Assembly: GCA_002457315.1 (NCBI GenBank)
Contig: NTKI01000006.1
Coordinates: 1 to 64,000 of the forward strand
DNA: 64,000 bases
From: Rhodothermaeota bacterium MED-G19
Lineage (GTDB): Bacteria > Bacteroidota > Bacteroidia > Cytophagales > MED-G16
Direction of reading: 5' to 3'
Part shown: positions 1-64,000 of the stretch, in pieces
Position numbering within the stretch: the first letter of the stretch is position 1
How the letters are laid out: each line of letters begins with the position of its first letter
The notes under the pieces: model-generated
What the model was told of the DNA's origin: nothing
Database searches by the model: none
The model's input: only the letters and a program-made list of their open reading frames with translations
Made by a program: the position numbers and the translations under genes

Positions 1-252
1 AAATAAAAGTATTTTATTTTTGTTTTGTGAGAATAAGAATGATTCAATCTTTATGTCTCCAACTTCTGATGAGGACAAAATGAGTTGATCTTTTTTACCC
101 TCTGTGCTAATTAGCATTATATTATTTTCTTTGATTGTATAGTAACCCGTCTCTTCTTCGTTCCACACAACGTCTTGAGGCAGAACTCTTGCTGTTAATG
201 AATATGAAAAAAGGACTATGATAAATAATGAAGAATGAATGATTTTTAGCAT
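1..252 (-). CDS. Dipeptidyl peptidase IV-like (S9) protein, N-terminal part only
   Basis: This minus-strand gene begins at an ATG (252-250) and runs off the left edge, leaving 84 codons. The translation opens with a hydrophobic signal peptide (about residues 4-18, ending near SLTA). It continues with a segment around PQDVVWNEEETGYYTIKENN and then SFLFSQNKNKIL. That spacing of a tryptophan-bearing strand, a YYT strand and an SFS-type strand resembles the first propeller blade of flavobacterial S9B dipeptidyl peptidase IV proteins. The catalytic Ser-Asp-His region would lie outside the window, so activity cannot be judged. Another secreted beta-propeller protein is possible. It is divergent from the small gene at 325. 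Confidence 0.5.
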   Translation of the reverse strand, partial: MLKIIHSSLFIIVLFSYSLTARVLPQDVVWNEEETGYYTIKENNIMLISTEGKKDQLILSSSEVGDIKIESFLFSQNKNKILLF

Positions 253-296
253 GATGATTTTTTTTGAATAATTTTATAAAAATAAAAATTATAATA

Positions 297-316
297 AATT
301 GTAATGAATTACAATT
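297..316. promoter_or_regulatory. 20-bp AT-rich inverted repeat in a divergent promoter region
   Basis: The arms AATTGTAAT and ATTACAATT are perfect 9-base inverted copies around a central GA. The element sits between the divergent starts at 252 and 325. As RNA it could form an 8-bp stem with a TGAA loop; as DNA it could bind a dimeric regulator. I see no recognisable family consensus, so its function is inferred only from symmetry and position. Confidence 0.35.
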
Positions 317-324
317 AATATATC

Positions 325-594
325 ATGAATAGAATAGGATTTCAAATAAATAATTCGGGAGAAGAAGATATTTTTAAAAAATTTGATGAGTATGTGGATG
401 CTAGCAAGGAAAAATTAACAAAGGCAGCTGACAAACTCTTAAAGTTATATAAGTCGGAAGATTTAGATGAAGACGATAGAAAGATGCTTATAGAATTTGA
501 AAAAAAATTACGACTGATATTCAGGCAGGTAGATGAGATAGATCGTGACGTTGAGTTGATGGCCAAGAGGAAAAGAATGTCTGACAAAAAATAA
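325..594 (+). CDS. Small charged helical protein of unknown function
   Basis: I do not recognise this 89-residue protein. It is highly charged and predicted by eye to be almost all helix: a KKFDEYVDASKEKLTKAADK stretch, then a D/E-rich turn, then heptad-like hydrophobics up to a basic C-terminus (AKRKRMSDKK). It has no signal peptide or membrane segment, so it is probably a cytosolic small helical or coiled-coil protein. It starts with ATG just after a 20-bp inverted repeat, is transcribed away from the S9 peptidase gene, and abuts the convergent pirin gene with no gap. The antisense frame over the same bases encodes an unconvincing serine-rich peptide, so the plus-strand reading is preferred. 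Confidence 0.6.
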   Translation: MNRIGFQINNSGEEDIFKKFDEYVDASKEKLTKAADKLLKLYKSEDLDEDDRKMLIEFEKKLRLIFRQVDEIDRDVELMAKRKRMSDKK

Positions 595-1353
595 TTAGTT
601 ACTGTATCTCTCTCCATAAGTCTGATAACTAGGCCTTATTGGACTTTTAATTTCAAATAAATTTGATTTTTCTTTTGATGAAAGTAAAAAATTATTTTCC
701 TCAGAGATTTTAAAAAAGTCACCTTTACTAATAATATCTTTATCTATTTCAATTTCTCCTTCAATTAAAAAATATGAGTAAATATATTTAGGGTCTAACA
801 CTAATTTTAGACTTTTATCTTTGGGAACTTTATATAAGTTTATGTTAATTCCCTCAGAGTCCATCCTCATGACTGAACTATTTCCTGCAATTTTTTTTAT
901 TGAAGAACCACCTATCTCTTCAGTTAAAAAGTCATCAGAACTATAATCATCGTAAGTAGCCTCTTTTGTTATGGTTTCTTTAATATTTGGATCAAACCAT
1001 ATCTGAAAAATTTCTGACTCTTTATTAATTTCTTCTGCATGGGATATTCCGTTACCTGCCCTAATTATTTGTACATCTCCTTCTTTAAGACTAATCCACT
1101 TATCTTGTTTTGTATCATAATGGTTTATTGAACCTTTCAAAACAAAGCTACATATTTCAAAGCCTTGGTGAGGATGAAGTCCAATCATGCTTTTTTTATT
1201 AGGCGTCCACGCGTGTGCCCAATAAAAAATATTTGAGTATGGTTTTGAATTACCTCCGTCCTGAGGAAAACCTAGAGGTTTTTTTTCAAGGATCTCTCCA
1301 TTATTAAAATTTCCATTTGCTTGATCTGCTTTTTTTAAGACTTCAATGTTCAT
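595..1353 (-). CDS. Pirin family protein (bicupin)
   Basis: This 252-residue protein matches pirin, a bicupin that binds one metal ion in its N-terminal cupin. The HPHQGFE motif gives His60 and His62, and NGISHAEE gives His105 and Glu107, the same four-ligand arrangement as in characterised pirins. Related bacterial proteins include quercetin 2,3-dioxygenases and redox or stress-linked regulators, so the biochemical role cannot be fixed from sequence. It has no signal peptide and is cytosolic. Its ATG overlaps the stop of the upstream DUF3050 gene by four bases (ATGA), which indicates translational coupling in a two-gene operon. Confidence 0.88.
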   Translation of the reverse strand: MNIEVLKKADQANGNFNNGEILEKKPLGFPQDGGNSKPYSNIFYWAHAWTPNKKSMIGLHPHQGFEICSFVLKGSINHYDTKQDKWISLKEGDVQIIRAGNGISHAEEINKESEIFQIWFDPNIKETITKEATYDDYSSDDFLTEEIGGSSIKKIAGNSSVMRMDSEGININLYKVPKDKSLKLVLDPKYIYSYFLIEGEIEIDKDIISKGDFFKISEENNFLLSSKEKSNLFEIKSPIRPSYQTYGERYSN

Positions 1354-2114
1354 GATTTAATCTCGTTACATATGTGATCCCAGAGTTTAATTCTCATCTG
1401 AATGGATTTTTTTGCTATTTCAGTTACATCTTCCCATTTCTTCTCATCGTCTCCACACAAATTTTCTATCATTTTTAATGCTATTGGGCCGTGGTCATCA
1501 CCGTCTAACTCGATATGTCTTTCTAGATAGTAAACAAACTTATTAGCTATATCGCTATTTTTTTCATTTAAGCTTTTAACCAAACTTATAAACATATCAG
1601 GGATAACATTTTCTCTTCCAAAAGTAAAAGCAGATGCTATTTTGTGAGACTCTCCAGACTCAATTATATCAAATGTGAAATTTAGAAAGGATTTAATATC
1701 AGCATGTATATTAAAATCATTAATTGTTTTTCTGTAATCTGAGCTTTCTTTAATTACTGAGATAAAATTGTTTACTTGTGAGGTTTCAGCTCCAATTTGT
1801 TTCATGGACTCAAGGTATAATTCAAAATGACTTGTAATTATCCCTCCGCTGATCTCATCTGTCTCTTCTTCTAAAACAATTTCATTTATGAATCTTGCTG
1901 CCTCTGTATTTTCTACTGGTGTCCATGGGTTCATGGTACATGTGAGATTAATTTGCAACCCTTTTAAAAGTGACATGAAATCCCATACTGCATAGATGTG
2001 ATTTTCCATAAAAACTTTCAAATCATCAATAGACTCTATTTTATTATAAATTTTATGATTGACCAGGTTCTCTTGAGTTGATGCTATATTTTCTATTACT
2101 CTTTGTGTTTTCAT
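1350..2114 (-). CDS. DUF3050 family, heme-oxygenase-like protein
   Basis: This 254-residue all-helical protein resembles the DUF3050 family, which is predicted to adopt a heme-oxygenase-like fold of the kind used by several diiron enzymes. Possible metal-ligand residues are visible in the order expected for that fold: Glu37 and His39 (MENHIYAVWDFM), the GIITSHFELY segment near residue 90, and a late ERHIELDGDDHGP motif near residue 195. The substrate is unknown. It is the first gene of an operon with pirin, overlapping it by ATGA. The only gap upstream is the 50 bases shared with the divergent DUF4199 gene, so its promoter must lie there. Confidence 0.75.
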   Translation of the reverse strand: MKTQRVIENIASTQENLVNHKIYNKIESIDDLKVFMENHIYAVWDFMSLLKGLQINLTCTMNPWTPVENTEAARFINEIVLEEETDEISGGIITSHFELYLESMKQIGAETSQVNNFISVIKESSDYRKTINDFNIHADIKSFLNFTFDIIESGESHKIASAFTFGRENVIPDMFISLVKSLNEKNSDIANKFVYYLERHIELDGDDHGPIALKMIENLCGDDEKKWEDVTEIAKKSIQMRIKLWDHICNEIKS

Positions 2115-2164
2115 AGTTTTTTTCTTACGATAAAAGCATTAAATTGTTATAAAAAAAAGCAAAT

Positions 2165-2719
2165 ATGGATTCTAATAATATTAATTACAAAGAAGAAGTT
2201 CTAAAAGCTGGTCTCATCATGGCGGGCGTATCAATAATAATGACAATGTTAATTTATGTGATAAATATTGAGCTAATGGTCTCATGGTGGTTTGGACTTA
2301 TGAGCCTTACACTTTCAATGGGTATTGCAATCTACCTTGGCATCTCTTATAGAAACCTTTGTGGGGGTTTTCTTTCATATAAAGAATCTCTAAAATTTTC
2401 TTTTTTTGCCTTTCTAGTTTCATATGCGGTTGGAATTGTTTTTAATATTTTATTGTATACTGTTATTGATCCAGGTCTCCCCGAGGTCATGAAAGATTTA
2501 ACTATGGAGGCAACAATTGGAATGATGGAGTCTTTTGGAACTCCTCAAGAGGTAATTGACGCTTCAATGGTTGAAATTGAAAATAGTGTTATGGAGTCAA
2601 CATCTCCTGCTGGAATATTAAAGTCTTCGCCATGGGGAGTTCTTATAATATTTATTTTTGCTGTTATTGCGTCTATTTTCATTAAAAAAAACGAACCTAT
2701 ATCAGATAGAATTAATTAA
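2165..2719 (+). CDS. DUF4199 family membrane protein
   Basis: This 184-residue integral membrane protein has two hydrophobic helices near the N-terminus (about residues 15-33 and 37-57), a third (about 76-98), a long loop rich in Met and Glu (about 105-150), and a final helix (about 157-172). The central GGFLSYKESLKFSF segment and this layout are typical of DUF4199, a Bacteroidota inner-membrane family of unknown function. The start is the ATG just after an A-rich stretch, 50 bases from the divergent DUF3050 start. The 3' end overlaps the convergent ArsC-type gene by eight bases. Confidence 0.8.
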   Translation: MDSNNINYKEEVLKAGLIMAGVSIIMTMLIYVINIELMVSWWFGLMSLTLSMGIAIYLGISYRNLCGGFLSYKESLKFSFFAFLVSYAVGIVFNILLYTVIDPGLPEVMKDLTMEATIGMMESFGTPQEVIDASMVEIENSVMESTSPAGILKSSPWGVLIIFIFAVIASIFIKKNEPISDRIN

Positions 2720-3278
2720 TATTTTTTAGAATGTAGTTAATTTCGGAAGCAATCATAAATGAAGTTTTATCGTATTCTTCTGCTTCTTCTTGGGTGTTAT
2801 CATATCTTCTGGGGTCATCGTAAAATAATTTTAGATTAATCAATGAGCGAGCGTCAACAGGACAAGATTTTTCTGATTCCGCGCACGTCATAATTGAGAT
2901 AAACTCTTTTTCTTTAACTTCAGTAAGAGTTTTAGAAAATGGTGATATTGTCATAGTTTCTATATTAATTGATGAGTTTTCATCAACTTTTACACCCACT
3001 CTTTCAAAGGACTTATAAACTTGTTTAGGAACTTTCATTTTAAGTGTTCCCGCAGATAAAAATTTTATTTTGTTCCTATATACTGATGAAAAATACTTAG
3101 CCCATATCTCACAGTATTGACTTCTTCTTGAGTTGTGTGTACACAAAAAAACAATTGTTTTACAGCTATCAATAAATTTATCCATTCCCATAATGATATT
3201 GTCAAGTCTAGTTTTCTCTGTGCCTGTTGGTTCGAAGTTTTTTACCTTCTGAATAAAATTTTTAAATTCAGCATTCAT
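2712..3278 (-). CDS. Low-molecular-weight phosphatase / thioredoxin-type arsenate reductase
   Basis: This 188-residue protein carries the CX5R phosphate-binding loop of low-molecular-weight tyrosine phosphatases (Cys46 to Arg52, in FLCTHNSRRS) and the distal general-acid aspartates in YDDPRRYD (residues 153-160). It also has a second cysteine pair, Cys132 and Cys139, seven residues apart in TCAESEKSCP. That spacing equals the redox pair of thioredoxin-coupled arsenate reductases such as staphylococcal ArsC, so arsenate reduction is the best guess. The N-terminus is about 40 residues longer than usual for ArsC. No arsR or arsenite efflux gene is adjacent. Confidence 0.75.
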   Translation of the reverse strand: MNAEFKNFIQKVKNFEPTGTEKTRLDNIIMGMDKFIDSCKTIVFLCTHNSRRSQYCEIWAKYFSSVYRNKIKFLSAGTLKMKVPKQVYKSFERVGVKVDENSSINIETMTISPFSKTLTEVKEKEFISIMTCAESEKSCPVDARSLINLKLFYDDPRRYDNTQEEAEEYDKTSFMIASEINYILKNIN

Positions 3279-3342
3279 ATTATCAACATAATTTTAACAA
3301 TTTTTAGCATCATATTAATCCCTGATAAGATTATTAAATAGT

Positions 3343-3350
3343 TAAATTTG
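3343..3350 (+). promoter_or_regulatory. Candidate Bacteroidota -7 box for the MoxR gene
   Basis: TAAATTTG fits the Bacteroidota -7 consensus TAnnTTTG and lies 14 bases upstream of the MoxR ATG, predicting a very short leader. No clear -33 TTG is present at the usual spacing, so support is moderate. Confidence 0.4.
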
Positions 3351-3364
3351 CTCAAATTTTTTTT

Positions 3365-4327
3365 ATGAGCAAGAATTATTTAAAAGTACAAAATGTCGTA
3401 AGTGAAGTAAGTAAAGTTGTGGTCGGTCAAGATTATATGGTAAAAAGATTACTCATGGGGCTCTTTACTCAGGGTCATGTTCTACTTGAGGGAGTTCCTG
3501 GTTTAGCAAAAACACTTACTGTTAATACTTTATCTGATGTCCTTAAACTAGATTTTAAAAGAATACAATTTACTCCAGACCTATTGCCTTCTGATGTAAT
3601 AGGAACGATGATATATAATCAAAAGAAAGCTTCCTTTGAGGTAAAAAAGGGACCAATTTTCTCTAATATCATTTTAGCAGATGAAATAAACAGATCTCCA
3701 GCAAAAGTACAGTCGGCACTATTGGAGTCCATGCAAGAAAGGCAGGTAACTATAGGCGATGACTCTTATAAATTAGACACACCGTTTTTAGTATTAGCTA
3801 CTCAAAACCCTATAGATCAAGAAGGGACTTACCCTCTACCCGAAGCTCAGAGGGATAGGTTTATGATGAAGTTAAATATTAGTTATCCCTCTAAAGAGGA
3901 AGAATTGAAAATTATGCAGAGGATGGCGGATATGAATTTTAAGAAGTCAACTAAAACAGTTTTAAATAAAAAAGATATCCTTTCAATTCAAGGTGAAATA
4001 AATAAGGTTTCTATTTCCGAGTCAATAGAAAAATATATCATTGAAATTGTAACCGCAACAAGAAACCCATCTTCGGTCAAACTAGATGAATTAAAGAGTT
4101 TCATTTCCTTTGGAGCATCTCCAAGGGCAAGCATAAATTTATCTCTAGCAGCTAAGGCAAATGCTTTTCTAAGTAATAGGGATTATGTCATTCCAGATGA
4201 CATAAAAGAGATAGCTAATGATGTGTTAAATCATAGAATAATCTTAAACTACGAGGCTGAAGCAGAGGGGATTAAATCAGATTATATTATAAAACAAATA
4301 TTAGATAAGGTAGAAATTAATTCTTAA
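3365..4327 (+). CDS. MoxR family AAA+ ATPase
   Basis: This 320-residue AAA+ protein has a Walker A motif GVPGLAKT (residues 43-50), a Walker B LADEINRS near residue 105, a sensor-1 ATQNP near residue 140 and a C-terminal lid with the GASPRASI motif. These are diagnostic of MoxR ATPases, which act as chaperones in maturing metalloenzymes or membrane complexes. In Bacteroidota MoxR is usually followed by DUF58 and BatA/BatB-type von Willebrand A genes. Here it stands alone: the next gene is convergent and unrelated. Its start is the ATG 14 bases after a TAnnTTTG box. Confidence 0.92.
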   Translation: MSKNYLKVQNVVSEVSKVVVGQDYMVKRLLMGLFTQGHVLLEGVPGLAKTLTVNTLSDVLKLDFKRIQFTPDLLPSDVIGTMIYNQKKASFEVKKGPIFSNIILADEINRSPAKVQSALLESMQERQVTIGDDSYKLDTPFLVLATQNPIDQEGTYPLPEAQRDRFMMKLNISYPSKEEELKIMQRMADMNFKKSTKTVLNKKDILSIQGEINKVSISESIEKYIIEIVTATRNPSSVKLDELKSFISFGASPRASINLSLAAKANAFLSNRDYVIPDDIKEIANDVLNHRIILNYEAEAEGIKSDYIIKQILDKVEINS

Positions 4328-4335
4328 TCTTCTTT

Positions 4336-4977
4336 TTAATTAATTGAGTTGTAGTTTGCCTTAGTCTCTTCTAATTCTTCATATAGACTCTCTAATGCTG
4401 ACTTTAAGGCAATTTTTTTTGACTCTTTTTTTTGATAAAATTTATAAAATAACCCTGAGTTCATCAAAAGATTATTTGGGTTATTTCTAATTATTCTGTT
4501 TTGTTTTTTGTCTGTTTTTTTAATACTTAATTCTAGCTCCTTAATGTAATCATTCAAAAACCTTCTCATCAATATTTTTTTAAAAGATTCTTGCAGGTTT
4601 TTAATAGAGTTCTCTTCTGATAATTCTTTTTTTTGAGCAACATAAAAGAAAGTTCTTTTGTCTTTTTTTTCAATTGATAACTTTACTGAAAGCATTTCAC
4701 CTTTTGTTTGAATAGTACTATTAAAAATTTTTTTTTCTTTTTCAAAACTCCCAAGGTTACTATAAAACTTTTCTATCTCTTCTAATACTATTTTTTTTGG
4801 AACTAAGCAGGTAAAGTATATAGACTCTAGAGTAGTCTCATTAAAAATATGATTTGTTGTTTTAAATGTAGAGAAGACATTAACTGGAATTTTATTGCTA
4901 GCATTTTTTTGAGAGTAAGATTTATTGCTTGAAATTACAATAAGAATAAAAATAAAATATCTGAGTAAAGACATCAT
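4336..4977 (-). CDS. Secreted protein of unknown function
   Basis: I do not recognise this 213-residue protein. It opens with a typical signal peptide (hydrophobic core about residues 5-17, likely cleavage after SYSQ), so it should be periplasmic or outer-membrane associated. The mature part is Lys/Glu-rich, with a beta-like first half (two short strands around VFSTFKTTN and SIYFTCLVPKK) and a helical second half ending in a long charged helix. It has no lipobox cysteine and no type IX C-terminal signal that I can identify. It is a single minus-strand gene between moxR and the epimerase gene. Confidence 0.6.
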   Translation of the reverse strand: MMSLLRYFIFILIVISSNKSYSQKNASNKIPVNVFSTFKTTNHIFNETTLESIYFTCLVPKKIVLEEIEKFYSNLGSFEKEKKIFNSTIQTKGEMLSVKLSIEKKDKRTFFYVAQKKELSEENSIKNLQESFKKILMRRFLNDYIKELELSIKKTDKKQNRIIRNNPNNLLMNSGLFYKFYQKKESKKIALKSALESLYEELEETKANYNSIN

Positions 4978-5016
4978 TAAATCACTTAACTACGTATTAG
5001 AATTATTTGCAATAAT

Positions 5017-5931
5017 ATGAAATCTATTTTAATTACAGGGGGTACTGGACTAATTGGCAAAAAACTAATTAATGAGTTAAAGAAAAAAAAATATAATATT
5101 TATGTTTTAACTCGAAGAGGATCATATGTGGAGGATAATGTAAACTATTTAGAATGGAAACCAGACGAATCTAAGCTTGATGTTACTGGTATTACTAATT
5201 TGTTTTCAATAATACATCTTGCAGGAGAGTCTATTAACGGATCAAGGTGGACAAAGAATTATAAAAAACAAATATTAGAAAGTAGAGTCTTGACAACCAG
5301 ACTCTTATTTCAAAATATAAAAAATTTAGAAAACAAACCTAAATCATTTATTTCAGCATCTGCAACTGGATATTATAGAGTGGACACAAACTCACCACAA
5401 AAAGAATCAGATCCTCCAGGCGATGGGTTTTTATCTGGTGTAGTTAGTAGTTGGGAAGATGAAGTACTTATTTTTAAAAGCTTAGGTATAAACACAACAA
5501 TCCTAAGAATAGGATTGGTCCTTTCTAAAGAAGGAGGTATTCTCAAAAGTCTTTATCCAATATTTAAATTTTTTCTAGGGGTACCGGTTGGATCTGGTAA
5601 ACAAATGATGAGTTGGATACATGAAGACGATATGATAGATATAATATTAAAGAGCATAGAGGAACAAAGCTTTACAGGGATTTTTAATTGTGTAGCACCT
5701 GAAAAAGTAACTAATAAAAAGTTTTCTAGAATTCTTGCTAAGTCATTAGGAAGGTTTAGTTATCCTAAGTTTATTAAAGCCCCATCCATTATAATTAAAT
5801 TGCTTTTTGGGGGACAGTCGGTCTTAATCTTAAATGGGCTAAATGTGTCTTCAAAGAAAATACTAAAATCTAATTTTAATTTTAAATACCCAAAGCTAAG
5901 TTTAGCCCTGAAAGCCCTTTATAAGAAATAA
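5017..5931 (+). CDS. TIGR01777 family NAD(P)-dependent epimerase (YfcH-like)
   Basis: This 304-residue short-chain dehydrogenase-type protein has an N-terminal nucleotide-binding motif TGGTGLIG (residues 7-14) and an HLAGESINGSRW segment. It also has the SASATGYY segment, whose Tyr serves as active-site residue in the extended SDR fold, and the MSWIHEDDM motif characteristic of TIGR01777 sugar-nucleotide epimerase-like proteins. The substrate of the family is not established; the E. coli member is YfcH. It is followed by uvrA after only five bases, so the two are probably co-transcribed. Confidence 0.85.
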   Translation: MKSILITGGTGLIGKKLINELKKKKYNIYVLTRRGSYVEDNVNYLEWKPDESKLDVTGITNLFSIIHLAGESINGSRWTKNYKKQILESRVLTTRLLFQNIKNLENKPKSFISASATGYYRVDTNSPQKESDPPGDGFLSGVVSSWEDEVLIFKSLGINTTILRIGLVLSKEGGILKSLYPIFKFFLGVPVGSGKQMMSWIHEDDMIDIILKSIEEQSFTGIFNCVAPEKVTNKKFSRILAKSLGRFSYPKFIKAPSIIIKLLFGGQSVLILNGLNVSSKKILKSNFNFKYPKLSLALKALYKK

Positions 5932-5936
5932 AATAC

Positions 5937-8750
5937 ATGAATAATAAAATTGAAATTTTAGGAGCGAGAGAAAATAATTTGAAAAATGTAGATCTTACAT
6001 TTGAGAAAAACAAGCTTGTAGTAATTACTGGTGTTTCTGGGAGCGGAAAAAGCTCATTAGCTTTCAACACTATATATGCTGAGGGGCAGAGGAGATACAT
6101 GGAAAGTTTTTCAGCTTATGCTAGATCGTTTATTGGAAATATTGAGAGGCCTGATGTAGATAAGATTAACGGTCTATCTCCAGTTATATCAATCGAGCAG
6201 AAGACAACATCAAAAAATCCTAGGTCTACAGTTGGAACTTTGACAGAGATATACGATTTCTTGAGATTGCTATACGCAAGGGCCTCGGTTGCATACTCAT
6301 ACTTGTCAGGTAAAAAAATGGTTAGGCAGTCGTTAGATCAAGTTATTGAAAATATAAAAAAAGATTACAAGAACACAAAGGTTATAATAGCTGCCCCAGT
6401 AGTAAAGGGAAGAAAAGGTCACTATAAAGAATTATTTGTCCAGATTAGAAAGAAAGGTTTTACAAATGTTAGGGTTGACGGAGAAATAATGGAGATAAAA
6501 AGAAACATGCAACTGGACAGATATGTTATTCATGATATAGAAATTGTTGTAGATAAATTAACTGTTAATGAAGATGCCACCGAGAGGTTATCTAATTCCG
6601 TAGATATTGCAATCAAGAGTGGAGACAAGACTCTTTATGTTATAGACGAGAAGAATAACTCAAGATTTTATTCAAAAAGTCTTGTAGATCCTGATACAGG
6701 AATATCTTACGAAGAACCTTCTCCTAACAGTTTTTCATTTAACTCTCCTTATGGCTGGTGTGAATCCTGCAAGGGGTTGGGTATAGAAGATAAAATTTTA
6801 AAAGAAAGCATTATTGAAGATGAGAATTTGAGTATTAGCCGTGGGGGGATATTACCACTTGGAGAATATAGAGATATGTGGGTGTTCAAGAAAATAGAAG
6901 CTATACTAAAGTCTAAAGGTTTAGATATATCAACACCTATTAAAAATATTCCAGAGGATATATTAGAAATAATTTTATTTGGAAAAAACATAGAGGTTGC
7001 AGTTGAATCTACAAAATATCCTGGAACACTCTGGCATACTACTTATAATGGAGTCACTGGATTTATAAAAAAAACTTTAAAATTTAGATCAGGCAAGACT
7101 AAAGACTTCATGAATGATTTTATTTCTAAAACTAATTGCGATAGTTGTTCAGGCCAGAGGCTGAGAAAAGAATCTTTACATTTTAAAATCAATAATACTT
7201 CCATATCTGAATTAAATTCTATGGACATCAAAAAACTTAGAATATGGACAAGAAATATTAACAAATCACTTAATGATGAACAGTTAATTATTGCAGAACC
7301 AATAATAAAAGAAATTAATCAGAGACTCAACCTAATGTATAATTTAGGCCTGGAATACTTAAGTTTAGATAGACCACTTAGAACACTGTCTGGGGGTGAG
7401 GCCCAGAGGATTAGGCTTGCTACTCAGATTGGAACTAAACTGGTTGGCGTTCTCTATATTTTAGATGAGCCAAGTATTGGACTCCACCAAAGAGATAATA
7501 ACAAATTAATTCACTCGTTGAAAGAGCTTAGAGACCTAGGTAATACGGTTATAGTGGTAGAGCATGATAGGGATATGATGAACAATGCAGATAATATTAT
7601 TGATGTAGGTCCTGGTCCAGGATCAGAAGGTGGTGTTATTGTTGCTCATGGAAAACCGGAAGCATTTTTAAAAAAGAAGTCTTTAACGTCTAAATTTTTG
7701 AAAAGGGAACTGGATATTCCAATCCCAACCGCAAGAAGAGAGGGTAATGGTAAAAAAATAAATCTAATTGGTGCTAATGGAAACAATTTAGAAAAAGTCA
7801 ATTGTTCTATACCATTGGGATGTATGGTTTGTGTTACTGGAGTTTCTGGTAGTGGAAAATCATCGTTAATTCATGGCACATTATCCTCAATAATTAAGAA
7901 AGAATTATATAATTCAAGGAAAGTAGCTCTTCCATATACCACTGTAGAGGGCCTTGAAAATATTAATAAATTAATTGAGGTTGATCAGTCCCCAATAGGG
8001 AGAACGCCAAGGTCCAATCCCGCAACTTACACAGGCGTGTTTACAGATATAAGAAACCTTTTTGCTTCACTTACAGAATCTAAGATTCGTGGTTTAAAGC
8101 AAGGAGCTTTCTCATTCAACGTAAAGGGTGGGAGGTGTGAAACTTGTAGGGGTGCTGGAGTAAGATTAGTAGAAATGGATTTTTTACCAAACGTCTTTGT
8201 TAATTGTGAATCTTGTTACGGGAAAAGATATAACAGAGATACTTTGGAAGTAAGATTTAAAGGAAAATCTATATCTGATGTCCTTGATATGACTGTCTCT
8301 AATGCAGTTGATTTTTTTAAAAAACAACCTAAAATTTCAAATAAGTTAAGATCTCTTGATGAAGTAGGTCTTGGTTATATAAAATTGGGTCAACCCTCAA
8401 CTATGTTATCTGGAGGAGAGGCTCAAAGAGTTAAGCTTGCTTCAGAGTTATATAAAAAAGATACAGGAAACACTTTGTTTGTTCTGGATGAACCTACTAC
8501 TGGATTACATTTTTTTGACATTCAAAATTTAATGATTGTTCTAGATAGGTTGGTTGAAAGGGGAAATACTGTTCTTGTGATCGAACACAACATGGATATA
8601 ATTAAATGTGCAGACTACATTATTGATCTTGGTCCTGAAGGTGGTGATAGGGGTGGGAAGATTATTGCTAAGGGAAAACCAGAATTCATAACTTCTCAGA
8701 ATAATAGTCATACAGGAATTCAATTAAAAAAGGAACTAACTAATACATAA
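5937..8750 (+). CDS. uvrA: Excinuclease ABC subunit A
   Basis: This 937-residue protein is full-length UvrA, the damage-sensing ATPase of nucleotide excision repair. It has two ABC modules: Walker A GVSGSGKSS near residue 32 and again near 637, and LSGGEAQR signatures near 484 and 823. Two CxxC pairs are visible in each module: CESC near 274 with CDSC near 400, and CETC near 733 with CESC near 757, consistent with the UvrA zinc modules. It follows the epimerase gene by five bases and its 3' end overlaps convergent hemW by eleven bases. UvrC is encoded about 8 kb away in this window. Confidence 0.98.
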   Translation: MNNKIEILGARENNLKNVDLTFEKNKLVVITGVSGSGKSSLAFNTIYAEGQRRYMESFSAYARSFIGNIERPDVDKINGLSPVISIEQKTTSKNPRSTVGTLTEIYDFLRLLYARASVAYSYLSGKKMVRQSLDQVIENIKKDYKNTKVIIAAPVVKGRKGHYKELFVQIRKKGFTNVRVDGEIMEIKRNMQLDRYVIHDIEIVVDKLTVNEDATERLSNSVDIAIKSGDKTLYVIDEKNNSRFYSKSLVDPDTGISYEEPSPNSFSFNSPYGWCESCKGLGIEDKILKESIIEDENLSISRGGILPLGEYRDMWVFKKIEAILKSKGLDISTPIKNIPEDILEIILFGKNIEVAVESTKYPGTLWHTTYNGVTGFIKKTLKFRSGKTKDFMNDFISKTNCDSCSGQRLRKESLHFKINNTSISELNSMDIKKLRIWTRNINKSLNDEQLIIAEPIIKEINQRLNLMYNLGLEYLSLDRPLRTLSGGEAQRIRLATQIGTKLVGVLYILDEPSIGLHQRDNNKLIHSLKELRDLGNTVIVVEHDRDMMNNADNIIDVGPGPGSEGGVIVAHGKPEAFLKKKSLTSKFLKRELDIPIPTARREGNGKKINLIGANGNNLEKVNCSIPLGCMVCVTGVSGSGKSSLIHGTLSSIIKKELYNSRKVALPYTTVEGLENINKLIEVDQSPIGRTPRSNPATYTGVFTDIRNLFASLTESKIRGLKQGAFSFNVKGGRCETCRGAGVRLVEMDFLPNVFVNCESCYGKRYNRDTLEVRFKGKSISDVLDMTVSNAVDFFKKQPKISNKLRSLDEVGLGYIKLGQPSTMLSGGEAQRVKLASELYKKDTGNTLFVLDEPTTGLHFFDIQNLMIVLDRLVERGNTVLVIEHNMDIIKCADYIIDLGPEGGDRGGKIIAKGKPEFITSQNNSHTGIQLKKELTNT

Positions 8751-9858
8751 TTTTTTCAGTTATATAATCTGCTATTCTTTTTCCTTTGTCAGTTAATTTA
8801 ATTCTTGATTTATCATATGTAATCATTTTTTGTTTTTCAAAAAAAATTAAATTTTTTTCTTTTTCATTTAAGAAATCTTTTTTAAACCTTCTGTTTATTT
8901 CATTTACATTTATACCAGAAATTGTTCTTATTCTAGTTAGTATGTATTCATTGATGATTTCTTTTTCTGTTAATGTTTCTTTCTCATATACCCTAAGGTT
9001 ATTATTAATATTTTCTATATACTTTTTGTTATCTTTTATATTCCAGTACCTTCTTTTTTTATCATATGAGTGAGCACTTGGCCCATATCCATAATATTTC
9101 TCGCTTTTCCAATAATTTGAATTGTGTTTTGATTCATATTCTTTTCTTGCAAAGTTTGATATCTCATAGTTAATATAACCCATGGACTTCATTTTTTTTA
9201 GAATAATATCATACTGATTTAAGACATCATCATCCCCTGGTAAAATCATTTTGTTGTTTTTTACTAATTTGTAAAAAACTGTTCTCTTCTCTACTGTCAT
9301 ATTGTAAATTGAAATGTGAGGAGGATTTATCTCTTTTATTATATCTAAGTCTTTTCTAATGCTCTTCACATCAGAGTTTGGCGTCCCAAACATTAAATCA
9401 ACAGAAAAATTTTTAAATGTTTTTTTAATTTTTTTAATAGCATTATGGCTTTGCCTTGATGTATGTATTCTATTTAGTTTTTTTAAAATAGTATCATTAA
9501 ATGACTGAACGCCTAGACTTATCCTATTAAAGCCTATCTTTTTCCATCTCTCTAATTTATCAAAAGAAATATCATCAGGGTTTGCTTCAATTGTAACTTC
9601 ACAATTATTATTAATTTTAAATTTATCATTGATTTTGATTAAAACTTTATGAAGTAAATCTTCTTCTATAATTGATGGTGTTCCTCCACCAAAATATATA
9701 GTGGAGACGTCACTATATTTAAATTTTTTTTGATTGGCATCTATTTCAGTTATAATTGAACCAACTAATTCTGAATAATTACTTAATGTGCTAAAATGAA
9801 AATTACAATAATGACAAGCCATTTTACAGAATGGAATATGTATATAGATTCCTGGCAT
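8740..9858 (-). CDS. hemW: HemW-like radical SAM heme chaperone
   Basis: This 372-residue protein begins GIYIHIPFCKMACHYCNF, placing the radical-SAM cysteines at 11, 15 and 18 in a CxxxCxxCxF pattern. That pattern marks HemW rather than true HemN, which has CxxxCxxCxC. FGGGTPS near residue 53 and SLGVQSFND near 140 complete the SAM domain, and a HemN C-terminal domain follows. HemW homologues bind heme and deliver it to respiratory enzymes rather than oxidising coproporphyrinogen. Residues 1-10 are conserved in the family, so the start is firm, which forces a head-to-head overlap with the DUF4271 gene. Confidence 0.92.
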   Translation of the reverse strand: MPGIYIHIPFCKMACHYCNFHFSTLSNYSELVGSIITEIDANQKKFKYSDVSTIYFGGGTPSIIEEDLLHKVLIKINDKFKINNNCEVTIEANPDDISFDKLERWKKIGFNRISLGVQSFNDTILKKLNRIHTSRQSHNAIKKIKKTFKNFSVDLMFGTPNSDVKSIRKDLDIIKEINPPHISIYNMTVEKRTVFYKLVKNNKMILPGDDDVLNQYDIILKKMKSMGYINYEISNFARKEYESKHNSNYWKSEKYYGYGPSAHSYDKKRRYWNIKDNKKYIENINNNLRVYEKETLTEKEIINEYILTRIRTISGINVNEINRRFKKDFLNEKEKNLIFFEKQKMITYDKSRIKLTDKGKRIADYITEKIMY

Positions 9859-10599
9859 TTATTATTATCTTTTATTCAAACACAAAAAAAATCAATTTAT
9901 GATTATAACTCTATTTTATTATCTGTTTTTATTATTTCATTGGTTCTGACATATTACAAAATTAATTATCCTTTGTTCTTTAAAAGATATTTTAATATCA
10001 AAAACATTGTGTTTTTGGGGAGCAAAGAGGATTTTTTTTATCGCAGTCAATTTTTTTCATTGGCAAACATCCTCCCTCTTTTTATATATTCATTAGTAAT
10101 ATCTTTTTTTTCAATATATGTTTTTGAGGACTCAAATTTTATAGTTGTTGATTCAATAGGGAAATTTAATTTATTTCAGAAATGGATTCTCTTCTTGTTT
10201 CCCTTAATTCTTTTTATCTCTTTTAGAATAATTATTATTTTCATAGTCACCTATATTTTTAATTTTTCAAATCAGATCAGAAAGGTTTTTCTTTTAAACT
10301 TCTTAAGGCTCACTATTATTTTAAGCTTTGTCAATGTTTTTTTTTCCTATATAGTATATGAATTTTTTTCTTTTCAGGCAGCGTATAATTTTTTTACTGC
10401 AATGAAGCTGCTTGTAGTAATTATAAGACCACTGATATTATTTAATCACTTAAATAAAATATCTACAGAAAAAAGATCAAACCTTTTATTGGTTATTTTA
10501 ATAGCTGGTTTTATACCATCTGTATTATTTTTTGATATTGTTTTAATAGTTGATTTTTTTGATGAATTATTAGCATACCTCGATCTTGCTAATTTTTGA
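9838..10599 (+). CDS. DUF4271 family membrane protein
   Basis: This is a polytopic membrane protein of about 253 residues from the ATG at 9838. The frame stays open to an ATG at 9796, but those extra residues lie entirely antisense to the conserved start of hemW, so the shorter form is chosen. Six or more hydrophobic helices are visible. A conserved-looking SQFFSLANILPLFIYSL segment lies before helix 2, and the protein ends in an acidic tail. This fits DUF4271, a Bacteroidota family commonly encoded next to uroporphyrinogen-III synthase, as here. Its function is unknown; the position between hemW and hemD suggests a role around heme synthesis or trafficking. Confidence 0.75.
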   Translation: MYIDSWHLLLSFIQTQKKSIYDYNSILLSVFIISLVLTYYKINYPLFFKRYFNIKNIVFLGSKEDFFYRSQFFSLANILPLFIYSLVISFFSIYVFEDSNFIVVDSIGKFNLFQKWILFLFPLILFISFRIIIIFIVTYIFNFSNQIRKVFLLNFLRLTIILSFVNVFFSYIVYEFFSFQAAYNFFTAMKLLVVIIRPLILFNHLNKISTEKRSNLLLVILIAGFIPSVLFFDIVLIVDFFDELLAYLDLANF

Positions 10600-10637
10600 A
10601 ATCATTTCGTTAACTTTACAACTAATAAATTCATAAT

Positions 10638-11429
10638 ATGAGCGAGATTAAATACGATAAGAAAAGATTAAATCCTGTTAAATCAATTCTTGTTTCACAG
10701 CCTGACCCGAAGGATGATAATGCCCCTTTTTACCGTCTAGCTAGAAAATATGATTTAAAGATTCATTTTAAGCCCTTTATAAAAATTGATCCAGTTTCCA
10801 TTAAAGATTTCAGAAAACAAAAAATTAATATTTTAAATCATACTGCAATAATTTTTACTAGCAGAAATGCCGTTGATCATTTCTTTAGAATTGCAGAGGG
10901 AATGAATGTTACCGTGCCAACTGACATGAAATATTTTTGTAACTCTGAACAGACCGCAAATTATCTTCAGAAATATATAGTTATCAGAAAAAGAAAAATA
11001 TTCACTGGAGAGAGGACCATTGCCCAATTATTAGATTTGATGAAAGATGTGATGGTAAAATTTCCAGATGAAAAATATTTATTTCCATGTTCAAACATAA
11101 CAAGGGATACAATTTCACAGTTTTTAAAAGACAATGAGTGTACCTATTCTGAGGCTATAATTTACAATACCGTTCCCAGTGACCTAAAGCGATTAAAAAA
11201 GGTTTTCTATGATATTCTTGTGTTTTACACACCATATGGTATAGATTCTTTAGTTAAAAACTTTCCAGATTTTGAACAAAATAACACTAGGATTGCTGGT
11301 TTTGGCAAGAATACGGCTAAGGCTATTAAAGAAAATAATTTAAAGTTAGACATAAAGGCGCCCATGAAGGATGTGCCTTCTATGACAAGAGCAATTGAAT
11401 TATATATTAAGCAGTCTAATAATTTATAG
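10638..11429 (+). CDS. hemD: Uroporphyrinogen-III synthase
   Basis: This 263-residue protein matches the Bacteroidota form of HemD, which cyclises hydroxymethylbilane to uroporphyrinogen III in tetrapyrrole synthesis. Recognisable segments are VSQPDPKDDNAPFYRLA at the start, a TAIIFTSRNAVDHFF motif near residue 70, KYFCNSEQTANYLQKY near 98, and the VFYTPYGIDSLVKNFP segment near 196 that corresponds to the family's second-domain motif. HemD sequences diverge strongly, so the call rests on these lineage-typical motifs plus the DUF4271 neighbour. It is followed after five bases by a PorP/SprF gene, a frequent order in flavobacteria. Confidence 0.88.
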   Translation: MSEIKYDKKRLNPVKSILVSQPDPKDDNAPFYRLARKYDLKIHFKPFIKIDPVSIKDFRKQKINILNHTAIIFTSRNAVDHFFRIAEGMNVTVPTDMKYFCNSEQTANYLQKYIVIRKRKIFTGERTIAQLLDLMKDVMVKFPDEKYLFPCSNITRDTISQFLKDNECTYSEAIIYNTVPSDLKRLKKVFYDILVFYTPYGIDSLVKNFPDFEQNNTRIAGFGKNTAKAIKENNLKLDIKAPMKDVPSMTRAIELYIKQSNNL

Positions 11430-11434
11430 GATTA

Positions 11435-12385
11435 ATGAGGAATTTTTTATTAGTTTTTATTTTTTTCTTTCTTTCCCAAACTGGACTAAAAGCTCAACAA
11501 GATCCGTATTTTAGCACATACTTGGTAAACCCTTCTCTTATTAATTCGAGTCTCTCTTCAGTTTATGAAAACAATAATGCTACATTAGTTTATAGAAACC
11601 AATGGTCTAATTATAATCCTACTAATCTCTCAAGTGCATCTGAGTCTCCAACAACCGGAATGTTTTCACTTAATTTAAAAAGCAGAGATAAAGCTTACTC
11701 ATTTGGAATGAATATTATATCAGATAATTTAGGCCCTAAAGAGGTATTTAACATTTCGCCTTACTTTGGTATTAAGAAAAAAGTAAATAATTCTTATATA
11801 AGTTTTAGTATATCACCTTCATTTAAGAGTACAACATTAAATTTTGGTTCTTTGGTTTTTGTTAATCCAGATGATCCTTTTAATATAAAAAGAAGTGAGA
11901 CTCAGTCTAAACCTGATGTTGGATTGGGATTTTCATATTTTAACGAAAAGTTTTTAGTAAGTCTATCGGTAAAGAACCTTACAGAATCATCTTTTGACTT
12001 TGGTATAGATGACTTGAAAAATATAGAATTTAGAAATTTTTCTTTTTTGGGTAAATATTTGATTGAAGTTGATAGGGACTTAACAATTGAGCCATATTTA
12101 TTAGTTAGGTCTGACTTTACATCACATACTTTTGATGTTAGTGCGTTAGCTACTTATCAAAAAAAAATGAATATCGGAGCATCTTATAGGTATGATGAAG
12201 CCATTGTTGGATTCTTAGGTTATCATTTCTTAAAAAAGAACAAGTTATTTGTTGGTTATTCTTTTGATTACGTTGTACATAATGTAAACGCTAAGGCTCC
12301 AGTATCTCATGAACTTGTTGTCAGATATGACTTGCCAACCCCTCAGTTGAAAAAACCCATAAGAACACCAAGATTTATTTACTGA
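11435..12385 (+). CDS. PorP/SprF family type IX secretion outer-membrane protein
   Basis: This 316-residue protein has a cleavable signal peptide (about residues 3-20, LKAQ), then QDPYFSTYLVNPSLINSS. That is the hallmark N-terminal QDPxxSxY...NP motif of the PorP/SprF family. The remainder consists of alternating short strands ending in aromatic residues, typical of a small outer-membrane beta-barrel. Family members accompany the type IX secretion system; some bind periplasmic linker proteins to anchor cell-surface adhesins such as SprB. It stands directly upstream of gldK, with about 150 bases between them, as in many flavobacteria. Paralogues are common, so I give no specific gene symbol. 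Confidence 0.9.
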   Translation: MRNFLLVFIFFFLSQTGLKAQQDPYFSTYLVNPSLINSSLSSVYENNNATLVYRNQWSNYNPTNLSSASESPTTGMFSLNLKSRDKAYSFGMNIISDNLGPKEVFNISPYFGIKKKVNNSYISFSISPSFKSTTLNFGSLVFVNPDDPFNIKRSETQSKPDVGLGFSYFNEKFLVSLSVKNLTESSFDFGIDDLKNIEFRNFSFLGKYLIEVDRDLTIEPYLLVRSDFTSHTFDVSALATYQKKMNIGASYRYDEAIVGFLGYHFLKKNKLFVGYSFDYVVHNVNAKAPVSHELVVRYDLPTPQLKKPIRTPRFIY

Positions 12386-12438
12386 TTTTTTAATTTTTCA
12401 ATCACTTGATCAAATTTAGCTTTGAAAGATACTTTTAC

Positions 12439-12446
12439 TATATTTG
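12439..12446 (+). promoter_or_regulatory. Candidate -7 box upstream of gldK (distal)
   Basis: TATATTTG matches TAnnTTTG and has a TTTG 14 bases upstream (12421-12424), slightly closer than the usual -33 spacing. It would give an untranslated leader of roughly 90 bases for the gld operon. It competes with a second box nearer the start. Confidence 0.3.
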
Positions 12447-12511
12447 TCCAACTATCTAACTAAAAAATTTATCATTAAAAACAATAATTTAGATAATTTG
12501 AAGTTAAGTTT

Positions 12512-12519
12512 TAACTTTG
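12512..12519 (+). promoter_or_regulatory. Candidate -7 box immediately upstream of gldK
   Basis: TAACTTTG matches the Bacteroidota -7 consensus. Transcription would begin near base 12525, just before the ATG codons at 12529 and 12541. This argues against the TTG at 12517 as the gldK start. No -33 TTG is visible at standard spacing. Confidence 0.4.
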
Positions 12520-12540
12520 CGTTTAGTTATGTTTAAAGTC

Positions 12541-13566
12541 ATGAAAAAATTTTCAGGTTTAATATATACTCTATTGCTTCTATCATTGGGTGCTTGTGGC
12601 ATTCTTGGTGGCGGCTCAAGCAAGAAGAATCCGCGTGGACAATTAGTTGGAACTCTAGACAGAGATGGCTTTGAAATGTCAGCACAGTATGGTATGGTTT
12701 ATATTCCTACCGGGAGGTTTTATATGGGACAAGCTGATGAAAATATTCAATCGGATCAAAGTAACTTTAACAGACAAGTAACTATCAGCGCATTCTATAT
12801 GGATGACACTGAGATTACCAATGATGAATACAGACAGTTTATCCAGTTTATTGAAGAGAATCCAGATTATGAACTATCTGAGGGAATGACCCTTGAGGGA
12901 TTAAAACCTGATACTACTGTTTGGTCAAGTGACTTTACACATCATTATGGAGACCCTCTACTTGCTTATTATTGGTCACACCCCGCTTTTGATGACTATC
13001 CAGTTGTTGGTGTATCGTGGGAGTCATCAAGAGAATTTGCTAGGTGGAGAACAAGTTTCTTAAACGGTTATAGAAAAGAAGAAGGGCTTTTGCCTTTTCC
13101 TTCATTCAGATTGCCCACTGAAGCTGAATGGGAGTATGCTGCAAGGGGAGGAAGAGATAATGTTAAGTATCCTTGGGGAAATCCTTATACAAGAAATTCA
13201 AGAGGTTGTGTGCTGGCAAACTTTAAACCTGGAAGAGGAAATTATGTTGATGATGGGTATGCATACACATCTCCAGTTGGAGTATTCTTCCCTAATGATT
13301 TTGGTTTATATGATATGTCTGGTAATGTTGCTGAGTGGTGTGAGGACGCATATATAGATTCCTATAATCCAATTGTGTGGGATTTAAATCCAATTTACAG
13401 AGATGATACTAATGACAAGAAAGTTATTAGGGGAGGCTCTTGGAAAGATATTGCCTTTTTTATTGAGGTTGCAACAAGAACTTTTGAATATAAAGACTCA
13501 ACTAGAGCTTTTATAGGCTTTAGGACGGCAATGCCTCATTTAGGTAGAAACTTAGAAGGTTTATAG
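12541..13566 (+). CDS. gldK: Gliding/type IX secretion lipoprotein GldK
   Basis: GldK is the outer-membrane lipoprotein that, with GldN, forms the large periplasmic ring of the type IX secretion system. With the ATG at 12541 the protein has 341 residues and a classical lipoprotein signal ending LGAC (lipid-modified Cys19). An in-frame ATG at 12529 and TTG at 12517 also exist. The rest is a formylglycine-generating-enzyme/sulfatase-modifying-factor fold: MVYIPTGRFYMGQ, DDTEITNDEYRQF, LPTEAEWEYAARGG, MSGNVAEWCEDAY and GGSWKD. It heads the gldKLMN operon. Family members lost the copper-binding cysteine chemistry of true FGE enzymes and are structural. Confidence 0.95.
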   Translation: MKKFSGLIYTLLLLSLGACGILGGGSSKKNPRGQLVGTLDRDGFEMSAQYGMVYIPTGRFYMGQADENIQSDQSNFNRQVTISAFYMDDTEITNDEYRQFIQFIEENPDYELSEGMTLEGLKPDTTVWSSDFTHHYGDPLLAYYWSHPAFDDYPVVGVSWESSREFARWRTSFLNGYRKEEGLLPFPSFRLPTEAEWEYAARGGRDNVKYPWGNPYTRNSRGCVLANFKPGRGNYVDDGYAYTSPVGVFFPNDFGLYDMSGNVAEWCEDAYIDSYNPIVWDLNPIYRDDTNDKKVIRGGSWKDIAFFIEVATRTFEYKDSTRAFIGFRTAMPHLGRNLEGL

Positions 13567-13617
13567 AAAAAAGATTAATTTTAAATAAAAAGAAAAAATA
13601 ATTAAACAGTATAAAAA

Positions 13618-14367
13618 ATGATAACTAAGAAAAAATCAAGTAATCCTGTTCTGGCTTGGCTTCAGAATGAGGATAATATGAATGTGATTTATGGTTTAGG
13701 AGCTGCTGTAGTAATACTAGGAGCGCTCTTTAAATTACAGGGTTGGCCATTTGCTAACTTAATGTTAATAGTAGGTCTTGGGACAGAGGCGTTAATATTT
13801 ACTTTAAGTGCTTTTGACCCTCCAAGTAAACACGAGTGGGACTGGAGCAAAGTATACCCGGCATTGGGAACAGATGCTGAAGGAACTTCTGCATCGCAAG
13901 TGGGAAATATAATGAAAGAAGCTAAACTAGATCCGGCTGTACTTAAAAGTGTTGGAGACGGTATGAAGAAAATGGCTGCGCAAGCTACTAACATTAATGA
14001 TTTGGCTGGAGCTTCTGTTGCTGCTAAGGCTTATGAAAATAGCATAAAGGGAGCTACTGAGTCTCTTAACTCTGTTAATGAGTCTTACAGTACCATTTCA
14101 GCTACCGCAAAAGACTTAGCGTCTTCTACTTCAAGTGTGAAAGAAGCTGTAGGTTTAACCGAAGAATATAAAGAAAATTTAAAAAGTGCCTCAAGTTCAC
14201 TAGGTGCTATTGTTACGGCTTCAGGACAAATTACTGAGACTGCTACAAGTATGACTAAGGCTCAAAATGATGCTTTAAGATTGCAGAAAGAGTTACAAGA
14301 CCTTACTGAGAATTTAAATAAACTTAATAAGATTTATGTTGGTATGTATGATGCCATGCATAAGTAG
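13618..14367 (+). CDS. gldL: Type IX secretion motor protein GldL
   Basis: GldL is the cytoplasmic-membrane subunit that, with GldM, converts proton motive force into rotation to drive type IX secretion and gliding. This 249-residue copy has two transmembrane helices (about 24-43 and 46-66) separated by LQGWP, and a DPPSKHEWDW exit. It then has a long cytoplasmic domain rich in Ser/Ala/Lys heptads that ends in a coiled coil. Charged residues inside the helices, Lys39 and Glu57 (GLGTEALIF), correspond to those implicated in proton coupling in Flavobacterium GldL. It lies about 50 bases after gldK and 30 before gldM. Confidence 0.95.
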   Translation: MITKKKSSNPVLAWLQNEDNMNVIYGLGAAVVILGALFKLQGWPFANLMLIVGLGTEALIFTLSAFDPPSKHEWDWSKVYPALGTDAEGTSASQVGNIMKEAKLDPAVLKSVGDGMKKMAAQATNINDLAGASVAAKAYENSIKGATESLNSVNESYSTISATAKDLASSTSSVKEAVGLTEEYKENLKSASSSLGAIVTASGQITETATSMTKAQNDALRLQKELQDLTENLNKLNKIYVGMYDAMHK

Positions 14368-14397
14368 AAATTAAAATAACTTTTAAATAAATAAATT

Positions 14398-16005
14398 ATG
14401 GCTGGAGGAGATAGCCCTAGACAGAAAATGATTAACATGATGTACATTGTGTTAATTGCTATGTTAGCTCTTAATGTTGACACAAAGGTGTTAAAAAAGT
14501 TTATTTTAATAAACGAGAGTTTTGAGTCTACAAATAGTGAAAAAACTGTAGATAACTCTAATAAAGTAGAGACTATTAGAGCTGCGGTTGAAGAATCAGG
14601 TAACAGGAGTGAAGATATACGTGTGTTAACACTTTCTGAGTCAGTAAGAGAAAAGTCAAACGCTCTAATTAACCATATGGGTGATATTAAAAGCCTTATT
14701 GTAGAAGAGACTGGAGGAAAAGATTCTAAGACTGGTATCAAAGGTTATAAAAATATAGACTTTGTATATAGCTATATGAATAAAGATGAGAATAAAGACA
14801 ACCTAACTAACGGTGATGACTTACAAATATTGATAAATGAATTCTCTACTTTTGTTCTAGATTCAGTGTATAATGGTGACAAAGAATCTGGCATCCACGA
14901 TCTTGCAAGAAATGCTGATCAGATACCTATGTATGCTGATAACCCACCAACTGACCCTTCTTTTTCTACTTTAAATTTTGGTTTTGGTACTTCTGCTGGC
15001 GCGGGTCTTGCAACAATTAGTCAGCTTCAGGCAGAGGTTATAAATCTTGAGATTAAGGCGCTTGATAAACTTGCTGCTTCTGTGGGGGCTGCAGATTTAA
15101 AGTTTGATGTTGTCTCATTAACTACATTACCAGAACAGAAAGTTGTTGCAGCAGGTGCAAAATATAAGACTCAATTATTTTTATCTGCAGCTTCTTCAGC
15201 TATAGTTCCTACTATGACTGCTGATGGAGATACTTTAGAGGTGTCGAATGGAAGAGGTTATTATGAGTTTGTTGCTAAAGGAGGTAATTATGATGGAGAA
15301 GGATTATCAAAACAAAGTTATATTGGATCAATTAGTGTTACCCTTCCAGGAGGAAGAGATACAACTTTTATTGACACAGTTGAATATTTTGTTGCTAGAC
15401 CTGTTATCCAGATTCAATCTGCTTCAGTTCAAGCATTGTATTTTAATTGTGGTAATGAATTAACTGTTAATGTTCCAGCACTAGGATCAGAATATAATCC
15501 TACATTTTCTGCAAGAGGAGGAGATGTTGTTAGAGGTTCAAAGGCTGGTGTGGTAACTATCATACCAAAGTCTAAGAAGGTTGATCTTAATGTAAGTAAT
15601 GCTGGAAACTTTATAGGTTCTCAATCTTTTGGTGTAAGACAAATTCCCGCACCCGAGATAAAGGCAAGGATTAAAGGTAAAGAGATTGATGCTAAATCAG
15701 GTATCCCAGTTAGCACACCAAGTTTTAGCTTGGACGCAATTGCTGATGCGAGTTTTGCCGAATTTTTACCAAAAGACGCTAGATTTCAAGTTCGTGAGGC
15801 TGAAATTAACCTCGTTAGAGCAGGAAGAGGAGTATCTAGACAAAGGGTTAATAGTAAAAACGTTAACCTCAATAAACTTGCTGGTAAGAGGAAAGGAGAT
15901 AACATTGTTATTGAAATTAAAAAGGTAGCTAGAGCAAACTTTTTAGGAGAAGTTGAAGAATTTAAGAATTTTGCTCCTAGGTATATAACTATACCTTTAA
16001 AATAA
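14398..16005 (+). CDS. gldM: Type IX secretion motor protein GldM
   Basis: GldM forms the dimeric periplasmic shaft of the type IX motor, anchored by one helix that packs inside the GldL ring. The 535-residue protein begins MAGGDSPRQKMINMMYIVLIAM: a short cytoplasmic basic stretch, then one transmembrane helix (about 12-27). Four periplasmic domains are expected. The first is helical and contains the LSESVREKSNALINHMGDIK stretch. The rest are beta-rich, with GSISVTLPGGRDTTF near 320 and a basic C-terminal domain (VREAEINLVRAGRGV) that should face the GldK/GldN ring. The length is within the family range, and gldN follows after four bases. Confidence 0.95.
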   Translation: MAGGDSPRQKMINMMYIVLIAMLALNVDTKVLKKFILINESFESTNSEKTVDNSNKVETIRAAVEESGNRSEDIRVLTLSESVREKSNALINHMGDIKSLIVEETGGKDSKTGIKGYKNIDFVYSYMNKDENKDNLTNGDDLQILINEFSTFVLDSVYNGDKESGIHDLARNADQIPMYADNPPTDPSFSTLNFGFGTSAGAGLATISQLQAEVINLEIKALDKLAASVGAADLKFDVVSLTTLPEQKVVAAGAKYKTQLFLSAASSAIVPTMTADGDTLEVSNGRGYYEFVAKGGNYDGEGLSKQSYIGSISVTLPGGRDTTFIDTVEYFVARPVIQIQSASVQALYFNCGNELTVNVPALGSEYNPTFSARGGDVVRGSKAGVVTIIPKSKKVDLNVSNAGNFIGSQSFGVRQIPAPEIKARIKGKEIDAKSGIPVSTPSFSLDAIADASFAEFLPKDARFQVREAEINLVRAGRGVSRQRVNSKNVNLNKLAGKRKGDNIVIEIKKVARANFLGEVEEFKNFAPRYITIPLK

Positions 16006-16009
16006 AATT

Positions 16010-16897
16010 ATGAATAAAATAAATAAGATTCTTGTACTTTATTTTTTGCTTTCAGTTGTATCTGTAGATGAGACCTATTCTCAGGTAACATTTCAAGAAA
16101 CTACTGGATCAGAATCAAACGGATATAATCCATTGTCTTTAAGACAAGTACATGAATCTTATTTAATGTGGAAGAAAACTCTGTGGAGAAGAGTTGATCT
16201 TAAAGAAAAACAAAACAAACCTTTTTTTGCTAGAAATAGAGAGATGTCTAAAATAATTATAGATGCTGTAGAAAGAGGTGTTTTGATCCCCTATAGCAGT
16301 GACTCCGTTAATGATAGTAACGTAATGTCAAGAGAAGAATTTGTTGAGAACATACAACAGGTTGATGAGGAAGTTGAAGAAGAGGAAGGGTTTGATTTAG
16401 ATGATCCTTTTGCTTCCTTTGATGAAGCAGACCCATTTGCTGAGGAAGTTGAAGAAATTGAGACTGGACCAATTTTTATACCAAAAAGAGAGTTTTCTAT
16501 TTTTGAAATTAAAGAAGATTTATATTTTGACAGAATTCATTCAAGAATTTATTTTGATATTCAGGCCATTACAATGTTTTTGCCTGGTGATAGCTTTTAT
16601 AACCCTGCTGGATTCGAAAAGCCTATAGCGTCATTTAGATTTATTGATCTTTATAATCTATTTAAATCTATGCCAAAAGGAGCTATATGGTTTAATGAAA
16701 ACAACATTGCTCAACATAAGAATTTAGGAGATGCTTTTCTTTTAAGGTTATTTAAAGGAATCATAGTAAAAATTGCTAATGCGGATGACATAAGGGTATC
16801 TGAATTGTATGCTAGGTCTAGAAAAGAAGGGATTATGGCTAGCTTTAAGGTAGAGCAAGACCTTATGGAGTGGGAATCTAATCTATGGGAATATTAA
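16010..16897 (+). CDS. gldN: Type IX secretion ring protein GldN
   Basis: GldN is the soluble partner of GldK in the periplasmic ring of the type IX secretion system. This 295-residue copy has a signal peptide (about 1-25, ending YSQ). It also has the family landmarks PLSLRQVHESYLMWKKTLWR near residue 42, a RIHSRIYFDIQA core near 180 and an ARSRKEGIMASFKVEQDLMEWESNLWEY C-terminus. Residues about 117-151 form a very acidic stretch with repeated DPFA units (DDPFASFDEADPFAEE). It lies four bases after gldM, and its stop codon shares the palindrome TTAA with the stop of convergent uvrC. Confidence 0.92.
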   Translation: MNKINKILVLYFLLSVVSVDETYSQVTFQETTGSESNGYNPLSLRQVHESYLMWKKTLWRRVDLKEKQNKPFFARNREMSKIIIDAVERGVLIPYSSDSVNDSNVMSREEFVENIQQVDEEVEEEEGFDLDDPFASFDEADPFAEEVEEIETGPIFIPKREFSIFEIKEDLYFDRIHSRIYFDIQAITMFLPGDSFYNPAGFEKPIASFRFIDLYNLFKSMPKGAIWFNENNIAQHKNLGDAFLLRLFKGIIVKIANADDIRVSELYARSRKEGIMASFKVEQDLMEWESNLWEY

Positions 16898-18705
16898 TTA
16901 GATTCATTTCTAAAAAAGTCTCTTATATCATTTGCTCTTTTTTTACCAACACACTTAGATAAAACTTCAATATTCTGACTTATAGTATTTTCAAGTGACC
17001 CAAATTCATTAATTAGTTTTGATCTGGTTTTTTCACCAATACCTTTTATTTCTTCAAGTTTAGACTTAAGAAAAGTTTTACTTCTGAGATGTTTGTGATA
17101 AGTTATAGCAAACCTATGTGCCTCATTTCTTATATTTTGTATAAGCTTCAAGTGTGCTGATTTTTTACTAAGTAACACAGGGATGGAGTCATTAGGAAAA
17201 TATATCTCTTCAAGTTTTTTAGCAATACCTATAATATTCATTTTATTATAAATATTTAATTCTTTGATCACGTCACAGGCTGAACTCAGTTGCCCTTTGC
17301 CGCCATCAACTATTATAAGATCAGGCAGACTTCCTTTCTCTTTTAATATCCTTGAGTATCTTCTGAATATCACTTCTCTCATAGATTCAAAATCATCAGG
17401 TTTGTTGACAGATTTTATTTTAAATTTTCTATAACTTTTTTTGCTAGGGTATCCATCCTTAAACATTACCAATGAAGCAACAGTATTCTTCCCTTGAATA
17501 TTTGATACATCAAAACATTCAATATGAAAAGGAATATTTTTAAGGTTGAGTTTATTTTTAAGATCTACTAAAATTGATATTTTTTTAGTTTTTCTTTCTT
17601 TCTTTTCATTATATAGATTCTTCTTAAAAAACAGCACGTTTCTCAGACTCATATCTATCAATTTCTTCTTGTCTCCTGATCTTGGGATTTGAAAATCGTT
17701 TTTATTTTCTATATGTTTTTTTAAATCAATATTAGAAATAAGTTTATTATTTAAAGTATTATTTTTTGATCTTAGATTAAAGATTATTTGTCTTATCTCA
17801 GATAGATTATTTAGGGTTTTCTTTGTTTTAAAAGTTTTAGAGGAATTGATAATTCCATTATTTATTTTCATAAAATTAATGAAGTAAGATTTTTCATCAT
17901 CAATAATTCCAATAATATCTAGATTATTAATCTTATTATTTACAACAATAGATTTTGATTGATATCTATCAAGAATTTCTAATTTTTCTTTAATACTTTG
18001 AGATTTCTCAAATTCTAGGTTTGATGAGTATTTTGTCATTTTTTTGCTTAGATATTCTTTGACGTTTTTAAAATTTCCATTTAAAATTTCTCGTACATAT
18101 TTTATGTTTTTATTGTATTCATCCTCAGACAATAAATCTTTCTTTTCTTTAGAGTATTCTTGAAAGCCTAGTATCAAGATGTGCCCATTTTTAGAGTGGA
18201 TATTCAACCCAATTCTGTTTTTTGTATTATTTATTTTTTTTTCTGAGAAGTTATAATTGCTCACTCTGACCGGATAAATGTTATTAATAATGTTTAACAA
18301 TGTGTTAATTGTCTTTACACTTGTAAAAGGACCAAAATATTCAGACCCATCCTTTATATGCTTTCTGGTTAAAAAAACTCTAGGAAACCTTTCATTTTTT
18401 ATACATATCCAAGGGTATGTTTTATCATCTCTCAATAAAATATTATACTTTGGTTTGTCTTCTTTTATTAAATTATTCTCTAATAGTAATGCGTCATGTT
18501 CTGATTCTGAGAGTACAAACTCAATTTTTGAAACCTCTTTGACCATTCTTTTAATTTTTTTATTTTCAACATTTTTTCTGAAATAACTATTGACTCTTTT
18601 TTTTAGATTTTTAGATTTCCCCACATAAATTATTCCTGAGTCTTTATTTAAGAATTTGTAAACTCCTGGTGAGGTAGGTAGATCAGTCTTTTTTAAGTTA
18701 ATCAT
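16894..18705 (-). CDS. uvrC: Excinuclease ABC subunit C
   Basis: UvrC makes both incisions beside a DNA lesion during nucleotide excision repair. The 603-residue protein has the N-terminal GIY-YIG nuclease (PGVYKF followed by IYVGKSKNLKKRV, residues about 14-37). A UVR helical hairpin for UvrB binding lies near 205-240 (KYSSNLEFEKSQSIKEKLE). The RNase H-like endonuclease core follows (HIECFDVSNIQGKNTVASLV, DLIIVDGGKGQLSSA), and then a C-terminal helix-hairpin-helix region (LEEIKGIGEKTRSKLINEFGS). Length is normal. It is the last gene of a minus-strand operon after sprE and a penicillin-binding protein, four bases downstream of the latter. Confidence 0.97.
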   Translation of the reverse strand: MINLKKTDLPTSPGVYKFLNKDSGIIYVGKSKNLKKRVNSYFRKNVENKKIKRMVKEVSKIEFVLSESEHDALLLENNLIKEDKPKYNILLRDDKTYPWICIKNERFPRVFLTRKHIKDGSEYFGPFTSVKTINTLLNIINNIYPVRVSNYNFSEKKINNTKNRIGLNIHSKNGHILILGFQEYSKEKKDLLSEDEYNKNIKYVREILNGNFKNVKEYLSKKMTKYSSNLEFEKSQSIKEKLEILDRYQSKSIVVNNKINNLDIIGIIDDEKSYFINFMKINNGIINSSKTFKTKKTLNNLSEIRQIIFNLRSKNNTLNNKLISNIDLKKHIENKNDFQIPRSGDKKKLIDMSLRNVLFFKKNLYNEKKERKTKKISILVDLKNKLNLKNIPFHIECFDVSNIQGKNTVASLVMFKDGYPSKKSYRKFKIKSVNKPDDFESMREVIFRRYSRILKEKGSLPDLIIVDGGKGQLSSACDVIKELNIYNKMNIIGIAKKLEEIYFPNDSIPVLLSKKSAHLKLIQNIRNEAHRFAITYHKHLRSKTFLKSKLEEIKGIGEKTRSKLINEFGSLENTISQNIEVLSKCVGKKRANDIRDFFRNESN

Positions 18706-18709
18706 TCAA

Positions 18710-21001
18710 CTAGAAAATATCAGAAGCGTCAATTTTATCTAAAATAAGATCTAAAGAATCAGATTTTATTTCATTATTGTATACTGAGCAATCAATCTCA
18801 ACATTTATTTTTTTGGTAGGTTTATCAAATCTTCCTTTTTCAATACTAAGTGTATTATCTGCATAAACATTTAGCATATATTGTTGCCATATTGGCATTG
18901 CTGTTCTTGCTCCTTGTCCATATACCCAGTCCCTAAAGTGTATACTTCTATCATCACCACCTACCCATGCACCCGAAACAAGATTATGAGTTACACCTAT
19001 GAACCACCCATCTGACGCGTTTTGAGTTGTACCTGTTTTAGCGCCAACATCATTATTGAAAGTTAACTCTGGGTTTAGTCCTCTTGCGGTACCACCTTCT
19101 TCTTCTTTTGATCCCTTTAGCATGTGAAGCATTAGGTATGCGGTCTCTTCACTAAGTGCCTCTTGTTTTGTAGGTATAAAATCTTGTATTAAGTTTCCAT
19201 ACTTATCTTCAATACGCGATATAAAAAAGGGCTCTGTCCAAATTCCCTGATTAATAAACGTGCTATATGCACCGACAAGATCAAATAGAGACACATCACC
19301 CCCAGCCCCAAGACATACTGCCGGCACAGGGTCTAATTTACTTTGAATTCCCAATTTCTTAGCGTAGTCTACCACAGTCTTTGGAGATAGTTTTTTTGTC
19401 ATAAATGCGGTTATTGAATTAACAGATTTAGCCATGGCTTGTCTTAATGTCATAGTTTCACCTGTCCACTTACCATTATGATTATCTGGCCTCCAGTATG
19501 GTGGGTCTTGCCCTGGTAATTCAAAAACTACTGGCGCATCTACTACTGGGTAACATGGAGAGTAGCCGTTATCTATTGCAGCTGCGTATACTATTGGCTT
19601 AATTGTTGAACCAGGCTGTCTCTTTCCTTGTTTTACATGATCATATTTAAAATACTTATGGTTTATTCCCCCTACCCATGCTTTAATATGTCCGGTTTTT
19701 GGTTCTATTGAAACGAAACCAGCCTGAAGAAATTTTTTATAGTATTTTAAAGAATCCATTATGCTAAAGGTTGTGTCAATCTCACCTTTCCAGCTAAAAA
19801 CTCTCATCTTTTTCTTTTTATTTAATAATTCAAAAGTTTTGATTGTATCGTTATCATTGTTTTTTAGGAGATTTTTAAAATAGCGTGTTCTTTTAATATT
19901 ATTCTTCAAAAAGTCCTTTATTTCAAATCCTTTTTCATCAATCCAAGGATTCCTCCCGTCCCAGTGTTCACTAAAAATATTCTGTAATCTATTCATCTGC
20001 TCGATTACTGCCTTTTCTGCATGTTCTTGCATTTTGCTATCAATGGTAGTATAAATTTTTAATCCGTCAGAAAATAAATCATAGCCATTTTCCTTTGCCC
20101 AGCTAATCAAATAATTTCTGACTACAGTTCTGAAATACGTTGCTTGACCTACATTCTGATTTTGTACTTTATAATTTAAATTTAAATCTGTAAGTATTAG
20201 AGAATCATACTCTGTCTTATCTACAATATTGTACTTATATAGGTTATAAAATATCTCGGATCTTTTATTAGTAGCGTTTTCTGGATTAAAAAAAGGGTTA
20301 TATTTTGTTGGTTTATTTAATAATCCTACAATTATTGATGACTCATTGTAATTAAGCTGAGAGGGTTCTTTATTAAAGTATGTTTTAGCAGCAACTTTTA
20401 TTCCATAGGAATTACTTCCGTACTCTGCTGTATTAAGGTACATTGCCAGAATCTCTTTTTTAGTGTAGAATTCTTCAAGTTTGACTGCAACAATCCACTC
20501 TTTAACTTTTGATATTACTAGACCTAAGAAAGGAACATTACTTAGTTTACCTTTTTTTTCTCTACGAATCTTAAATAAATTTTTAGCTAGCTGTTGTGTG
20601 ATGGTACTTCCACCACCTTCAAGCCCAGTTGACCCAAATGTTGCAATGTTTTTAATAACGCCATAAGTTGCCCTTACAAGTCCTTTCAGGTCAATACCCG
20701 AGTGGTTATAAAACCTTATGTCTTCTGTAACTAAAAGGGTTGTTACCAGCTCATCAGACAATTCGTCAAATTTTACTGGAGATCTATTGTATCTAAAATA
20801 CTTTCCTAGTAATATGTTATCACTTGAATATAATTCTGATGATAGCTCTGACTCAGGTTTTTCTAAATCTTGAAGACTTGGCATCCCACCAAAGAGATTA
20901 AATACATTATAGTTAACGGAAATAATAAATATAGCTATGAATGTTATCCCTGATAATAGGATAACCCATAATTTTTTTATATTTCTTTTTAATTTATTCA
21001 T
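18710..21001 (-). CDS. Class A penicillin-binding protein (PBP1A family)
   Basis: This 763-residue bifunctional peptidoglycan synthase has a short cytoplasmic start and one membrane anchor (about 11-30). The glycosyltransferase domain follows, with the catalytic Glu in VTEDIRFYNHSGID near residue 92, GGSTITQQLAKN near 130 and LAMYLNTAEYG near 195. The transpeptidase domain has the SxxK nucleophile in QPGSTIKP near residue 463, an SVN motif in AKSVNSITAF, and KTGTTQNASDGWF near 655. It polymerises and cross-links peptidoglycan in the periplasm. Its start overlaps the sprE stop by four bases (ATGA) and uvrC follows after four bases, so the three genes form one operon. Confidence 0.95.
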   Translation of the reverse strand: MNKLKRNIKKLWVILLSGITFIAIFIISVNYNVFNLFGGMPSLQDLEKPESELSSELYSSDNILLGKYFRYNRSPVKFDELSDELVTTLLVTEDIRFYNHSGIDLKGLVRATYGVIKNIATFGSTGLEGGGSTITQQLAKNLFKIRREKKGKLSNVPFLGLVISKVKEWIVAVKLEEFYTKKEILAMYLNTAEYGSNSYGIKVAAKTYFNKEPSQLNYNESSIIVGLLNKPTKYNPFFNPENATNKRSEIFYNLYKYNIVDKTEYDSLILTDLNLNYKVQNQNVGQATYFRTVVRNYLISWAKENGYDLFSDGLKIYTTIDSKMQEHAEKAVIEQMNRLQNIFSEHWDGRNPWIDEKGFEIKDFLKNNIKRTRYFKNLLKNNDNDTIKTFELLNKKKKMRVFSWKGEIDTTFSIMDSLKYYKKFLQAGFVSIEPKTGHIKAWVGGINHKYFKYDHVKQGKRQPGSTIKPIVYAAAIDNGYSPCYPVVDAPVVFELPGQDPPYWRPDNHNGKWTGETMTLRQAMAKSVNSITAFMTKKLSPKTVVDYAKKLGIQSKLDPVPAVCLGAGGDVSLFDLVGAYSTFINQGIWTEPFFISRIEDKYGNLIQDFIPTKQEALSEETAYLMLHMLKGSKEEEGGTARGLNPELTFNNDVGAKTGTTQNASDGWFIGVTHNLVSGAWVGGDDRSIHFRDWVYGQGARTAMPIWQQYMLNVYADNTLSIEKGRFDKPTKKINVEIDCSVYNNEIKSDSLDLILDKIDASDIF

Positions 21002-23457
21002 CTATTATAAAATTTTACAAACTCATTAAAATTTTTAGATTTAAAAATTAAGTTCATGTTTTTTTCTCCAACAACAAAATTAGCATTTACTTTTATTTCT
21101 TTAGTATCTAAGTTCAAATTGAATTTTTCTTCGATTTCTTTCAGTGAATTCAGATTGTTATCTGATATAGCGTCAAAGTAAGTTGTATCATTAAGCCTGA
21201 ATGAATAAATAGGAATTTTTTTATCAAGTTCTTTGAGAGTATTTTCAAGTTTTATAGAAAAATTATCTGTCTGGTTTTCTGTTTTTATTATTATGAAAAA
21301 ATATTTATCATCTTTATTATTTTTAAAATGCGGAAGACCACTAAATATAAAATCATCATGCACTGTTTCAGCAGAATTTAATAGAGATGATGCAAAGTCA
21401 ATAGTTGACCTGTCCTTTGCTGAATTTAAATATTTTTTCAACTCAAATTGTAACGAAAAATTTCCGCCTTTTTTACCTAAAGCAATAGATTTAAGTAAAT
21501 TGATATTTTCAAAAAACGGATTTTTAGAATAAATCTTTTGTAGTGAATCAACCTTATTTATTACGTGATTGTTTTCTTCATTTTTTAATTTATCATATAG
21601 TACGCCATAGAGATTTCTTAATAAATTATATTCTCTAAATTCATCAACTTCAAAATCTGGATTTACTATTAATTTATAAAAAATTGTTTCTTTAAAATTA
21701 TTAAGAATAATGTTTTTATATTTTTCATTTTCTTCATCAATTAAATATAGTTGATAGATGACCTCGGCATAATACTCAGAGTTGCTAAACCTTTCAATGA
21801 ATATTTTAAAGGTATTTATCCCTTTTAATTTTTCATCTAATTTTTGTACATATATTTTACCTATAGCAACGAATGCTTTCTCGGTTTCTTTATTTAATTT
21901 ATTTTTATCTTCATCACTAAATGGTAGACTTGACATTAAATCTTCTGCGTTCATTTCATTTTCTTTTTCTACACTTTCTTCATCAGAACTATCTTGAACC
22001 ACCTCTTCAATATTATCATTTATAGATGTGAAACTTATTTTAGAGCTGATTCTCCAATTATCTGCTAATTCTCTATTTCCCCATTTTCTTTGGAATTCAT
22101 TTCTCCCAGAACTAACCATTGAAGGATTGTTAAAATACCAACTTCCTTTATTATTATTATCAATAATTGTTGGCTCACTTAAAAGGAAGTTTTGACTTTC
22201 CTTTTTAACTCTCTTTTCTCTTTGTTTCTTTTCATTATTTTCTATGTTTACTTCAATTATTTTCAAGAGTTCGTCTTCCGGGATGGATGTTAAATGAATT
22301 AGACTATCATTTCTTTCTATTATGTCAAGATTATTAACAAGATCTGTTAATACATCACTCTTTTCTTTGAGTAAGCTATAGTCTTTATTTTCTCTATTTA
22401 TGTTAGCTAGAGCACTATCATAATACAGTTTTGATAATTTATACTCTATCAAATTATCATAATAAATATCAGCTATATTTTTAAAGGAATTATATAAAAG
22501 CTCTCGTTTAGATTTATTCTCTGCAACAGATAACTTGAAGTTATTTATTGCATTATTATACTTTTCTCTTTTTATATTAAATAATCCTATTTCATAGTAT
22601 ATTCTATCAAGCTTATCAATGTTTTTTTTATCTTTTAAAAGCTTTCCAAAATATTTGTTTACATCTTCGGAAGAGGAGTTAAAAAGAGATTTAGAATAAA
22701 ATATTTTAGCATTAAATTCCATATCAAATGTTGGGTTGTTTTTAAGACATTTTTGGAAATATAATGCAGCAATATCATATTCATTTTGTATCAAGTATAT
22801 TTGACCTATAGCGAAGAAAACTTTATTTATCAGCCTTCTGTTTTTAACTATCTTTTCTAACTCAAATAGAGTATTAAGAGTTTCCGTTAGGTTATTAGTC
22901 TTTTTGTGTAAGTAATGAGTGTTTAAGTAGTATTCAATTGCTAAATCTTTTTCTATTGATAGTTTTTTTAAAAACTCATTTACCTCTAACGCTGCTGAAT
23001 AATCTTTTTTTTCTGTATAAGCCCTCATCAGATATATTAATGACATTTGTTGGGCAGTAGCATTGTTGGTTTTAGAGTTGACATATTTCAGTGTTGTTAT
23101 AGCCTGCCCAATATCCATAGCAAGAAGTCTACTTTTACCAATTAGAGCATAACTTGGGTATACATATTTTGAATCTGGATGCCTTTGAATTAAAATCGAA
23201 AGTTTTTGAATGCTATTATCTTTTTTTTCTTTTAACCCAGATACTCTATTTGTATCAATCTCGTATGTGAGATTAATTAGGCTATCATAATTATATTCTG
23301 CTGTTTCAATTAGTTCTTTCTCTATTTCACTTATGACTTCATTAGCAATAAAATACGCATTATATCTTGCTGTTGTATCATCATATAATGTATTAATAAC
23401 TGAATTACATGAGTATAATAGTATGATAATAAAAAAATATGAAGGTTTAATTTGCAT
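20998..23457 (-). CDS. sprE: SprE/PorW-like type IX secretion TPR lipoprotein
   Basis: This 819-residue protein has a lipoprotein signal ending LLYSC (Cys17), followed by the segment DDTTARYNAYFIANEVISE, which resembles the N-terminus of SprE/PorW. About ten tetratricopeptide-like helical pairs follow between residues 60 and 400 (for example AIGQIYLIQNEYDIAALYFQ and YEIGLFNIKREKYNNAINNF). There is then a linker and a C-terminal domain rich in Lys and Asn. SprE/PorW links the periplasmic ring to the outer-membrane translocon in type IX secretion. The family diverges rapidly, so an unrelated TPR lipoprotein is possible. It heads the sprE-PBP-uvrC operon. Confidence 0.72.
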   Translation of the reverse strand: MQIKPSYFFIIILLYSCNSVINTLYDDTTARYNAYFIANEVISEIEKELIETAEYNYDSLINLTYEIDTNRVSGLKEKKDNSIQKLSILIQRHPDSKYVYPSYALIGKSRLLAMDIGQAITTLKYVNSKTNNATAQQMSLIYLMRAYTEKKDYSAALEVNEFLKKLSIEKDLAIEYYLNTHYLHKKTNNLTETLNTLFELEKIVKNRRLINKVFFAIGQIYLIQNEYDIAALYFQKCLKNNPTFDMEFNAKIFYSKSLFNSSSEDVNKYFGKLLKDKKNIDKLDRIYYEIGLFNIKREKYNNAINNFKLSVAENKSKRELLYNSFKNIADIYYDNLIEYKLSKLYYDSALANINRENKDYSLLKEKSDVLTDLVNNLDIIERNDSLIHLTSIPEDELLKIIEVNIENNEKKQREKRVKKESQNFLLSEPTIIDNNNKGSWYFNNPSMVSSGRNEFQRKWGNRELADNWRISSKISFTSINDNIEEVVQDSSDEESVEKENEMNAEDLMSSLPFSDEDKNKLNKETEKAFVAIGKIYVQKLDEKLKGINTFKIFIERFSNSEYYAEVIYQLYLIDEENEKYKNIILNNFKETIFYKLIVNPDFEVDEFREYNLLRNLYGVLYDKLKNEENNHVINKVDSLQKIYSKNPFFENINLLKSIALGKKGGNFSLQFELKKYLNSAKDRSTIDFASSLLNSAETVHDDFIFSGLPHFKNNKDDKYFFIIIKTENQTDNFSIKLENTLKELDKKIPIYSFRLNDTTYFDAISDNNLNSLKEIEEKFNLNLDTKEIKVNANFVVGEKNMNLIFKSKNFNEFVKFYNR

Positions 23458-23539
23458 TGATTTTATTTATACATTAGGTAAAACGTACCTATTAAATATT
23501 TATTTTTACATTTTACTTTAAAGAATAACCAATTTTACA

Positions 23540-24385
23540 TTGAGAAACAAAGTTATTAAATGGTTCAGAAATAGACTCCAAATAATCTTTAGAAATAAAA
23601 GAGATTTTAAGGAACTTTCATTTTATGAATTTTCTAATTTCAGTTTGGTCATTTACTCTACAATACTACTTTTAATAATTTTTTCTATTTCTTTCTTTTT
23701 ATCAACGACAATTTTGAGTAAGTGGTTCGATCCGAGGTATGCTGAAAAGAAAGCAAATGAAGAGTTAATAAAACTCTCCAGTTCTATAGACTCATTAATA
23801 ATTGAATCAGAAATTAAAGATCAATATATTGAAAATATAATGATTGTTTTATCTGGAGGGGAAAATGAATTTATTGAAAAGAAATCAGAAGATAATAGTG
23901 ATGAATTAAAAACATTGACTAATGATTATTCAGCAATTGACTCTTTTTTTAGAGAAGAATATGAAAATAATTTCTCTTACTCTGAAATAATAAGATCAAT
24001 TGATTCGGAACAAAACATCCTTTTGATTTCGCCTGTTTCATCTGGTATTGTTTCTTCAAATTATGACCCAATAAATGGACATTTTGGTATTGATTATGTC
24101 TGTAAAAAAGAAGAGCCAATAAAAGCAGCTTTTGACGGCACAGTCTTACTTGCTTCATGGACTAAAGACAGCGGATATGTTATAAGTATAATTCACCCAA
24201 ATAATTTGATATCAGTTTATAAACATAACTCCAAAGTTTTTGTTGAACCAGGACAAATTGTTAAAACAGGAGAGGTAATATCTATTATTGGTGATACCGG
24301 AGAATTATCATCAGGGCCACATCTTCATTTTGAGCTATGGTTAAATGGTAAATCTATAAATCCTTCGGAATTTATTTCATTATAA
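23540..24385 (+). CDS. M23 family (LytM) membrane-anchored peptidase
   Basis: This 281-residue protein has a basic cytoplasmic start, one transmembrane helix (about 34-56), a coiled-coil-like linker and a C-terminal LytM/M23 domain (about 165-281). The zinc ligands are present: His and Asp in NGHFGIDYV and the HxH in GPHLHFELW. It is therefore probably an active endopeptidase cutting peptidoglycan cross-bridges. The start is TTG at 23540, because no ATG occurs in frame before the helix. Bactofilin follows about 30 bases later, a pairing known from cell-shape systems in other bacteria. Confidence 0.9.
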   Translation: MRNKVIKWFRNRLQIIFRNKRDFKELSFYEFSNFSLVIYSTILLLIIFSISFFLSTTILSKWFDPRYAEKKANEELIKLSSSIDSLIIESEIKDQYIENIMIVLSGGENEFIEKKSEDNSDELKTLTNDYSAIDSFFREEYENNFSYSEIIRSIDSEQNILLISPVSSGIVSSNYDPINGHFGIDYVCKKEEPIKAAFDGTVLLASWTKDSGYVISIIHPNNLISVYKHNSKVFVEPGQIVKTGEVISIIGDTGELSSGPHLHFELWLNGKSINPSEFISL

Positions 24386-24386
24386 T

Positions 24387-24394
24387 TAAGTTTG
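24387..24394 (+). promoter_or_regulatory. Candidate -7 box ahead of bactofilin and the atp operon
   Basis: TAAGTTTG fits TAnnTTTG, starts two bases after the M23 stop codon and lies 21 bases before the bactofilin GTG. It could let the bactofilin-atp genes be transcribed separately from the peptidase. The -33 element is not evident. Confidence 0.4.
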
Positions 24395-24415
24395 TAGAAA
24401 TTTAAATGTATAGTT

Positions 24416-24778
24416 GTGGAAAATAATAACGGTTCAAATAATATTATAGGTGAAGGAAGTGTTCTGAAGGGCAATCTTAACACATCTGGAAATGTTAGAC
24501 TAGAAGGCAAAGTGGTTGGTGATTTATCTTCAACATCAAAAGTAGCTTGTGGAGAAACATCGGTAGTTGATGGGAATGTTATTGCAGATAATGCTGAGAT
24601 AGCAGGAAAGGTTACTGGAAAAGTTACTGTAACAGAACTACTTATTCTTAAGTCTACAGCCTCTATTCATGGTGATATTTCCACAAATAATCTAATAATA
24701 GAATCAGGTGCGAATTTTAACGGAGCATGTTCTATGGGTAAAGAGGAGATTGAAGCAGATGATTCTGATAATGAATAA
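24416..24778 (+). CDS. Bactofilin
   Basis: This 120-residue protein consists of a short Asn/Gly-rich start followed by the repeated short strands of the bactofilin (DUF583) right-handed beta-helix (GNLNTSGNVRLEGKVVGDL, GNVIADNAEIAGKVTGKV, GDISTNNLIIESGANFNG) and an acidic tail. Bactofilins polymerise without nucleotides into filaments at the inner membrane and often position peptidoglycan hydrolases. The start is GTG at 24416; no ATG is available in frame at that end. The upstream neighbour is an M23 peptidase, and the stop overlaps the atpZ start, a gene order widely seen before the ATP synthase genes in Bacteroidota. Confidence 0.93.
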   Translation: MENNNGSNNIIGEGSVLKGNLNTSGNVRLEGKVVGDLSSTSKVACGETSVVDGNVIADNAEIAGKVTGKVTVTELLILKSTASIHGDISTNNLIIESGANFNGACSMGKEEIEADDSDNE

Positions 24779-24962
24779 AAAATACTATTTCAAATATCTT
24801 AACTTAAGTTTCCAGTTTTTATTTATCATTTTATTTTTTGTTGTGTTAGGCTATCTTGCTGATAAGTTTTTTTTTAAAAAAATTGGAATTTTAACTTTCG
24901 TTCTTCCAATTGTCGGCTTTATGATTTCACTCTTTTGGATATATAAAAATGAAAGTAAGTGA
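24771..24962 (+). CDS. atpZ: AtpZ/AtpI family ATP synthase-associated protein
   Basis: This is a 63-residue membrane protein starting at the ATG at 24771, which overlaps the bactofilin stop. The frame extends upstream to 24708, but that part lies inside bactofilin and is implausible. Two transmembrane helices (about 13-31 and 38-55) flank a LADKFFFKK loop, the usual arrangement of AtpZ/AtpI proteins. These assist assembly of the F-type ATP synthase rotor ring or ion uptake. The position just ahead of the atp genes supports the call more than the sequence, which is short and divergent. Confidence 0.75.
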   Translation: MNKKYYFKYLNLSFQFLFIILFFVVLGYLADKFFFKKIGILTFVLPIVGFMISLFWIYKNESK

Positions 24963-25318
24963 TTTTTTTATTTAGAACTCATATTGTTTTTTATTTTTTT
25001 GTCTTTACTCTTGCCTCTGTATTATTTTTATTACACTTAGAATTTATACATAGTTATATATTTTATATTGTCGGGTTCAATATTTTAGTGGATGTTATAT
25101 TTAAATTTTTAAATAATTTAAACGCTAAAGATAGTGCCATAATCAGAATGATTATTTCTACAATTTTTAGATTCTTTTTTTCCCTAATTTTCATATTATT
25201 TTTCCATTATTTTAGCGGAGAAAGCACGTTGATTTTCATATTAAATTTTTTGTCTGTGTATTTATTATTTATAATATTTGAAATAACAATTCTATTAATT
25301 AATTTGCAACGTGAATAG
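24959..25318 (+). CDS. Small four-helix membrane protein in the atp operon
   Basis: This 119-residue protein is nearly all hydrophobic, with four probable transmembrane helices (about 8-25, 29-47, 64-85 and 90-112). It starts at a GTG that overlaps the atpZ stop (GTGA) and ends inside the start region of atpB. I do not recognise a family beyond noting that a small poorly conserved membrane protein is usual at this place in Bacteroidota atp operons. It is the size of AtpI and may play its role in assembling the c-ring; that is inference from position only. Confidence 0.65.
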   Translation: MIFLFRTHIVFYFFVFTLASVLFLLHLEFIHSYIFYIVGFNILVDVIFKFLNNLNAKDSAIIRMIISTIFRFFFSLIFILFFHYFSGESTLIFILNFLSVYLLFIIFEITILLINLQRE

Positions 25319-25325
25319 CAAAATA

Positions 25326-26339
25326 ATGAATCACAAAAATTTTTTATATATATATATAGTTCTCTTTATTTCATTCTTTTCCTTCAATTCTTATACTGCA
25401 TATTCTGCTGATGCTAATGATAATAATAAATTAGATATTGGTGGGATGATTATGCATCATATCCTTGATGATTATCAATATGAAATTACACATGGCGTTG
25501 TGATTCCTCTGCCTATAATATTATATGTTGAAAATGAGGGGTTGACTGTATTTTCTTCATCTAATTTGTTCGATGAAAACCATAAACCACTAAAAGAAGG
25601 ATATAACGGAGTTTATTATGATCACGGCAAGATATACCCACTAGATGAATCTACTTCTTATATTGATCTATCTATAACAAAAAACGTTTTTTTTCTATTT
25701 ATAACCGCCGCACTTATGCTAGTGATTTTCCTTCTAGTTGCATCTAAATATAAAAATAAGATGGAGACTCCTAAGGGGATACAATCTCTTTTTGAACCAC
25801 TAATTATTTTCATTAAAGATGACATAGTCAAACCTAATATAGGACCAAAATATGAAAGATACCTTCCTTATATGCTCACTTTATTTTTCTTTATATTTTT
25901 TGGAAATGTTTTAGGCCTTCTCCCTGCTGGAGCTAATTTAACAGGAAATATTGCCATAACTATGGTATTAGCTTTAATCACATTTTTTATGACAAATCTT
26001 TCTGGAAATATGAATTATTGGAAACATATTTTTTGGACTCCAAATGTGCCTAATATAATGAGAATAATTATTTTGCCAATTGAGATAATTGGTGTTTTTA
26101 CTAAACCATTCTCTCTGATGTTAAGACTCTTTGTAGCTATCACGGCTGGACATATTGTATTACTGAGTTTTATTGGGATGACTTTTATTTTTGGTAGTTA
26201 CACAGTTGGAGTGATGAGTTCCTTATTTGCGGTTGCACTTAATATAATTGAGTTACTTGTTGCAGGTATACAAGCTTATGTATTTACAATGTTTTCTTGT
26301 GTATATATAGGTTTAGCAGTTGAAGAGGAACACCATTAA
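25326..26339 (+). CDS. atpB: F-type ATP synthase subunit a
   Basis: Subunit a forms the stator half-channels through which ions reach the c-ring. From the ATG at 25326 the protein has 337 residues; a GTG at 25311 would add five. As is usual in Bacteroidota it carries a signal peptide (ending about AYSA) and an extra periplasmic domain of roughly 90 residues (MIMHHILDDYQYE to SYIDLSITKN) before the five-helix channel. The essential arginine is in the SLMLRLFVAITAGH motif, and the last helix contains LNIIELLVAGIQAYVF. It is part of the gene run atpZ-orf-atpB-atpE-atpF-atpH-atpA-atpG. Confidence 0.95.
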   Translation: MNHKNFLYIYIVLFISFFSFNSYTAYSADANDNNKLDIGGMIMHHILDDYQYEITHGVVIPLPIILYVENEGLTVFSSSNLFDENHKPLKEGYNGVYYDHGKIYPLDESTSYIDLSITKNVFFLFITAALMLVIFLLVASKYKNKMETPKGIQSLFEPLIIFIKDDIVKPNIGPKYERYLPYMLTLFFFIFFGNVLGLLPAGANLTGNIAITMVLALITFFMTNLSGNMNYWKHIFWTPNVPNIMRIIILPIEIIGVFTKPFSLMLRLFVAITAGHIVLLSFIGMTFIFGSYTVGVMSSLFAVALNIIELLVAGIQAYVFTMFSCVYIGLAVEEEHH

Positions 26340-26363
26340 AAATATTTTTATGTTAAATTTTAA

Positions 26364-26639
<276 letters not shown>

Positions 26640-26658
26640 TTTTTAAAAAAAATTAATT

Positions 26659-27150
26659 ATGGATTTGCTTACACCAGGTACTGGTTTAATTTTTTGGCAA
26701 CTTCTCATTTTCGGAACACTATTTGTTGTTTTATCGAAGTATGCCTGGAAACCAATAACTCAGTCTCTTAAAGAAAGAGAAAAATTTATTGAGGATTCTT
26801 TAGATTCTGCAAAAAGAGCTGAAGAGGAATTAATAAATCTTCAAAACAAGAATGAACAATTATTATCTGAGGCTAGAAAAGAACGAGAAAAAATTCTATC
26901 TGAAGCTAAAAAGTTGTCAACTTCAATGAAAGAAGAAGCTAAAGATAATGCCAAAGAAATGGCAGATAAAATTATATCTGACGCTAAAAAAGTAATAGAA
27001 TCAGAAAAAAATAATGCAATGAATGATGTTAAAAATACTGTTGCAGAGCTTTCAATTGATATCGCTGAAATGGTTATTAAAAAGGATCTAAGTAAAGATT
27101 CTTCTCAAAAGAAGTATGTTGAGGACTTAATTAAAGAAATTAAAGATTAA
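26659..27150 (+). CDS. atpF: F-type ATP synthase subunit b
   Basis: This 163-residue protein has one N-terminal transmembrane helix (about 8-26, ending KYAWKPI, a typical b-subunit motif). A continuous charged coiled coil (about 35-135) follows, and then a C-terminal segment that binds the delta subunit. Two copies form the peripheral stalk that holds F1 still while the c-ring turns. It follows atpE by 19 bases and precedes atpH by three. Confidence 0.96.
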   Translation: MDLLTPGTGLIFWQLLIFGTLFVVLSKYAWKPITQSLKEREKFIEDSLDSAKRAEEELINLQNKNEQLLSEARKEREKILSEAKKLSTSMKEEAKDNAKEMADKIISDAKKVIESEKNNAMNDVKNTVAELSIDIAEMVIKKDLSKDSSQKKYVEDLIKEIKD

Positions 27151-27153
27151 ATA

Positions 27154-27693
27154 ATGAAAACCACTAGAGCTTCAGAAAGATATGCTAAATCACTATTGAC
27201 TTTGTCTATTGAGAACAATGTTCTTAATAAGGTTAAAGTAGATATTGATATGTTAGGTAAATCTTTTAATGAGTCTAGGGAAATCTCAAACTTATATCTA
27301 AGTCCTATTATTCCTATTAGACATAAGTTAAATATTACTAATAAAATATTCAAAGGGAAAGTAAATGAAAACACATTAAATCTATTACTTAATTTAATAT
27401 CCAGAAAAAGAGACAATTTAATTGAGTCTATTTTAAGAAAATTTAATGAGTTATATAATGCTCATAAAAATATAGAGAAATCTCTTATTACTTCTACTTT
27501 TAGTTTAGATGATAAAACATTGGGCGTTGTAAAAGATTTTGCTGAGAAACTTACAAAAAAGAAAATATCTCTAGTTAATATAGTTGACGAAGCTATTATC
27601 GGAGGATTTAATTTAAAAATAGGAGATAGAATGATTGACTGTACAGTTTCAAATAAATTAAACGAATTAAGAAAAAAATTAATAAATAACTAA
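27154..27693 (+). CDS. atpH: F-type ATP synthase subunit delta
   Basis: The 179-residue delta subunit (OSCP homologue) joins the peripheral stalk to the top of F1. The N-terminal helical bundle begins [18 protein letters not shown], with the family's SERYA/ALF pattern, and includes [17 protein letters not shown] near residue 85. The C-terminal strand region has the conserved [20 protein letters not shown] motif near residue 150. Length and position between atpF and atpA are standard. Confidence 0.95.
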
Positions 27694-27703
27694 AAACAAA
27701 ATA

Positions 27704-29281
27704 ATGTCAAATATTAGACCTGATGAGGTTTCTTCAATAATAAGAGATCAGCTATCAAATTTCAAATCAGAATCAGAATTAGAAGAAGTAGGTACCATTT
27801 TGCAGGTAGGTGACGGTGTTGCTAGAATATATGGATTATCAAATGCTAAAGCCGGGGAACTTTTAGAGTTTGGAGGAGGAGTCAAGGGATTAGTGTTGAA
27901 TTTAGAGGAAGACAATGTAGGTGCGGTGTTAATGGGAGATTCTAGTAATATAAAAGAGGGTGACACCGTAAAAAGGTCTGGGGAAATTGCTTCTATAAAT
28001 GTAGGAGAAGGTGTCTGTGGCAGAGTCCTAGACACTCTTGGTAACCCAATTGATGGTAAGGGAGAGATTAAAGGAAAAGTTTTCACTATGCCTTTAGAGA
28101 GAAAAGCTCCTGGTGTTATTTACAGACAGCCAGTTAACGAACCATTACAGACGGGTATAAAGGCTATAGATTCAATGATTCCTATAGGAAGGGGTCAAAG
28201 AGAGTTAATTATTGGAGATAGGCAGACCGGAAAGACTGCTGTTGCTATTGATACTATTTTAAATCAAAAAGAATTTTATGATAAAGGGGAACCTGTATAT
28301 TGTATTTATGTTGCTTGCGGGCAAAAAGCTTCAACTGTTGCTCAGGTAACTAACATACTAGAAAAAAATGGTGCTTTACCATACACTACTGTTGTTTCTT
28401 CTCCTTCATCTGCTCCAGCTCCAATGCAATTTTTTGCGCCATTTGCTGGTGCTGCAATCGGAGAATACTTTAGAGATACAGGAAGACCGGCATTAGTAAT
28501 TTTTGATGATTTATCAAAACAGGCTGTTTCCTATAGGGAAGTATCACTTCTTCTAAGAAGACCACCTGGTAGAGAAGCTTATCCTGGGGATGTATTTTAT
28601 CTACATTCTAGGTTACTTGAAAGGTCAGCAAAAATAATAAACGATAATAAATTAGCCTCTGAAATGAATGATTTACCAGATTCACTTAAGGGTGAGGTGA
28701 AAGGGGGAGGATCATTAACAGCACTTCCTATTATTGAAACTCAAGAAGGGGACGTTTCTGCGTATATACCAACTAATGTAATCTCTATTACTGATGGTCA
28801 GATATTTTTAGAGTCTAACTTATTTAATTCAGGGATAAGGCCTGCAATTAATGTAGGTATTTCTGTTTCAAGGGTTGGTGGATCAGCTCAAATAAAATCT
28901 ATGAAGAAGATAGCTGGAACTCTGAAATTAGATCAGGCTGCATTTAGGGAACTTGAAGCTTTTTCTAAGTTCGGTTCTGACCTTGATGCCGCTACTCAAT
29001 TAATTATTGATAGGGGTCAAATTAATCAGGAAATTTTAAAACAACCACAATATTCTCCATTAAGAGTAGAGGAACAGGTTGCGGTAATATATTGTTCTTC
29101 AAATGGATTTTTTGATGGTGTAGATTTAAGTAAAGTATCTAAGTTAGAAGAAGAGTTTTTACAACATGTAAACTCAAAATATAAAAAAGTTTTAGATGAA
29201 TTAGCAAATGGTGTTTTAAATGATAAAAGTTTGAAAATACTTGAAGATACTGCAAAAGATATTTCTAAAAACTATAAATAG
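27704..29281 (+). CDS. atpA: F-type ATP synthase subunit alpha
   Basis: The 525-residue alpha subunit has the nucleotide-binding P-loop GDRQTGKT near residue 173 and the [19 protein letters not shown] lead-in. It also has the [32 protein letters not shown] block and the [20 protein letters not shown] segment containing the conserved arginine neighbourhood. Alpha alternates with beta in the F1 hexamer and binds nucleotide without catalysis. The catalytic beta (atpD) and epsilon (atpC) genes are not in this cluster, as is usual in Bacteroidota where they form a separate operon. Confidence 0.98.
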
Positions 29282-29287
29282 TATTGT

Positions 29288-30139
29288 ATGCCTAGCATAA
29301 AAGAAGTAAAAAACAGGATAGGATCTGTTAAGTCAACACAACAACTAACAAAAGCCATGAAAATGGTTGCTGCAGCCAAATTAAAAAAAGCTCAGGATAA
29401 AGTTGTACAGTTAAGGCCTTATTCTAGGAAGTTAAACGAAATCCTTTCTAATTTATCAGGCTCTGTTAATAATGATCTCTTTTTAGAAAAAGAAATAAAC
29501 AATGTTTTAATAATAATAATAAGCTCTGACAAAGGTTTATGTGGCAGCTTTAATAGTAACCTAATTAAACAATTTAGTTCATATTGTGATAATATAAACA
29601 CTAAAAAAGTCTCTGTGTTGCCAATTGGCAAAAAAGCCTACGATTTTTTTAAGAAATCTGAATATAATCTCATTCTAGATTATTGGCAATCTTTAAATGG
29701 ATTTAACTATGAAAAATCTTCTGAGATTTGCGATTATATAATCTCATCATTCTTAGATTCTAAATATGATAAAGTAGCTATTATTTACAATGAATTTAAA
29801 AATGTAGCAGTTCAAAAGAGTGTTATAGAAGATTTTTTACCAGTTATACCAGAAAGTGACGAAAAAAAAGAGGTTAATAATAACTATATTTTTGAACCTA
29901 ATAAAAATAAAATTGTTAATAATCTTATTCCTCAGTCTCTTAAAACACAATTTCTCAAGGCAGTTTTAGAATCAAATGCTTCTGAGCAAGGTTCTAGAAT
30001 GACAGCTATGAGTCAAGCAACAGACAATGCTGGAGAGCTTTTAAAAGAACTAAAGCTAACTTATAATAGAACAAGACAAGCTGCAATTACAAAAGAAATT
30101 TTAGAGATAGTTGGAGGTGCCGAAGCTTTAAACAACTAG
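29288..30139 (+). CDS. atpG: F-type ATP synthase subunit gamma
   Basis: The 283-residue gamma subunit is the central shaft that couples c-ring rotation to F1. The N-terminal helix begins with the conserved segment IKEVKNRIGSVKSTQQLTKA and continues MKMVAAAKLKKAQ. The Rossmann-like middle contains IIISSDKGLCGSFNSNL, and the C-terminal helix contains ASEQGSRMTAMSQATDNA and TYNRTRQAAITKEILEIVGGA. It is the last gene of the operon and ends two bases from a convergent GNAT gene, with no visible terminator hairpin. Confidence 0.97.
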   Translation: MPSIKEVKNRIGSVKSTQQLTKAMKMVAAAKLKKAQDKVVQLRPYSRKLNEILSNLSGSVNNDLFLEKEINNVLIIIISSDKGLCGSFNSNLIKQFSSYCDNINTKKVSVLPIGKKAYDFFKKSEYNLILDYWQSLNGFNYEKSSEICDYIISSFLDSKYDKVAIIYNEFKNVAVQKSVIEDFLPVIPESDEKKEVNNNYIFEPNKNKIVNNLIPQSLKTQFLKAVLESNASEQGSRMTAMSQATDNAGELLKELKLTYNRTRQAAITKEILEIVGGAEALNN

Positions 30140-30141
30140 TT

Positions 30142-31314
30142 TTATTTTTTAACGATTCTCTCAACAGGTATAGACCTATCAAAATTATACCTATATGTGT
30201 GGTGAATTTTTGCTGGTTTAATTTCATTAGTAGCCTGTACCTGCGTAGCTACTTTGATCATTGCTGTATTAAAATCAGGTATCCAATTCAGTTCCATATC
30301 AGTATAAGATAACTCTTTTTGAATTGTGTTGCTGCTTGCCATTATTAGTGCCCCATCAACACCTTTGCCTTGGTGTTTTGGTACAATCCCAAAAACTAAT
30401 CCAATAACCTTTTTACATGATTTTTTTATTTTTAAATGATAGAACGTTTTGATTTTTCCAATTAAATCTAATTTTCCATTTACGTATTTAAAAATTTGAT
30501 TCATCTCAGGAATACAAATAAAAAAGCCAATAGGTTCATCTTTTTCATAGGCAAACCATAATATTTTTTCATCCATGATTGGTTTTAATTGTTTGAATAT
30601 AGAGTTAGCTTGAGCTAATTTTAATGCTGATACTCCTGGATATTTTGCCCAAGCCTCATTATAAATTTTCATAAAATCTAATATGTATTTATCTATTTTT
30701 TTTATTTCTAACATTCTAAAATTATAGTCCGGATTTTTAAGAGCCCTATTGGCTTTATATTTTAATTTTTCAGATAGAGGTGTTTTAATTTTTTTAAAGA
30801 ATGTAAGCTGCTTAAAAAGTATTTGAAAACCATAGTTCTCAAATAATTTAGGGTAGTAATCTTTCCCATAATTTTGTTGGTAGTTTGGATCAATCTCAAA
30901 GCCTTTATATAAACAGCCCCACCACTTATCTCTCTCTCCAAAATTTATAGGCCCATCCATAGAGTTGTATCCTCTTTCTGTAAGCCAACTTTTAGCTTTG
31001 TCAAATAATAAATTTGCCGCATCTTGATTATCTATACACTCAAAAAAACCACACCCACCAATTTTTAAATCATCTTTATCAACTTTTTTTTCTATATAAA
31101 AGGCGGCAACCCTTCCGATAGCCCTACCTTTATCTTCTAAAACCCAACGAATAACATCCCCCTTCCTAAATGCTTTATTTTTGTTTTTGTTAAACACAGA
31201 ATCAATATCTTTATCTAGAGGTCTGATCCAATTTTTTTCGTTTTTATAAATTTCAAGAGGGAGTTCTATAAAGGCTTTTTTGTCTTGTTTTGATGCAACT
31301 TTAATGATATTCAT
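30142..31314 (-). CDS. GNAT-fold acetyltransferase-like protein (YghO type)
   Basis: This 390-residue cytosolic protein resembles the large YghO-like GNAT family, which is common in Bacteroidota. The N-terminal half contains the VIRWVLEDKGRAIGRVAAFY strand pair and a GPINFGERDKWWGCLYKGF motif. The C-terminal GNAT core has IPEMNQIFKYVNG and the acetyl-CoA-loop-like GIVPKHQGKGVDGALI (Q/R-x-x-G-x-G/A pattern) near residue 325. It ends in a DMELNWIPDFNTAM strand. The substrate is unknown. It is a single minus-strand gene between atpG and the oad operon. Confidence 0.75.
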   Translation of the reverse strand: MNIIKVASKQDKKAFIELPLEIYKNEKNWIRPLDKDIDSVFNKNKNKAFRKGDVIRWVLEDKGRAIGRVAAFYIEKKVDKDDLKIGGCGFFECIDNQDAANLLFDKAKSWLTERGYNSMDGPINFGERDKWWGCLYKGFEIDPNYQQNYGKDYYPKLFENYGFQILFKQLTFFKKIKTPLSEKLKYKANRALKNPDYNFRMLEIKKIDKYILDFMKIYNEAWAKYPGVSALKLAQANSIFKQLKPIMDEKILWFAYEKDEPIGFFICIPEMNQIFKYVNGKLDLIGKIKTFYHLKIKKSCKKVIGLVFGIVPKHQGKGVDGALIMASSNTIQKELSYTDMELNWIPDFNTAMIKVATQVQATNEIKPAKIHHTYRYNFDRSIPVERIVKK

Positions 31315-31363
31315 TTATATAGAAATAGTCTATTATTAATAAAAGTTTCAATAATTTAGTTCA

Positions 31364-31371
31364 TATTTTTG
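31364..31371 (+). promoter_or_regulatory. Candidate -7 box for the oadGAB operon
   Basis: TATTTTTG fits TAnnTTTG within the 92-base divergent gap and lies 35 bases before the oadG ATG, giving a leader of roughly 30 bases. No -33 TTG is visible at normal spacing. Confidence 0.4.
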
Positions 31372-31406
31372 CTAACTAAGACAAACCATAAAAATATTTT
31401 TATTAA

Positions 31407-31643
31407 ATGGAAAACGCTTCCAATTTGACAGTGCTTTTTAATATCCTTATCACTGGGATGCTCATTGTTTTCTTTGTGTTATTTCTTGTTTTTTTTTTAG
31501 GAAAAATAATAATAAAATATTTTAAGTTATTCCCAGTTGAACAAATTGATAAAAATATAGATACCGAGCAAATCATCAATGAAAAAATCCTAAAAATTTC
31601 TAATGGTAAGGGTAAAGTTTTGAATTACAAAAAGCTAGATTAA
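31407..31643 (+). CDS. oadG: OadG family sodium-pump decarboxylase gamma chain
   Basis: This 78-residue protein has one transmembrane helix (about 8-34, with an unusually long Phe/Leu run encoded partly by a T10 tract) and a charged cytosolic tail. This is the shape of OadG, which anchors and assembles the decarboxylase complex. Sequence similarity alone is weak, but it sits three bases ahead of oadA and then oadB, the usual gene order for gamma-alpha-beta of Na+-translocating decarboxylases. Confidence 0.8.
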   Translation: MENASNLTVLFNILITGMLIVFFVLFLVFFLGKIIIKYFKLFPVEQIDKNIDTEQIINEKILKISNGKGKVLNYKKLD

Positions 31644-31645
31644 AG

Positions 31646-33457
31646 ATGTCTAAGGAAATTAAACTTTGTTTGGTTTATAGAGATATGTGGCAATCATCCG
31701 GAAAGTATATGCCAAATGCTAGTCAATTAGTTAAAGTAGCTGAACCAATTATTGGTATGGGCTGTTGGGATAGAATAGAAACTAATGGAGGTGGTTTTGA
31801 ACAGATTCAATTACTTGCAGGAGAGAACCCAAATGATGTTGTAAGACAATGGACCAATCCATTTAATAAAGCTGGAATTCAAACTCAGATGTTAGAAAGG
31901 GGGTTGAATGCATTAAGTATGTTCCCGGTTCCTAAAGATGTTAGGAAATTAATGTTTTCTGTCAAAAAGAAGCAGGGCACTGATATTGCAAGATCTTTTG
32001 ATGGATTAAACGACATTAGAAATCTAAGATTATCAATAGATTATGCTAAAGATGCAGGTATGATTTCTCAGTCTTGCTTATGTATAACTCACTCTCAGAT
32101 CCATACGATAGAATATTATATCAATTTAGCTAAGCAACTAATAGATTTAGGTACTGATGAAATTGCAATTAAAGATATGGCTGGAATAGGTAGGCCATCA
32201 TCTTTAGGTAAAATAGTAAAAGGAATTAAAAATTATAATCAAAATATTATAATTCAATACCATGGACATTCTGGGCCAGGGTTTTCAGCAGTATCTTCTT
32301 TAGAAGTTGCAAGGGCAGGAGCGGATATAATTGATGTTTCCATGGAACCACTTTCTTGGGGAACTACTCATGCTGATCTATTAACTATACATGAGATTTT
32401 AAGAGATGATGGATTTCTGATAAAAGATTTTGATAGACAATCCTATATGGAAGTAAAAAAATTAACACAAGACTTTATAGGTGAATTTTTAGGTTATTAT
32501 ATCAACCCGAAAAACAGATTAATGAATTCCTTGTTAATAGACTCAGGACTCCCTGGAGGAATGATGGGCAGTCTAATGAATGACTTAGAGAAAAGCAATA
32601 AGAGTATCAACAAATGGCTTCAAAAAAATAATAAAAAAGAAATTAGTATTGATGACTTGTTCTCAAAATTATTAAATGAGGTTAATTTTATTTGGCCAAT
32701 TCTTGGGTATCCTCCATTAGTAACTCCTTATAGTCAATATGTCAAGAATGTTGCTATTGTGAATGTTTTAAATAATATTAAAGGTAAAAAAAGATGGAGC
32801 TTAATAGATGATAATACTTGGGATATGTTGCTTGGAAAATCAGGTCAACTTCCTGGTCAATTAGGAAATGAAATTGTAGAATTATCTAAAAAATTAAATA
32901 AAACTTTTTTTAATGGAGAACCGCAGGATTTAGTAGATGACACCCTTGAAAAAAATAGAGGAGAGATGAAAGAAAAGGGATGGGATCTTGGAAAAGACGA
33001 AGAAGAATTATTAGAATTTTCTTTGCATAAAACCCAATATCTTGATTATAAATCTGGTGTTGCTAAGAAAAAATTAGATGAAGATATTTTAGAAAAAAAG
33101 AATAGTAAATCAGAAGTTTCTAATGAATCTAAAATTAAAAAAGAGATAGTACAAATAGGAGAATCAAGATATGAGGTTGAGTACATTAATGAAGAAAACA
33201 ACTCTTCTGAAGAACATAATCCTCCAGGACAAAAGATTTTATCTCCAATTGAAGGGAGAGTTTTTTCGACTAAGGATCCTAAAGATCGACCGGTAAAAGT
33301 AAATGACAATATCAATAAGGGAGATGTAATTTGCTATATAGAATCTATGAAAGTAATTAATGCTATAAAATCAGAATATTCTGGAAAAATACTCAAGATT
33401 TGCTTCAATGAAGGGGATGATATATTTGATGATGATATTTTATTTATTATAAATTAG
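31646..33457 (+). CDS. oadA: Biotin-dependent decarboxylase/carboxyltransferase alpha subunit
   Basis: This 603-residue protein combines a carboxyltransferase TIM barrel (about 1-300), a conserved C-terminal carboxylase region (about 300-450), a Glu/Lys linker, and a biotinyl domain (about 525-603) with the biotin lysine at 569 in ESMKV. The putative metal ligands are kept: Asp13, carboxylated Lys176 (KDMAG) and His206/His208 (HGHSG). Motifs next to the site differ from textbook OadA: RDMWQSSGKYM replaces RDAHQSLLATR, and ETNGGGFEQ replaces EVWGGATFD. With OadB it should decarboxylate oxaloacetate or a related acid and drive sodium export. The exact substrate is uncertain. Confidence 0.82.
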   Translation: MSKEIKLCLVYRDMWQSSGKYMPNASQLVKVAEPIIGMGCWDRIETNGGGFEQIQLLAGENPNDVVRQWTNPFNKAGIQTQMLERGLNALSMFPVPKDVRKLMFSVKKKQGTDIARSFDGLNDIRNLRLSIDYAKDAGMISQSCLCITHSQIHTIEYYINLAKQLIDLGTDEIAIKDMAGIGRPSSLGKIVKGIKNYNQNIIIQYHGHSGPGFSAVSSLEVARAGADIIDVSMEPLSWGTTHADLLTIHEILRDDGFLIKDFDRQSYMEVKKLTQDFIGEFLGYYINPKNRLMNSLLIDSGLPGGMMGSLMNDLEKSNKSINKWLQKNNKKEISIDDLFSKLLNEVNFIWPILGYPPLVTPYSQYVKNVAIVNVLNNIKGKKRWSLIDDNTWDMLLGKSGQLPGQLGNEIVELSKKLNKTFFNGEPQDLVDDTLEKNRGEMKEKGWDLGKDEEELLEFSLHKTQYLDYKSGVAKKKLDEDILEKKNSKSEVSNESKIKKEIVQIGESRYEVEYINEENNSSEEHNPPGQKILSPIEGRVFSTKDPKDRPVKVNDNINKGDVICYIESMKVINAIKSEYSGKILKICFNEGDDIFDDDILFIIN

Positions 33458-33461
33458 TACT

Positions 33462-34652
33462 ATGGAAATTTTTCAAAAAATAATTGAGATGACAAGTTAT
33501 AATGAACTTGTAAGTCAACCTAATCATCTAATAATGATATTCATTGCTGCTTTTTTACTTTATTTAGGTATTGTAAAAAAATATGAACCTCTTCTCCTAG
33601 TCCCTATTGCTTTTGGTGTTTTAATTTCTAATATCCCAGGTTCTAATCTAGGGGTTGTTGAATTAGATGAGTCTATTGGTTTAATCAAAATAGCTCAAGA
33701 ATATGGAATAATTAATTTTTTATATTATTCATTGATTAAGACGGGCTTCTTACCACCATTAATTTTTATGGGAGTGGGAGCATTAACAGATTTTGGCCCT
33801 ATGTTAAAAAACCTAAGGCTTGTGTTTTTTGGTGCTGCTGCCCAAATTGGAATTTTTTCTGTTTTAATTATTTCATCGTTACTTGGATTTACTAATCAAG
33901 AAGCCGCTTCTCTTGCGATTATTGGAGGAGCTGACGGACCAACAGCTATCTATACATCAATCATTTTAGCACCGCATCTTCTAGCCCCGATTGCTATAGC
34001 TGCTTATTCATATATGGCATTGGTTCCAGTCATTATTCCTTTTATAGTAAAGTTTACAGTTTCTAAAAAAGAGATTTTGATTAATATGAAAGAACAAGAT
34101 GGAAAAAATCCAAGTAATAATGAAATAAAAAATTTAGATGCGATGAAAATTATATTTCCAATATTAATGACTCTCGTGGTTTCTTTAATTGTCCCATCTT
34201 CAACACCACTAATTGGTTTTTTAATGTTTGGTAACCTTTTAAAAGAAATAGGTTCAAGTACTGCTAGATTATCCAAAGCAGCATCTGATAATATTTTAAA
34301 TACTAGCACTGTATTTCTTGGCTTATCAATTGGAGCTACCATGACACCAGTTTCGTTTTTGAATATTCAGACTTTAGGCATTATAGTTGGAGGTTTATTA
34401 GCTTTTGTTATTTCTATAACAGGAGGAATTTTTGCAGTCAAATTATTTAATTTATTTACAAAGAAAAAGATTAACCCTCTAATAGGTGCTACTGGATTGA
34501 GTGCTGTGCCAATGGCTAGTAGGGTTGCAAATGATATTGCACTAAAGCATGATCCAAATAATCATTTAATGCATTATGCTATGGCTAGTAATATATCTGG
34601 AGTTATTGGTTCAGCTGTAGCAGCTGGAGTCCTAATTTCTTTCTTAGGATAA
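33462..34652 (+). CDS. oadB: Sodium-translocating decarboxylase beta subunit
   Basis: This 396-residue, highly hydrophobic protein (about ten or eleven helices) matches OadB/GcdB/MmdB, the membrane subunit that decarboxylates carboxybiotin and exports Na+. Diagnostic segments are PPLIFMGVGALTDFGP near residue 98 and IIGGADGPTAIYTSI with the functional Asp158. The C-terminal GATGLSAVPMASRVAN and HYAMASNISGVIGSAVAAGV segments also match. It starts four bases after oadA. The complex should set a sodium gradient that secondary transporters such as NhaD in this window could share. Confidence 0.95.
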   Translation: MEIFQKIIEMTSYNELVSQPNHLIMIFIAAFLLYLGIVKKYEPLLLVPIAFGVLISNIPGSNLGVVELDESIGLIKIAQEYGIINFLYYSLIKTGFLPPLIFMGVGALTDFGPMLKNLRLVFFGAAAQIGIFSVLIISSLLGFTNQEAASLAIIGGADGPTAIYTSIILAPHLLAPIAIAAYSYMALVPVIIPFIVKFTVSKKEILINMKEQDGKNPSNNEIKNLDAMKIIFPILMTLVVSLIVPSSTPLIGFLMFGNLLKEIGSSTARLSKAASDNILNTSTVFLGLSIGATMTPVSFLNIQTLGIIVGGLLAFVISITGGIFAVKLFNLFTKKKINPLIGATGLSAVPMASRVANDIALKHDPNNHLMHYAMASNISGVIGSAVAAGVLISFLG

Positions 34653-34653
34653 A

Positions 34654-35190
34654 CTAAAGTTGTCTTCTTAGGTCTTCTGTATTATTAATTGTGATAATTT
34701 CTTTGAAAATATCTGTATATAGAAAATTATTATCTTTCATAACTTCAAATTGTTTAAATAAGAAGTCATAGTATCCGTCAATATTTATTATAAAAATTTT
34801 TTTATTTTGTATGCCTAAAACTTTCCACGTAACAACTTCTGCAAATTCTTCTAATGTTCCGATTCCTCCAGGGAGCACTATAAAAGCGTCACTTAAATCA
34901 TACATTTTTTTCTTTCTTTCGTGCATGCCTTCAACTATAATAAGGTCTGTTATGTTTTTATTTATAATTTCTTTTGTTGATAATACTTTTGGAATTACAC
35001 CTGTTACTTTTCCTCCTAAATCAAATAAATTATTAGATATTTGACCCATTAAACCAATACTAGCCCCTCCATAAATCAACTCTAATTTTTTTTCAAAAAA
35101 TATTCTCACGATTTTGTTTACCTCTCTTTCAATTTTTGAATTATTCTTTGGTTTACTTGATCCACAAAAAACACATATTTTCTTAATCAT
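34654..35190 (-). CDS. LOG family (TIGR00730) nucleoside-5'-monophosphate phosphoribohydrolase
   Basis: This 178-residue Rossmann-fold protein carries the LOG signature PGGIGTLEEFAEV (about residues 108-120) and the N-terminal ICVFCGSS motif followed by LIYGGASIGLMG. Family members cleave the ribose-5-phosphate from nucleotides, including cytokinin riboside monophosphates in plants and some bacteria; in most bacteria the real role is nucleotide turnover. It is a single cytosolic gene, divergent from the Kef-type antiporter and separated by one base from the convergent oadB stop. Confidence 0.9.
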   Translation of the reverse strand: MIKKICVFCGSSKPKNNSKIEREVNKIVRIFFEKKLELIYGGASIGLMGQISNNLFDLGGKVTGVIPKVLSTKEIINKNITDLIIVEGMHERKKKMYDLSDAFIVLPGGIGTLEEFAEVVTWKVLGIQNKKIFIINIDGYYDFLFKQFEVMKDNNFLYTDIFKEIITINNTEDLRRQL

Positions 35191-35209
35191 ATTATATAGT
35201 CTTATTTTG

Positions 35210-35217
35210 TACCTTTG
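35210..35217 (+). promoter_or_regulatory. Candidate -7 box for the Kef-type antiporter gene
   Basis: TACCTTTG matches TAnnTTTG and lies 19 bases before the TTG start at 35237. A -33 element is not clear. Its position supports the TTG as the true start. Confidence 0.42.
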
Positions 35218-35236
35218 TATCTAAGATTGTAATCTA

Positions 35237-37180
35237 TTGGAATTTTTTAATAATTTTTCTTCTGACTCAATATTATTCCTAATTACATATTTTATAATAT
35301 GTATCTCTTCATTTCATTTAGGTACTTACTTTAAAAAAACAGGTCTTCCTACCATAACAGGTTTAATTATAGTAGGTGTTTTAGTTGGTCCCAGTTCTTT
35401 AGATATAGTAGATGAAAGTGCAATTCAAAGTTTACAGTTTTTATTCGATCTTTCACTTGGTTTTATTGCGTTTGCTGCAGGTTCTGAACTCTTTTTTAAG
35501 GAAATAGAAAATAGTTTTAAAAGTATAAAGTGGAATACATTAAGTAACATTTTTCTCACATTTTTAATTGGATTTTGCCTTGTTGGAATCTCTTTATTAA
35601 CTATCCCTTTTTTTGATGAAGTTAACACATCTATAAAATTTTATGTTTCTCTACTTTGTGGTTCCATATTTGTAGCAAGATCTCCTGCTTCTGCTATTGC
35701 TGTTATAAATGATTTAAGAGCTAAAGGTAAATTTACATCTACTTCGATGGGGGTATTGTGTTTATCAGATTTTGGAGTAATATTACTTTTTGCGGTAGTA
35801 TTTTCAGTAGTTAAGTCAATAGATTCTGGAACTTTTCAATTCTTGAATATTATAATTATAGTTTTTGAAATTATTTTTTCAATTTTCTTGGGACTTGTTT
35901 ACGGCACATTTATAAACTCATATTTAAACATTAGCATAAAAAAGTATGTTAAATATTTTTTATTAATTCTGATCGGATTTTCTGCATTCTTATTTGCTGA
36001 CTATGTAAGAGAAATCTCTTTAAGATCATTTGAGAAAGAAATAATATTTGAACCGTTACTTATTTGTATGGTTGCTGGGATTTATATAATTAATAGAACT
36101 AATAAAAGATTAGAGTTTTTAGATTTTATTCAAGTTTCAGGTAAATATATATATGTTGTCTTTTTTACTTTAGTAGGAGCAAGTTTAAATGTTGAGTTAG
36201 TATTCACTGTTTTTGAGTTTTCTTTACTATTTTTTTTCCTTAGGATAATTTCACTTTTTATTTCTGCATACGTAGGAGGGACTCTAGCAAAAGATGATTT
36301 TAATTATAAAATGTTGGGATGGACCCCTCATATCACTCAAGCAGGCGTATCTCTTGGTTTAATTCAAGTATTTCAAAAAGAGTTTAGTTATTGGCCAAAT
36401 GAAATAACTAGTCAGATCTCATTAATTTTAATCTCATCTATTATTATTAGTCAGTTTATAGGGCCAGCTGTTTTTAAGTGGGCTCTTAATTATTTAAATG
36501 AGACAAATAAAAGAAAAAAGATAGTATTATCTGAAAAGAAAAGAGTACTGATTTTTGGTTTAGAACCCCAAAGTATTTCAATAGCTTTAATTCTAAAGTC
36601 TAGAAATTATATAGTTGATATTATTTCATTTGAAAAAAAACCATCAATAAAAATTCCAAATGAAGTTGGGCATCAACTAATTAAAAATGTAGATAAATAT
36701 AACTTTGATGCTATTGATTATTTTAATTCTGATTCGGTAATATGTTTGTGTTCAGACAGCTTAAATGAAGAAATATGTGATTTATCTTATTCTACATATG
36801 GAAATAAAAATGTTATTGTTAGAATTAATGATCATCTAAAGGCTGATATCTTTTTAAATTTTAATGTAAAAATAATTCATCCATCTGACGCAATAATAAA
36901 TTTGATAGATCAGTATGTGAAGTCACCTCAGGGAACATCTCTTTTTTTAGGAGAAGAAAAAGATAAAGAGATAAGAGACATAAGATTATTAAATGATAAA
37001 ATTTCAGGATCTTTGCTTAGAGATTTAAAGCTTCCTCAAGATGTTTTAATGTTATCAATTAAAAGGAATGATGAGATTATACTTAGTCATGGTTATACTA
37101 GGCTCTTGAAAGATGATATAATTACATTCATAGGCTCAGTTAATAGCTTAGATAAGTTAACATTAAGATTTGATAGTTAG
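35237..37180 (+). CDS. Kef-type cation:proton antiporter with RCK domain
   Basis: This 647-residue protein combines a CPA2-type antiporter domain of about twelve helices (residues 8-425) with a cytosolic TrkA-N-like domain (about 438-560) and a TrkA-C domain (about 580-645, DVLMLSIKRNDEIILSHGYT). Landmarks in the membrane part are LGTYFKKTGLPTITGLIIVGVLVGP and FARSPASAIAVI-like helix breaks. The dinucleotide loop is degenerate (IFGLEPQSIS instead of GxGxxG), so NAD control may be altered. It probably exchanges K+ or Na+ for protons. The start is a TTG; no ATG precedes the first helix. Confidence 0.88.
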   Translation: MEFFNNFSSDSILFLITYFIICISSFHLGTYFKKTGLPTITGLIIVGVLVGPSSLDIVDESAIQSLQFLFDLSLGFIAFAAGSELFFKEIENSFKSIKWNTLSNIFLTFLIGFCLVGISLLTIPFFDEVNTSIKFYVSLLCGSIFVARSPASAIAVINDLRAKGKFTSTSMGVLCLSDFGVILLFAVVFSVVKSIDSGTFQFLNIIIIVFEIIFSIFLGLVYGTFINSYLNISIKKYVKYFLLILIGFSAFLFADYVREISLRSFEKEIIFEPLLICMVAGIYIINRTNKRLEFLDFIQVSGKYIYVVFFTLVGASLNVELVFTVFEFSLLFFFLRIISLFISAYVGGTLAKDDFNYKMLGWTPHITQAGVSLGLIQVFQKEFSYWPNEITSQISLILISSIIISQFIGPAVFKWALNYLNETNKRKKIVLSEKKRVLIFGLEPQSISIALILKSRNYIVDIISFEKKPSIKIPNEVGHQLIKNVDKYNFDAIDYFNSDSVICLCSDSLNEEICDLSYSTYGNKNVIVRINDHLKADIFLNFNVKIIHPSDAIINLIDQYVKSPQGTSLFLGEEKDKEIRDIRLLNDKISGSLLRDLKLPQDVLMLSIKRNDEIILSHGYTRLLKDDIITFIGSVNSLDKLTLRFDS

Positions 37181-37200
37181 TTTAAAAAAAATTGTAAAGG

Positions 37201-37208
37201 TATATTTG
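37201..37208 (+). promoter_or_regulatory. Candidate -7 box abutting the glyS start
   Basis: TATATTTG matches TAnnTTTG and ends only four bases before the glyS ATG. If used, transcription would begin at or next to the A of the start codon, giving a nearly leaderless message. No -33 TTG at 17-23 bases is seen. Confidence 0.38.
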
Positions 37209-37212
37209 TCGA

Positions 37213-38751
37213 ATGGATAATAATGATTTCTTAAAAAAAGTAATATCTCACTCGAAAGCTAATGGGTTTATATTCCAATCTAGTGAAATTTATGATGGTT
37301 TAAGCGCTGTATATGATTATGGTCCTTATGGAAGTGAATTAAAAAATAACCTTAAAGATTTTTGGTGGAAATCCATGACACAACTCCATGACAATATAGT
37401 CGGAATTGATTCAGCTGTGTTTATGGATCCCACTACTTGGAAAGCCTCTGGTCACATAGATGCATTTAATGACCCTTTAATTGACAATAAAGATTCTAAG
37501 AAAAGATATAGAGCCGATGTATTAATAGAAGATTATATAGCTAAAATTAATTCTAAAATTGATAAAGAGATCATTAAGGCAAGGAAGAGATTTGGAAAAA
37601 AATTTGATGAAAAGGTCTATAGAGAAACAAATGAAAGGGTAAAAAATTATATTTCTCAAACTAGTGAAATATCTGCTAAGATGAATGACTTTCTTAAATC
37701 TAACGATCTTAAAGGGTTAAAAATTCTTATTGACGATCTAAAAATAAATGATCCGGTTTCTGGCACTTCAAACTGGACAGATGTAAAGCAGTTCAACTTA
37801 ATGTTTTCTACAGAGATTGGATCTACATCTGAATCTTCAAAGAAGATATTTCTTCGTCCCGAAACAGCTCAAGGAATTTTTTTAAACTTTTTAAATGTAG
37901 TTAATTCAACAAGAGTAAAGATACCTTTTGGTATTGCCCAAATTGGAAAAGCATTTAGAAATGAAATAATTGCCAGACAGTTCATCTTTAGAATGAGAGA
38001 GTTTGAGCAAATGGAAATGCAATTTTTTGTTGAGCCTGGTAGCGAAATGAAATGGTATGAGGAGTGGAAAGAGAAAAGAATGAAATGGCATAATGCTCTT
38101 GGACTAGGTGATAATTTGTACAAATTTCACGATCATGAAAATTTAGCACATTATGCTAATGCTGCATGTGATATAGAGTTTAATTTCCCAATGGGTTTTA
38201 AAGAGCTTGAGGGTATTCACTCTAGAACAGATTTTGATTTAAAAAATCATCAGAAACATTCTGGAAAAAAAATAAACTATTATGACCAAAAGTCAGGTTC
38301 TAGTTTTATACCGTATGTTGTGGAAACTTCTCTTGGTTTAGATAGACTTTTTCTTGCAGTAATATCATCTTCATTAAGGAATGAAAAACTTGAAGATGGA
38401 ACAGAAAGGGTTGTCCTTAAGGTTCCTTTTGAAATTTCTCCAGTAAAAGTTGCTGTTATGCCTTTGAACGCAAAAGATGGACTACCAGAAAAGGCACTTA
38501 AGATCTATGATGAATTAAAGCTTAATTTTAAAACTCAATACGATTATAAAGACTCAATAGGAAAAAGATATAGAAGACAAGATGCAATAGGAACTCCATT
38601 TTGTGTGACTATTGACTATGATTCACTAAAAGATAATTCTGTAACTATACGGAATAGAGATTCAATGGAACAGGAGAGAGTCCCAATTAATATATTAGCA
38701 GATCATATTAATAAATTTACATCTATAAATAATTTATTAAAGAAAATTTAA
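37213..38751 (+). CDS. glyS: Glycyl-tRNA synthetase (dimeric class II)
   Basis: This 512-residue enzyme is the eukaryote-like alpha2 GlyRS found in Bacteroidota. It begins VISHSKANGFIFQSSEIYDGLSAVYDYGP, and motif 2 reads FRNEIIARQFIFRMREFEQMEMQFF near residue 245. RPETAQGIFLNF lies near 216 and motif 3 includes VVETSLGLDRLFLAV near 370. The anticodon-binding domain is C-terminal (PVKVAVMPLNAKDGLPEKALKIYDEL). It charges tRNA-Gly in the cytosol. Its stop overlaps the RND gene start (TAATG). Confidence 0.96.
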   Translation: MDNNDFLKKVISHSKANGFIFQSSEIYDGLSAVYDYGPYGSELKNNLKDFWWKSMTQLHDNIVGIDSAVFMDPTTWKASGHIDAFNDPLIDNKDSKKRYRADVLIEDYIAKINSKIDKEIIKARKRFGKKFDEKVYRETNERVKNYISQTSEISAKMNDFLKSNDLKGLKILIDDLKINDPVSGTSNWTDVKQFNLMFSTEIGSTSESSKKIFLRPETAQGIFLNFLNVVNSTRVKIPFGIAQIGKAFRNEIIARQFIFRMREFEQMEMQFFVEPGSEMKWYEEWKEKRMKWHNALGLGDNLYKFHDHENLAHYANAACDIEFNFPMGFKELEGIHSRTDFDLKNHQKHSGKKINYYDQKSGSSFIPYVVETSLGLDRLFLAVISSSLRNEKLEDGTERVVLKVPFEISPVKVAVMPLNAKDGLPEKALKIYDELKLNFKTQYDYKDSIGKRYRRQDAIGTPFCVTIDYDSLKDNSVTIRNRDSMEQERVPINILADHINKFTSINNLLKKI

Positions 38752-41048
38752 TGGCAGAAAAATTTTCAAGTTTTGTTTTAAATAACAGAAAAATTTTCAT
38801 TTTAATAATTCTGGCTTTTACTTTTTTTATGGGTTATAAGGCCCTTGAGGTTGAATATAATTATGATTTTTCTCAAACTGTTCCTGACACAGATGAGGAG
38901 ATGATGTACTATAATTCGTTCAAAGAAACTTTTGGTGAGGATGGTAATGTACTAGCAATTGGATTAAAAGATTCTTCTATTTTCTTAATTGATAAATTAA
39001 AGTTATACAACAATTATATTGAAGAAGTTCAAAATGTCTATGGAGTTAAGGGTGTATTAGGTTTACCCAAATTACAAGTTTTAAAAAAAAATAATCAAAA
39101 TAAAAATTTCAACTTTATTAATGTTTTTGAGCCTTTTCCAAATGATCAGAATTCATATGATAGTCTGCTTGATCTAATAAGTAAAGAAAAGTTTTATGAG
39201 GGAAAGATTTTAAATGAAGAAGGTGCATTAACCCTCTTGATTACTATTGATAAAAATATTTTAAACTCTGAAAGTAGAAATAAGTTAATGCTTGACTTGA
39301 TTAATAAGAGTGAAGAATTTCAATTAAAATCCAATATAAAACTTCATTATGCGGGCCTCCCATATTCTAGATATATAATAGCTGAAAGTGTTAAAAAAGA
39401 ATTAGCTAATTTATTAATAGTCTCAATAGTTGTTTTAGCTATTATTTTGTTTTTATTTTTTAGGTCTCTTGACACAGTAATTGTTCCTTTAATTATTATT
39501 GGAATAGTTGTGACGTGGGTGTTTGGTACTTTAGCATTATTTGGATTTAAGATCACATTATTAACTGGTTTACTTCCTCCAATAATCGTTGTTATAGGGA
39601 TCCCTAACTGTGTATATATGTTAAATTATTATCATTTCTCAATTGATAAACTAAAAGATAAAAAGAAAGCAATTGTACATGTTATAAAGACTATTGGATT
39701 AATTACATTAATTACTAATTTGACAACAGCTGTTGGTTTTTTTGTTCTTTCCACTACGGATATAAAAATATTAACTGAATTTGGAATTGTTGCTGGGATC
39801 AATGTTTTAGCTACTTTTGTAGTTAGTATATTTCTTTTGCCTTCAATTTATTTAGCACTTCCAAAGCCAAAAAGTAGTCAGGTCAATTACTTAAATTATA
39901 GTTTTATAAATAATCTCATTTTTTATTTTCGCTATATTTCTTTTACTCACAAAAAAAGAGTCTTTTTAATTTTTTCTACAATTGTATTGGTCTCATTATT
40001 CGGTCTTTCTAAAATTAAATCGGTTTCGTTTTTAGTAGATGATGTTCCTACAGAAAGTGCTTTAATGAAAGATCTTAAGTTTTTTGAGTCTAATTTTTCT
40101 GGAGTTATGCCTCTCGAAATTGTTGTAGATACAAAAATGAAAAAAGGAGTTCAAAATCTTAACCTACTAAAAAAGGTTGATAGATTTGAAATTTTTTTAG
40201 AAGATAAGGAGTATGTATCAACTCCAATATCATTAGTGACATTTATAAAGGCTTCTAGACAAGCTTATTATAATAATAATCCTGCGTTTTATAGCCTTCC
40301 AAATAATAGGGATAAAAATTTTATTTTCAGATATTTATCAGAGGGATATCAAGAAAATGTTTCTAGCGATAATATTTCAAAATCATTTGTTGATTCAGTT
40401 GGTCAAAAAATGAGAATATCTTTAAACGTAGCTGATTTGGGTTCTTATAAACTTGATTCGGTGGTTAAAAATGTTTTTAGACCCGAAATTGAAAAAATAT
40501 TTTCAAACTCAAAGGCAGAAGTAAAAATGACAGGTACTACTTTAATATTTATTAAAGGAATTAATTTCTTAGTTGAGAATTTACTTCAAAGTATGTTATT
40601 AGCATTTATAATTATAAGTGTAATAATGTCATTACTATTTAAAAACATTAAAATGGTAATAATTTCTTTGATTCCAAATATTATACCATTAATAATAGCT
40701 GGCGGTATTATGGGCTATTTTAATATACCATTAAAACCCAGTTCTGCTTTGGTTTTTAGTATTGTCTTTGGAATATCAGTTGATTATTCAATTCATTTTC
40801 TTGCGAAATTTAAGAATGAATTAAGGAGCAAAAATTTAGATGATTCTATTATTGATACCATAAATCAAACCGGAAGGTCAATGATTTTTACATCCTTTAT
40901 TCTATTTTTTGGATTTATAATATTTACTTTTTCTAATTTTGGAGGGACAATTGTATTAGGTGTTTTAACATCTATTATATTATTTGTTGCAATGATTACT
41001 AATCTCACTTTATTGCCAAGTATAATTTTACATTTTTACAAAAAGTGA
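38751..41048 (+). CDS. RND superfamily exporter (MMPL/HpnN-like)
   Basis: This 765-residue transporter has the RND pattern of one helix, a large periplasmic loop and five helices, repeated once. The first helix is at about 14-31. The first helix bundle spans about 218-390, and a second N-terminal helix near 402 starts the repeat. The second bundle spans about 610-760, including SIVFGISVDYSIHFLAKF near 677, which carries the conserved Asp of helix 4-type bundles. It lacks the long docking loops of AcrB, so it fits the MMPL/HpnN-like predicted exporters of lipids or hydrophobic molecules. The substrate is unknown. It is translationally coupled to glyS (TAATG) and followed by ileS after one base. 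Confidence 0.88.
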   Translation: MAEKFSSFVLNNRKIFILIILAFTFFMGYKALEVEYNYDFSQTVPDTDEEMMYYNSFKETFGEDGNVLAIGLKDSSIFLIDKLKLYNNYIEEVQNVYGVKGVLGLPKLQVLKKNNQNKNFNFINVFEPFPNDQNSYDSLLDLISKEKFYEGKILNEEGALTLLITIDKNILNSESRNKLMLDLINKSEEFQLKSNIKLHYAGLPYSRYIIAESVKKELANLLIVSIVVLAIILFLFFRSLDTVIVPLIIIGIVVTWVFGTLALFGFKITLLTGLLPPIIVVIGIPNCVYMLNYYHFSIDKLKDKKKAIVHVIKTIGLITLITNLTTAVGFFVLSTTDIKILTEFGIVAGINVLATFVVSIFLLPSIYLALPKPKSSQVNYLNYSFINNLIFYFRYISFTHKKRVFLIFSTIVLVSLFGLSKIKSVSFLVDDVPTESALMKDLKFFESNFSGVMPLEIVVDTKMKKGVQNLNLLKKVDRFEIFLEDKEYVSTPISLVTFIKASRQAYYNNNPAFYSLPNNRDKNFIFRYLSEGYQENVSSDNISKSFVDSVGQKMRISLNVADLGSYKLDSVVKNVFRPEIEKIFSNSKAEVKMTGTTLIFIKGINFLVENLLQSMLLAFIIISVIMSLLFKNIKMVIISLIPNIIPLIIAGGIMGYFNIPLKPSSALVFSIVFGISVDYSIHFLAKFKNELRSKNLDDSIIDTINQTGRSMIFTSFILFFGFIIFTFSNFGGTIVLGVLTSIILFVAMITNLTLLPSIILHFYKK

Positions 41049-41049
41049 T

Positions 41050-44000
41050 ATGATAAATGATAAAAAATTTAATGAATATGATTCAATTAATTACTTTGAT
41101 ATAAGTAAGGAGGTTATATCATTTTGGAAGAAGAATAAAATTTTTCAAAAATCAATAGAGACTAGGCCTAAGGATAAGATCTACCCTTTCTACGAGGGAC
41201 CACCCTCTGCAAATGGAATGCCCGGGATTCATCATGTGATGGCGAGAACAATTAAAGATATATTTTGTAGATATAAAACCCTTAAAGGATATAGGGTTTA
41301 CAGAAAAGGGGGTTGGGATACGCATGGTTTACCTGTAGAATTACAAGTTGAAAAAAAATTAGGAATTACAAAAGATGATATAGGAAGTAAAATATCAGTA
41401 GAAGAGTATAATAATGAGTGTAAGAAGGCAGTAATGCAATTCAAAACAAAGTGGGAAGAGCTTACAGAGAGTATAGGGTATTGGCTAGATATCAATGATG
41501 CTTACATAACTTTTGATAATAATTATATTGAGTCTGTATGGTGGTCTTTAAAAAAGTTATATGATAATAACTTATTATATAAAGGTTACTCTATACAACC
41601 ATATTCACCAGCAGCTGGAACGGGACTCAGTTCTCATGAGCTTAACATGCCAGGAGCATATAAGACAATTAAGGACACCTCACTGACGGCACAGTTTAAA
41701 ATATCAAAAAACGAAAAAACAAATAAAATTTTTGGAGGTAAAGAATGTTATTTTTTAGCCTGGACGACAACACCATGGACACTTCCTGCTAACAACGGTT
41801 TGGCTATAGGAAAAAATATAGACTATGTTCAAATTGAGACATTTAATAAATACACAGAGAAAAAAATAAATGTGATTTTAGCTGAAAGTTGTGTAAATAA
41901 ATTTTTTGATAATAAAAATGAAAGTAAAAATGAGTCTATAACTTTTGACAAAAAGAAAATTGAATATAGAATTATTAAATCTTTTAAGGGGAAGAATTTT
42001 ATTGGGTTAGATTATGAACAACTTCTTCCTTATGTCAAAGCTGAAAAGCCAGCGTTTACAGTTGTTTCAGCTGACTTTGTGACAACTGAAGAAGGTACTG
42101 GTATTGTACACATAAGTTTAACTTTCGGTTCTGATGATTTTCATGTTTCTAGAAAAAACAATCTTCCTGGGATTTTTGTTTTAAATGATAAAAACGAGAA
42201 AGTTCCTATAGTAAATAAATCAGGGAAGTTTGTAGATGAAATTATAGATTTTGCTGGTCTTGAAGTTAAGAAATTTTCTGAATCTGATGGTTTAACCACT
42301 GATGAAAAGATTTCCATTAAACTAAAAAAAGAGAATAAGGCATTTGATGTACAGAAGTATGAACATAGTTATCCCCATTGTTGGAGGACGGATAAGCCAA
42401 TTTTATATTACCCTTTAGAATCTTGGTTTATAAATACCACAAAATTAAAAGGGGAGTTAATTAAAAAAAATGAAGATATTAACTGGCAACCACCTTCTAC
42501 AGGAACAGGTAGATTTGGAAATTGGTTAGAAAATTTAGTTGATTGGAATTTGAGCAGATCTAGATTTTGGGGAACGCCCTTGCCCATATGGAGAACAAAG
42601 GATGGTAAAGAAGAAACTTGTGTTGGAAGTATTGATCAACTAAGGTCAGAAGTGAAAAAAGCTTTTGATAATGGTATTATGGATAAAAATTTATCTTCAG
42701 ATATTGATCTTCATAGACCTTTTGTCGACGACATTATTTTATCTTCAGATAAAGGTAAACCAATGTACAGAGAGAAAGACATAATTGATGTATGGTATGA
42801 TTCAGGGTCAATGCCTTTTGCTCAATATCATTACCCTTTTGAAAATACAGATGTATTTGAAAAGATGTTTCCAGCTAAATTTATAGCCGAGGGTGTTGAT
42901 CAGACTAGAGGTTGGTTTTTTACATTACATTCTATTTCTGTAATGCTTTTTGGGAAGGTTAGTTTTGAAAATGTAATATCAAATGGTCTTGTCCTAGATA
43001 AAGAAGGAAATAAAATGTCCAAGAGATTAGGGAATGCTGTTGACCCATTTGAGATAATTAAAAAATATGGACCTGACGCTACAAGGTTGTACATGATCAT
43101 TAACTCCAATCCATGGGATAATTTAAAATTTGATATGGATGGCATCAGTGAAGTATTAAGAAAGTTTTTTGGCACTCTAAATAACACATATAATTTCTTT
43201 TCATTATATGCAAATATTGATGGCTTTACAGGAGATGAAGAATTTATTTCATATGAAAAAAGAAGTCTTGAAGATAAGTGGATTATTAGTAAACTAAATA
43301 CGACTATCCATTTAGTTTCTAATAAACTAGATGATTATGACCCAACAAAGGCAGCAAGAATCATCAATCAATTTATTAATGATGATTTAAGTAATTGGTA
43401 TATTAGATTAAATCGCAAAAGATTTTGGAAAGGAGAACTTACTGAAGATAAGTTAATGGCTTATCAAACGTTATTTGAGTGTTTAAAAAATATATCAATA
43501 ATATCCTCTCCTTTTATCCCTTTCTATGCAGAAAAATTATTTGGTGATCTAAATGAGTTTGTTGATAATAAGATAGATTCTGTTCATCTCTCTAAATTTC
43601 CAATAGTTGATAATAAACTTATATCTAGTTCTTTAGAGAGACAAATGTTATACGCGCAGAAAATATCTTCATTAGTTCATTCAATTAGAAAAAAAGAAAA
43701 AATAAGAGTCAGGCAACCTCTTTCAAAAATATCAATACCTATAAAGTCGAAGGGTATAGAAAAGGATATTAAGATTGTTGAAAATATTATATTATCAGAA
43801 GTGAATGTGAAAGAAGTTGAATATATATATGATAACTCTAAAGTCTTTGTTAAAAAAATAAAACCTAATTATCGAGAATTAGGGACAATCCACGGAAGAA
43901 ATATGAAAATGGTAGCCGATAGAATTAATGCTATGAGTCAAGATGAGATTAATGAACTTGAATCAGAAGGTAAGACAAACATTACTCTAGAAAACAAATC

Positions 44001-44397
44001 TATTATAAGCCTAAACTCAAGTCAAGTTGAAATTTCTTTTGGTGAAATAAAAGGAAAACAAGTGGCTTCTAATGATATTTTCACAATAGCGCTAGATACA
44101 TCTATTGATAAACAACTTTTGTCTGAAGGTATAGCAAGAGAATTTGTAAATAAAATACAAAATGAGAGAAAAAGTATGTCTCTTGAAGTCACAGATAAAA
44201 TTGAAATTCAAATTAAAAACGATCAATCATTTCTAAATGAATCGCTGTCAAAACATAAAGAATTTATTTGTAATGAAATTCAAGCATTGAATTTCATGTT
44301 AGTTGAGGAAATTAAAGATTCAAAAACTATGGATTTGAATATTGATACTGGAGAATCTTCTCCTAAGAATATAAATTATGTAATTAAGAAGTTGTAA
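41050..44397 (+). CDS. ileS: Isoleucyl-tRNA synthetase with swapped GxHH signature (IleRS2-like)
   Basis: This 1115-residue enzyme charges tRNA-Ile. It contains the Rossmann core, the CP1 editing domain (WTTTPWTLPAN near residue 237), KMSKRLGN near 656 and an anticodon-binding region. Its length and similarity to eukaryote-like sequences point to IleRS type 2, which is usually insensitive to mupirocin. The first class I signature reads PGIHH: residues Gly59-Ile60-His61-His62, that is GxHH instead of HxGH. Such a 1,3-swap is described for some IleRS2 proteins and linked to very high mupirocin resistance. It sits between an RND exporter and lspA. Confidence 0.97.
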   Translation: MINDKKFNEYDSINYFDISKEVISFWKKNKIFQKSIETRPKDKIYPFYEGPPSANGMPGIHHVMARTIKDIFCRYKTLKGYRVYRKGGWDTHGLPVELQVEKKLGITKDDIGSKISVEEYNNECKKAVMQFKTKWEELTESIGYWLDINDAYITFDNNYIESVWWSLKKLYDNNLLYKGYSIQPYSPAAGTGLSSHELNMPGAYKTIKDTSLTAQFKISKNEKTNKIFGGKECYFLAWTTTPWTLPANNGLAIGKNIDYVQIETFNKYTEKKINVILAESCVNKFFDNKNESKNESITFDKKKIEYRIIKSFKGKNFIGLDYEQLLPYVKAEKPAFTVVSADFVTTEEGTGIVHISLTFGSDDFHVSRKNNLPGIFVLNDKNEKVPIVNKSGKFVDEIIDFAGLEVKKFSESDGLTTDEKISIKLKKENKAFDVQKYEHSYPHCWRTDKPILYYPLESWFINTTKLKGELIKKNEDINWQPPSTGTGRFGNWLENLVDWNLSRSRFWGTPLPIWRTKDGKEETCVGSIDQLRSEVKKAFDNGIMDKNLSSDIDLHRPFVDDIILSSDKGKPMYREKDIIDVWYDSGSMPFAQYHYPFENTDVFEKMFPAKFIAEGVDQTRGWFFTLHSISVMLFGKVSFENVISNGLVLDKEGNKMSKRLGNAVDPFEIIKKYGPDATRLYMIINSNPWDNLKFDMDGISEVLRKFFGTLNNTYNFFSLYANIDGFTGDEEFISYEKRSLEDKWIISKLNTTIHLVSNKLDDYDPTKAARIINQFINDDLSNWYIRLNRKRFWKGELTEDKLMAYQTLFECLKNISIISSPFIPFYAEKLFGDLNEFVDNKIDSVHLSKFPIVDNKLISSSLERQMLYAQKISSLVHSIRKKEKIRVRQPLSKISIPIKSKGIEKDIKIVENIILSEVNVKEVEYIYDNSKVFVKKIKPNYRELGTIHGRNMKMVADRINAMSQDEINELESEGKTNITLENKSIISLNSSQVEISFGEIKGKQVASNDIFTIALDTSIDKQLLSEGIAREFVNKIQNERKSMSLEVTDKIEIQIKNDQSFLNESLSKHKEFICNEIQALNFMLVEEIKDSKTMDLNIDTGESSPKNINYVIKKL

Positions 44398-44401
44398 TCT
44401 C

Positions 44402-44971
44402 ATGAAATTAAAATATTTTCTTTTAGTAGTAACTTTAATAGTATTAGATCAATCTGTTAAAAGTATTATCCACTTTAACATGCCCCTTCACTCTGAGATT
44501 GCAATAGTGGGAGACTTTTTTAAATTATATCATCTAGAAAATCCGGGAATGGCTTTTGGTATTAATTTTGACTTTAAGTATACTAAATTACTTTTGACTT
44601 TATTTAGACTTATTGCTTCTTTTGTTATAGGATTTTATCTATATAATTTGCTCACAAAGAAATCGAATTTTATATTATTATGTTGTATATCATTAATCTT
44701 AGCTGGAGCTATAGGTAATGTTATTGATAGTGTTTTTTATGGTATATTATTTAATAATTCACCAACAGATGCCCCTTTTAGTTTATTTTATGGTCAAGTA
44801 ATAGATATGTTCTATATAGATATTTGGGAAGGTTATATTCCGTCAAGTATCCCGTTAATTGGCGGCTCTTATCTTTCATTATGGCCTGTTTTTAATTTAG
44901 CAGATTCTTATATTTTTACCGGGGTTGCTATTTTACTAATTTTTCAAAAGAAATTTCTTGGAGAATTTTAA
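44402..44971 (+). CDS. lspA: Lipoprotein signal peptidase II
   Basis: LspA removes signal peptides from diacylated prolipoproteins in the inner membrane. The 189-residue protein has four transmembrane helices and both catalytic aspartates: Asp109 in GNVIDSVFYG and Asp168 in FNLADSYIF. The HLENPGMAFG motif near residue 47 is also typical. A periplasmic insertion between the aspartates (FSLFYGQVIDMFY...) is usual in Bacteroidota. It follows ileS by four bases. Its stop shares the palindrome TTAA with the convergent DUF721 gene. Substrates in this window include GldK and SprE. Confidence 0.95.
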   Translation: MKLKYFLLVVTLIVLDQSVKSIIHFNMPLHSEIAIVGDFFKLYHLENPGMAFGINFDFKYTKLLLTLFRLIASFVIGFYLYNLLTKKSNFILLCCISLILAGAIGNVIDSVFYGILFNNSPTDAPFSLFYGQVIDMFYIDIWEGYIPSSIPLIGGSYLSLWPVFNLADSYIFTGVAILLIFQKKFLGEF

Positions 44972-45261
44972 ATAAAAAATATTTCAGTAACATATTTGTG
45001 TTCTGCTTTGAACTTTTCAAGAATAACTTTTCTGTTGTTAGAAAGTTCATTTCTTAATGGTGCAGAATTAACTTTAATATATAATTTGTTTTCTTTAACA
45101 AATAATTTTTTGGTTCTAGATTGAATCTGCTTACTCGTTATTTTATTCCATGTATTCGATATTTCAACTTCATTAATTCCTTTTTTCATTTTATCTGAAT
45201 TATAGAACTCAGATGTTAAATCTTTAATTGATAATAATTTAGATTTTCTCTTACTCTTCAT
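44968..45261 (-). CDS. DUF721 family protein (DciA-like)
   Basis: This 97-residue basic protein shows the DUF721 core: an ISNTWNKITSKQIQSRTKKLF segment, a YIKVNSAPLRNELSNNRKVILEKF segment and a short beta end. DciA, the best-known DUF721 member, loads replicative helicase in bacteria lacking DnaC/DnaI. The domain here is the short Bacteroidota form, for which helicase loading is plausible but unproven. It overlaps the recF stop by eleven bases, so the pair form an operon in the DNA replication and repair theme. Confidence 0.82.
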   Translation of the reverse strand: MKSKRKSKLLSIKDLTSEFYNSDKMKKGINEVEISNTWNKITSKQIQSRTKKLFVKENKLYIKVNSAPLRNELSNNRKVILEKFKAEHKYVTEIFFI

Positions 45262-46342
45262 TTATTATTCCTTTATCTATATTAAATATTTTAATTGGGT
45301 GTATTATTTTTTTCATTTTATGTAATCTATCCTCTAAAGAGTCTGAAATAAAAATCTGAGAAAAATTATTTCCTAGAATATACTTTACAAAAGTATTAAT
45401 TTTAGTGTCATCAAGTTTGTGAAATATATCATCAAGAAGTAGTATGGGGGTTATTAATAGTTTCTTTTTTAAAAGATAAAATTCTGACAACTTCAAGGAT
45501 ATTATAAATGTTTTTTGCTGACCTTGGGACCCTATTCTTTTAATTAATTTGTTGTTCATCATAAATGAGTAATCGTCGTTGTGGATCCCAATATTTGTTT
45601 TTTTTGTATAAAAATCTTTTTCCAAATATTTTTCATAAATATCACAATTCATTTCCTTATTAAAATTTGATGAATAATAAACATTGAAATTATTTTTAGA
45701 GTTATTTAATTCGTTTGACACATGATTAAATGACTCATTAAATTTTTCTAGTTCACTCTCTCTGAAACTATGAATGGAATTATTTAATTGAATTAATTTT
45801 TCATCGTAAACCTTAAGATAATTATTATCTATATCATCTAAATTGGAGATACTCTTTATGTAAGTATTTCTTTGTTTTAATAATCTATTATATGCAATAA
45901 GGTTATTCAGATAATTTTTATCAATTTGTGAAAATAGTTGATCAAAAAACTTTCTTCTTTCACTACTATAATTTCTTATTAAATTAATGTCATATGGGGT
46001 TATGAAGACCAATGGTATCTTCCCTAAATGATCTTTAACTTTTAAGTATTTTTCATTATTCTCAAATATTTTTTTAACATTTGGTTGTTCAAAAGTGCAT
46101 GTATAGGAGTTGTTATTTGAGTAGTCACCTTCTATTCTGAAAAATGATTCTTTGGCTAAAACATTATCTGAATCAAAATTATTTATAGCACTTTTCCCAT
46201 ATGAAAGGTAATAAATAGCATCTAGTAGATTTGTTTTCCCAGAACCGTTTTTACCAAATAAAAAATTAATTTTATTTGAAAACTTGACCTCACTAGAAAT
46301 ATAATTTTTAAAATTATTAATCTTTATTTTATCAATATGCAT
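45251..46342 (-). CDS. recF: DNA replication and repair protein RecF
   Basis: RecF is an SMC-like ATPase that helps RecOR load RecA on gapped DNA. The 363-residue protein has Walker A FGKNGSGKTNLLDAIYYLSYG (about 29-49) and the FITPYDINLIRNYSSERRKFFD block near residue 112. A short coiled coil follows, then the signature SQGQQKTFIISLKL near 268 and Walker B PILLLDDIFHKLD near 300. The length matches RecF from related bacteria. It is the first gene of a two-gene operon with DUF721. An intergenic gap of 82 bases separates it from divergent pdhA. Confidence 0.95.
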   Translation of the reverse strand: MHIDKIKINNFKNYISSEVKFSNKINFLFGKNGSGKTNLLDAIYYLSYGKSAINNFDSDNVLAKESFFRIEGDYSNNNSYTCTFEQPNVKKIFENNEKYLKVKDHLGKIPLVFITPYDINLIRNYSSERRKFFDQLFSQIDKNYLNNLIAYNRLLKQRNTYIKSISNLDDIDNNYLKVYDEKLIQLNNSIHSFRESELEKFNESFNHVSNELNNSKNNFNVYYSSNFNKEMNCDIYEKYLEKDFYTKKTNIGIHNDDYSFMMNNKLIKRIGSQGQQKTFIISLKLSEFYLLKKKLLITPILLLDDIFHKLDDTKINTFVKYILGNNFSQIFISDSLEDRLHKMKKIIHPIKIFNIDKGIINEE

Positions 46343-46343
46343 A

Positions 46344-46351
46344 TATATTTG
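46344..46351 (+). promoter_or_regulatory. Candidate -7 box for pdhA
   Basis: TATATTTG fits TAnnTTTG, lies just outside the recF start in the divergent gap, and would give pdhA a leader of roughly 65 bases. A -33 TTG is not evident. Confidence 0.35.
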
Positions 46352-46424
46352 TGCAAAAAATAAGAATTGTTTCTAATGTAAATAAACTAAAATTTATTAG
46401 AGATTTTTTATTTAATATTAAAAT

Positions 46425-47453
46425 ATGCCAGCTACTAAGGAAAAAAAAGTTAAATCTAAGTCAAGAGAAGAGTTTGATACAACTACTTATCTGTATTGGA
46501 TAAAGTCCATGCTTCTTATGAGAAGGTTTGAAGAGATGGCTGGTAGACTCTATGGTCAACAAAAAATTAGGGGTTTTTGTCATTTATATATTGGTCAAGA
46601 AGCTTGTATTTCGGGTGCCGTTTCTGCGTTAAGAGAAGGAGATAAATATATAACCTCATATAGAGACCACGCTCATCCTTTAGCTCTAGGAACAAATCCT
46701 GATAAAATTATGGCTGAACTTTATGGTAAGGTAACGGGGATTTCTAAAGGTAAAGGAGGATCTATGCACATGTTTGATAAAGAGAAACATTTTTATGGTG
46801 GCCATGGTATTGTTGGAAATCAAATTCCTATGGGAGCTGGAATTGCTTTTTCAGAGAAATATAATAATACAGGAAATGTATGTCTAACATATTTGGGTGA
46901 TGGAGCTCTAAGAATAGGAGCTTTTCATGAGGCAGTTAATATATCTATGTTTTTAAAACTTCCTGTTATTTTTATTATTGAAAATAATGGCTATGCAATG
47001 GGAACATCTGTAGATCGGACCTCGAATGTAACTGAGCTTTATAAGACCGGGTTGTCATATGACATACCATCTGAACCTGTTGATGCAATGAATGTAATTA
47101 AAGTTCACAGATCTGTAGCTAAAGCAGCTTTCAGAGCAAGAAATGGTGAGGGACCCTCACTTTTAGAATTTAGAACGTATCGATATAAAGGACACTCAAT
47201 GTCTGATCCTGCTAAATATAGATCTAAAGAAGAATTACAGAGTTATAAAGAGAAAGATCCTATAGAACAAGTAAAAAAAATGATTTTATCAAAAAAGATA
47301 TTAAAACTTGATGAGTTAGATGCAATAGATAAAAATATTAAAGATCAAGTTAAGAAGTCAGTAGAGTTCTCTGAGAACTCAGATTATCCTTCTCCAGAAG
47401 AAGCTTACAATGACATTTATGTTCAAAAAGATTATCCATTTTTAAGAGAATAA
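46425..47453 (+). CDS. pdhA: Pyruvate dehydrogenase E1 component, alpha subunit
   Basis: This 342-residue subunit pairs with an E1 beta chain to decarboxylate pyruvate with thiamine diphosphate. The ThDP-binding motif is visible from YLGDGALRIGAFHEAVNIS to LPVIFIIENNGYAMGTS (about residues 156-190). The N-terminal MLLMRRFEEMAGRLYGQQKIRGFCHLYIGQEA block and the phosphorylation-loop-like YRYKGHSMSDPAKYR also match PdhA. The E2 gene often follows pdhA in flavobacteria; here a TPR gene follows, so E1 beta and E2 must lie elsewhere. A branched-chain oxo-acid E1 alpha is a less likely alternative. Confidence 0.9.
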   Translation: MPATKEKKVKSKSREEFDTTTYLYWIKSMLLMRRFEEMAGRLYGQQKIRGFCHLYIGQEACISGAVSALREGDKYITSYRDHAHPLALGTNPDKIMAELYGKVTGISKGKGGSMHMFDKEKHFYGGHGIVGNQIPMGAGIAFSEKYNNTGNVCLTYLGDGALRIGAFHEAVNISMFLKLPVIFIIENNGYAMGTSVDRTSNVTELYKTGLSYDIPSEPVDAMNVIKVHRSVAKAAFRARNGEGPSLLEFRTYRYKGHSMSDPAKYRSKEELQSYKEKDPIEQVKKMILSKKILKLDELDAIDKNIKDQVKKSVEFSENSDYPSPEEAYNDIYVQKDYPFLRE

Positions 47454-47460
47454 TAATATT

Positions 47461-48168
47461 ATGGTAAAAATAAGAAAGCCTAAAAAAGAGAATAAAGAAG
47501 TACTTCCAATTGAAAATACTGAAGCTCTCAATGAGACATTGAGCAGGTCAGAAAAATTTATAAATGAAAATAAAAATAAGATTTTTTCTGTTATTGGTGT
47601 TGTTGCAATTATTTTACTTTCATTTTCAGTTTTTTCATATCTTAAGAGAACTCAGAATATAACCGCTCAAGAAGAAATGTTTCAGGCAGTATATTATTAT
47701 GAAAAAGATAGTTTAGTTCAGGCATTAAATGGTGATGGAAATAATTATGGGTTTCTAGAGATTATTGATGAATATGGGTTGTCAGATGCTGCTAATTTAT
47801 CAAAATTTTATGCAGGATCATCATATTTAAAACTTGGAAATTACGAAAACGCTATAAAGTATTTAAAAGATTTTTCTTCATCAGACCTACTAATTCAAGC
47901 TAGAGCTTATTCACTTATAGGCGATGCATATGTAGAAATTTTAGATTTCGAAAACGCTATATCTTATTTTGAGAAAGCTTCTAATGAATCTCCAAACGAA
48001 TATTTTACACCAAGTTATTTACTGAAACTAGCATTGGTCCATGAGGAGGTTAATAATTTAGAGTCAGCGTTAGAGTCATATAAAACAGTAATAGAAGACT
48101 ATAAGGATTCCCCTGAATATCAATTGGCTCTAAAGAATAAAAATAGGATTGAAGGTTTATTACTATGA
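47461..48168 (+). CDS. TPR protein with N-terminal membrane anchor
   Basis: This 235-residue protein has a basic cytoplasmic start, one transmembrane helix (about 42-61) and a periplasmic tail of tetratricopeptide-like pairs (FYAGSSYLKLGNYENAIKYL, AYSLIGDAYVEILDFENAISYF, KLALVHEEVNNLESALESY). The arrangement resembles YfgM/TolA-binding-type TPR proteins of Bacteroidota. The partner and function are unknown. It lies between pdhA and ribH and overlaps the ribH start by four bases (ATGA), a gene pairing common in flavobacteria. Confidence 0.85.
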   Translation: MVKIRKPKKENKEVLPIENTEALNETLSRSEKFINENKNKIFSVIGVVAIILLSFSVFSYLKRTQNITAQEEMFQAVYYYEKDSLVQALNGDGNNYGFLEIIDEYGLSDAANLSKFYAGSSYLKLGNYENAIKYLKDFSSSDLLIQARAYSLIGDAYVEILDFENAISYFEKASNESPNEYFTPSYLLKLALVHEEVNNLESALESYKTVIEDYKDSPEYQLALKNKNRIEGLLL

Positions 48169-48635
48169 GTTTTGATTCAAATGTAAATATCAACTTTCAT
48201 AATAAAGATTTTAGTGGTTTTAAAATTGGTATAGTAAGATCGTTATGGAATACCAATATTACTGATATTTTACTTTCATCTTGTATAACTCAACTTAAAG
48301 ATCAGGGTATTAGTTCTAAAAACTTAATACAAAAAGATGTGCCAGGAAGTATGGAATTAGTTCATGCTGCGAATATTATTTTATCTAATCATGATATAGA
48401 TGGAGTTATAGCTTTGGGTTGTATTGTAAAGGGAGAAACTGATCATGATAAATATATATCTAATGCAGTTGCTAACGGATTGGTCAATGTATCTATAAAG
48501 TATAATAAGCCAGTAATTTTTGGAGTTTTAACTACAAACTCTATTAACCAGGCACTTGATAGATGCGGAGGTAAACACGGTAACAAGGGAATAGAATCTG
48601 CTAATACACTCTTGAGTATGCTAGACTTCTATTAA
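48165..48635 (+). CDS. ribH: 6,7-dimethyl-8-ribityllumazine synthase
   Basis: RibH condenses 5-amino-6-ribitylaminouracil with dihydroxybutanone phosphate, the penultimate step of riboflavin synthesis. The 156-residue protein shows KIGIVRSLWNTNIT at the start, VPGSMELVHAANIIL near residue 60 and the catalytic-loop motif GCIVKGETDHDKYISNAVANGL near 86. That motif includes the His that acts in proton transfer. FGVLTTNSINQALDRCGGKHGNKG near 125 forms the phosphate-binding end. It is probably an icosahedral or pentameric cytosolic enzyme. It is coupled to the upstream TPR gene. Confidence 0.96.
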   Translation: MSFDSNVNINFHNKDFSGFKIGIVRSLWNTNITDILLSSCITQLKDQGISSKNLIQKDVPGSMELVHAANIILSNHDIDGVIALGCIVKGETDHDKYISNAVANGLVNVSIKYNKPVIFGVLTTNSINQALDRCGGKHGNKGIESANTLLSMLDFY

Positions 48636-50056
48636 GAATATAAAATCATAGTCTGCAATATATATGTAGCTGCACCACATATATAACCAATCACAGCATA
48701 TAATGATATTTTTTTCATATACCAGAAAAAAGGTATTTTTTCTAGACCCATTATTGCAACCCCAGCAGCTGACCCAATTATTAATGCACTACCTCCCGTT
48801 CCAGCACAATAAGCTAAAAACTGCCAAAACAAACCATCTTCTTGGAAGAAACCCGTCATCTCTAATGGATACATTCCGATAGCAGCAGCAACTAATGGAA
48901 CATTGTCTATTATTGCAGATAAAAGTCCTATAATTAGACCAATTGAATAAACGCCATTAGATGTGTCAGTGCCAATATTATTATCTAGAAAAACAGCCAT
49001 TTGATTTAATTGGCCTGCAGCTTGTAAACTACCTACTGCTAATAATATTCCTAAGAAAAATAATAATGTAGGAACATCCATTTTTTCTAATGCATGGTAT
49101 GCTGAAAAGTGTTCTCTATCTTCTTTATCATCTTTTCTGTGCAGGAGATCTGTTAATAACCAAAGAAACCCTAAACTTAACATCATCCCCATGAAAGGTG
49201 GAAAATGAGTTATAGACTTAAATATTGGGACAAATAATAAGCAGCTAACACCACTGAAAAATACAATATTTCTTTGTCTTTTAGATGTGTGGTGAGAGGT
49301 AACCATAAAATCTTTATCAGGTCTTTCAAATTTACCCTTTACTTTTGGCGACATAATTATCAAAGGTACTATCAGACATACCATACTTGGAATAAGTAGT
49401 TTTGTTACTACTTCATAGGTGGTAATTTGTTTTCCAATCCAAAGCATAGTGGTGGTTACATCACCAATAGGTGACCATGCTCCTCCTGCATTAGCTGCTA
49501 TTATTATCATCCCAAGAAAGAACCACCTATCATTTTTATCAACAATAAATTTCCTTGTCAGCGAAACCATAATTATTGAGGTGGTTAGGTTATCTAATAA
49601 GGCTGAGAAGAAAAACGAAATGATTCCAAGTATCCAGAATAGTTTTAGCTTACTGGTTGTTTTAATTCTATCTGTAACTACTCTAAAACCTCCATGAAGG
49701 TCAATTATTTCAACTATAGTCATAGCTCCCATAAGAAAAAATAGAATACTAGATATCTCAGTCAAAATTTCAAATAGTTGAACTTCAGTTACATAATGTT
49801 GAATTATTTCTATTTTACTTTTATCAACTTTTTCTGATGTTTTAATAATTTCATCAGGATAAATATTACTGAATTCCGTTGCGGCATAGTCTTTAACTTT
49901 ATTTAAGTCTACAATTTTTTCTTTTCCAAAAACAAAAATTGTCCAACATAATACACCAGTAATTAAAGCAATAGCAGCTTTATCTACTTTTATTGTATGC
50001 TCTATGGTTATGAATGCATAACCTACCACAAAGACTATAATCATTAACTCGTACAT
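48632..50056 (-). CDS. nhaD: NhaD-type Na+/H+ antiporter
   Basis: This 474-residue membrane protein has twelve or more helices and the NhaD signatures SPIGDVTTTMLWIGKQ near residue 205, DNLTTSIIMVSLTRKF near 158 and DNVPLVAAAIGMYPLE near 390. The last two carry Asp-Asn pairs expected in the ion path. It exports Na+ or Li+ in exchange for protons and belongs to the ion transporter superfamily. In marine bacteria it supports growth in salt. It is a single minus-strand gene ahead of the anmK stop (two bases apart), sharing TTAA stop bases with convergent ribH. Confidence 0.93.
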   Translation of the reverse strand: MYELMIIVFVVGYAFITIEHTIKVDKAAIALITGVLCWTIFVFGKEKIVDLNKVKDYAATEFSNIYPDEIIKTSEKVDKSKIEIIQHYVTEVQLFEILTEISSILFFLMGAMTIVEIIDLHGGFRVVTDRIKTTSKLKLFWILGIISFFFSALLDNLTTSIIMVSLTRKFIVDKNDRWFFLGMIIIAANAGGAWSPIGDVTTTMLWIGKQITTYEVVTKLLIPSMVCLIVPLIIMSPKVKGKFERPDKDFMVTSHHTSKRQRNIVFFSGVSCLLFVPIFKSITHFPPFMGMMLSLGFLWLLTDLLHRKDDKEDREHFSAYHALEKMDVPTLLFFLGILLAVGSLQAAGQLNQMAVFLDNNIGTDTSNGVYSIGLIIGLLSAIIDNVPLVAAAIGMYPLEMTGFFQEDGLFWQFLAYCAGTGGSALIIGSAAGVAIMGLEKIPFFWYMKKISLYAVIGYICGAATYILQTMILYS

Positions 50057-50058
50057 CT

Positions 50059-51129
50059 TTATAAAATTATATTATCAACAATTAGGCCTGATGATGTTGA
50101 ATTTTTAGAACCAGTTACTGATTTATCAACATTTTTTTTATTTAGAAACCTTAGCAGCCCAAGGAATCCAAAAATTATTGCCTCTTTAAAAATAATTATT
50201 TTTTTATTTGGAACAATAAAATTTGAATCAAGTTTATTGAATTTATGTAAATTTTTTAAGATTTGATTATTAAAAACCCCTCCTCCTGTCAATAAAATTT
50301 TTGATTTCTTTTTACTTATAGCACTACTTATTTGATATGCCATATGTTTTATATAAGTTTTCAATACATCTTTTGGTTCATAATTTTTAAAAAGAGGATC
50401 ATAGTTTTTTTCTATGTATAAAAGATCTAGACTTTTTGGGTAACTTTTTACATAATATTTTAAGTTGTTTAATTTTTTAAAGAGCTTTTCTTTGAATTTA
50501 CCTCTCATTGATAATTTGCCGTCCAAATCAAAATCATAGCCTAGTTCTCTTGCGTATTTATTTAGTATAATATTTGCTGGACAAATATCATAACCATAAA
50601 ATTTGTTGTTCTCAAGAGAAGATATATTAGTGATTCCACCAATATTAATACAATAATCATAATCCTTAAAGAGTTTTCTCTCTCCATAGGGGACTAAGGG
50701 AGCTCCTTGACCATCATGTAATACATCCAGCTCTCTGAAATTATGAACCGTTGGCACTTTATTATTTATATATATAATTAATGGATTTCCTATTTGATGG
50801 GTTAATTGTAGTTGGATATCATGAAAAACAGTATGTCCATGAGATGAAATCAAATCAACAGATATTTTGTTTTTTTTTATAAACTTCACTAAGCTTTCTG
50901 AAAAAAATTCTCCTAACTCATTATCAAGTTTTTTCAAGTTTAATGAACTTGTTTTTCCACAGGATATTAGTTTATCTCTTAATTTCTTGGAGTAACTGAT
51001 ACTTTCTGCATTAATCATCTTATATCTCCATTCATTTTTCTCTTTTAGGAAATGACAGTGTGCCAAATCTATACCATCACAGGAAGTGCCTGACATTAAA
51101 CCAATAACACTATATGTTTTATTATTCAT
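50059..51129 (-). CDS. anmK: Anhydro-N-acetylmuramic acid kinase
   Basis: AnmK phosphorylates and opens 1,6-anhydro-MurNAc released from peptidoglycan, feeding cell-wall recycling. The 356-residue protein begins with GLMSGTSCDGIDLAHC (residues 10-25, the ATP-loop motif with the catalytic Asp region). It also has DLISSHGHTVFHD near residue 96, INIGGITNISSL near 167 and KILLTGGGVFNNQILKNL near 290, all typical of the family. It may form an operon with nhaD, which follows after two bases. Murein turnover fits with the penicillin-binding protein and M23 peptidase in the window. Confidence 0.95.
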   Translation of the reverse strand: MNNKTYSVIGLMSGTSCDGIDLAHCHFLKEKNEWRYKMINAESISYSKKLRDKLISCGKTSSLNLKKLDNELGEFFSESLVKFIKKNKISVDLISSHGHTVFHDIQLQLTHQIGNPLIIYINNKVPTVHNFRELDVLHDGQGAPLVPYGERKLFKDYDYCINIGGITNISSLENNKFYGYDICPANIILNKYARELGYDFDLDGKLSMRGKFKEKLFKKLNNLKYYVKSYPKSLDLLYIEKNYDPLFKNYEPKDVLKTYIKHMAYQISSAISKKKSKILLTGGGVFNNQILKNLHKFNKLDSNFIVPNKKIIIFKEAIIFGFLGLLRFLNKKNVDKSVTGSKNSTSSGLIVDNIIL

Positions 51130-51166
51130 GGTAAAATTTTATTTTTTATTTATGAACTAAAGAATG

Positions 51167-51174
51167 CATCTTTG
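51167..51174 (+). promoter_or_regulatory. Near-consensus -7 box for the envelope operon
   Basis: CATCTTTG differs from TAnnTTTG by one base and lies 27 bases before the ATG at 51202, in the 72-base gap shared with divergent anmK. It is the best candidate for the promoter of the seven-gene envelope operon. Confidence 0.28.
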
Positions 51175-51201
51175 CATTTCAAATAAATAACAAAAAAAAG
51201 G

Positions 51202-52485
51202 ATGCATAGGCTTCACGTTAATATATTTCTAATATACTTTTTTTTTCTAACTAAATTATCACTTGCTCAAGACACTACTCCATTTAGTTCAGTAAATCCA
51301 ATTGGAGAGATATCAGATAATTCTTTTGCTAATAATTTAGGGATGGGAGGCGTCGGAATCAGCAACGGATCTTATTGGCACTTAAATAATCAAAATCCTG
51401 CTGCCCTGGTATATAATAGATTCACAACATTTGAAATGGGCATTGCATCTGATGTAAGACAAATTGTCAATAGTTCAACAAAAGATATAACAGGAAATGG
51501 AAATATAAATTATATAGGTTTTGGTATTCCAGTTTTAAAAGGAGGAAAATGGGTTACATCTATTGGATTCAACCCATATAGTAGTACTAATTATAAACTT
51601 TTTTCACAGGATCAGGTGGTTGATTTAAATGGTGACCCTACTTCAGCACTAGTTGATTATAATTATGATGGTTCTGGCGGACTAACGGAGGTGTATTTTT
51701 CTAATGGATTCAAACTTGGAAATGATTTTTCATTTGGAATAAAGGGCTCTTATATTTTTGGAAAGATAACTAGTAATATTTCTTCAAGTATATCAAACGA
51801 ACCACAATTTTACTCTAATTTATTCGAGAGGTCGTCATTCAAAGATCTATCATTATCTACTGGTTTATTTTATAAGAATGAGTTCAAGGAAGATAATTTT
51901 ATAAAAATTGGGTTAATTTATGACCTCAACTCTTCTCTTGATGCGACTAGGTTTTCACAGCTTGAAAGAAAAATCCCAAATTCTCTTTCTGTTCTTGTAA
52001 TAGACACAATTTATAATAACGAGATGTCTAAGTTTAATATCCCTAGAAATTTTGGTATTGGCGTATCATATGAGATTATCGATAAACTATCTGTTGGCAT
52101 AGAATATAGATCCAGATCATGGAATAGTAGTAGTGGGTATGGTGACAATTCATCCAAATTATACAAAACAGAATTTCAAGTATCTACAGGAATTGAGATT
52201 ATTCCTGATGCTGAAAATGTAAATAGTTTTTTTAAACGAGTAACATACAGAGGGGGTTTGTTATTTAAAAAATCACCTTTTTTAATTAATTCTGAAGAAT
52301 TATATACCACAGCTTTTACCTTCGGATTGGCAATACCAATCGGTACTATTTCAAGGATAAATTTAGGTTTAGAAGTAGGTAAAAGAGGTAATGTTGATAA
52401 ATTATCTATCAAAGAAAACTATCTAAAGTTCATTATTGGGAGTTCTATAAATAATATTTGGTTTATTAAAAGAAAATTTGATTAA
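51202..52485 (+). CDS. Outer-membrane beta-barrel protein (FadL/PorV-like)
   Basis: This 427-residue protein has a signal peptide (about 1-22, LSLAQ), then an ANNLGMGGVGISNGSYWHLNNQNPAAL segment. The NPA motif after a plug-like N-terminal stretch is shared with FadL and PorV outer-membrane proteins. The remainder alternates strands with aromatic girdles and Asn/Ser-rich loops, predicting a 14-strand-type barrel ending KRKFD. The transported ligand is unknown. It opens an operon that continues with a TPR protein and LptC, an arrangement recurring in flavobacteria. Confidence 0.75.
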   Translation: MHRLHVNIFLIYFFFLTKLSLAQDTTPFSSVNPIGEISDNSFANNLGMGGVGISNGSYWHLNNQNPAALVYNRFTTFEMGIASDVRQIVNSSTKDITGNGNINYIGFGIPVLKGGKWVTSIGFNPYSSTNYKLFSQDQVVDLNGDPTSALVDYNYDGSGGLTEVYFSNGFKLGNDFSFGIKGSYIFGKITSNISSSISNEPQFYSNLFERSSFKDLSLSTGLFYKNEFKEDNFIKIGLIYDLNSSLDATRFSQLERKIPNSLSVLVIDTIYNNEMSKFNIPRNFGIGVSYEIIDKLSVGIEYRSRSWNSSSGYGDNSSKLYKTEFQVSTGIEIIPDAENVNSFFKRVTYRGGLLFKKSPFLINSEELYTTAFTFGLAIPIGTISRINLGLEVGKRGNVDKLSIKENYLKFIIGSSINNIWFIKRKFD

Positions 52486-52495
52486 TTTTAATATT

Positions 52496-53863
52496 ATGAA
52501 AAATTTAATTGTCACAATAATTTTATTTTTTAATAGCTTTTTTTTACTTGCACAACCAGGTTGGAACTGGCCTGAAAATAAATCTGAAGCTGAAGAAAAA
52601 AATGTATTATATACAGACTACCTAAAACAACAAAATTGTGAGGCAGCAGTTGAACATCTCGGCTGGCTGATTGATAATGTACCAAATCTTCATGTTTCAA
52701 TATATCAAAATGGCATTAAAATTTATAGGTGTCTCATTGATAAAGAAGATGACCCTATTAGAAAAAATGAATTAATTGAAAAATCTCTGAGTTTGTTCGA
52801 TGCAAGACATAAAAATTTTGGAAGAGAAGCTTACGTTAAAAATAGAAAGGTAACATTCGCCTACACCTTCTATAGGTCTGATAAGACCAAGTATGAGTTG
52901 TTATATAATATGTTTAATGACGCATACTCTCTTAATGGCAATAAAATAGGAAACAGTAATATAGTAGCTTTTATGGATATTGTTAGAAAGCATAAACTTA
53001 CATCAAAAACTATAAGTGATGATGAAGTATTAAACATATATGATAATATTTCAAAAACTATTGAATTCAAAATTATTAATGAACCAAAGAATGAGGTAAG
53101 GCTAAGAAAATATCAAGACAATGTAGATAAACTTTTAACTGCAACAATAACTGTAGATTGTAATTTTGTTGAGAACACTCTAGGACCTAAATTATTAGAG
53201 TTAACCGCAGCTCCAGCAGATGAGATTGTTCAGACTGATTATGAGACATTAACTCCAGTTGATATTACATATTCAGATGAGATAGTAAAATTGGCTAAAA
53301 AGATTTTTCAATTAAGTATTACTGGTAAGTGCACTTCATCCGAAATTGCTTTAGAAGCAGCAAAGATAATGTTCACGAACGAAAAAGATTTTGCTATAGC
53401 AAAATTCATAGCGGGGAGAGAACAAGCTAATAAAAATTACGAGTCCGCTTTAGAATACTATGATGGAGCTATTGATTCTTCAGATGATAATGTTCAAAAA
53501 TCTGAAATCTATTTAAACAAAGCCCAGCTGTATGCTGTTATTGGAAATAAAAATAAATCAAGAAATAACGCTAGAAGATCCATTTCTTTAAATTCTAAAA
53601 ATTCGGATGCGTATAAGTTAATTGGAAATTTATATATGGGTTCTTATGATGATTGTAGAGAAGGTAAGAGCAGAGTAGAAGATAGATTAGTTTTTATAGC
53701 AGCTTATAATATTTTTAAAAATGGAGGATTAATATCTCAAGCTAATCAGGCAAAAGAACAATTTCCGTCTATGGAAGAAATATTTAATGAGAACATGGAG
53801 ATAGGTGAGTCCATGAATACAGGCTGTTGGATTAATGAAACAGTAACTTTAAATAAGAGATAA
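52496..53863 (+). CDS. Periplasmic TPR protein
   Basis: From the ATG at 52496 the protein has 455 residues; the frame extends upstream into the previous gene's end, which is not used. It starts with a signal peptide (about 1-19, LLAQ) followed by GWNWPENKSEAEEKN. Helical repeats follow, with clear TPR pairs near 300-385 (AKFIAGREQANKNYESALEYY, YLNKAQLYAVIGNKNKSRNNARR). The C-terminus ends GCWINETVTLNKR, a tail I associate with a Bacteroidota family of secreted TPR proteins. It is probably a periplasmic scaffold for an outer-membrane process. It is coupled to the next gene through TAATG. Confidence 0.8.
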   Translation: MKNLIVTIILFFNSFFLLAQPGWNWPENKSEAEEKNVLYTDYLKQQNCEAAVEHLGWLIDNVPNLHVSIYQNGIKIYRCLIDKEDDPIRKNELIEKSLSLFDARHKNFGREAYVKNRKVTFAYTFYRSDKTKYELLYNMFNDAYSLNGNKIGNSNIVAFMDIVRKHKLTSKTISDDEVLNIYDNISKTIEFKIINEPKNEVRLRKYQDNVDKLLTATITVDCNFVENTLGPKLLELTAAPADEIVQTDYETLTPVDITYSDEIVKLAKKIFQLSITGKCTSSEIALEAAKIMFTNEKDFAIAKFIAGREQANKNYESALEYYDGAIDSSDDNVQKSEIYLNKAQLYAVIGNKNKSRNNARRSISLNSKNSDAYKLIGNLYMGSYDDCREGKSRVEDRLVFIAAYNIFKNGGLISQANQAKEQFPSMEEIFNENMEIGESMNTGCWINETVTLNKR

Positions 53864-55206
53864 TGAAAAGCTTTAATATACCTGAGTTTATAGAAAGTGT
53901 TCCGGTACTCAGACTTTTTGGAAAAAACTTAGCACTTAATGCTGGTATTGCTTTTGTAATCCAGGATTTTTTAATACCCCTTTATTCTAACTATATATTT
54001 AATATAGTTTTTGGGCTCGTATTTTTTGGACTTCTATCTATTGGATATTGGTTTTTTATATTTAAAGAAAAAAATAAAAACTTTGCTCATTTTTCTTTTC
54101 AGGTATCTATAGTTTGTATTATTTTATCTATAATGGTAGGGGCACTAAGTTCAGTCTCAAAAGCATTCTCATCTGATGAGAGAGGTATTTTAGCATCTAA
54201 TGTTGATTTCGTAGCTGAATTACAAGACAACACAAATATATATGACGAAGAATTACAATCCTTGGGCAGAGACATCTCAAAAGTTTCTAGTCAGTTTTCT
54301 GAGCTTCAGAGTGATCTTTCTACTTTGTCTGAACAAATTTCCTCTCAATTAACTGATGAAGGAAATCCATTAAATAATGAAGAGTTTCTAGATAAAATAT
54401 CAACATTAATAGAAGAAAAAAGTTTAACTAATAACAGTACAGTTGTTAATGTTGATGATTCTGATCAAGTCAAAGAACTAAAGAAAAATCTTGATATTGC
54501 TACTGAGCTGCTAAGACAAGTGACTCTTGCAAATGTTAATCTTCAAAATAGAGAGAATGAAGTTTCTGAAACTCTCAATGCAGACAGTCTTATTTATTAT
54601 ATAGGAGATTTAAAAGAAGATATGAGTGATTTACGTAATTTTTCCTTGCAGTTATTGGCAAATACAGCACTTGTAGATACTCGTTCTGAACTAAACACAT
54701 TTAAAATCGAGACAAAAAAAGACTTAGATGAATTTAAACTCTTTACTTCAAAAGAAATTGATGAAATTAAAGAGCTAGCAAAAGAGATTTTGAATGCTAA
54801 TAAAAAGGGTTCTGGAAAGTCTGACAATAATCTTTCTAAAGAATTAAAAGATTTGTCTAAGGCAATGGAAAAAAGTAATTCAAGCACATCATCAATTGAT
54901 GCAAATTATCTTGAGGAGATAGTTGAGACCTATCAAGAACTTGCAGAAAAAATTGATAACAGCTCAGTGCAAAGTGATTTAGATGAAATTAAAAAAGAGA
55001 TTGCTAATCTATCATCAGATAAAAGTACTTCACTTGCTCCAGAAGTTTTAGAAAAACTACAATCTGCTCCTGATGGAAATTTAGATAATTCAGCTGGATT
55101 ATCTGAATTAAAATATTATATAGTTGAGTTGATGAAAGATCAAAATGAAATCAGGCAAATTGTAAAGGACCTAAGAGAGTTGCTTGAGAAAGGTGAAGAA
55201 AATTAA
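53863..55206 (+). CDS. Membrane-anchored coiled-coil protein of unknown function
   Basis: I do not recognise this 447-residue protein. It has three hydrophobic helices in the first 100 residues (about 25-46, 48-69 and 78-99), with a short basic loop between the second and third. A long soluble part (about 105-445) follows, dominated by heptads and acidic residues (EELQSLGRDISKVSSQFSEL, KEDMSDLRNFSLQLL, IKKEIANLSSD, RQIVKDLRELLEK). The layout of a short helical anchor with a long coiled-coil tail superficially resembles GldL. Start and stop are coupled to neighbours (TAATG at both ends), so it belongs to the LptC operon. The side on which the tail lies is unknown. Confidence 0.7.
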   Translation: MKSFNIPEFIESVPVLRLFGKNLALNAGIAFVIQDFLIPLYSNYIFNIVFGLVFFGLLSIGYWFFIFKEKNKNFAHFSFQVSIVCIILSIMVGALSSVSKAFSSDERGILASNVDFVAELQDNTNIYDEELQSLGRDISKVSSQFSELQSDLSTLSEQISSQLTDEGNPLNNEEFLDKISTLIEEKSLTNNSTVVNVDDSDQVKELKKNLDIATELLRQVTLANVNLQNRENEVSETLNADSLIYYIGDLKEDMSDLRNFSLQLLANTALVDTRSELNTFKIETKKDLDEFKLFTSKEIDEIKELAKEILNANKKGSGKSDNNLSKELKDLSKAMEKSNSSTSSIDANYLEEIVETYQELAEKIDNSSVQSDLDEIKKEIANLSSDKSTSLAPEVLEKLQSAPDGNLDNSAGLSELKYYIVELMKDQNEIRQIVKDLRELLEKGEEN

Positions 55207-55727
55207 TGTCTCGACTCCTAGTTGTCTTCTTGTTTGTTTCTTGTTCACAAAACAATTTTCAGAAGATTGATGAAACATATGATGGCCCAATAATTGAAAT
55301 AAAAGATTTGAATACTTTTTTTTCAGATTCTGCTAAAGTTAAGTTTAAACTTAAGGCAAAGCTATATCAGGTTTTCGGATCAGGAGAGGAAAAATATCCT
55401 GATGGATTAAATATGGATATATTTTCCAATCAAAACCCAGAATCTATATCTGCTACTTTTCAAGCAAATCATGTGATTAAATATGAGGATGAAAATTACT
55501 TCAAGGCAACTGGGAATGTTATTTTATATAATTTAGAAACTAATGATGAGTTAAGAACTGAGGAGTTATTTTGGTATCCTAATGATGAGAAATTTATTTC
55601 TGAAAAATTTGTCACTATTAGAACAGGTAATGAAGTTCATAAAGGCGAGGGTATGGTCTCAAATCAAGATTTTTCAAATTATGAAATACTTAAACCATCC
55701 GGGATAATTGAAATAGATGAAAATTAA
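55206..55727 (+). CDS. lptC: LptC-like LPS export protein
   Basis: This 173-residue protein matches LptC, the bitopic or lipid-anchored periplasmic part of the LPS transport bridge. The N-terminal hydrophobic segment ends FVSCSQNN, so it may be a lipoprotein (Cys13), a form frequent in Bacteroidota. The mature part contains the jelly-roll strands typical of the OstA/LptC domain: GPIIEIKDLNTFFSDSAKVKF, an ATFQANHVIKYEDENYFKATG pair and FWYPNDEKFISEKFVTI. The TAATG start couples it to the upstream coiled-coil gene. The lptB, lptD and lptF/G genes are not nearby. Confidence 0.88.
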   Translation: MSRLLVVFLFVSCSQNNFQKIDETYDGPIIEIKDLNTFFSDSAKVKFKLKAKLYQVFGSGEEKYPDGLNMDIFSNQNPESISATFQANHVIKYEDENYFKATGNVILYNLETNDELRTEELFWYPNDEKFISEKFVTIRTGNEVHKGEGMVSNQDFSNYEILKPSGIIEIDEN

Positions 55728-55854
55728 ATTTTTAGTTCTTATACTTTCATTTGTTTTTCTTATTTATGCATTATATCAAAGTTTTATGTATGGAGTATTT
55801 AACTCATATGAATTTTATATGCTTTCATTTGTTTTTTTTTTTTTTATAAATTAA
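55717..55854 (+). CDS. 45-residue hydrophobic microprotein between lptC and the CNNM gene
   Basis: An ATG at 55717, overlapping the lptC stop by eleven bases, opens a 45-codon frame ending in TAA at 55852-55854, eight bases before the next gene. The product has one or two membrane helices (MKIKFLVLILSFVFLIYALY, then after a YGVFNSYEFY loop a short MLSFVFFFFIN end). Its last codons come from a run of 14 T (55832-55845). The spacing fits an operon gene, but there is no similarity I can name and chance cannot be excluded. Confidence 0.45.
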   Translation: MKIKFLVLILSFVFLIYALYQSFMYGVFNSYEFYMLSFVFFFFIN

Positions 55855-55862
55855 AATAATTT

Positions 55863-57140
55863 ATGGATGATACTCAAACCCAAATTATTTTAATAGGTAT
55901 TTGTCTGTTCTTCTCTGGTTTATTCTCTGGTTTAGAAATTGCATTTATATCTAGAAATAAATTGAATTTTGAGATAAAATCAAACTCTAAAAGTTTTTTA
56001 GGTAAGATTTATGGAATTCTTAATAAGAACACATCTGAGATTATTGCAACTCTTCTTATAGGTAACAACCTTTCTTTAGTAATATACGGCATAGTAATGG
56101 CTCAATTTCTTGAACCTGTTCTGATTAATAATTTACCACAAATAATAAATAACGATTTATCAGTTTTACTATTACAAACTTTGGTTTCTACGCTTTTAGT
56201 ATTAATTACGGCTGAATACATTCCAAAAAGTATATTTTTAATAAACCCGGACCGACTTCTTGTTACGTTTTCAATACCTCTTTTTACTATTTATTTTATA
56301 TTTTATCCTGTTGTTAAAATTGTAATTATTATATCTAAGTTTTTTATAAGAGATATTCTGAATCAAGAATATTCAGATGAAAAACCAGTTTTTAAATTAA
56401 CTGATCTTAATGATTATGTAAAAAAAATTGTAGTATCTGACACTAGAGCTCAGTCTAATAAAGTAACTGAGTTTTTTAATAACGCTCTTAACTTAAAAAC
56501 TGTTAAAGTGAGAGATTTCATGATACCTCGAACTGAAATTATAGCAATAGATATTTCTGATTCTATTAATAATCTTAATAAAGTTATAGAGAAATCTGGT
56601 CACTCTAAAATAATTGTTTACGAATCCTCTGTTGATAACGTAATTGGGTACTGTCATGGCTTATCTTTATTTAATAATCCCAAGAATATAAATGATATAA
56701 TTAGACCTATTAATTTTGTGAATGAAACAAACCTTGCAAATGATCTTCTTTTTAAATTTATTTCAGAACAAATTAATATAGCAATTGTTATAGATGAATA
56801 TGGAGGCACGTCGGGAATAATTACCTTGGAAGATATCATAGAAGAAATTTTTGGTGAAATAATTGATGAGTTTGATGAGAAAGTTTATTTACAAGATAAA
56901 GTAGATAAAAACTCTTTTAATTTTAGTGCTAGACTGGAAATTGACTATCTAAATTCAAAATTTGGATTAAATATTCCTACAGGTGATTATGATACTTTAG
57001 GTGGTTTTATATTAAACTCAAATAAAAATATTCCTAAAAAAAATGAAATTTTAAAATATAATGGTTTTACGATTAAAATTCTTACAAAAAATAATAACAG
57101 TATAAATAGTGTTTTTTTTAGAAAGAATGTAAATAATTAG
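55863..57140 (+). CDS. CNNM/CorC family membrane protein (DUF21-CBS-CorC/HlyC)
   Basis: This 425-residue protein has a four-helix DUF21 membrane domain (about 5-180), a CBS pair (about 200-325, with RDFMIPRTEIIAID and VIDEYGGTSGIITLEDIIEEIFGEI motifs) and a C-terminal CorC/HlyC domain (about 335-420). CNNM/CorC proteins are linked to magnesium and cobalt export; the gliding protein GldE is a Bacteroidota paralogue. With LptC upstream and a PpiD-like gene downstream, this copy seems the general envelope member rather than GldE. Confidence 0.9.
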   Translation: MDDTQTQIILIGICLFFSGLFSGLEIAFISRNKLNFEIKSNSKSFLGKIYGILNKNTSEIIATLLIGNNLSLVIYGIVMAQFLEPVLINNLPQIINNDLSVLLLQTLVSTLLVLITAEYIPKSIFLINPDRLLVTFSIPLFTIYFIFYPVVKIVIIISKFFIRDILNQEYSDEKPVFKLTDLNDYVKKIVVSDTRAQSNKVTEFFNNALNLKTVKVRDFMIPRTEIIAIDISDSINNLNKVIEKSGHSKIIVYESSVDNVIGYCHGLSLFNNPKNINDIIRPINFVNETNLANDLLFKFISEQINIAIVIDEYGGTSGIITLEDIIEEIFGEIIDEFDEKVYLQDKVDKNSFNFSARLEIDYLNSKFGLNIPTGDYDTLGGFILNSNKNIPKKNEILKYNGFTIKILTKNNNSINSVFFRKNVNN

Positions 57141-57151
57141 TTATAAAAATT

Positions 57152-57159
57152 TAATTTTG
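57152..57159 (+). promoter_or_regulatory. Candidate -7 box upstream of the PpiD-like gene
   Basis: TAATTTTG fits TAnnTTTG in the 36-base gap after the CNNM gene, 17 bases before the ATG. It may add a promoter inside the operon for the folding factor. Confidence 0.38.
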
Positions 57160-57176
57160 GCTTCCAAATATATATT

Positions 57177-59267
57177 ATGGCAATAATTAGCACTTTAAGA
57201 GATAAGATGGGAAAATTCCTAGTTGTAGTTGTAGGCTTTTCCATTGCTGCATTTGTATTGGGCGATATCTTAGGACCTAATAGCTCAATAGGTAATCAAA
57301 ATCAAAATATTGTAGGAGAAATCAATGGTGAAGATATTGATATGATCCAGTTCAATGCAATTTTTGAACAGTTATCATATAACTTCTCATTAAATAACGG
57401 AAGATCTCCTAGTAATCAGGAATTATCTGGTATAAGAGATCAAGCCTGGGAAAAATTAATTAATGACATCTCCTATGTAGAAGAATACAACAAGCTAGGT
57501 TTATCTGTTTCTGACAGAGAGTCTGTTGATATGGTTCAAGGTGATAATATTCATCCTTTAATCCTAGAAGCTTTTACAGATCCAAATACTGGTGTTTTCA
57601 ATATTGATAATGTCATTGGGTATTTACAGAACTTATCAAATCAACCAGTTAATCAGCAACAAGCTTGGTTTTCATTTGAGTCAAATTTAAAGCCAATGAG
57701 ACTTCGTACCAAATACGATAATCTACTTAGTTTAACAACTAACGTTAATACTCTACAATCTAAATCTGAATATTTTAAGTTATCCAATACTGTAAACTTA
57801 TCTTACTATTTTGTTCCATATTATAAGATTCCAGACTCATTGTTTGATGTATCTAATAATGAGATGAAAAGGTTTCTTAGTAAGAATAGAGATGACTATA
57901 AACAAGAAGAGTCTAGATCAATAAATTATCTTTACTTTCCGTTAGAACCTTCTCAAGATGATTCTAGTTTTTATAGAAACGAAATTACCGAAATTATATC
58001 AAGCTTAAAGTCTGGTCAAATAAACGATTCAACTTTTGCCCTCTTGAATTCAGATGGGTTTAATCCATACATGAGATTTAACGCTGATGAACTTCCAGAT
58101 GAATTAGTTGGCAAAGACGAAGGATATGTCTCTGACTATCAATTTAAGGATGGTGGTATTGTTGTTTACAAACTATCTGGTATATCTGATGATCAAGAAT
58201 TTAAAGCTAGAGCAAAACATATTTTATTAAGATTTAATGATCAAGATAAAAACTCTGTGAGGTCTGAGGCTTCAAGAATATTATCTCTTATTAGTAACGG
58301 AAGTGATTTTGATGAAACCGCAAGAACTTACAGTCAGGACGGATCAGCATCTAACGGAGGAGATCTAGGTTGGTTTAGTGAGGGTAGAATGGTAGAACCA
58401 TTCGAAGATGCAGTTTTTGCTAGGACTAGGGCAGGATTAATACCCAGAGTTATAGAATCAGAATTTGGCTTTCATATTATATATGTAACTCAGCCTAAAA
58501 CTAAAAAATCATATTTGGTAACAACAATTTTAAAAGAAATTATACCAAGTGATAATACAAGAAATAATATCTATAGAGATGCTGAAATGTTTAAAATTGA
58601 TGCAATGTCATCAAACGCTTCTTTTAAGGATTTTTCGAATGAAAACGGATATAACATAATAACAGAATTGGAACTAGATAAAAATGCTCCAAATTTATCT
58701 GATATTGATAATGCAAGGAGTGTTATCCTCTGGTCATATGATGATTCAAGAGGCAGTGATGATATATCTGATGTAATAGAGCTAGATGATGGCTATATTG
58801 TGGCTCACTTATCAGAAATTAAAAAAGAGGGCACAAAAGACATCTCTGATGTAGAAAACTCAATTAGAAAAAGTATTATTAATGATAAGAAATATGAATA
58901 TGTGTCTGATCTTATGAAAGAATATTCTTCTCTTGAAGATATAAAATCAAGTTTAGAATATGGTGAAATTTATGAAACTCCAAATTTGGATTTTAATACT
59001 AATTCTATTCAAAATGTCGGGTTTGCACCAGAAGCCATTGGAGTGGCTTTTTCTATGCAGGAGAACGAATTAACTAAACCTATTAAGATTGATGATGGAG
59101 TTATTGTTCTCAAGCTTAATGAAAAAAATATGGCTGATTCTTTAAGTAATTATACAGACTATGGCATATCACTTTTACAGGCTAATAAGTTTACTTCTTC
59201 TTTAAAGATAGATCAGGCAATTAAGAAGTTTTCTAATATTGAGGATTTCAGATATAAGTTCTTTTAA
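57177..59267 (+). CDS. PpiD/SurA-like peptidyl-prolyl isomerase
   Basis: This 696-residue periplasmic folding factor has a short cytoplasmic start, one transmembrane anchor (about 13-31) and a SurA_N-like helical chaperone domain (about 40-220). A parvulin rotamase domain lies near 341-445 (ARAKHILLRF, TYSQDGSASNGGDLGWFSEGRM and ESEFGFHIIYVT). A second, degenerate rotamase-like half reaches the C-terminus. This is PpiD-like topology, and such proteins help outer-membrane proteins leave the Sec channel and fold. It closes the envelope operon with the outer-membrane barrel, TPR and LptC genes. Confidence 0.93.
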   Translation: MAIISTLRDKMGKFLVVVVGFSIAAFVLGDILGPNSSIGNQNQNIVGEINGEDIDMIQFNAIFEQLSYNFSLNNGRSPSNQELSGIRDQAWEKLINDISYVEEYNKLGLSVSDRESVDMVQGDNIHPLILEAFTDPNTGVFNIDNVIGYLQNLSNQPVNQQQAWFSFESNLKPMRLRTKYDNLLSLTTNVNTLQSKSEYFKLSNTVNLSYYFVPYYKIPDSLFDVSNNEMKRFLSKNRDDYKQEESRSINYLYFPLEPSQDDSSFYRNEITEIISSLKSGQINDSTFALLNSDGFNPYMRFNADELPDELVGKDEGYVSDYQFKDGGIVVYKLSGISDDQEFKARAKHILLRFNDQDKNSVRSEASRILSLISNGSDFDETARTYSQDGSASNGGDLGWFSEGRMVEPFEDAVFARTRAGLIPRVIESEFGFHIIYVTQPKTKKSYLVTTILKEIIPSDNTRNNIYRDAEMFKIDAMSSNASFKDFSNENGYNIITELELDKNAPNLSDIDNARSVILWSYDDSRGSDDISDVIELDDGYIVAHLSEIKKEGTKDISDVENSIRKSIINDKKYEYVSDLMKEYSSLEDIKSSLEYGEIYETPNLDFNTNSIQNVGFAPEAIGVAFSMQENELTKPIKIDDGVIVLKLNEKNMADSLSNYTDYGISLLQANKFTSSLKIDQAIKKFSNIEDFRYKFF

Positions 59268-59270
59268 TCA

Positions 59271-59528
59271 ATGTTAAATTCAGATAGTTTTAAAAAATCA
59301 CTCGATGAAGAGTATAGTTTTCCTTGTGATTACAATTTTAAATTTATAATTAAAACGGAGTTTAAGGATAAAATTTTCAACTTGATCCCTGAGGCTAAAA
59401 TACACGAGAAAACTTCTAAAAATGGTAAGTATACATCAGTTACATTAACTCATTTTGTAAAAAATTCTTCCGAAATACTTTATATTTATGAAAATGCCTC
59501 TAAAATTGATGGCGTTATTTCGTTATAA
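59271..59528 (+). CDS. DUF493 (YbeD-like) family protein
   Basis: This 85-residue cytosolic protein fits DUF493: FPCDYNFKFIIKTEF as first strand, a helix with IFNLIPEAKIHEK, and the SKNGKYTSVTLTHFVKNSSEILYIYENASKIDGVISL ferredoxin-like end. The E. coli relative is YbeD; the fold is an ACT-like regulatory module and function is not settled. It follows the PpiD-like gene by three bases and precedes a pterin dehydratase gene by two, so all are probably co-transcribed. Confidence 0.85.
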   Translation: MLNSDSFKKSLDEEYSFPCDYNFKFIIKTEFKDKIFNLIPEAKIHEKTSKNGKYTSVTLTHFVKNSSEILYIYENASKIDGVISL

Positions 59529-59530
59529 TT

Positions 59531-59761
59531 ATGTGGGAAGAATTAAATAATAAACTTCGAAAAGAATTTAAATTTAAAAATTTTATTGAAGCAGCCGCAT
59601 TCATAACCAAGGTTTCAATCGTTTCTGAGAAAAATAATCACCACCCAGAGATTTATAATGTTTATAATAAAGTAATCATTGATTTATGTACTCATGATCT
59701 TGGTGATAAGATTACTCAAAAAGATTATAATCTAGCAAAGGAGATAGATAAAATTATATGA
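59531..59761 (+). CDS. Pterin-4a-carbinolamine dehydratase
   Basis: This 76-residue protein shows the PCD signature: EKNNHHPEIYNVYNKVIIDLCTH, with the substrate-binding His pair, an aromatic six residues on and a later His, then Asp in QKDYNLAKEID. The enzyme dehydrates 4a-hydroxytetrahydropterin formed by aromatic amino acid hydroxylases and may also act in molybdopterin-type pterin metabolism. It is slightly shorter at the N-terminus than the 90-110 residues usual for the family. Its stop overlaps the rsmI start (ATGA). Confidence 0.88.
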   Translation: MWEELNNKLRKEFKFKNFIEAAAFITKVSIVSEKNNHHPEIYNVYNKVIIDLCTHDLGDKITQKDYNLAKEIDKII

Positions 59762-60435
59762 ATAATAACATAATATTAAATATTGTCCCAACTCCAATTG
59801 GTAATCTTGATGATATAACTTTCAGAGCAATTGAAACCTTAAAAAATTCTGATTATATTCTGTGTGAAGATACCCGAGTCTCCAAAAAATTACTTTTAAA
59901 ATATAATATAGATGTTCCTTTAGTTTCTTTCCATTCTTTTAATGAACACAAAACAGTTGGGAAGCATATTAATCAGATTTTATCAGGCAAACAAATTTCA
60001 TTAATATCAGATGCGGGAACTCCCTCTATATCAGATCCTGGATTTTTAATAGTTAGAGAATCTATAAAAAACGGAATTGAAATCAATTGTCTGCCTGGAC
60101 CAACTGCTCTCATCCCAGCTTTAGTTAACTCGGGTTTATCTTCTGAAAGATTTGTGTTTGAAGGTTTTTTGCCATCAAAAAAAGGAAGAAGTAAGAGATT
60201 AAAAAATATAGAAGAAGAAACAAGATCAATTGTAGTATATGAATCTCCAAAAAGACTGTTAAGGTTATTGAGGGAACTCAAAGAAATACTTGGTGAAGGA
60301 AGAAGGGTATCAATATCAAGAGAAATTTCAAAAGTATTTCAGGAAAATTTACGGGGAACAATAGCAGAGATAATATCTCAACTAGATGATAAAAAAATTA
60401 AAGGTGAAATTGTAGTTATTATAGATGGAAAATAA
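59758..60435 (+). CDS. rsmI: 16S rRNA C1402 2'-O-methyltransferase
   Basis: RsmI methylates the ribose of C1402 in the decoding centre of 16S rRNA. The 225-residue protein shows PTPIGNLDDITFRAIETL (residues 11-28), CEDTRVSKKLL near 40, the SAM-site ISDAGTPSISDPGFLIVRE near 83 and PGPTALIPALVNSGL near 110. ESPKRLLRLLREL lies near 162. Length is normal. It overlaps the pterin dehydratase stop by four bases and the DUF4105 gene start by eleven. Confidence 0.96.
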   Translation: MNNNIILNIVPTPIGNLDDITFRAIETLKNSDYILCEDTRVSKKLLLKYNIDVPLVSFHSFNEHKTVGKHINQILSGKQISLISDAGTPSISDPGFLIVRESIKNGIEINCLPGPTALIPALVNSGLSSERFVFEGFLPSKKGRSKRLKNIEEETRSIVVYESPKRLLRLLRELKEILGEGRRVSISREISKVFQENLRGTIAEIISQLDDKKIKGEIVVIIDGK

Positions 60436-61585
60436 ATTTATCTTCATAATTTTTAGTTTAATGATATGGTGCTCTTTTATTGCAAAAGGAAACGAAAACG
60501 TTGAATTTTCTGTTATTACAATTGGGCCGTATGAAGATGAGTTATATAGTGCCTTTGGTCATAGTGGAATACGGTATAGAGATAAAATAAATAACATAGA
60601 TTTATTTTATAATTACGGAATTTTTGACTTTGATCAACCAAATTTTTATTTAAACTTTTTAAATGGCAGACTATTATACATGGTAGGAAAGTATAATTAT
60701 CAGACGGTAGAGAGTTTTTATATTAATCAAAAAAGATATATTAAGGAACAAGTTCTTAACTTAAATGACTCTGAAAAAATAATATTATATAATTATTTAG
60801 AACAAAATATTAAGCCAGAAAACAGAACCTATTTATATAATTATGTTTACAACAACTGCGCAACTAAAATTAGAGATATTTTAATTACAGTCTATGGTGA
60901 GAGAATTACTTTTAAAGATTCTAACGATAATGTATCTATTAGAGCTTTAATGGATAAATATCTTCAAAACAATAAGTGGGGCGATCTAGGTATTGATATT
61001 TGTTTAGGTTTAGAAATTGATAAGAAAGCTAGCTACTCCGAAGAGATGTTTCTGCCAGAGTATTTATTTAATAATCTTGAAGACTCATTTCTTGATGGTA
61101 ATATTAACCTCATATCAAAAACAAATATTATCAATTCAAATTCTCCAGTAATAAATAAAAATATTTTTCAACCTAAGTATATATTTTTATTGTTTTTGAT
61201 AATATGTATTTTTTTATCTTTTAGACAAATTAAATATAGTCTCCTATATATTTATTTTGACTTTACAGTATTTCTTACATCTGGGGCAGTTGGTACTTTA
61301 CTAATTTATTTATGGTTTTTTACTGATCACCTATCCTCTTTTAATTATAACCTAATTTGGGCATTACCTTTTAATTTAATTTTTTCTTTTTTACTTATTT
61401 TAAATTTTAAATCAACCTTAACTAGATGGTATATTATAATTAATTCTGCTGTTTTATTTTCCTTGTTAATTCTTTGGAATTTTTTACCTCAAAACTTAAA
61501 TGACATCTTAATACTTTTTGTTTTAGGTATGTTGCTAAGGATGTTTTCTAATTATATTTATTTAATAAGGTCTGCTTCTAGATAG
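60425..61585 (+). CDS. Lnb/DUF4105 family membrane protein (candidate lipoprotein N-acyltransferase)
   Basis: This 386-residue protein has a signal peptide or first helix (about 5-21), a periplasmic DUF4105 domain (about 25-230) and about five C-terminal helices (about 243-380). DUF4105 is the Lnb N-terminal periplasmic domain, named after the Bacteroides lipoprotein N-acyltransferase that takes the role of Lnt. Conserved candidate catalytic residues are His46 (SAFGHSGIRYR) and Cys145 (NNCATKIRDI). The membrane part resembles the helical half seen with Lnb. Paralogues of unknown activity exist, so enzymatic function is inferred. Confidence 0.72.
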   Translation: MENKFIFIIFSLMIWCSFIAKGNENVEFSVITIGPYEDELYSAFGHSGIRYRDKINNIDLFYNYGIFDFDQPNFYLNFLNGRLLYMVGKYNYQTVESFYINQKRYIKEQVLNLNDSEKIILYNYLEQNIKPENRTYLYNYVYNNCATKIRDILITVYGERITFKDSNDNVSIRALMDKYLQNNKWGDLGIDICLGLEIDKKASYSEEMFLPEYLFNNLEDSFLDGNINLISKTNIINSNSPVINKNIFQPKYIFLLFLIICIFLSFRQIKYSLLYIYFDFTVFLTSGAVGTLLIYLWFFTDHLSSFNYNLIWALPFNLIFSFLLILNFKSTLTRWYIIINSAVLFSLLILWNFLPQNLNDILILFVLGMLLRMFSNYIYLIRSASR

Positions 61586-62018
61586 TTTTTAAAATGATAT
61601 CCACCTCATAACCTTTGTAAACAAGGTGAGAAATAAGTTTATTCCTATCTGGTTTTTTTAACTTCTTATTATAAAGCTCAATATTCTTTTTAAGAATATT
61701 TAAGTAATTCTTATCTTCTATACTATTAATTCCTACTTCAATTTCATTATCTGTCAAACCTTTTGATTTGAGTTGATATTTTATTCTGTTTTTCCCCCAT
61801 CTGTTGTTATTATTTTTCCCTCTTGAGAAAGATTTTGAAAATCTAATATTATCTAAAAACCCTAATTTTTGAAGCTTGTTTATTACATCTTTAATGATGC
61901 TGTAGTTAAATTCTTTTTTTGAAAGTTTATCTTTGACTTCTTTTGTAGATCTTTCTCTATAACTACAATACTTCATTCCAATTTGTAAAGCATGATCTAA
62001 AGAATGATCATCTGACAT
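61578..62018 (-). CDS. recX: Regulatory protein RecX
   Basis: RecX modulates RecA filaments. This 146-residue protein shows the repeated three-helix modules of the family: YCSYRERSTKEVKDKLSKKEF, then VINKLQKLGFLDNIRFSKSFSRGKNNNNRWGKNRIKYQLKSKGL, and a third module ending YEVDIILKTI. Length is typical. It is the last of a minus-strand three-gene run (DUF4783, YcxB-like, recX), overlapping the YcxB-like stop by eleven bases and the convergent Lnb-like stop by eight. Confidence 0.9.
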   Translation of the reverse strand: MSDDHSLDHALQIGMKYCSYRERSTKEVKDKLSKKEFNYSIIKDVINKLQKLGFLDNIRFSKSFSRGKNNNNRWGKNRIKYQLKSKGLTDNEIEVGINSIEDKNYLNILKKNIELYNKKLKKPDRNKLISHLVYKGYEVDIILKTI

Positions 62019-62481
62019 ACCCTTTTCTATTTAATATACTTTTTAGGAATCTAATCTCATTTTCATTATTAAATACCCTGAAAGGAAATATTATAAATTG
62101 TACAATATTTAATTTAAAAAGAAAACCATCCTTCTGGATTTTAACTTTTTTGATAGTATCCCATTTTATTGGCATTCCTTGTTTATTATTTATTTTCATC
62201 ATTATCTGACCACTAGAGATCTCATATGATAATTTATCAAACATGTAGCTGCTTTGTTCAACTTGAGTGACACCAAAGAACTGTATGAGCCAGAAAATTA
62301 AATATAAGAACAGGGCTATTGAGCCTCCTATTATCCACCACATTGAAGGTATAATGAAGTTCATTGAACAAATTGCAAAGTAAATTAATAGTACCCACCA
62401 TTGTTCTAAAATAAGATTGAAAAATCCTTTTTTTATATAGGCACTTTTATTCATCTGAAATTTTTTTGTTCTTATTATCAT
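62008..62481 (-). CDS. YcxB-like membrane protein
   Basis: This 157-residue protein has two adjacent transmembrane helices (about 28-45 and 48-69) followed by a YcxB-like domain: SYEISSGQIMMKINNKQGMPIKWDTIKKVKIQKDGFLF, a stretch of short strands, then IIFPFRVFNNENEIRFLKSIL. Function is unknown; the domain resembles PH-like membrane-protein tails. The ATG at 62481 overlaps the upstream stop (ATGA); a second ATG at residue 10 is also possible. Confidence 0.7.
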   Translation of the reverse strand: MIIRTKKFQMNKSAYIKKGFFNLILEQWWVLLIYFAICSMNFIIPSMWWIIGGSIALFLYLIFWLIQFFGVTQVEQSSYMFDKLSYEISSGQIMMKINNKQGMPIKWDTIKKVKIQKDGFLFKLNIVQFIIFPFRVFNNENEIRFLKSILNRKGYVR

Positions 62482-62852
62482 GATGTTGAATCTATTTTAA
62501 ATTTTTCAATTATATAGCTGTTGTTTTTGTTCTTTAATATTAATAAAATCTTGTAAAGATCGCTATTCGAGGAATACTCAGCAAGGATATAAATTATATT
62601 ATTTTCTGAATCCCCCCTATGAATTATATTAAATTTATTTATGTTATTATCATTATAGAAATTGTCTAAAGTTTTTGACTGTTGATATTTATTTCCTTTA
62701 TGTATTTCATTATTAATTATTATCTCACTTTCAGAGTTAAAATATTTTGAAATTTCTTCTCCATTTTTGATTTCTAAACTTAATATTAGGTTGTCAAGAG
62801 GGTCTTGCCCAGCAAAAATTATTATTAATATAAAGACAAAGACTTTAGCCAT
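62478..62852 (-). CDS. DUF4783 family secreted protein
   Basis: This 124-residue protein has a signal peptide (about 1-15, IIIFAG) and a mature NTF2-like region with DUF4783 landmarks: LILSLEIKNGEEISKYFNSESEIIIN, KYQQSKTLDNFY and FNIIHRGDSENNIIYILAEYSS. Bacteroidota encode such proteins in the periplasm, and their role is unknown. It is the first gene of the three-gene run ending in recX and is divergent from gpmI, with a 61-base gap between them. Confidence 0.78.
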   Translation of the reverse strand: MAKVFVFILIIIFAGQDPLDNLILSLEIKNGEEISKYFNSESEIIINNEIHKGNKYQQSKTLDNFYNDNNINKFNIIHRGDSENNIIYILAEYSSNSDLYKILLILKNKNNSYIIEKFKIDSTS

Positions 62853-62913
62853 ACTCGTAAATCTTTTGAAAAATAATACAAATACCTAAAATTCAATAAT
62901 TATTTTTACAAAT

Positions 62914-64000
62914 ATGACTAGAAAGGTAATCCTTGTAATTATGGACGGGTGGGGCATTGGTGATTCCTCTAAAGTATCAGCAGTCCATAAAGCTAAAACT
63001 CCATTTTACGATCAAATTTTAAAAAATTATCCAAACTCTAAGCTCACTGCATCTGAAAATGATGTTGGTCTCCCAAAAGGTCAGATGGGCAATTCAGAAG
63101 TGGGACATATGAATATTGGAGCAGGTAGAGTTGTAGATCAAGATCTAATAAAGCTTAATAAAGCTCTTGAGAACAAAGGAATAAAAAACAAATCGCACTT
63201 TGTTGATGCAGTTAATTACTCTAAAAGTAAAGATAAATCTTTTCATATAATGGGTCTTTTTTCTAAGGGTGGTGTCCATTCTCATTCTAATCACTTATAT
63301 CACATTCTTGAATATTTAAAAAAATCTGAAATTAAAAATATTTATTTGCACCTTTTTACTGATGGCAGAGATTGTAGCCCAAATGAGAGTTATAATGATA
63401 TATCAGAATTGTTAAGATTTATAAAAAACTCTAACATATCATTAGCTTCTTTATCTGGAAGATATTATTCTATGGATAGGGATAACAGGTGGGAAAGGAT
63501 AAAACTATCTTATGATGCAATGGTTAATGGAAATGGTGTGATGTCAGATAATGTACTGTCATCAATTAAAGACTCATATTCTAAAGGGGTTACTGACGAA
63601 TTTATTAAGCCTATTGTGTGTCTTAATAGAGAAGGTAAACCACAAGCATTAATAAGTGAAGATGATGTGTTATTTTCTTTTAATTACAGGTCAGATAGGA
63701 TGAGGCAGATATCAAAAGTTTTGACTCAAAAAGACAACGTAAAATTCAATATGAATAAACTGAATTTGAGATATTTAACAATGACTAATTATAAAAAGGA
63801 ATTTAACAATATTCATGTTCTGTTTAATAAGGAAAATATTAAAAACACACTAGGGGAGGTTTTGTCTAATAACTCAAAAAAACAACTTAGAATTGCTGAG
63901 ACAGAAAAATACCCTCACGTAACTTTTTTCTTTTCAGGAGGAAGAGAGAAAGAGTTTAATTTAGAGCGTCGAATATTATGCAAATCTCCTAATGTAGCTA
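62914..64000 (+). CDS. gpmI: 2,3-bisphosphoglycerate-independent phosphoglycerate mutase, partial
   Basis: The gene starts at an ATG at 62914 and runs off the right edge after about 362 codons; the full protein is normally about 510 residues. It converts 3- to 2-phosphoglycerate in glycolysis and gluconeogenesis. Visible features are the metal-binding start VILVIMDGWGIGD and the catalytic Ser61 in MGNSEVGHMNIGAGRVV. GLFSKGGVHSHSNHLYHIL, HLFTDGRDCSPNES and SGRYYSMDRDNRWERIK follow, and the FNYRSDRMRQI metal site comes near residue 256. The C-terminal metal ligands are outside the window. Confidence 0.97.
   Translation, partial: MTRKVILVIMDGWGIGDSSKVSAVHKAKTPFYDQILKNYPNSKLTASENDVGLPKGQMGNSEVGHMNIGAGRVVDQDLIKLNKALENKGIKNKSHFVDAVNYSKSKDKSFHIMGLFSKGGVHSHSNHLYHILEYLKKSEIKNIYLHLFTDGRDCSPNESYNDISELLRFIKNSNISLASLSGRYYSMDRDNRWERIKLSYDAMVNGNGVMSDNVLSSIKDSYSKGVTDEFIKPIVCLNREGKPQALISEDDVLFSFNYRSDRMRQISKVLTQKDNVKFNMNKLNLRYLTMTNYKKEFNNIHVLFNKENIKNTLGEVLSNNSKKQLRIAETEKYPHVTFFFSGGREKEFNLERRILCKSPNVA

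Follow-up and report, generated by a model that had tools for sequence, protein, structure and literature searches.

GldL/PorL, the stator of the T9SS and gliding motor, has a few membrane helices at its N-terminus and behind them a helical tail located in the cytoplasm. TolA-type tethers combine an inner-membrane anchor with a long helical tail in the periplasm, and both GldL/GldM and TolQRA transfer inner-membrane energy to the outer membrane. In Bacteroidota, BamG was described in 2025 as a subunit of the BAM machinery whose presence is either required or essential in the species examined, according to the parts of the two accounts considered here (PMC12611786, PMC12578637). The orphan gene analysed here, called X, touches on this machinery by its position: it adjoins a gene pair formed by bamG and a gene encoding a TPR protein in the window, i.e. 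the whole stretch of 64,000 nucleotides that was analysed (contig NTKI01000006.1).

The four genes described here are located on the forward strand. BamG (51202..52485), the FadL-like outer-membrane barrel subunit of the Bacteroidota BAM, was assigned by NF053685 (E 8.7e-94, 314.8 bits versus a cut-off of 250). It is followed by the TPR gene (52496..53863, with a possible alternative TTG start at 52478), whose product has a signal-peptide-like start as judged by eye, by X (53863..55206, 447 amino acids) and by lptC (55206..55727). The product of the latter has a lipoprotein-like N-terminus and its earlier identification as LptC was borne out by PF06835 (E 3.3e-8) and TIGR04409 (E 2.2e-13). The TPR protein obtained generic TPR matches alone in Pfam and NCBIfam, all below the cut-offs. 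Its AlphaFold2 (AF2) model, based on 14 alignment rows, is an all-helical repeat with a mean pLDDT of 85, and a fold search with this model led to generic TPR matches with TM-scores of 0.1-0.4 among the best 50 of 1279.

X is a real gene, with an intact reading frame, overlaps at both ends and homologues within its bacterial family. As the preliminary description had noted, the motif TAATG occurs at both ends: the ATG of X shares one base with the TAA of the TPR gene, and the TAA of X shares one base with the ATG of lptC. X does not stand out from its six measured neighbours in GC content (0.298, within 0.25-0.31) or in GC3 (0.183, within 0.155-0.215). Compared to three relatives, dN/dS amounted to 0.064-0.082 for X, 0.051-0.075 for the TPR protein, 0.074-0.101 for LptC and 0.058-0.124 for BamG, all of these being rough ratios since dS was at or beyond 1 (about 0.9-2.6). 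Within this rough measure, X is under purifying selection similar to that on its neighbours.

The view that X belongs to no recognised family holds across Pfam, NCBIfam, PADLOC and PDB. The window protein had no match over the cut-off in Pfam and NCBIfam and no match below E 0.1 among PDB chains, and PADLOC provided no confident family, homologues included. Several weak, inconsistent hits of individual homologues were rejected as noise caused by coils or composition, namely LmuB (E 0.0016) and AbiEi (E 0.0052) of PADLOC in one of 14 homologues each, PRK13824.1 of NCBIfam in two of 14 (E 0.0031), and CD20 and DUF6317 (four of 14 each) as well as FliH (three of 14) of Pfam. The Pfam hits MTR4_beta-barrel (E 2e-4), Apolipoprotein (E 4.8e-4) and V-SNARE (E 0.001), each in two of 14, were likewise regarded as noise.

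Each of the 15 genomes analysed from its own bacterial family carries X. This family comprises three genera (g1, g2 and g3) with genomes of about 1.0-1.6 Mb and a completeness of 54-93%. X was detected in none of the 179 other genomes searched from the order, so that all 15 carriers among 194 genomes belong to one family. A pattern scan of a genome collection of 84,980 species (according to its own description) matched 178 stretches, 14 of which are relatives, and a pattern scan of a viral collection resulted in 90 matches and zero relatives. The records of the relatives are labelled as Marinoscillum, Flammeovirgaceae or Cytophagales MAGs, Marinoscillum being a member of the Cytophagales; the named relatives thus belong to the Cytophagales and not to the Flavobacteriales, the order named in the preliminary description. 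A search of 395 genomes of the phylum with a profile of the X N-terminus, in which the X family was represented by one genome among the matches listed, also gave four weak matches in genomes of other families (40-58 columns, E between 7e-5 and 0.005). These were regarded as chance membrane-helix matches; three of the frames have 46-88 residues, two of them with an internal stop, and one has 1142 residues. Among the genomes searched, X therefore is a family seen so far in this clade alone, a clade on which no literature was found. At locus L039 (genome G001, C4:22140-23490) X is broken into two frames, for which gene loss and an assembly error are both conceivable; this copy was excluded from the 14-sequence alignments.

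The three membrane helices proposed earlier correspond to three hydrophobic stretches within residues 1-104, which in 19-residue windows cover residues 22-40, 49-67 and 79-97 with a mean hydropathy of 1.47, 2.18 and 2.11. Residues 5-42 (53875..53988) form an amphipathic start and helix 1, in which Q34 and D35 are invariant in 15 of 15 aligned N-termini, and residues 45-103 (53995..54171) comprise helix 2, a basic loop and helix 3. The net charge of this loop is +2 to +4 in 12 of the 14 homologues and -1 in both g2 proteins. Directly after helix 3 follows a conserved segment (residues 106-127, 54178..54243), of which residues 106-120 reach a mean column conservation of 0.90.

The tail (residues 105-447) had been described as an acidic coiled coil of 340 residues. 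Its acidity (73 D+E versus 38 K+R) and its mostly helical character, the latter by prediction, were found as described, but the continuity of the coiled coil was not, since heptads are clear in parts of the tail only. The clearest heptad stretch covers residues 119-167 (54217..54363), where in each of two overlapping windows none of 500 shuffles reached the observed 3.5-residue periodicity. In the window's protein three regions gave a clear heptad signal at an uncorrected p of up to 0.04 (22 windows), located at about residues 105-181, 203-237 and 315-349. A further heptad-rich helix at the C-terminus (residues 410-444, 55090..55194) is strongly conserved in g1 and g3, and in residues 407-441 six to seven of eight a/d positions are hydrophobic. 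Taken over the tail as a whole, the 3.5-residue periodicity is stronger than in shuffled sequences for each of the 14 homologues (no more than one of 300 shuffles equally high), the 3.6-residue period of an ordinary amphipathic helix being about equal in strength. Variable linkers, in which conservation falls to 0.42, lie between conserved blocks with a mean column conservation of 0.86-0.91 (residues 106-120, 211-225, 256-270 and 421-435). The AF2 model of X, made from the 14-row alignment, is poor (mean pLDDT 42, many helix breaks) and thus decides nothing on the coiled coil or the structure.

In the order of its parts, a few N-terminal membrane helices and then a helical tail, X resembles GldL/PorL, and the preliminary description had drawn this analogy. 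Kinship is not indicated: X has no TIGR03513 match, a comparison with the GldL profile gave a probability of 0.3%, and GldL is separately encoded at 13618-14367 (forward strand, TIGR03513 155.3 bits versus a cut-off of 68.3). It belongs to a GldK-L-M-N cluster (12517-16897) located 37 kb from X, which is outside the cluster. The GldL tail also differs by being cytoplasmic, whereas that of X is presumably periplasmic. A relationship to GldM was rejected as well, since no kinship was found. The T9SS/gliding core cluster as a whole extends over 11435-16897 on the forward strand (PorP/SprF family, GldK, GldL, GldM, GldN), and a PorW/SprE homologue is encoded nearby on the reverse strand (20998-23457).

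An ion-driven, stator-like X handing inner-membrane energy on to the outer membrane would be in agreement with the invariant Q34-D35 pair within helix 1 and with a presumed periplasmic helical tail, and D35 might permit a proton-driven role. We nevertheless regard the stator-like reading as very improbable, as D35 may sit close to the membrane edge and no stator type was detected among the five neighbouring proteins scanned, in addition to the low GldL probability and the separately encoded GldL. A loss of MotA/TolQ/ExbB-type proteins was ruled out by their presence in 29 of 29 genomes. TolA-type tethers are similar to X in supposed layout alone, with an anchor and a long helical tail that in X would also be periplasmic. 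They differ in having one membrane helix instead of three, the g2 tail of X moreover ends in a TPR domain, and neither Pfam nor NCBIfam matched X to TolA.

This TPR domain bears on both the location and a partner of the tail. The X proteins of both g2 genomes have 635-637 amino acids and share a homologous C-terminal domain with the TPR protein, as indicated by Blast against the upstream TPR protein (E 9e-17 and 4e-17, 34% identity) and by hhalign (98.5%, E 3.7e-15, 125 columns). In a tree of 55 domains the 15 TPR domains of the family form a group (99/92) and the two g2 X domains are placed outside; their place is unsure and their branch long (2.27), so that they may have been excluded wrongly by the long branch. 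The g2 X domain is probably an old or fast-changing copy, and recent copying from its own TPR neighbour is not indicated by the tree. The fusion suggests the TPR protein as partner of X. Since the TPR proteins of all 14 family loci which include the gene start have signal-peptide-like beginnings (by eye), the fusion of the g2 tail to this type of domain furthermore suggests that the tail of X is periplasmic.

The charge pattern agrees with a topology of N-terminus inside and C-terminus outside, since the loop joining helices 2 and 3 is basic in 12 of the 14 proteins compared; that of the g2 proteins is contrary to the charge rule. An additional, modest support for a periplasmic tail may come from a D-S/T-hydrophobic motif. 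Motifs of this type are O-glycosylated in non-cytoplasmic proteins of Bacteroidota, as stated in the part of the source considered (PMC12871550). The window's X has a single such motif, D241-S242-L243 (54583..54591), which is located in the tail and is conserved in 13 of 14 homologues, with an ambiguous residue in the 14th. Column shuffles of the tail gave an equally conserved motif in 3.7% of cases, in a test made after the motif had been noticed. Both g2 proteins contain a second motif at residue 13 in the presumed cytoplasmic N-terminus, which implies that the motif also arises where it is unusable. Among the window's proteins, sorted by hand, its density is 4.7 per 1000 residues in 12 exported and 2.6 in 23 cytoplasmic proteins (p 0.051), a weak enrichment; no motif of this type is conserved in the TPR protein.

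We consider it very unlikely that the tail is instead cytoplasmic and serves as a scaffold beneath the inner membrane. Helix 1 is the least hydrophobic of the three (see above) and may not span the membrane, in which case two helices would leave the tail inside; the basic loop would then face outside, however, and the g2 tail would carry a domain of the kind found in a secreted protein. With several lines in agreement, we infer that the anchor of X is in the inner membrane and its tail in the periplasm.

Absence of the gene from its position in close relatives had been named as refuting the proposed envelope role. All 15 family genomes in fact retain the position: X is located between the TPR gene and lptC at all family loci (the window and 14 named ones), with overlaps or short gaps, and bamG is found upstream at 14 of 15, the contig of L029 beginning within the TPR gene. 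The same neighbourhood without X is widespread. The TPR protein was matched in 61 of 118 Cytophagales genomes, 52 of 109 outside the X family, and in one region each from 38 of these 52 genomes BamG was present at 31 loci and X at none. At 25 of the 38 loci lptC is next after the TPR gene, in 24 cases with gaps of -49 to 451 bases and at L087 with a 65-base overlap. The order BamG-TPR-LptC is thus widespread in Cytophagales without X, and X may be an addition or a retention by this family alone. This occurrence of the TPR protein and its neighbourhood implies that the TPR protein is independent of X, and it renders the linkage of X to LptC and the barrel less telling than supposed in the preliminary description. 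Six genomes contain paralogues of the TPR protein at other places, and the 13 kb around each paralogue include neither X nor BamG nor LptC.

X could accordingly be a lineage-specific inner-membrane protein with periplasmic helices which shares the transcript of these genes without acting on BAM or Lpt, a reading that we consider rather doubtful but not far-fetched. The widespread gene order without X is compatible with it, as is the absence of a recognised domain. It accounts poorly for the maintenance of X at the same place in all 15 of these small, incomplete genomes and for the fusion to the TPR domain in g2.

The evolutionary distances of 13 family members, excluding L029, whose contig starts inside the TPR gene, and L039, correlate between X and the TPR protein with 0.983, compared to 0.886 for BamG, 0.879 for PpiD and 0.860 for LptC. 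The partial correlation over the whole family is 0.932 for the TPR protein and -0.172 for LptC, and all 100 column bootstraps ranked the TPR protein first, as did 99 of 100 without g2. Within g1 alone, X follows LptC (r 0.949) above the TPR protein (0.898), which was best in 17 of 100 bootstraps. The distances favour the two genes flanking X and provide no clean choice between them, with relatedness and linkage as confounding factors.

The close tracking of LptC within g1, together with the overlap or short gap between X and lptC at the family loci, would also fit an inner-membrane scaffold or regulator of the Lpt (lipopolysaccharide export) machine acting via LptC, and the family does possess LptF/G (13 of 15 genomes over the cut-off) and OstA_2 (15 of 15). 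Taking into account the negative partial correlation over the whole family, the lack of any observed fusion or domain common to X and LptC, and the presence of the tested Lpt parts in the nine searched relatives of the order without X, this assignment seems unlikely. A replacement of a missing Lpt part by X was rejected since there is no evident gap: 22 of 24 genomes exceeded the cut-off for LptF/G, and OstA_2 was found in 24 of 24. The two genomes that missed it for LptF/G, G006 and G012, belong to the family, G012 having a hit beneath the cut-off only.

Our tentative preference, held with less than even confidence, is that X is an inner-membrane-anchored periplasmic scaffold which docks on the TPR protein and tethers the TPR/BamG side to the inner membrane. 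Its N-terminus would be cytoplasmic and its three N-terminal helices would serve as the anchor, while the acidic helical tail, partly coiled-coil, would form a probably oligomeric scaffold in the periplasm. The tail, most likely by its conserved C-terminal helix, would dock on the periplasmic TPR protein and thereby tether or position, with respect to the inner membrane, that side of the outer-membrane assembly machinery on which the TPR protein and BamG are located. Binding of the TPR protein is suggested by the g2 fusion and the distances, whereas gene order is the basis for a link to BamG and for the tethering function. Binding of the acidic C-terminus by a carboxylate clamp in the TPR protein was considered and rejected, as the clamp looked absent when compared by eye with HOP residues.

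The preliminary description had suggested an envelope bridge or regulator. This idea gained by the fusion in g2 and by the assignment of the barrel as BamG and lost by the frequent linkage of LptC and the barrel without X. In its full form, a clade-specific trans-envelope bridge from the inner membrane via the TPR protein to BamG/BAM, and perhaps LptC, coordinating the insertion of barrels and LPS, we regard it as improbable. If X tethers the group of BamG, TPR protein and LptC, it would provide a means of coupling outer-membrane assembly to the inner membrane; failing that, X remains an orphan protein of the envelope which all 15 analysed genomes of a single bacterial family possess.

BAM subunits published for Bacteroidota (BamA, BamD, BamG, BamH and others) are located in the outer membrane, the periplasm or at the surface, whereas X would be an inner-membrane protein. 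The parts of the two accounts considered describe neither a subunit similar to X nor an inner-membrane link to BAM (PMC12611786, PMC12578637). Instead of an order-wide co-conservation with bamG, as expected for the BAM core, X occurs in the genomes of a single family and at none of the non-family loci with BamG. X is thus a lineage-specific orphan, being neither GldL nor, in these published accounts as far as considered, a BAM subunit. No Bacteroidota tether protein of the proposed kind was found among the literature matches listed, judged by title.

Independent of X, the bamG neighbourhood of Cytophagales, which includes LptC and a conserved TPR protein that appears to be secreted, points to possible partners of BamG. 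The two-part TPR protein next to BamG is a candidate for such a partner. The texts of PMC12611786 and PMC12578637 contain neither the word 'tetratricopeptide' nor a mention of LptC, and literature searches gave no relevant work joining BamG with LptC and, for LptC in Bacteroidetes, nothing useful among the matches listed. Downstream, a CNNM/CorC-like gene between lptC and a gene encoding a PpiD-like protein was not found at five g1 and both g2 loci (L029, L030, L031, L033, L039, L040, L041). A loose lipobox pattern was observed near the N-terminus of 26 of 42 LptC proteins (two loci counted twice); E. coli LptC, unlike this lipobox type, is membrane-anchored.
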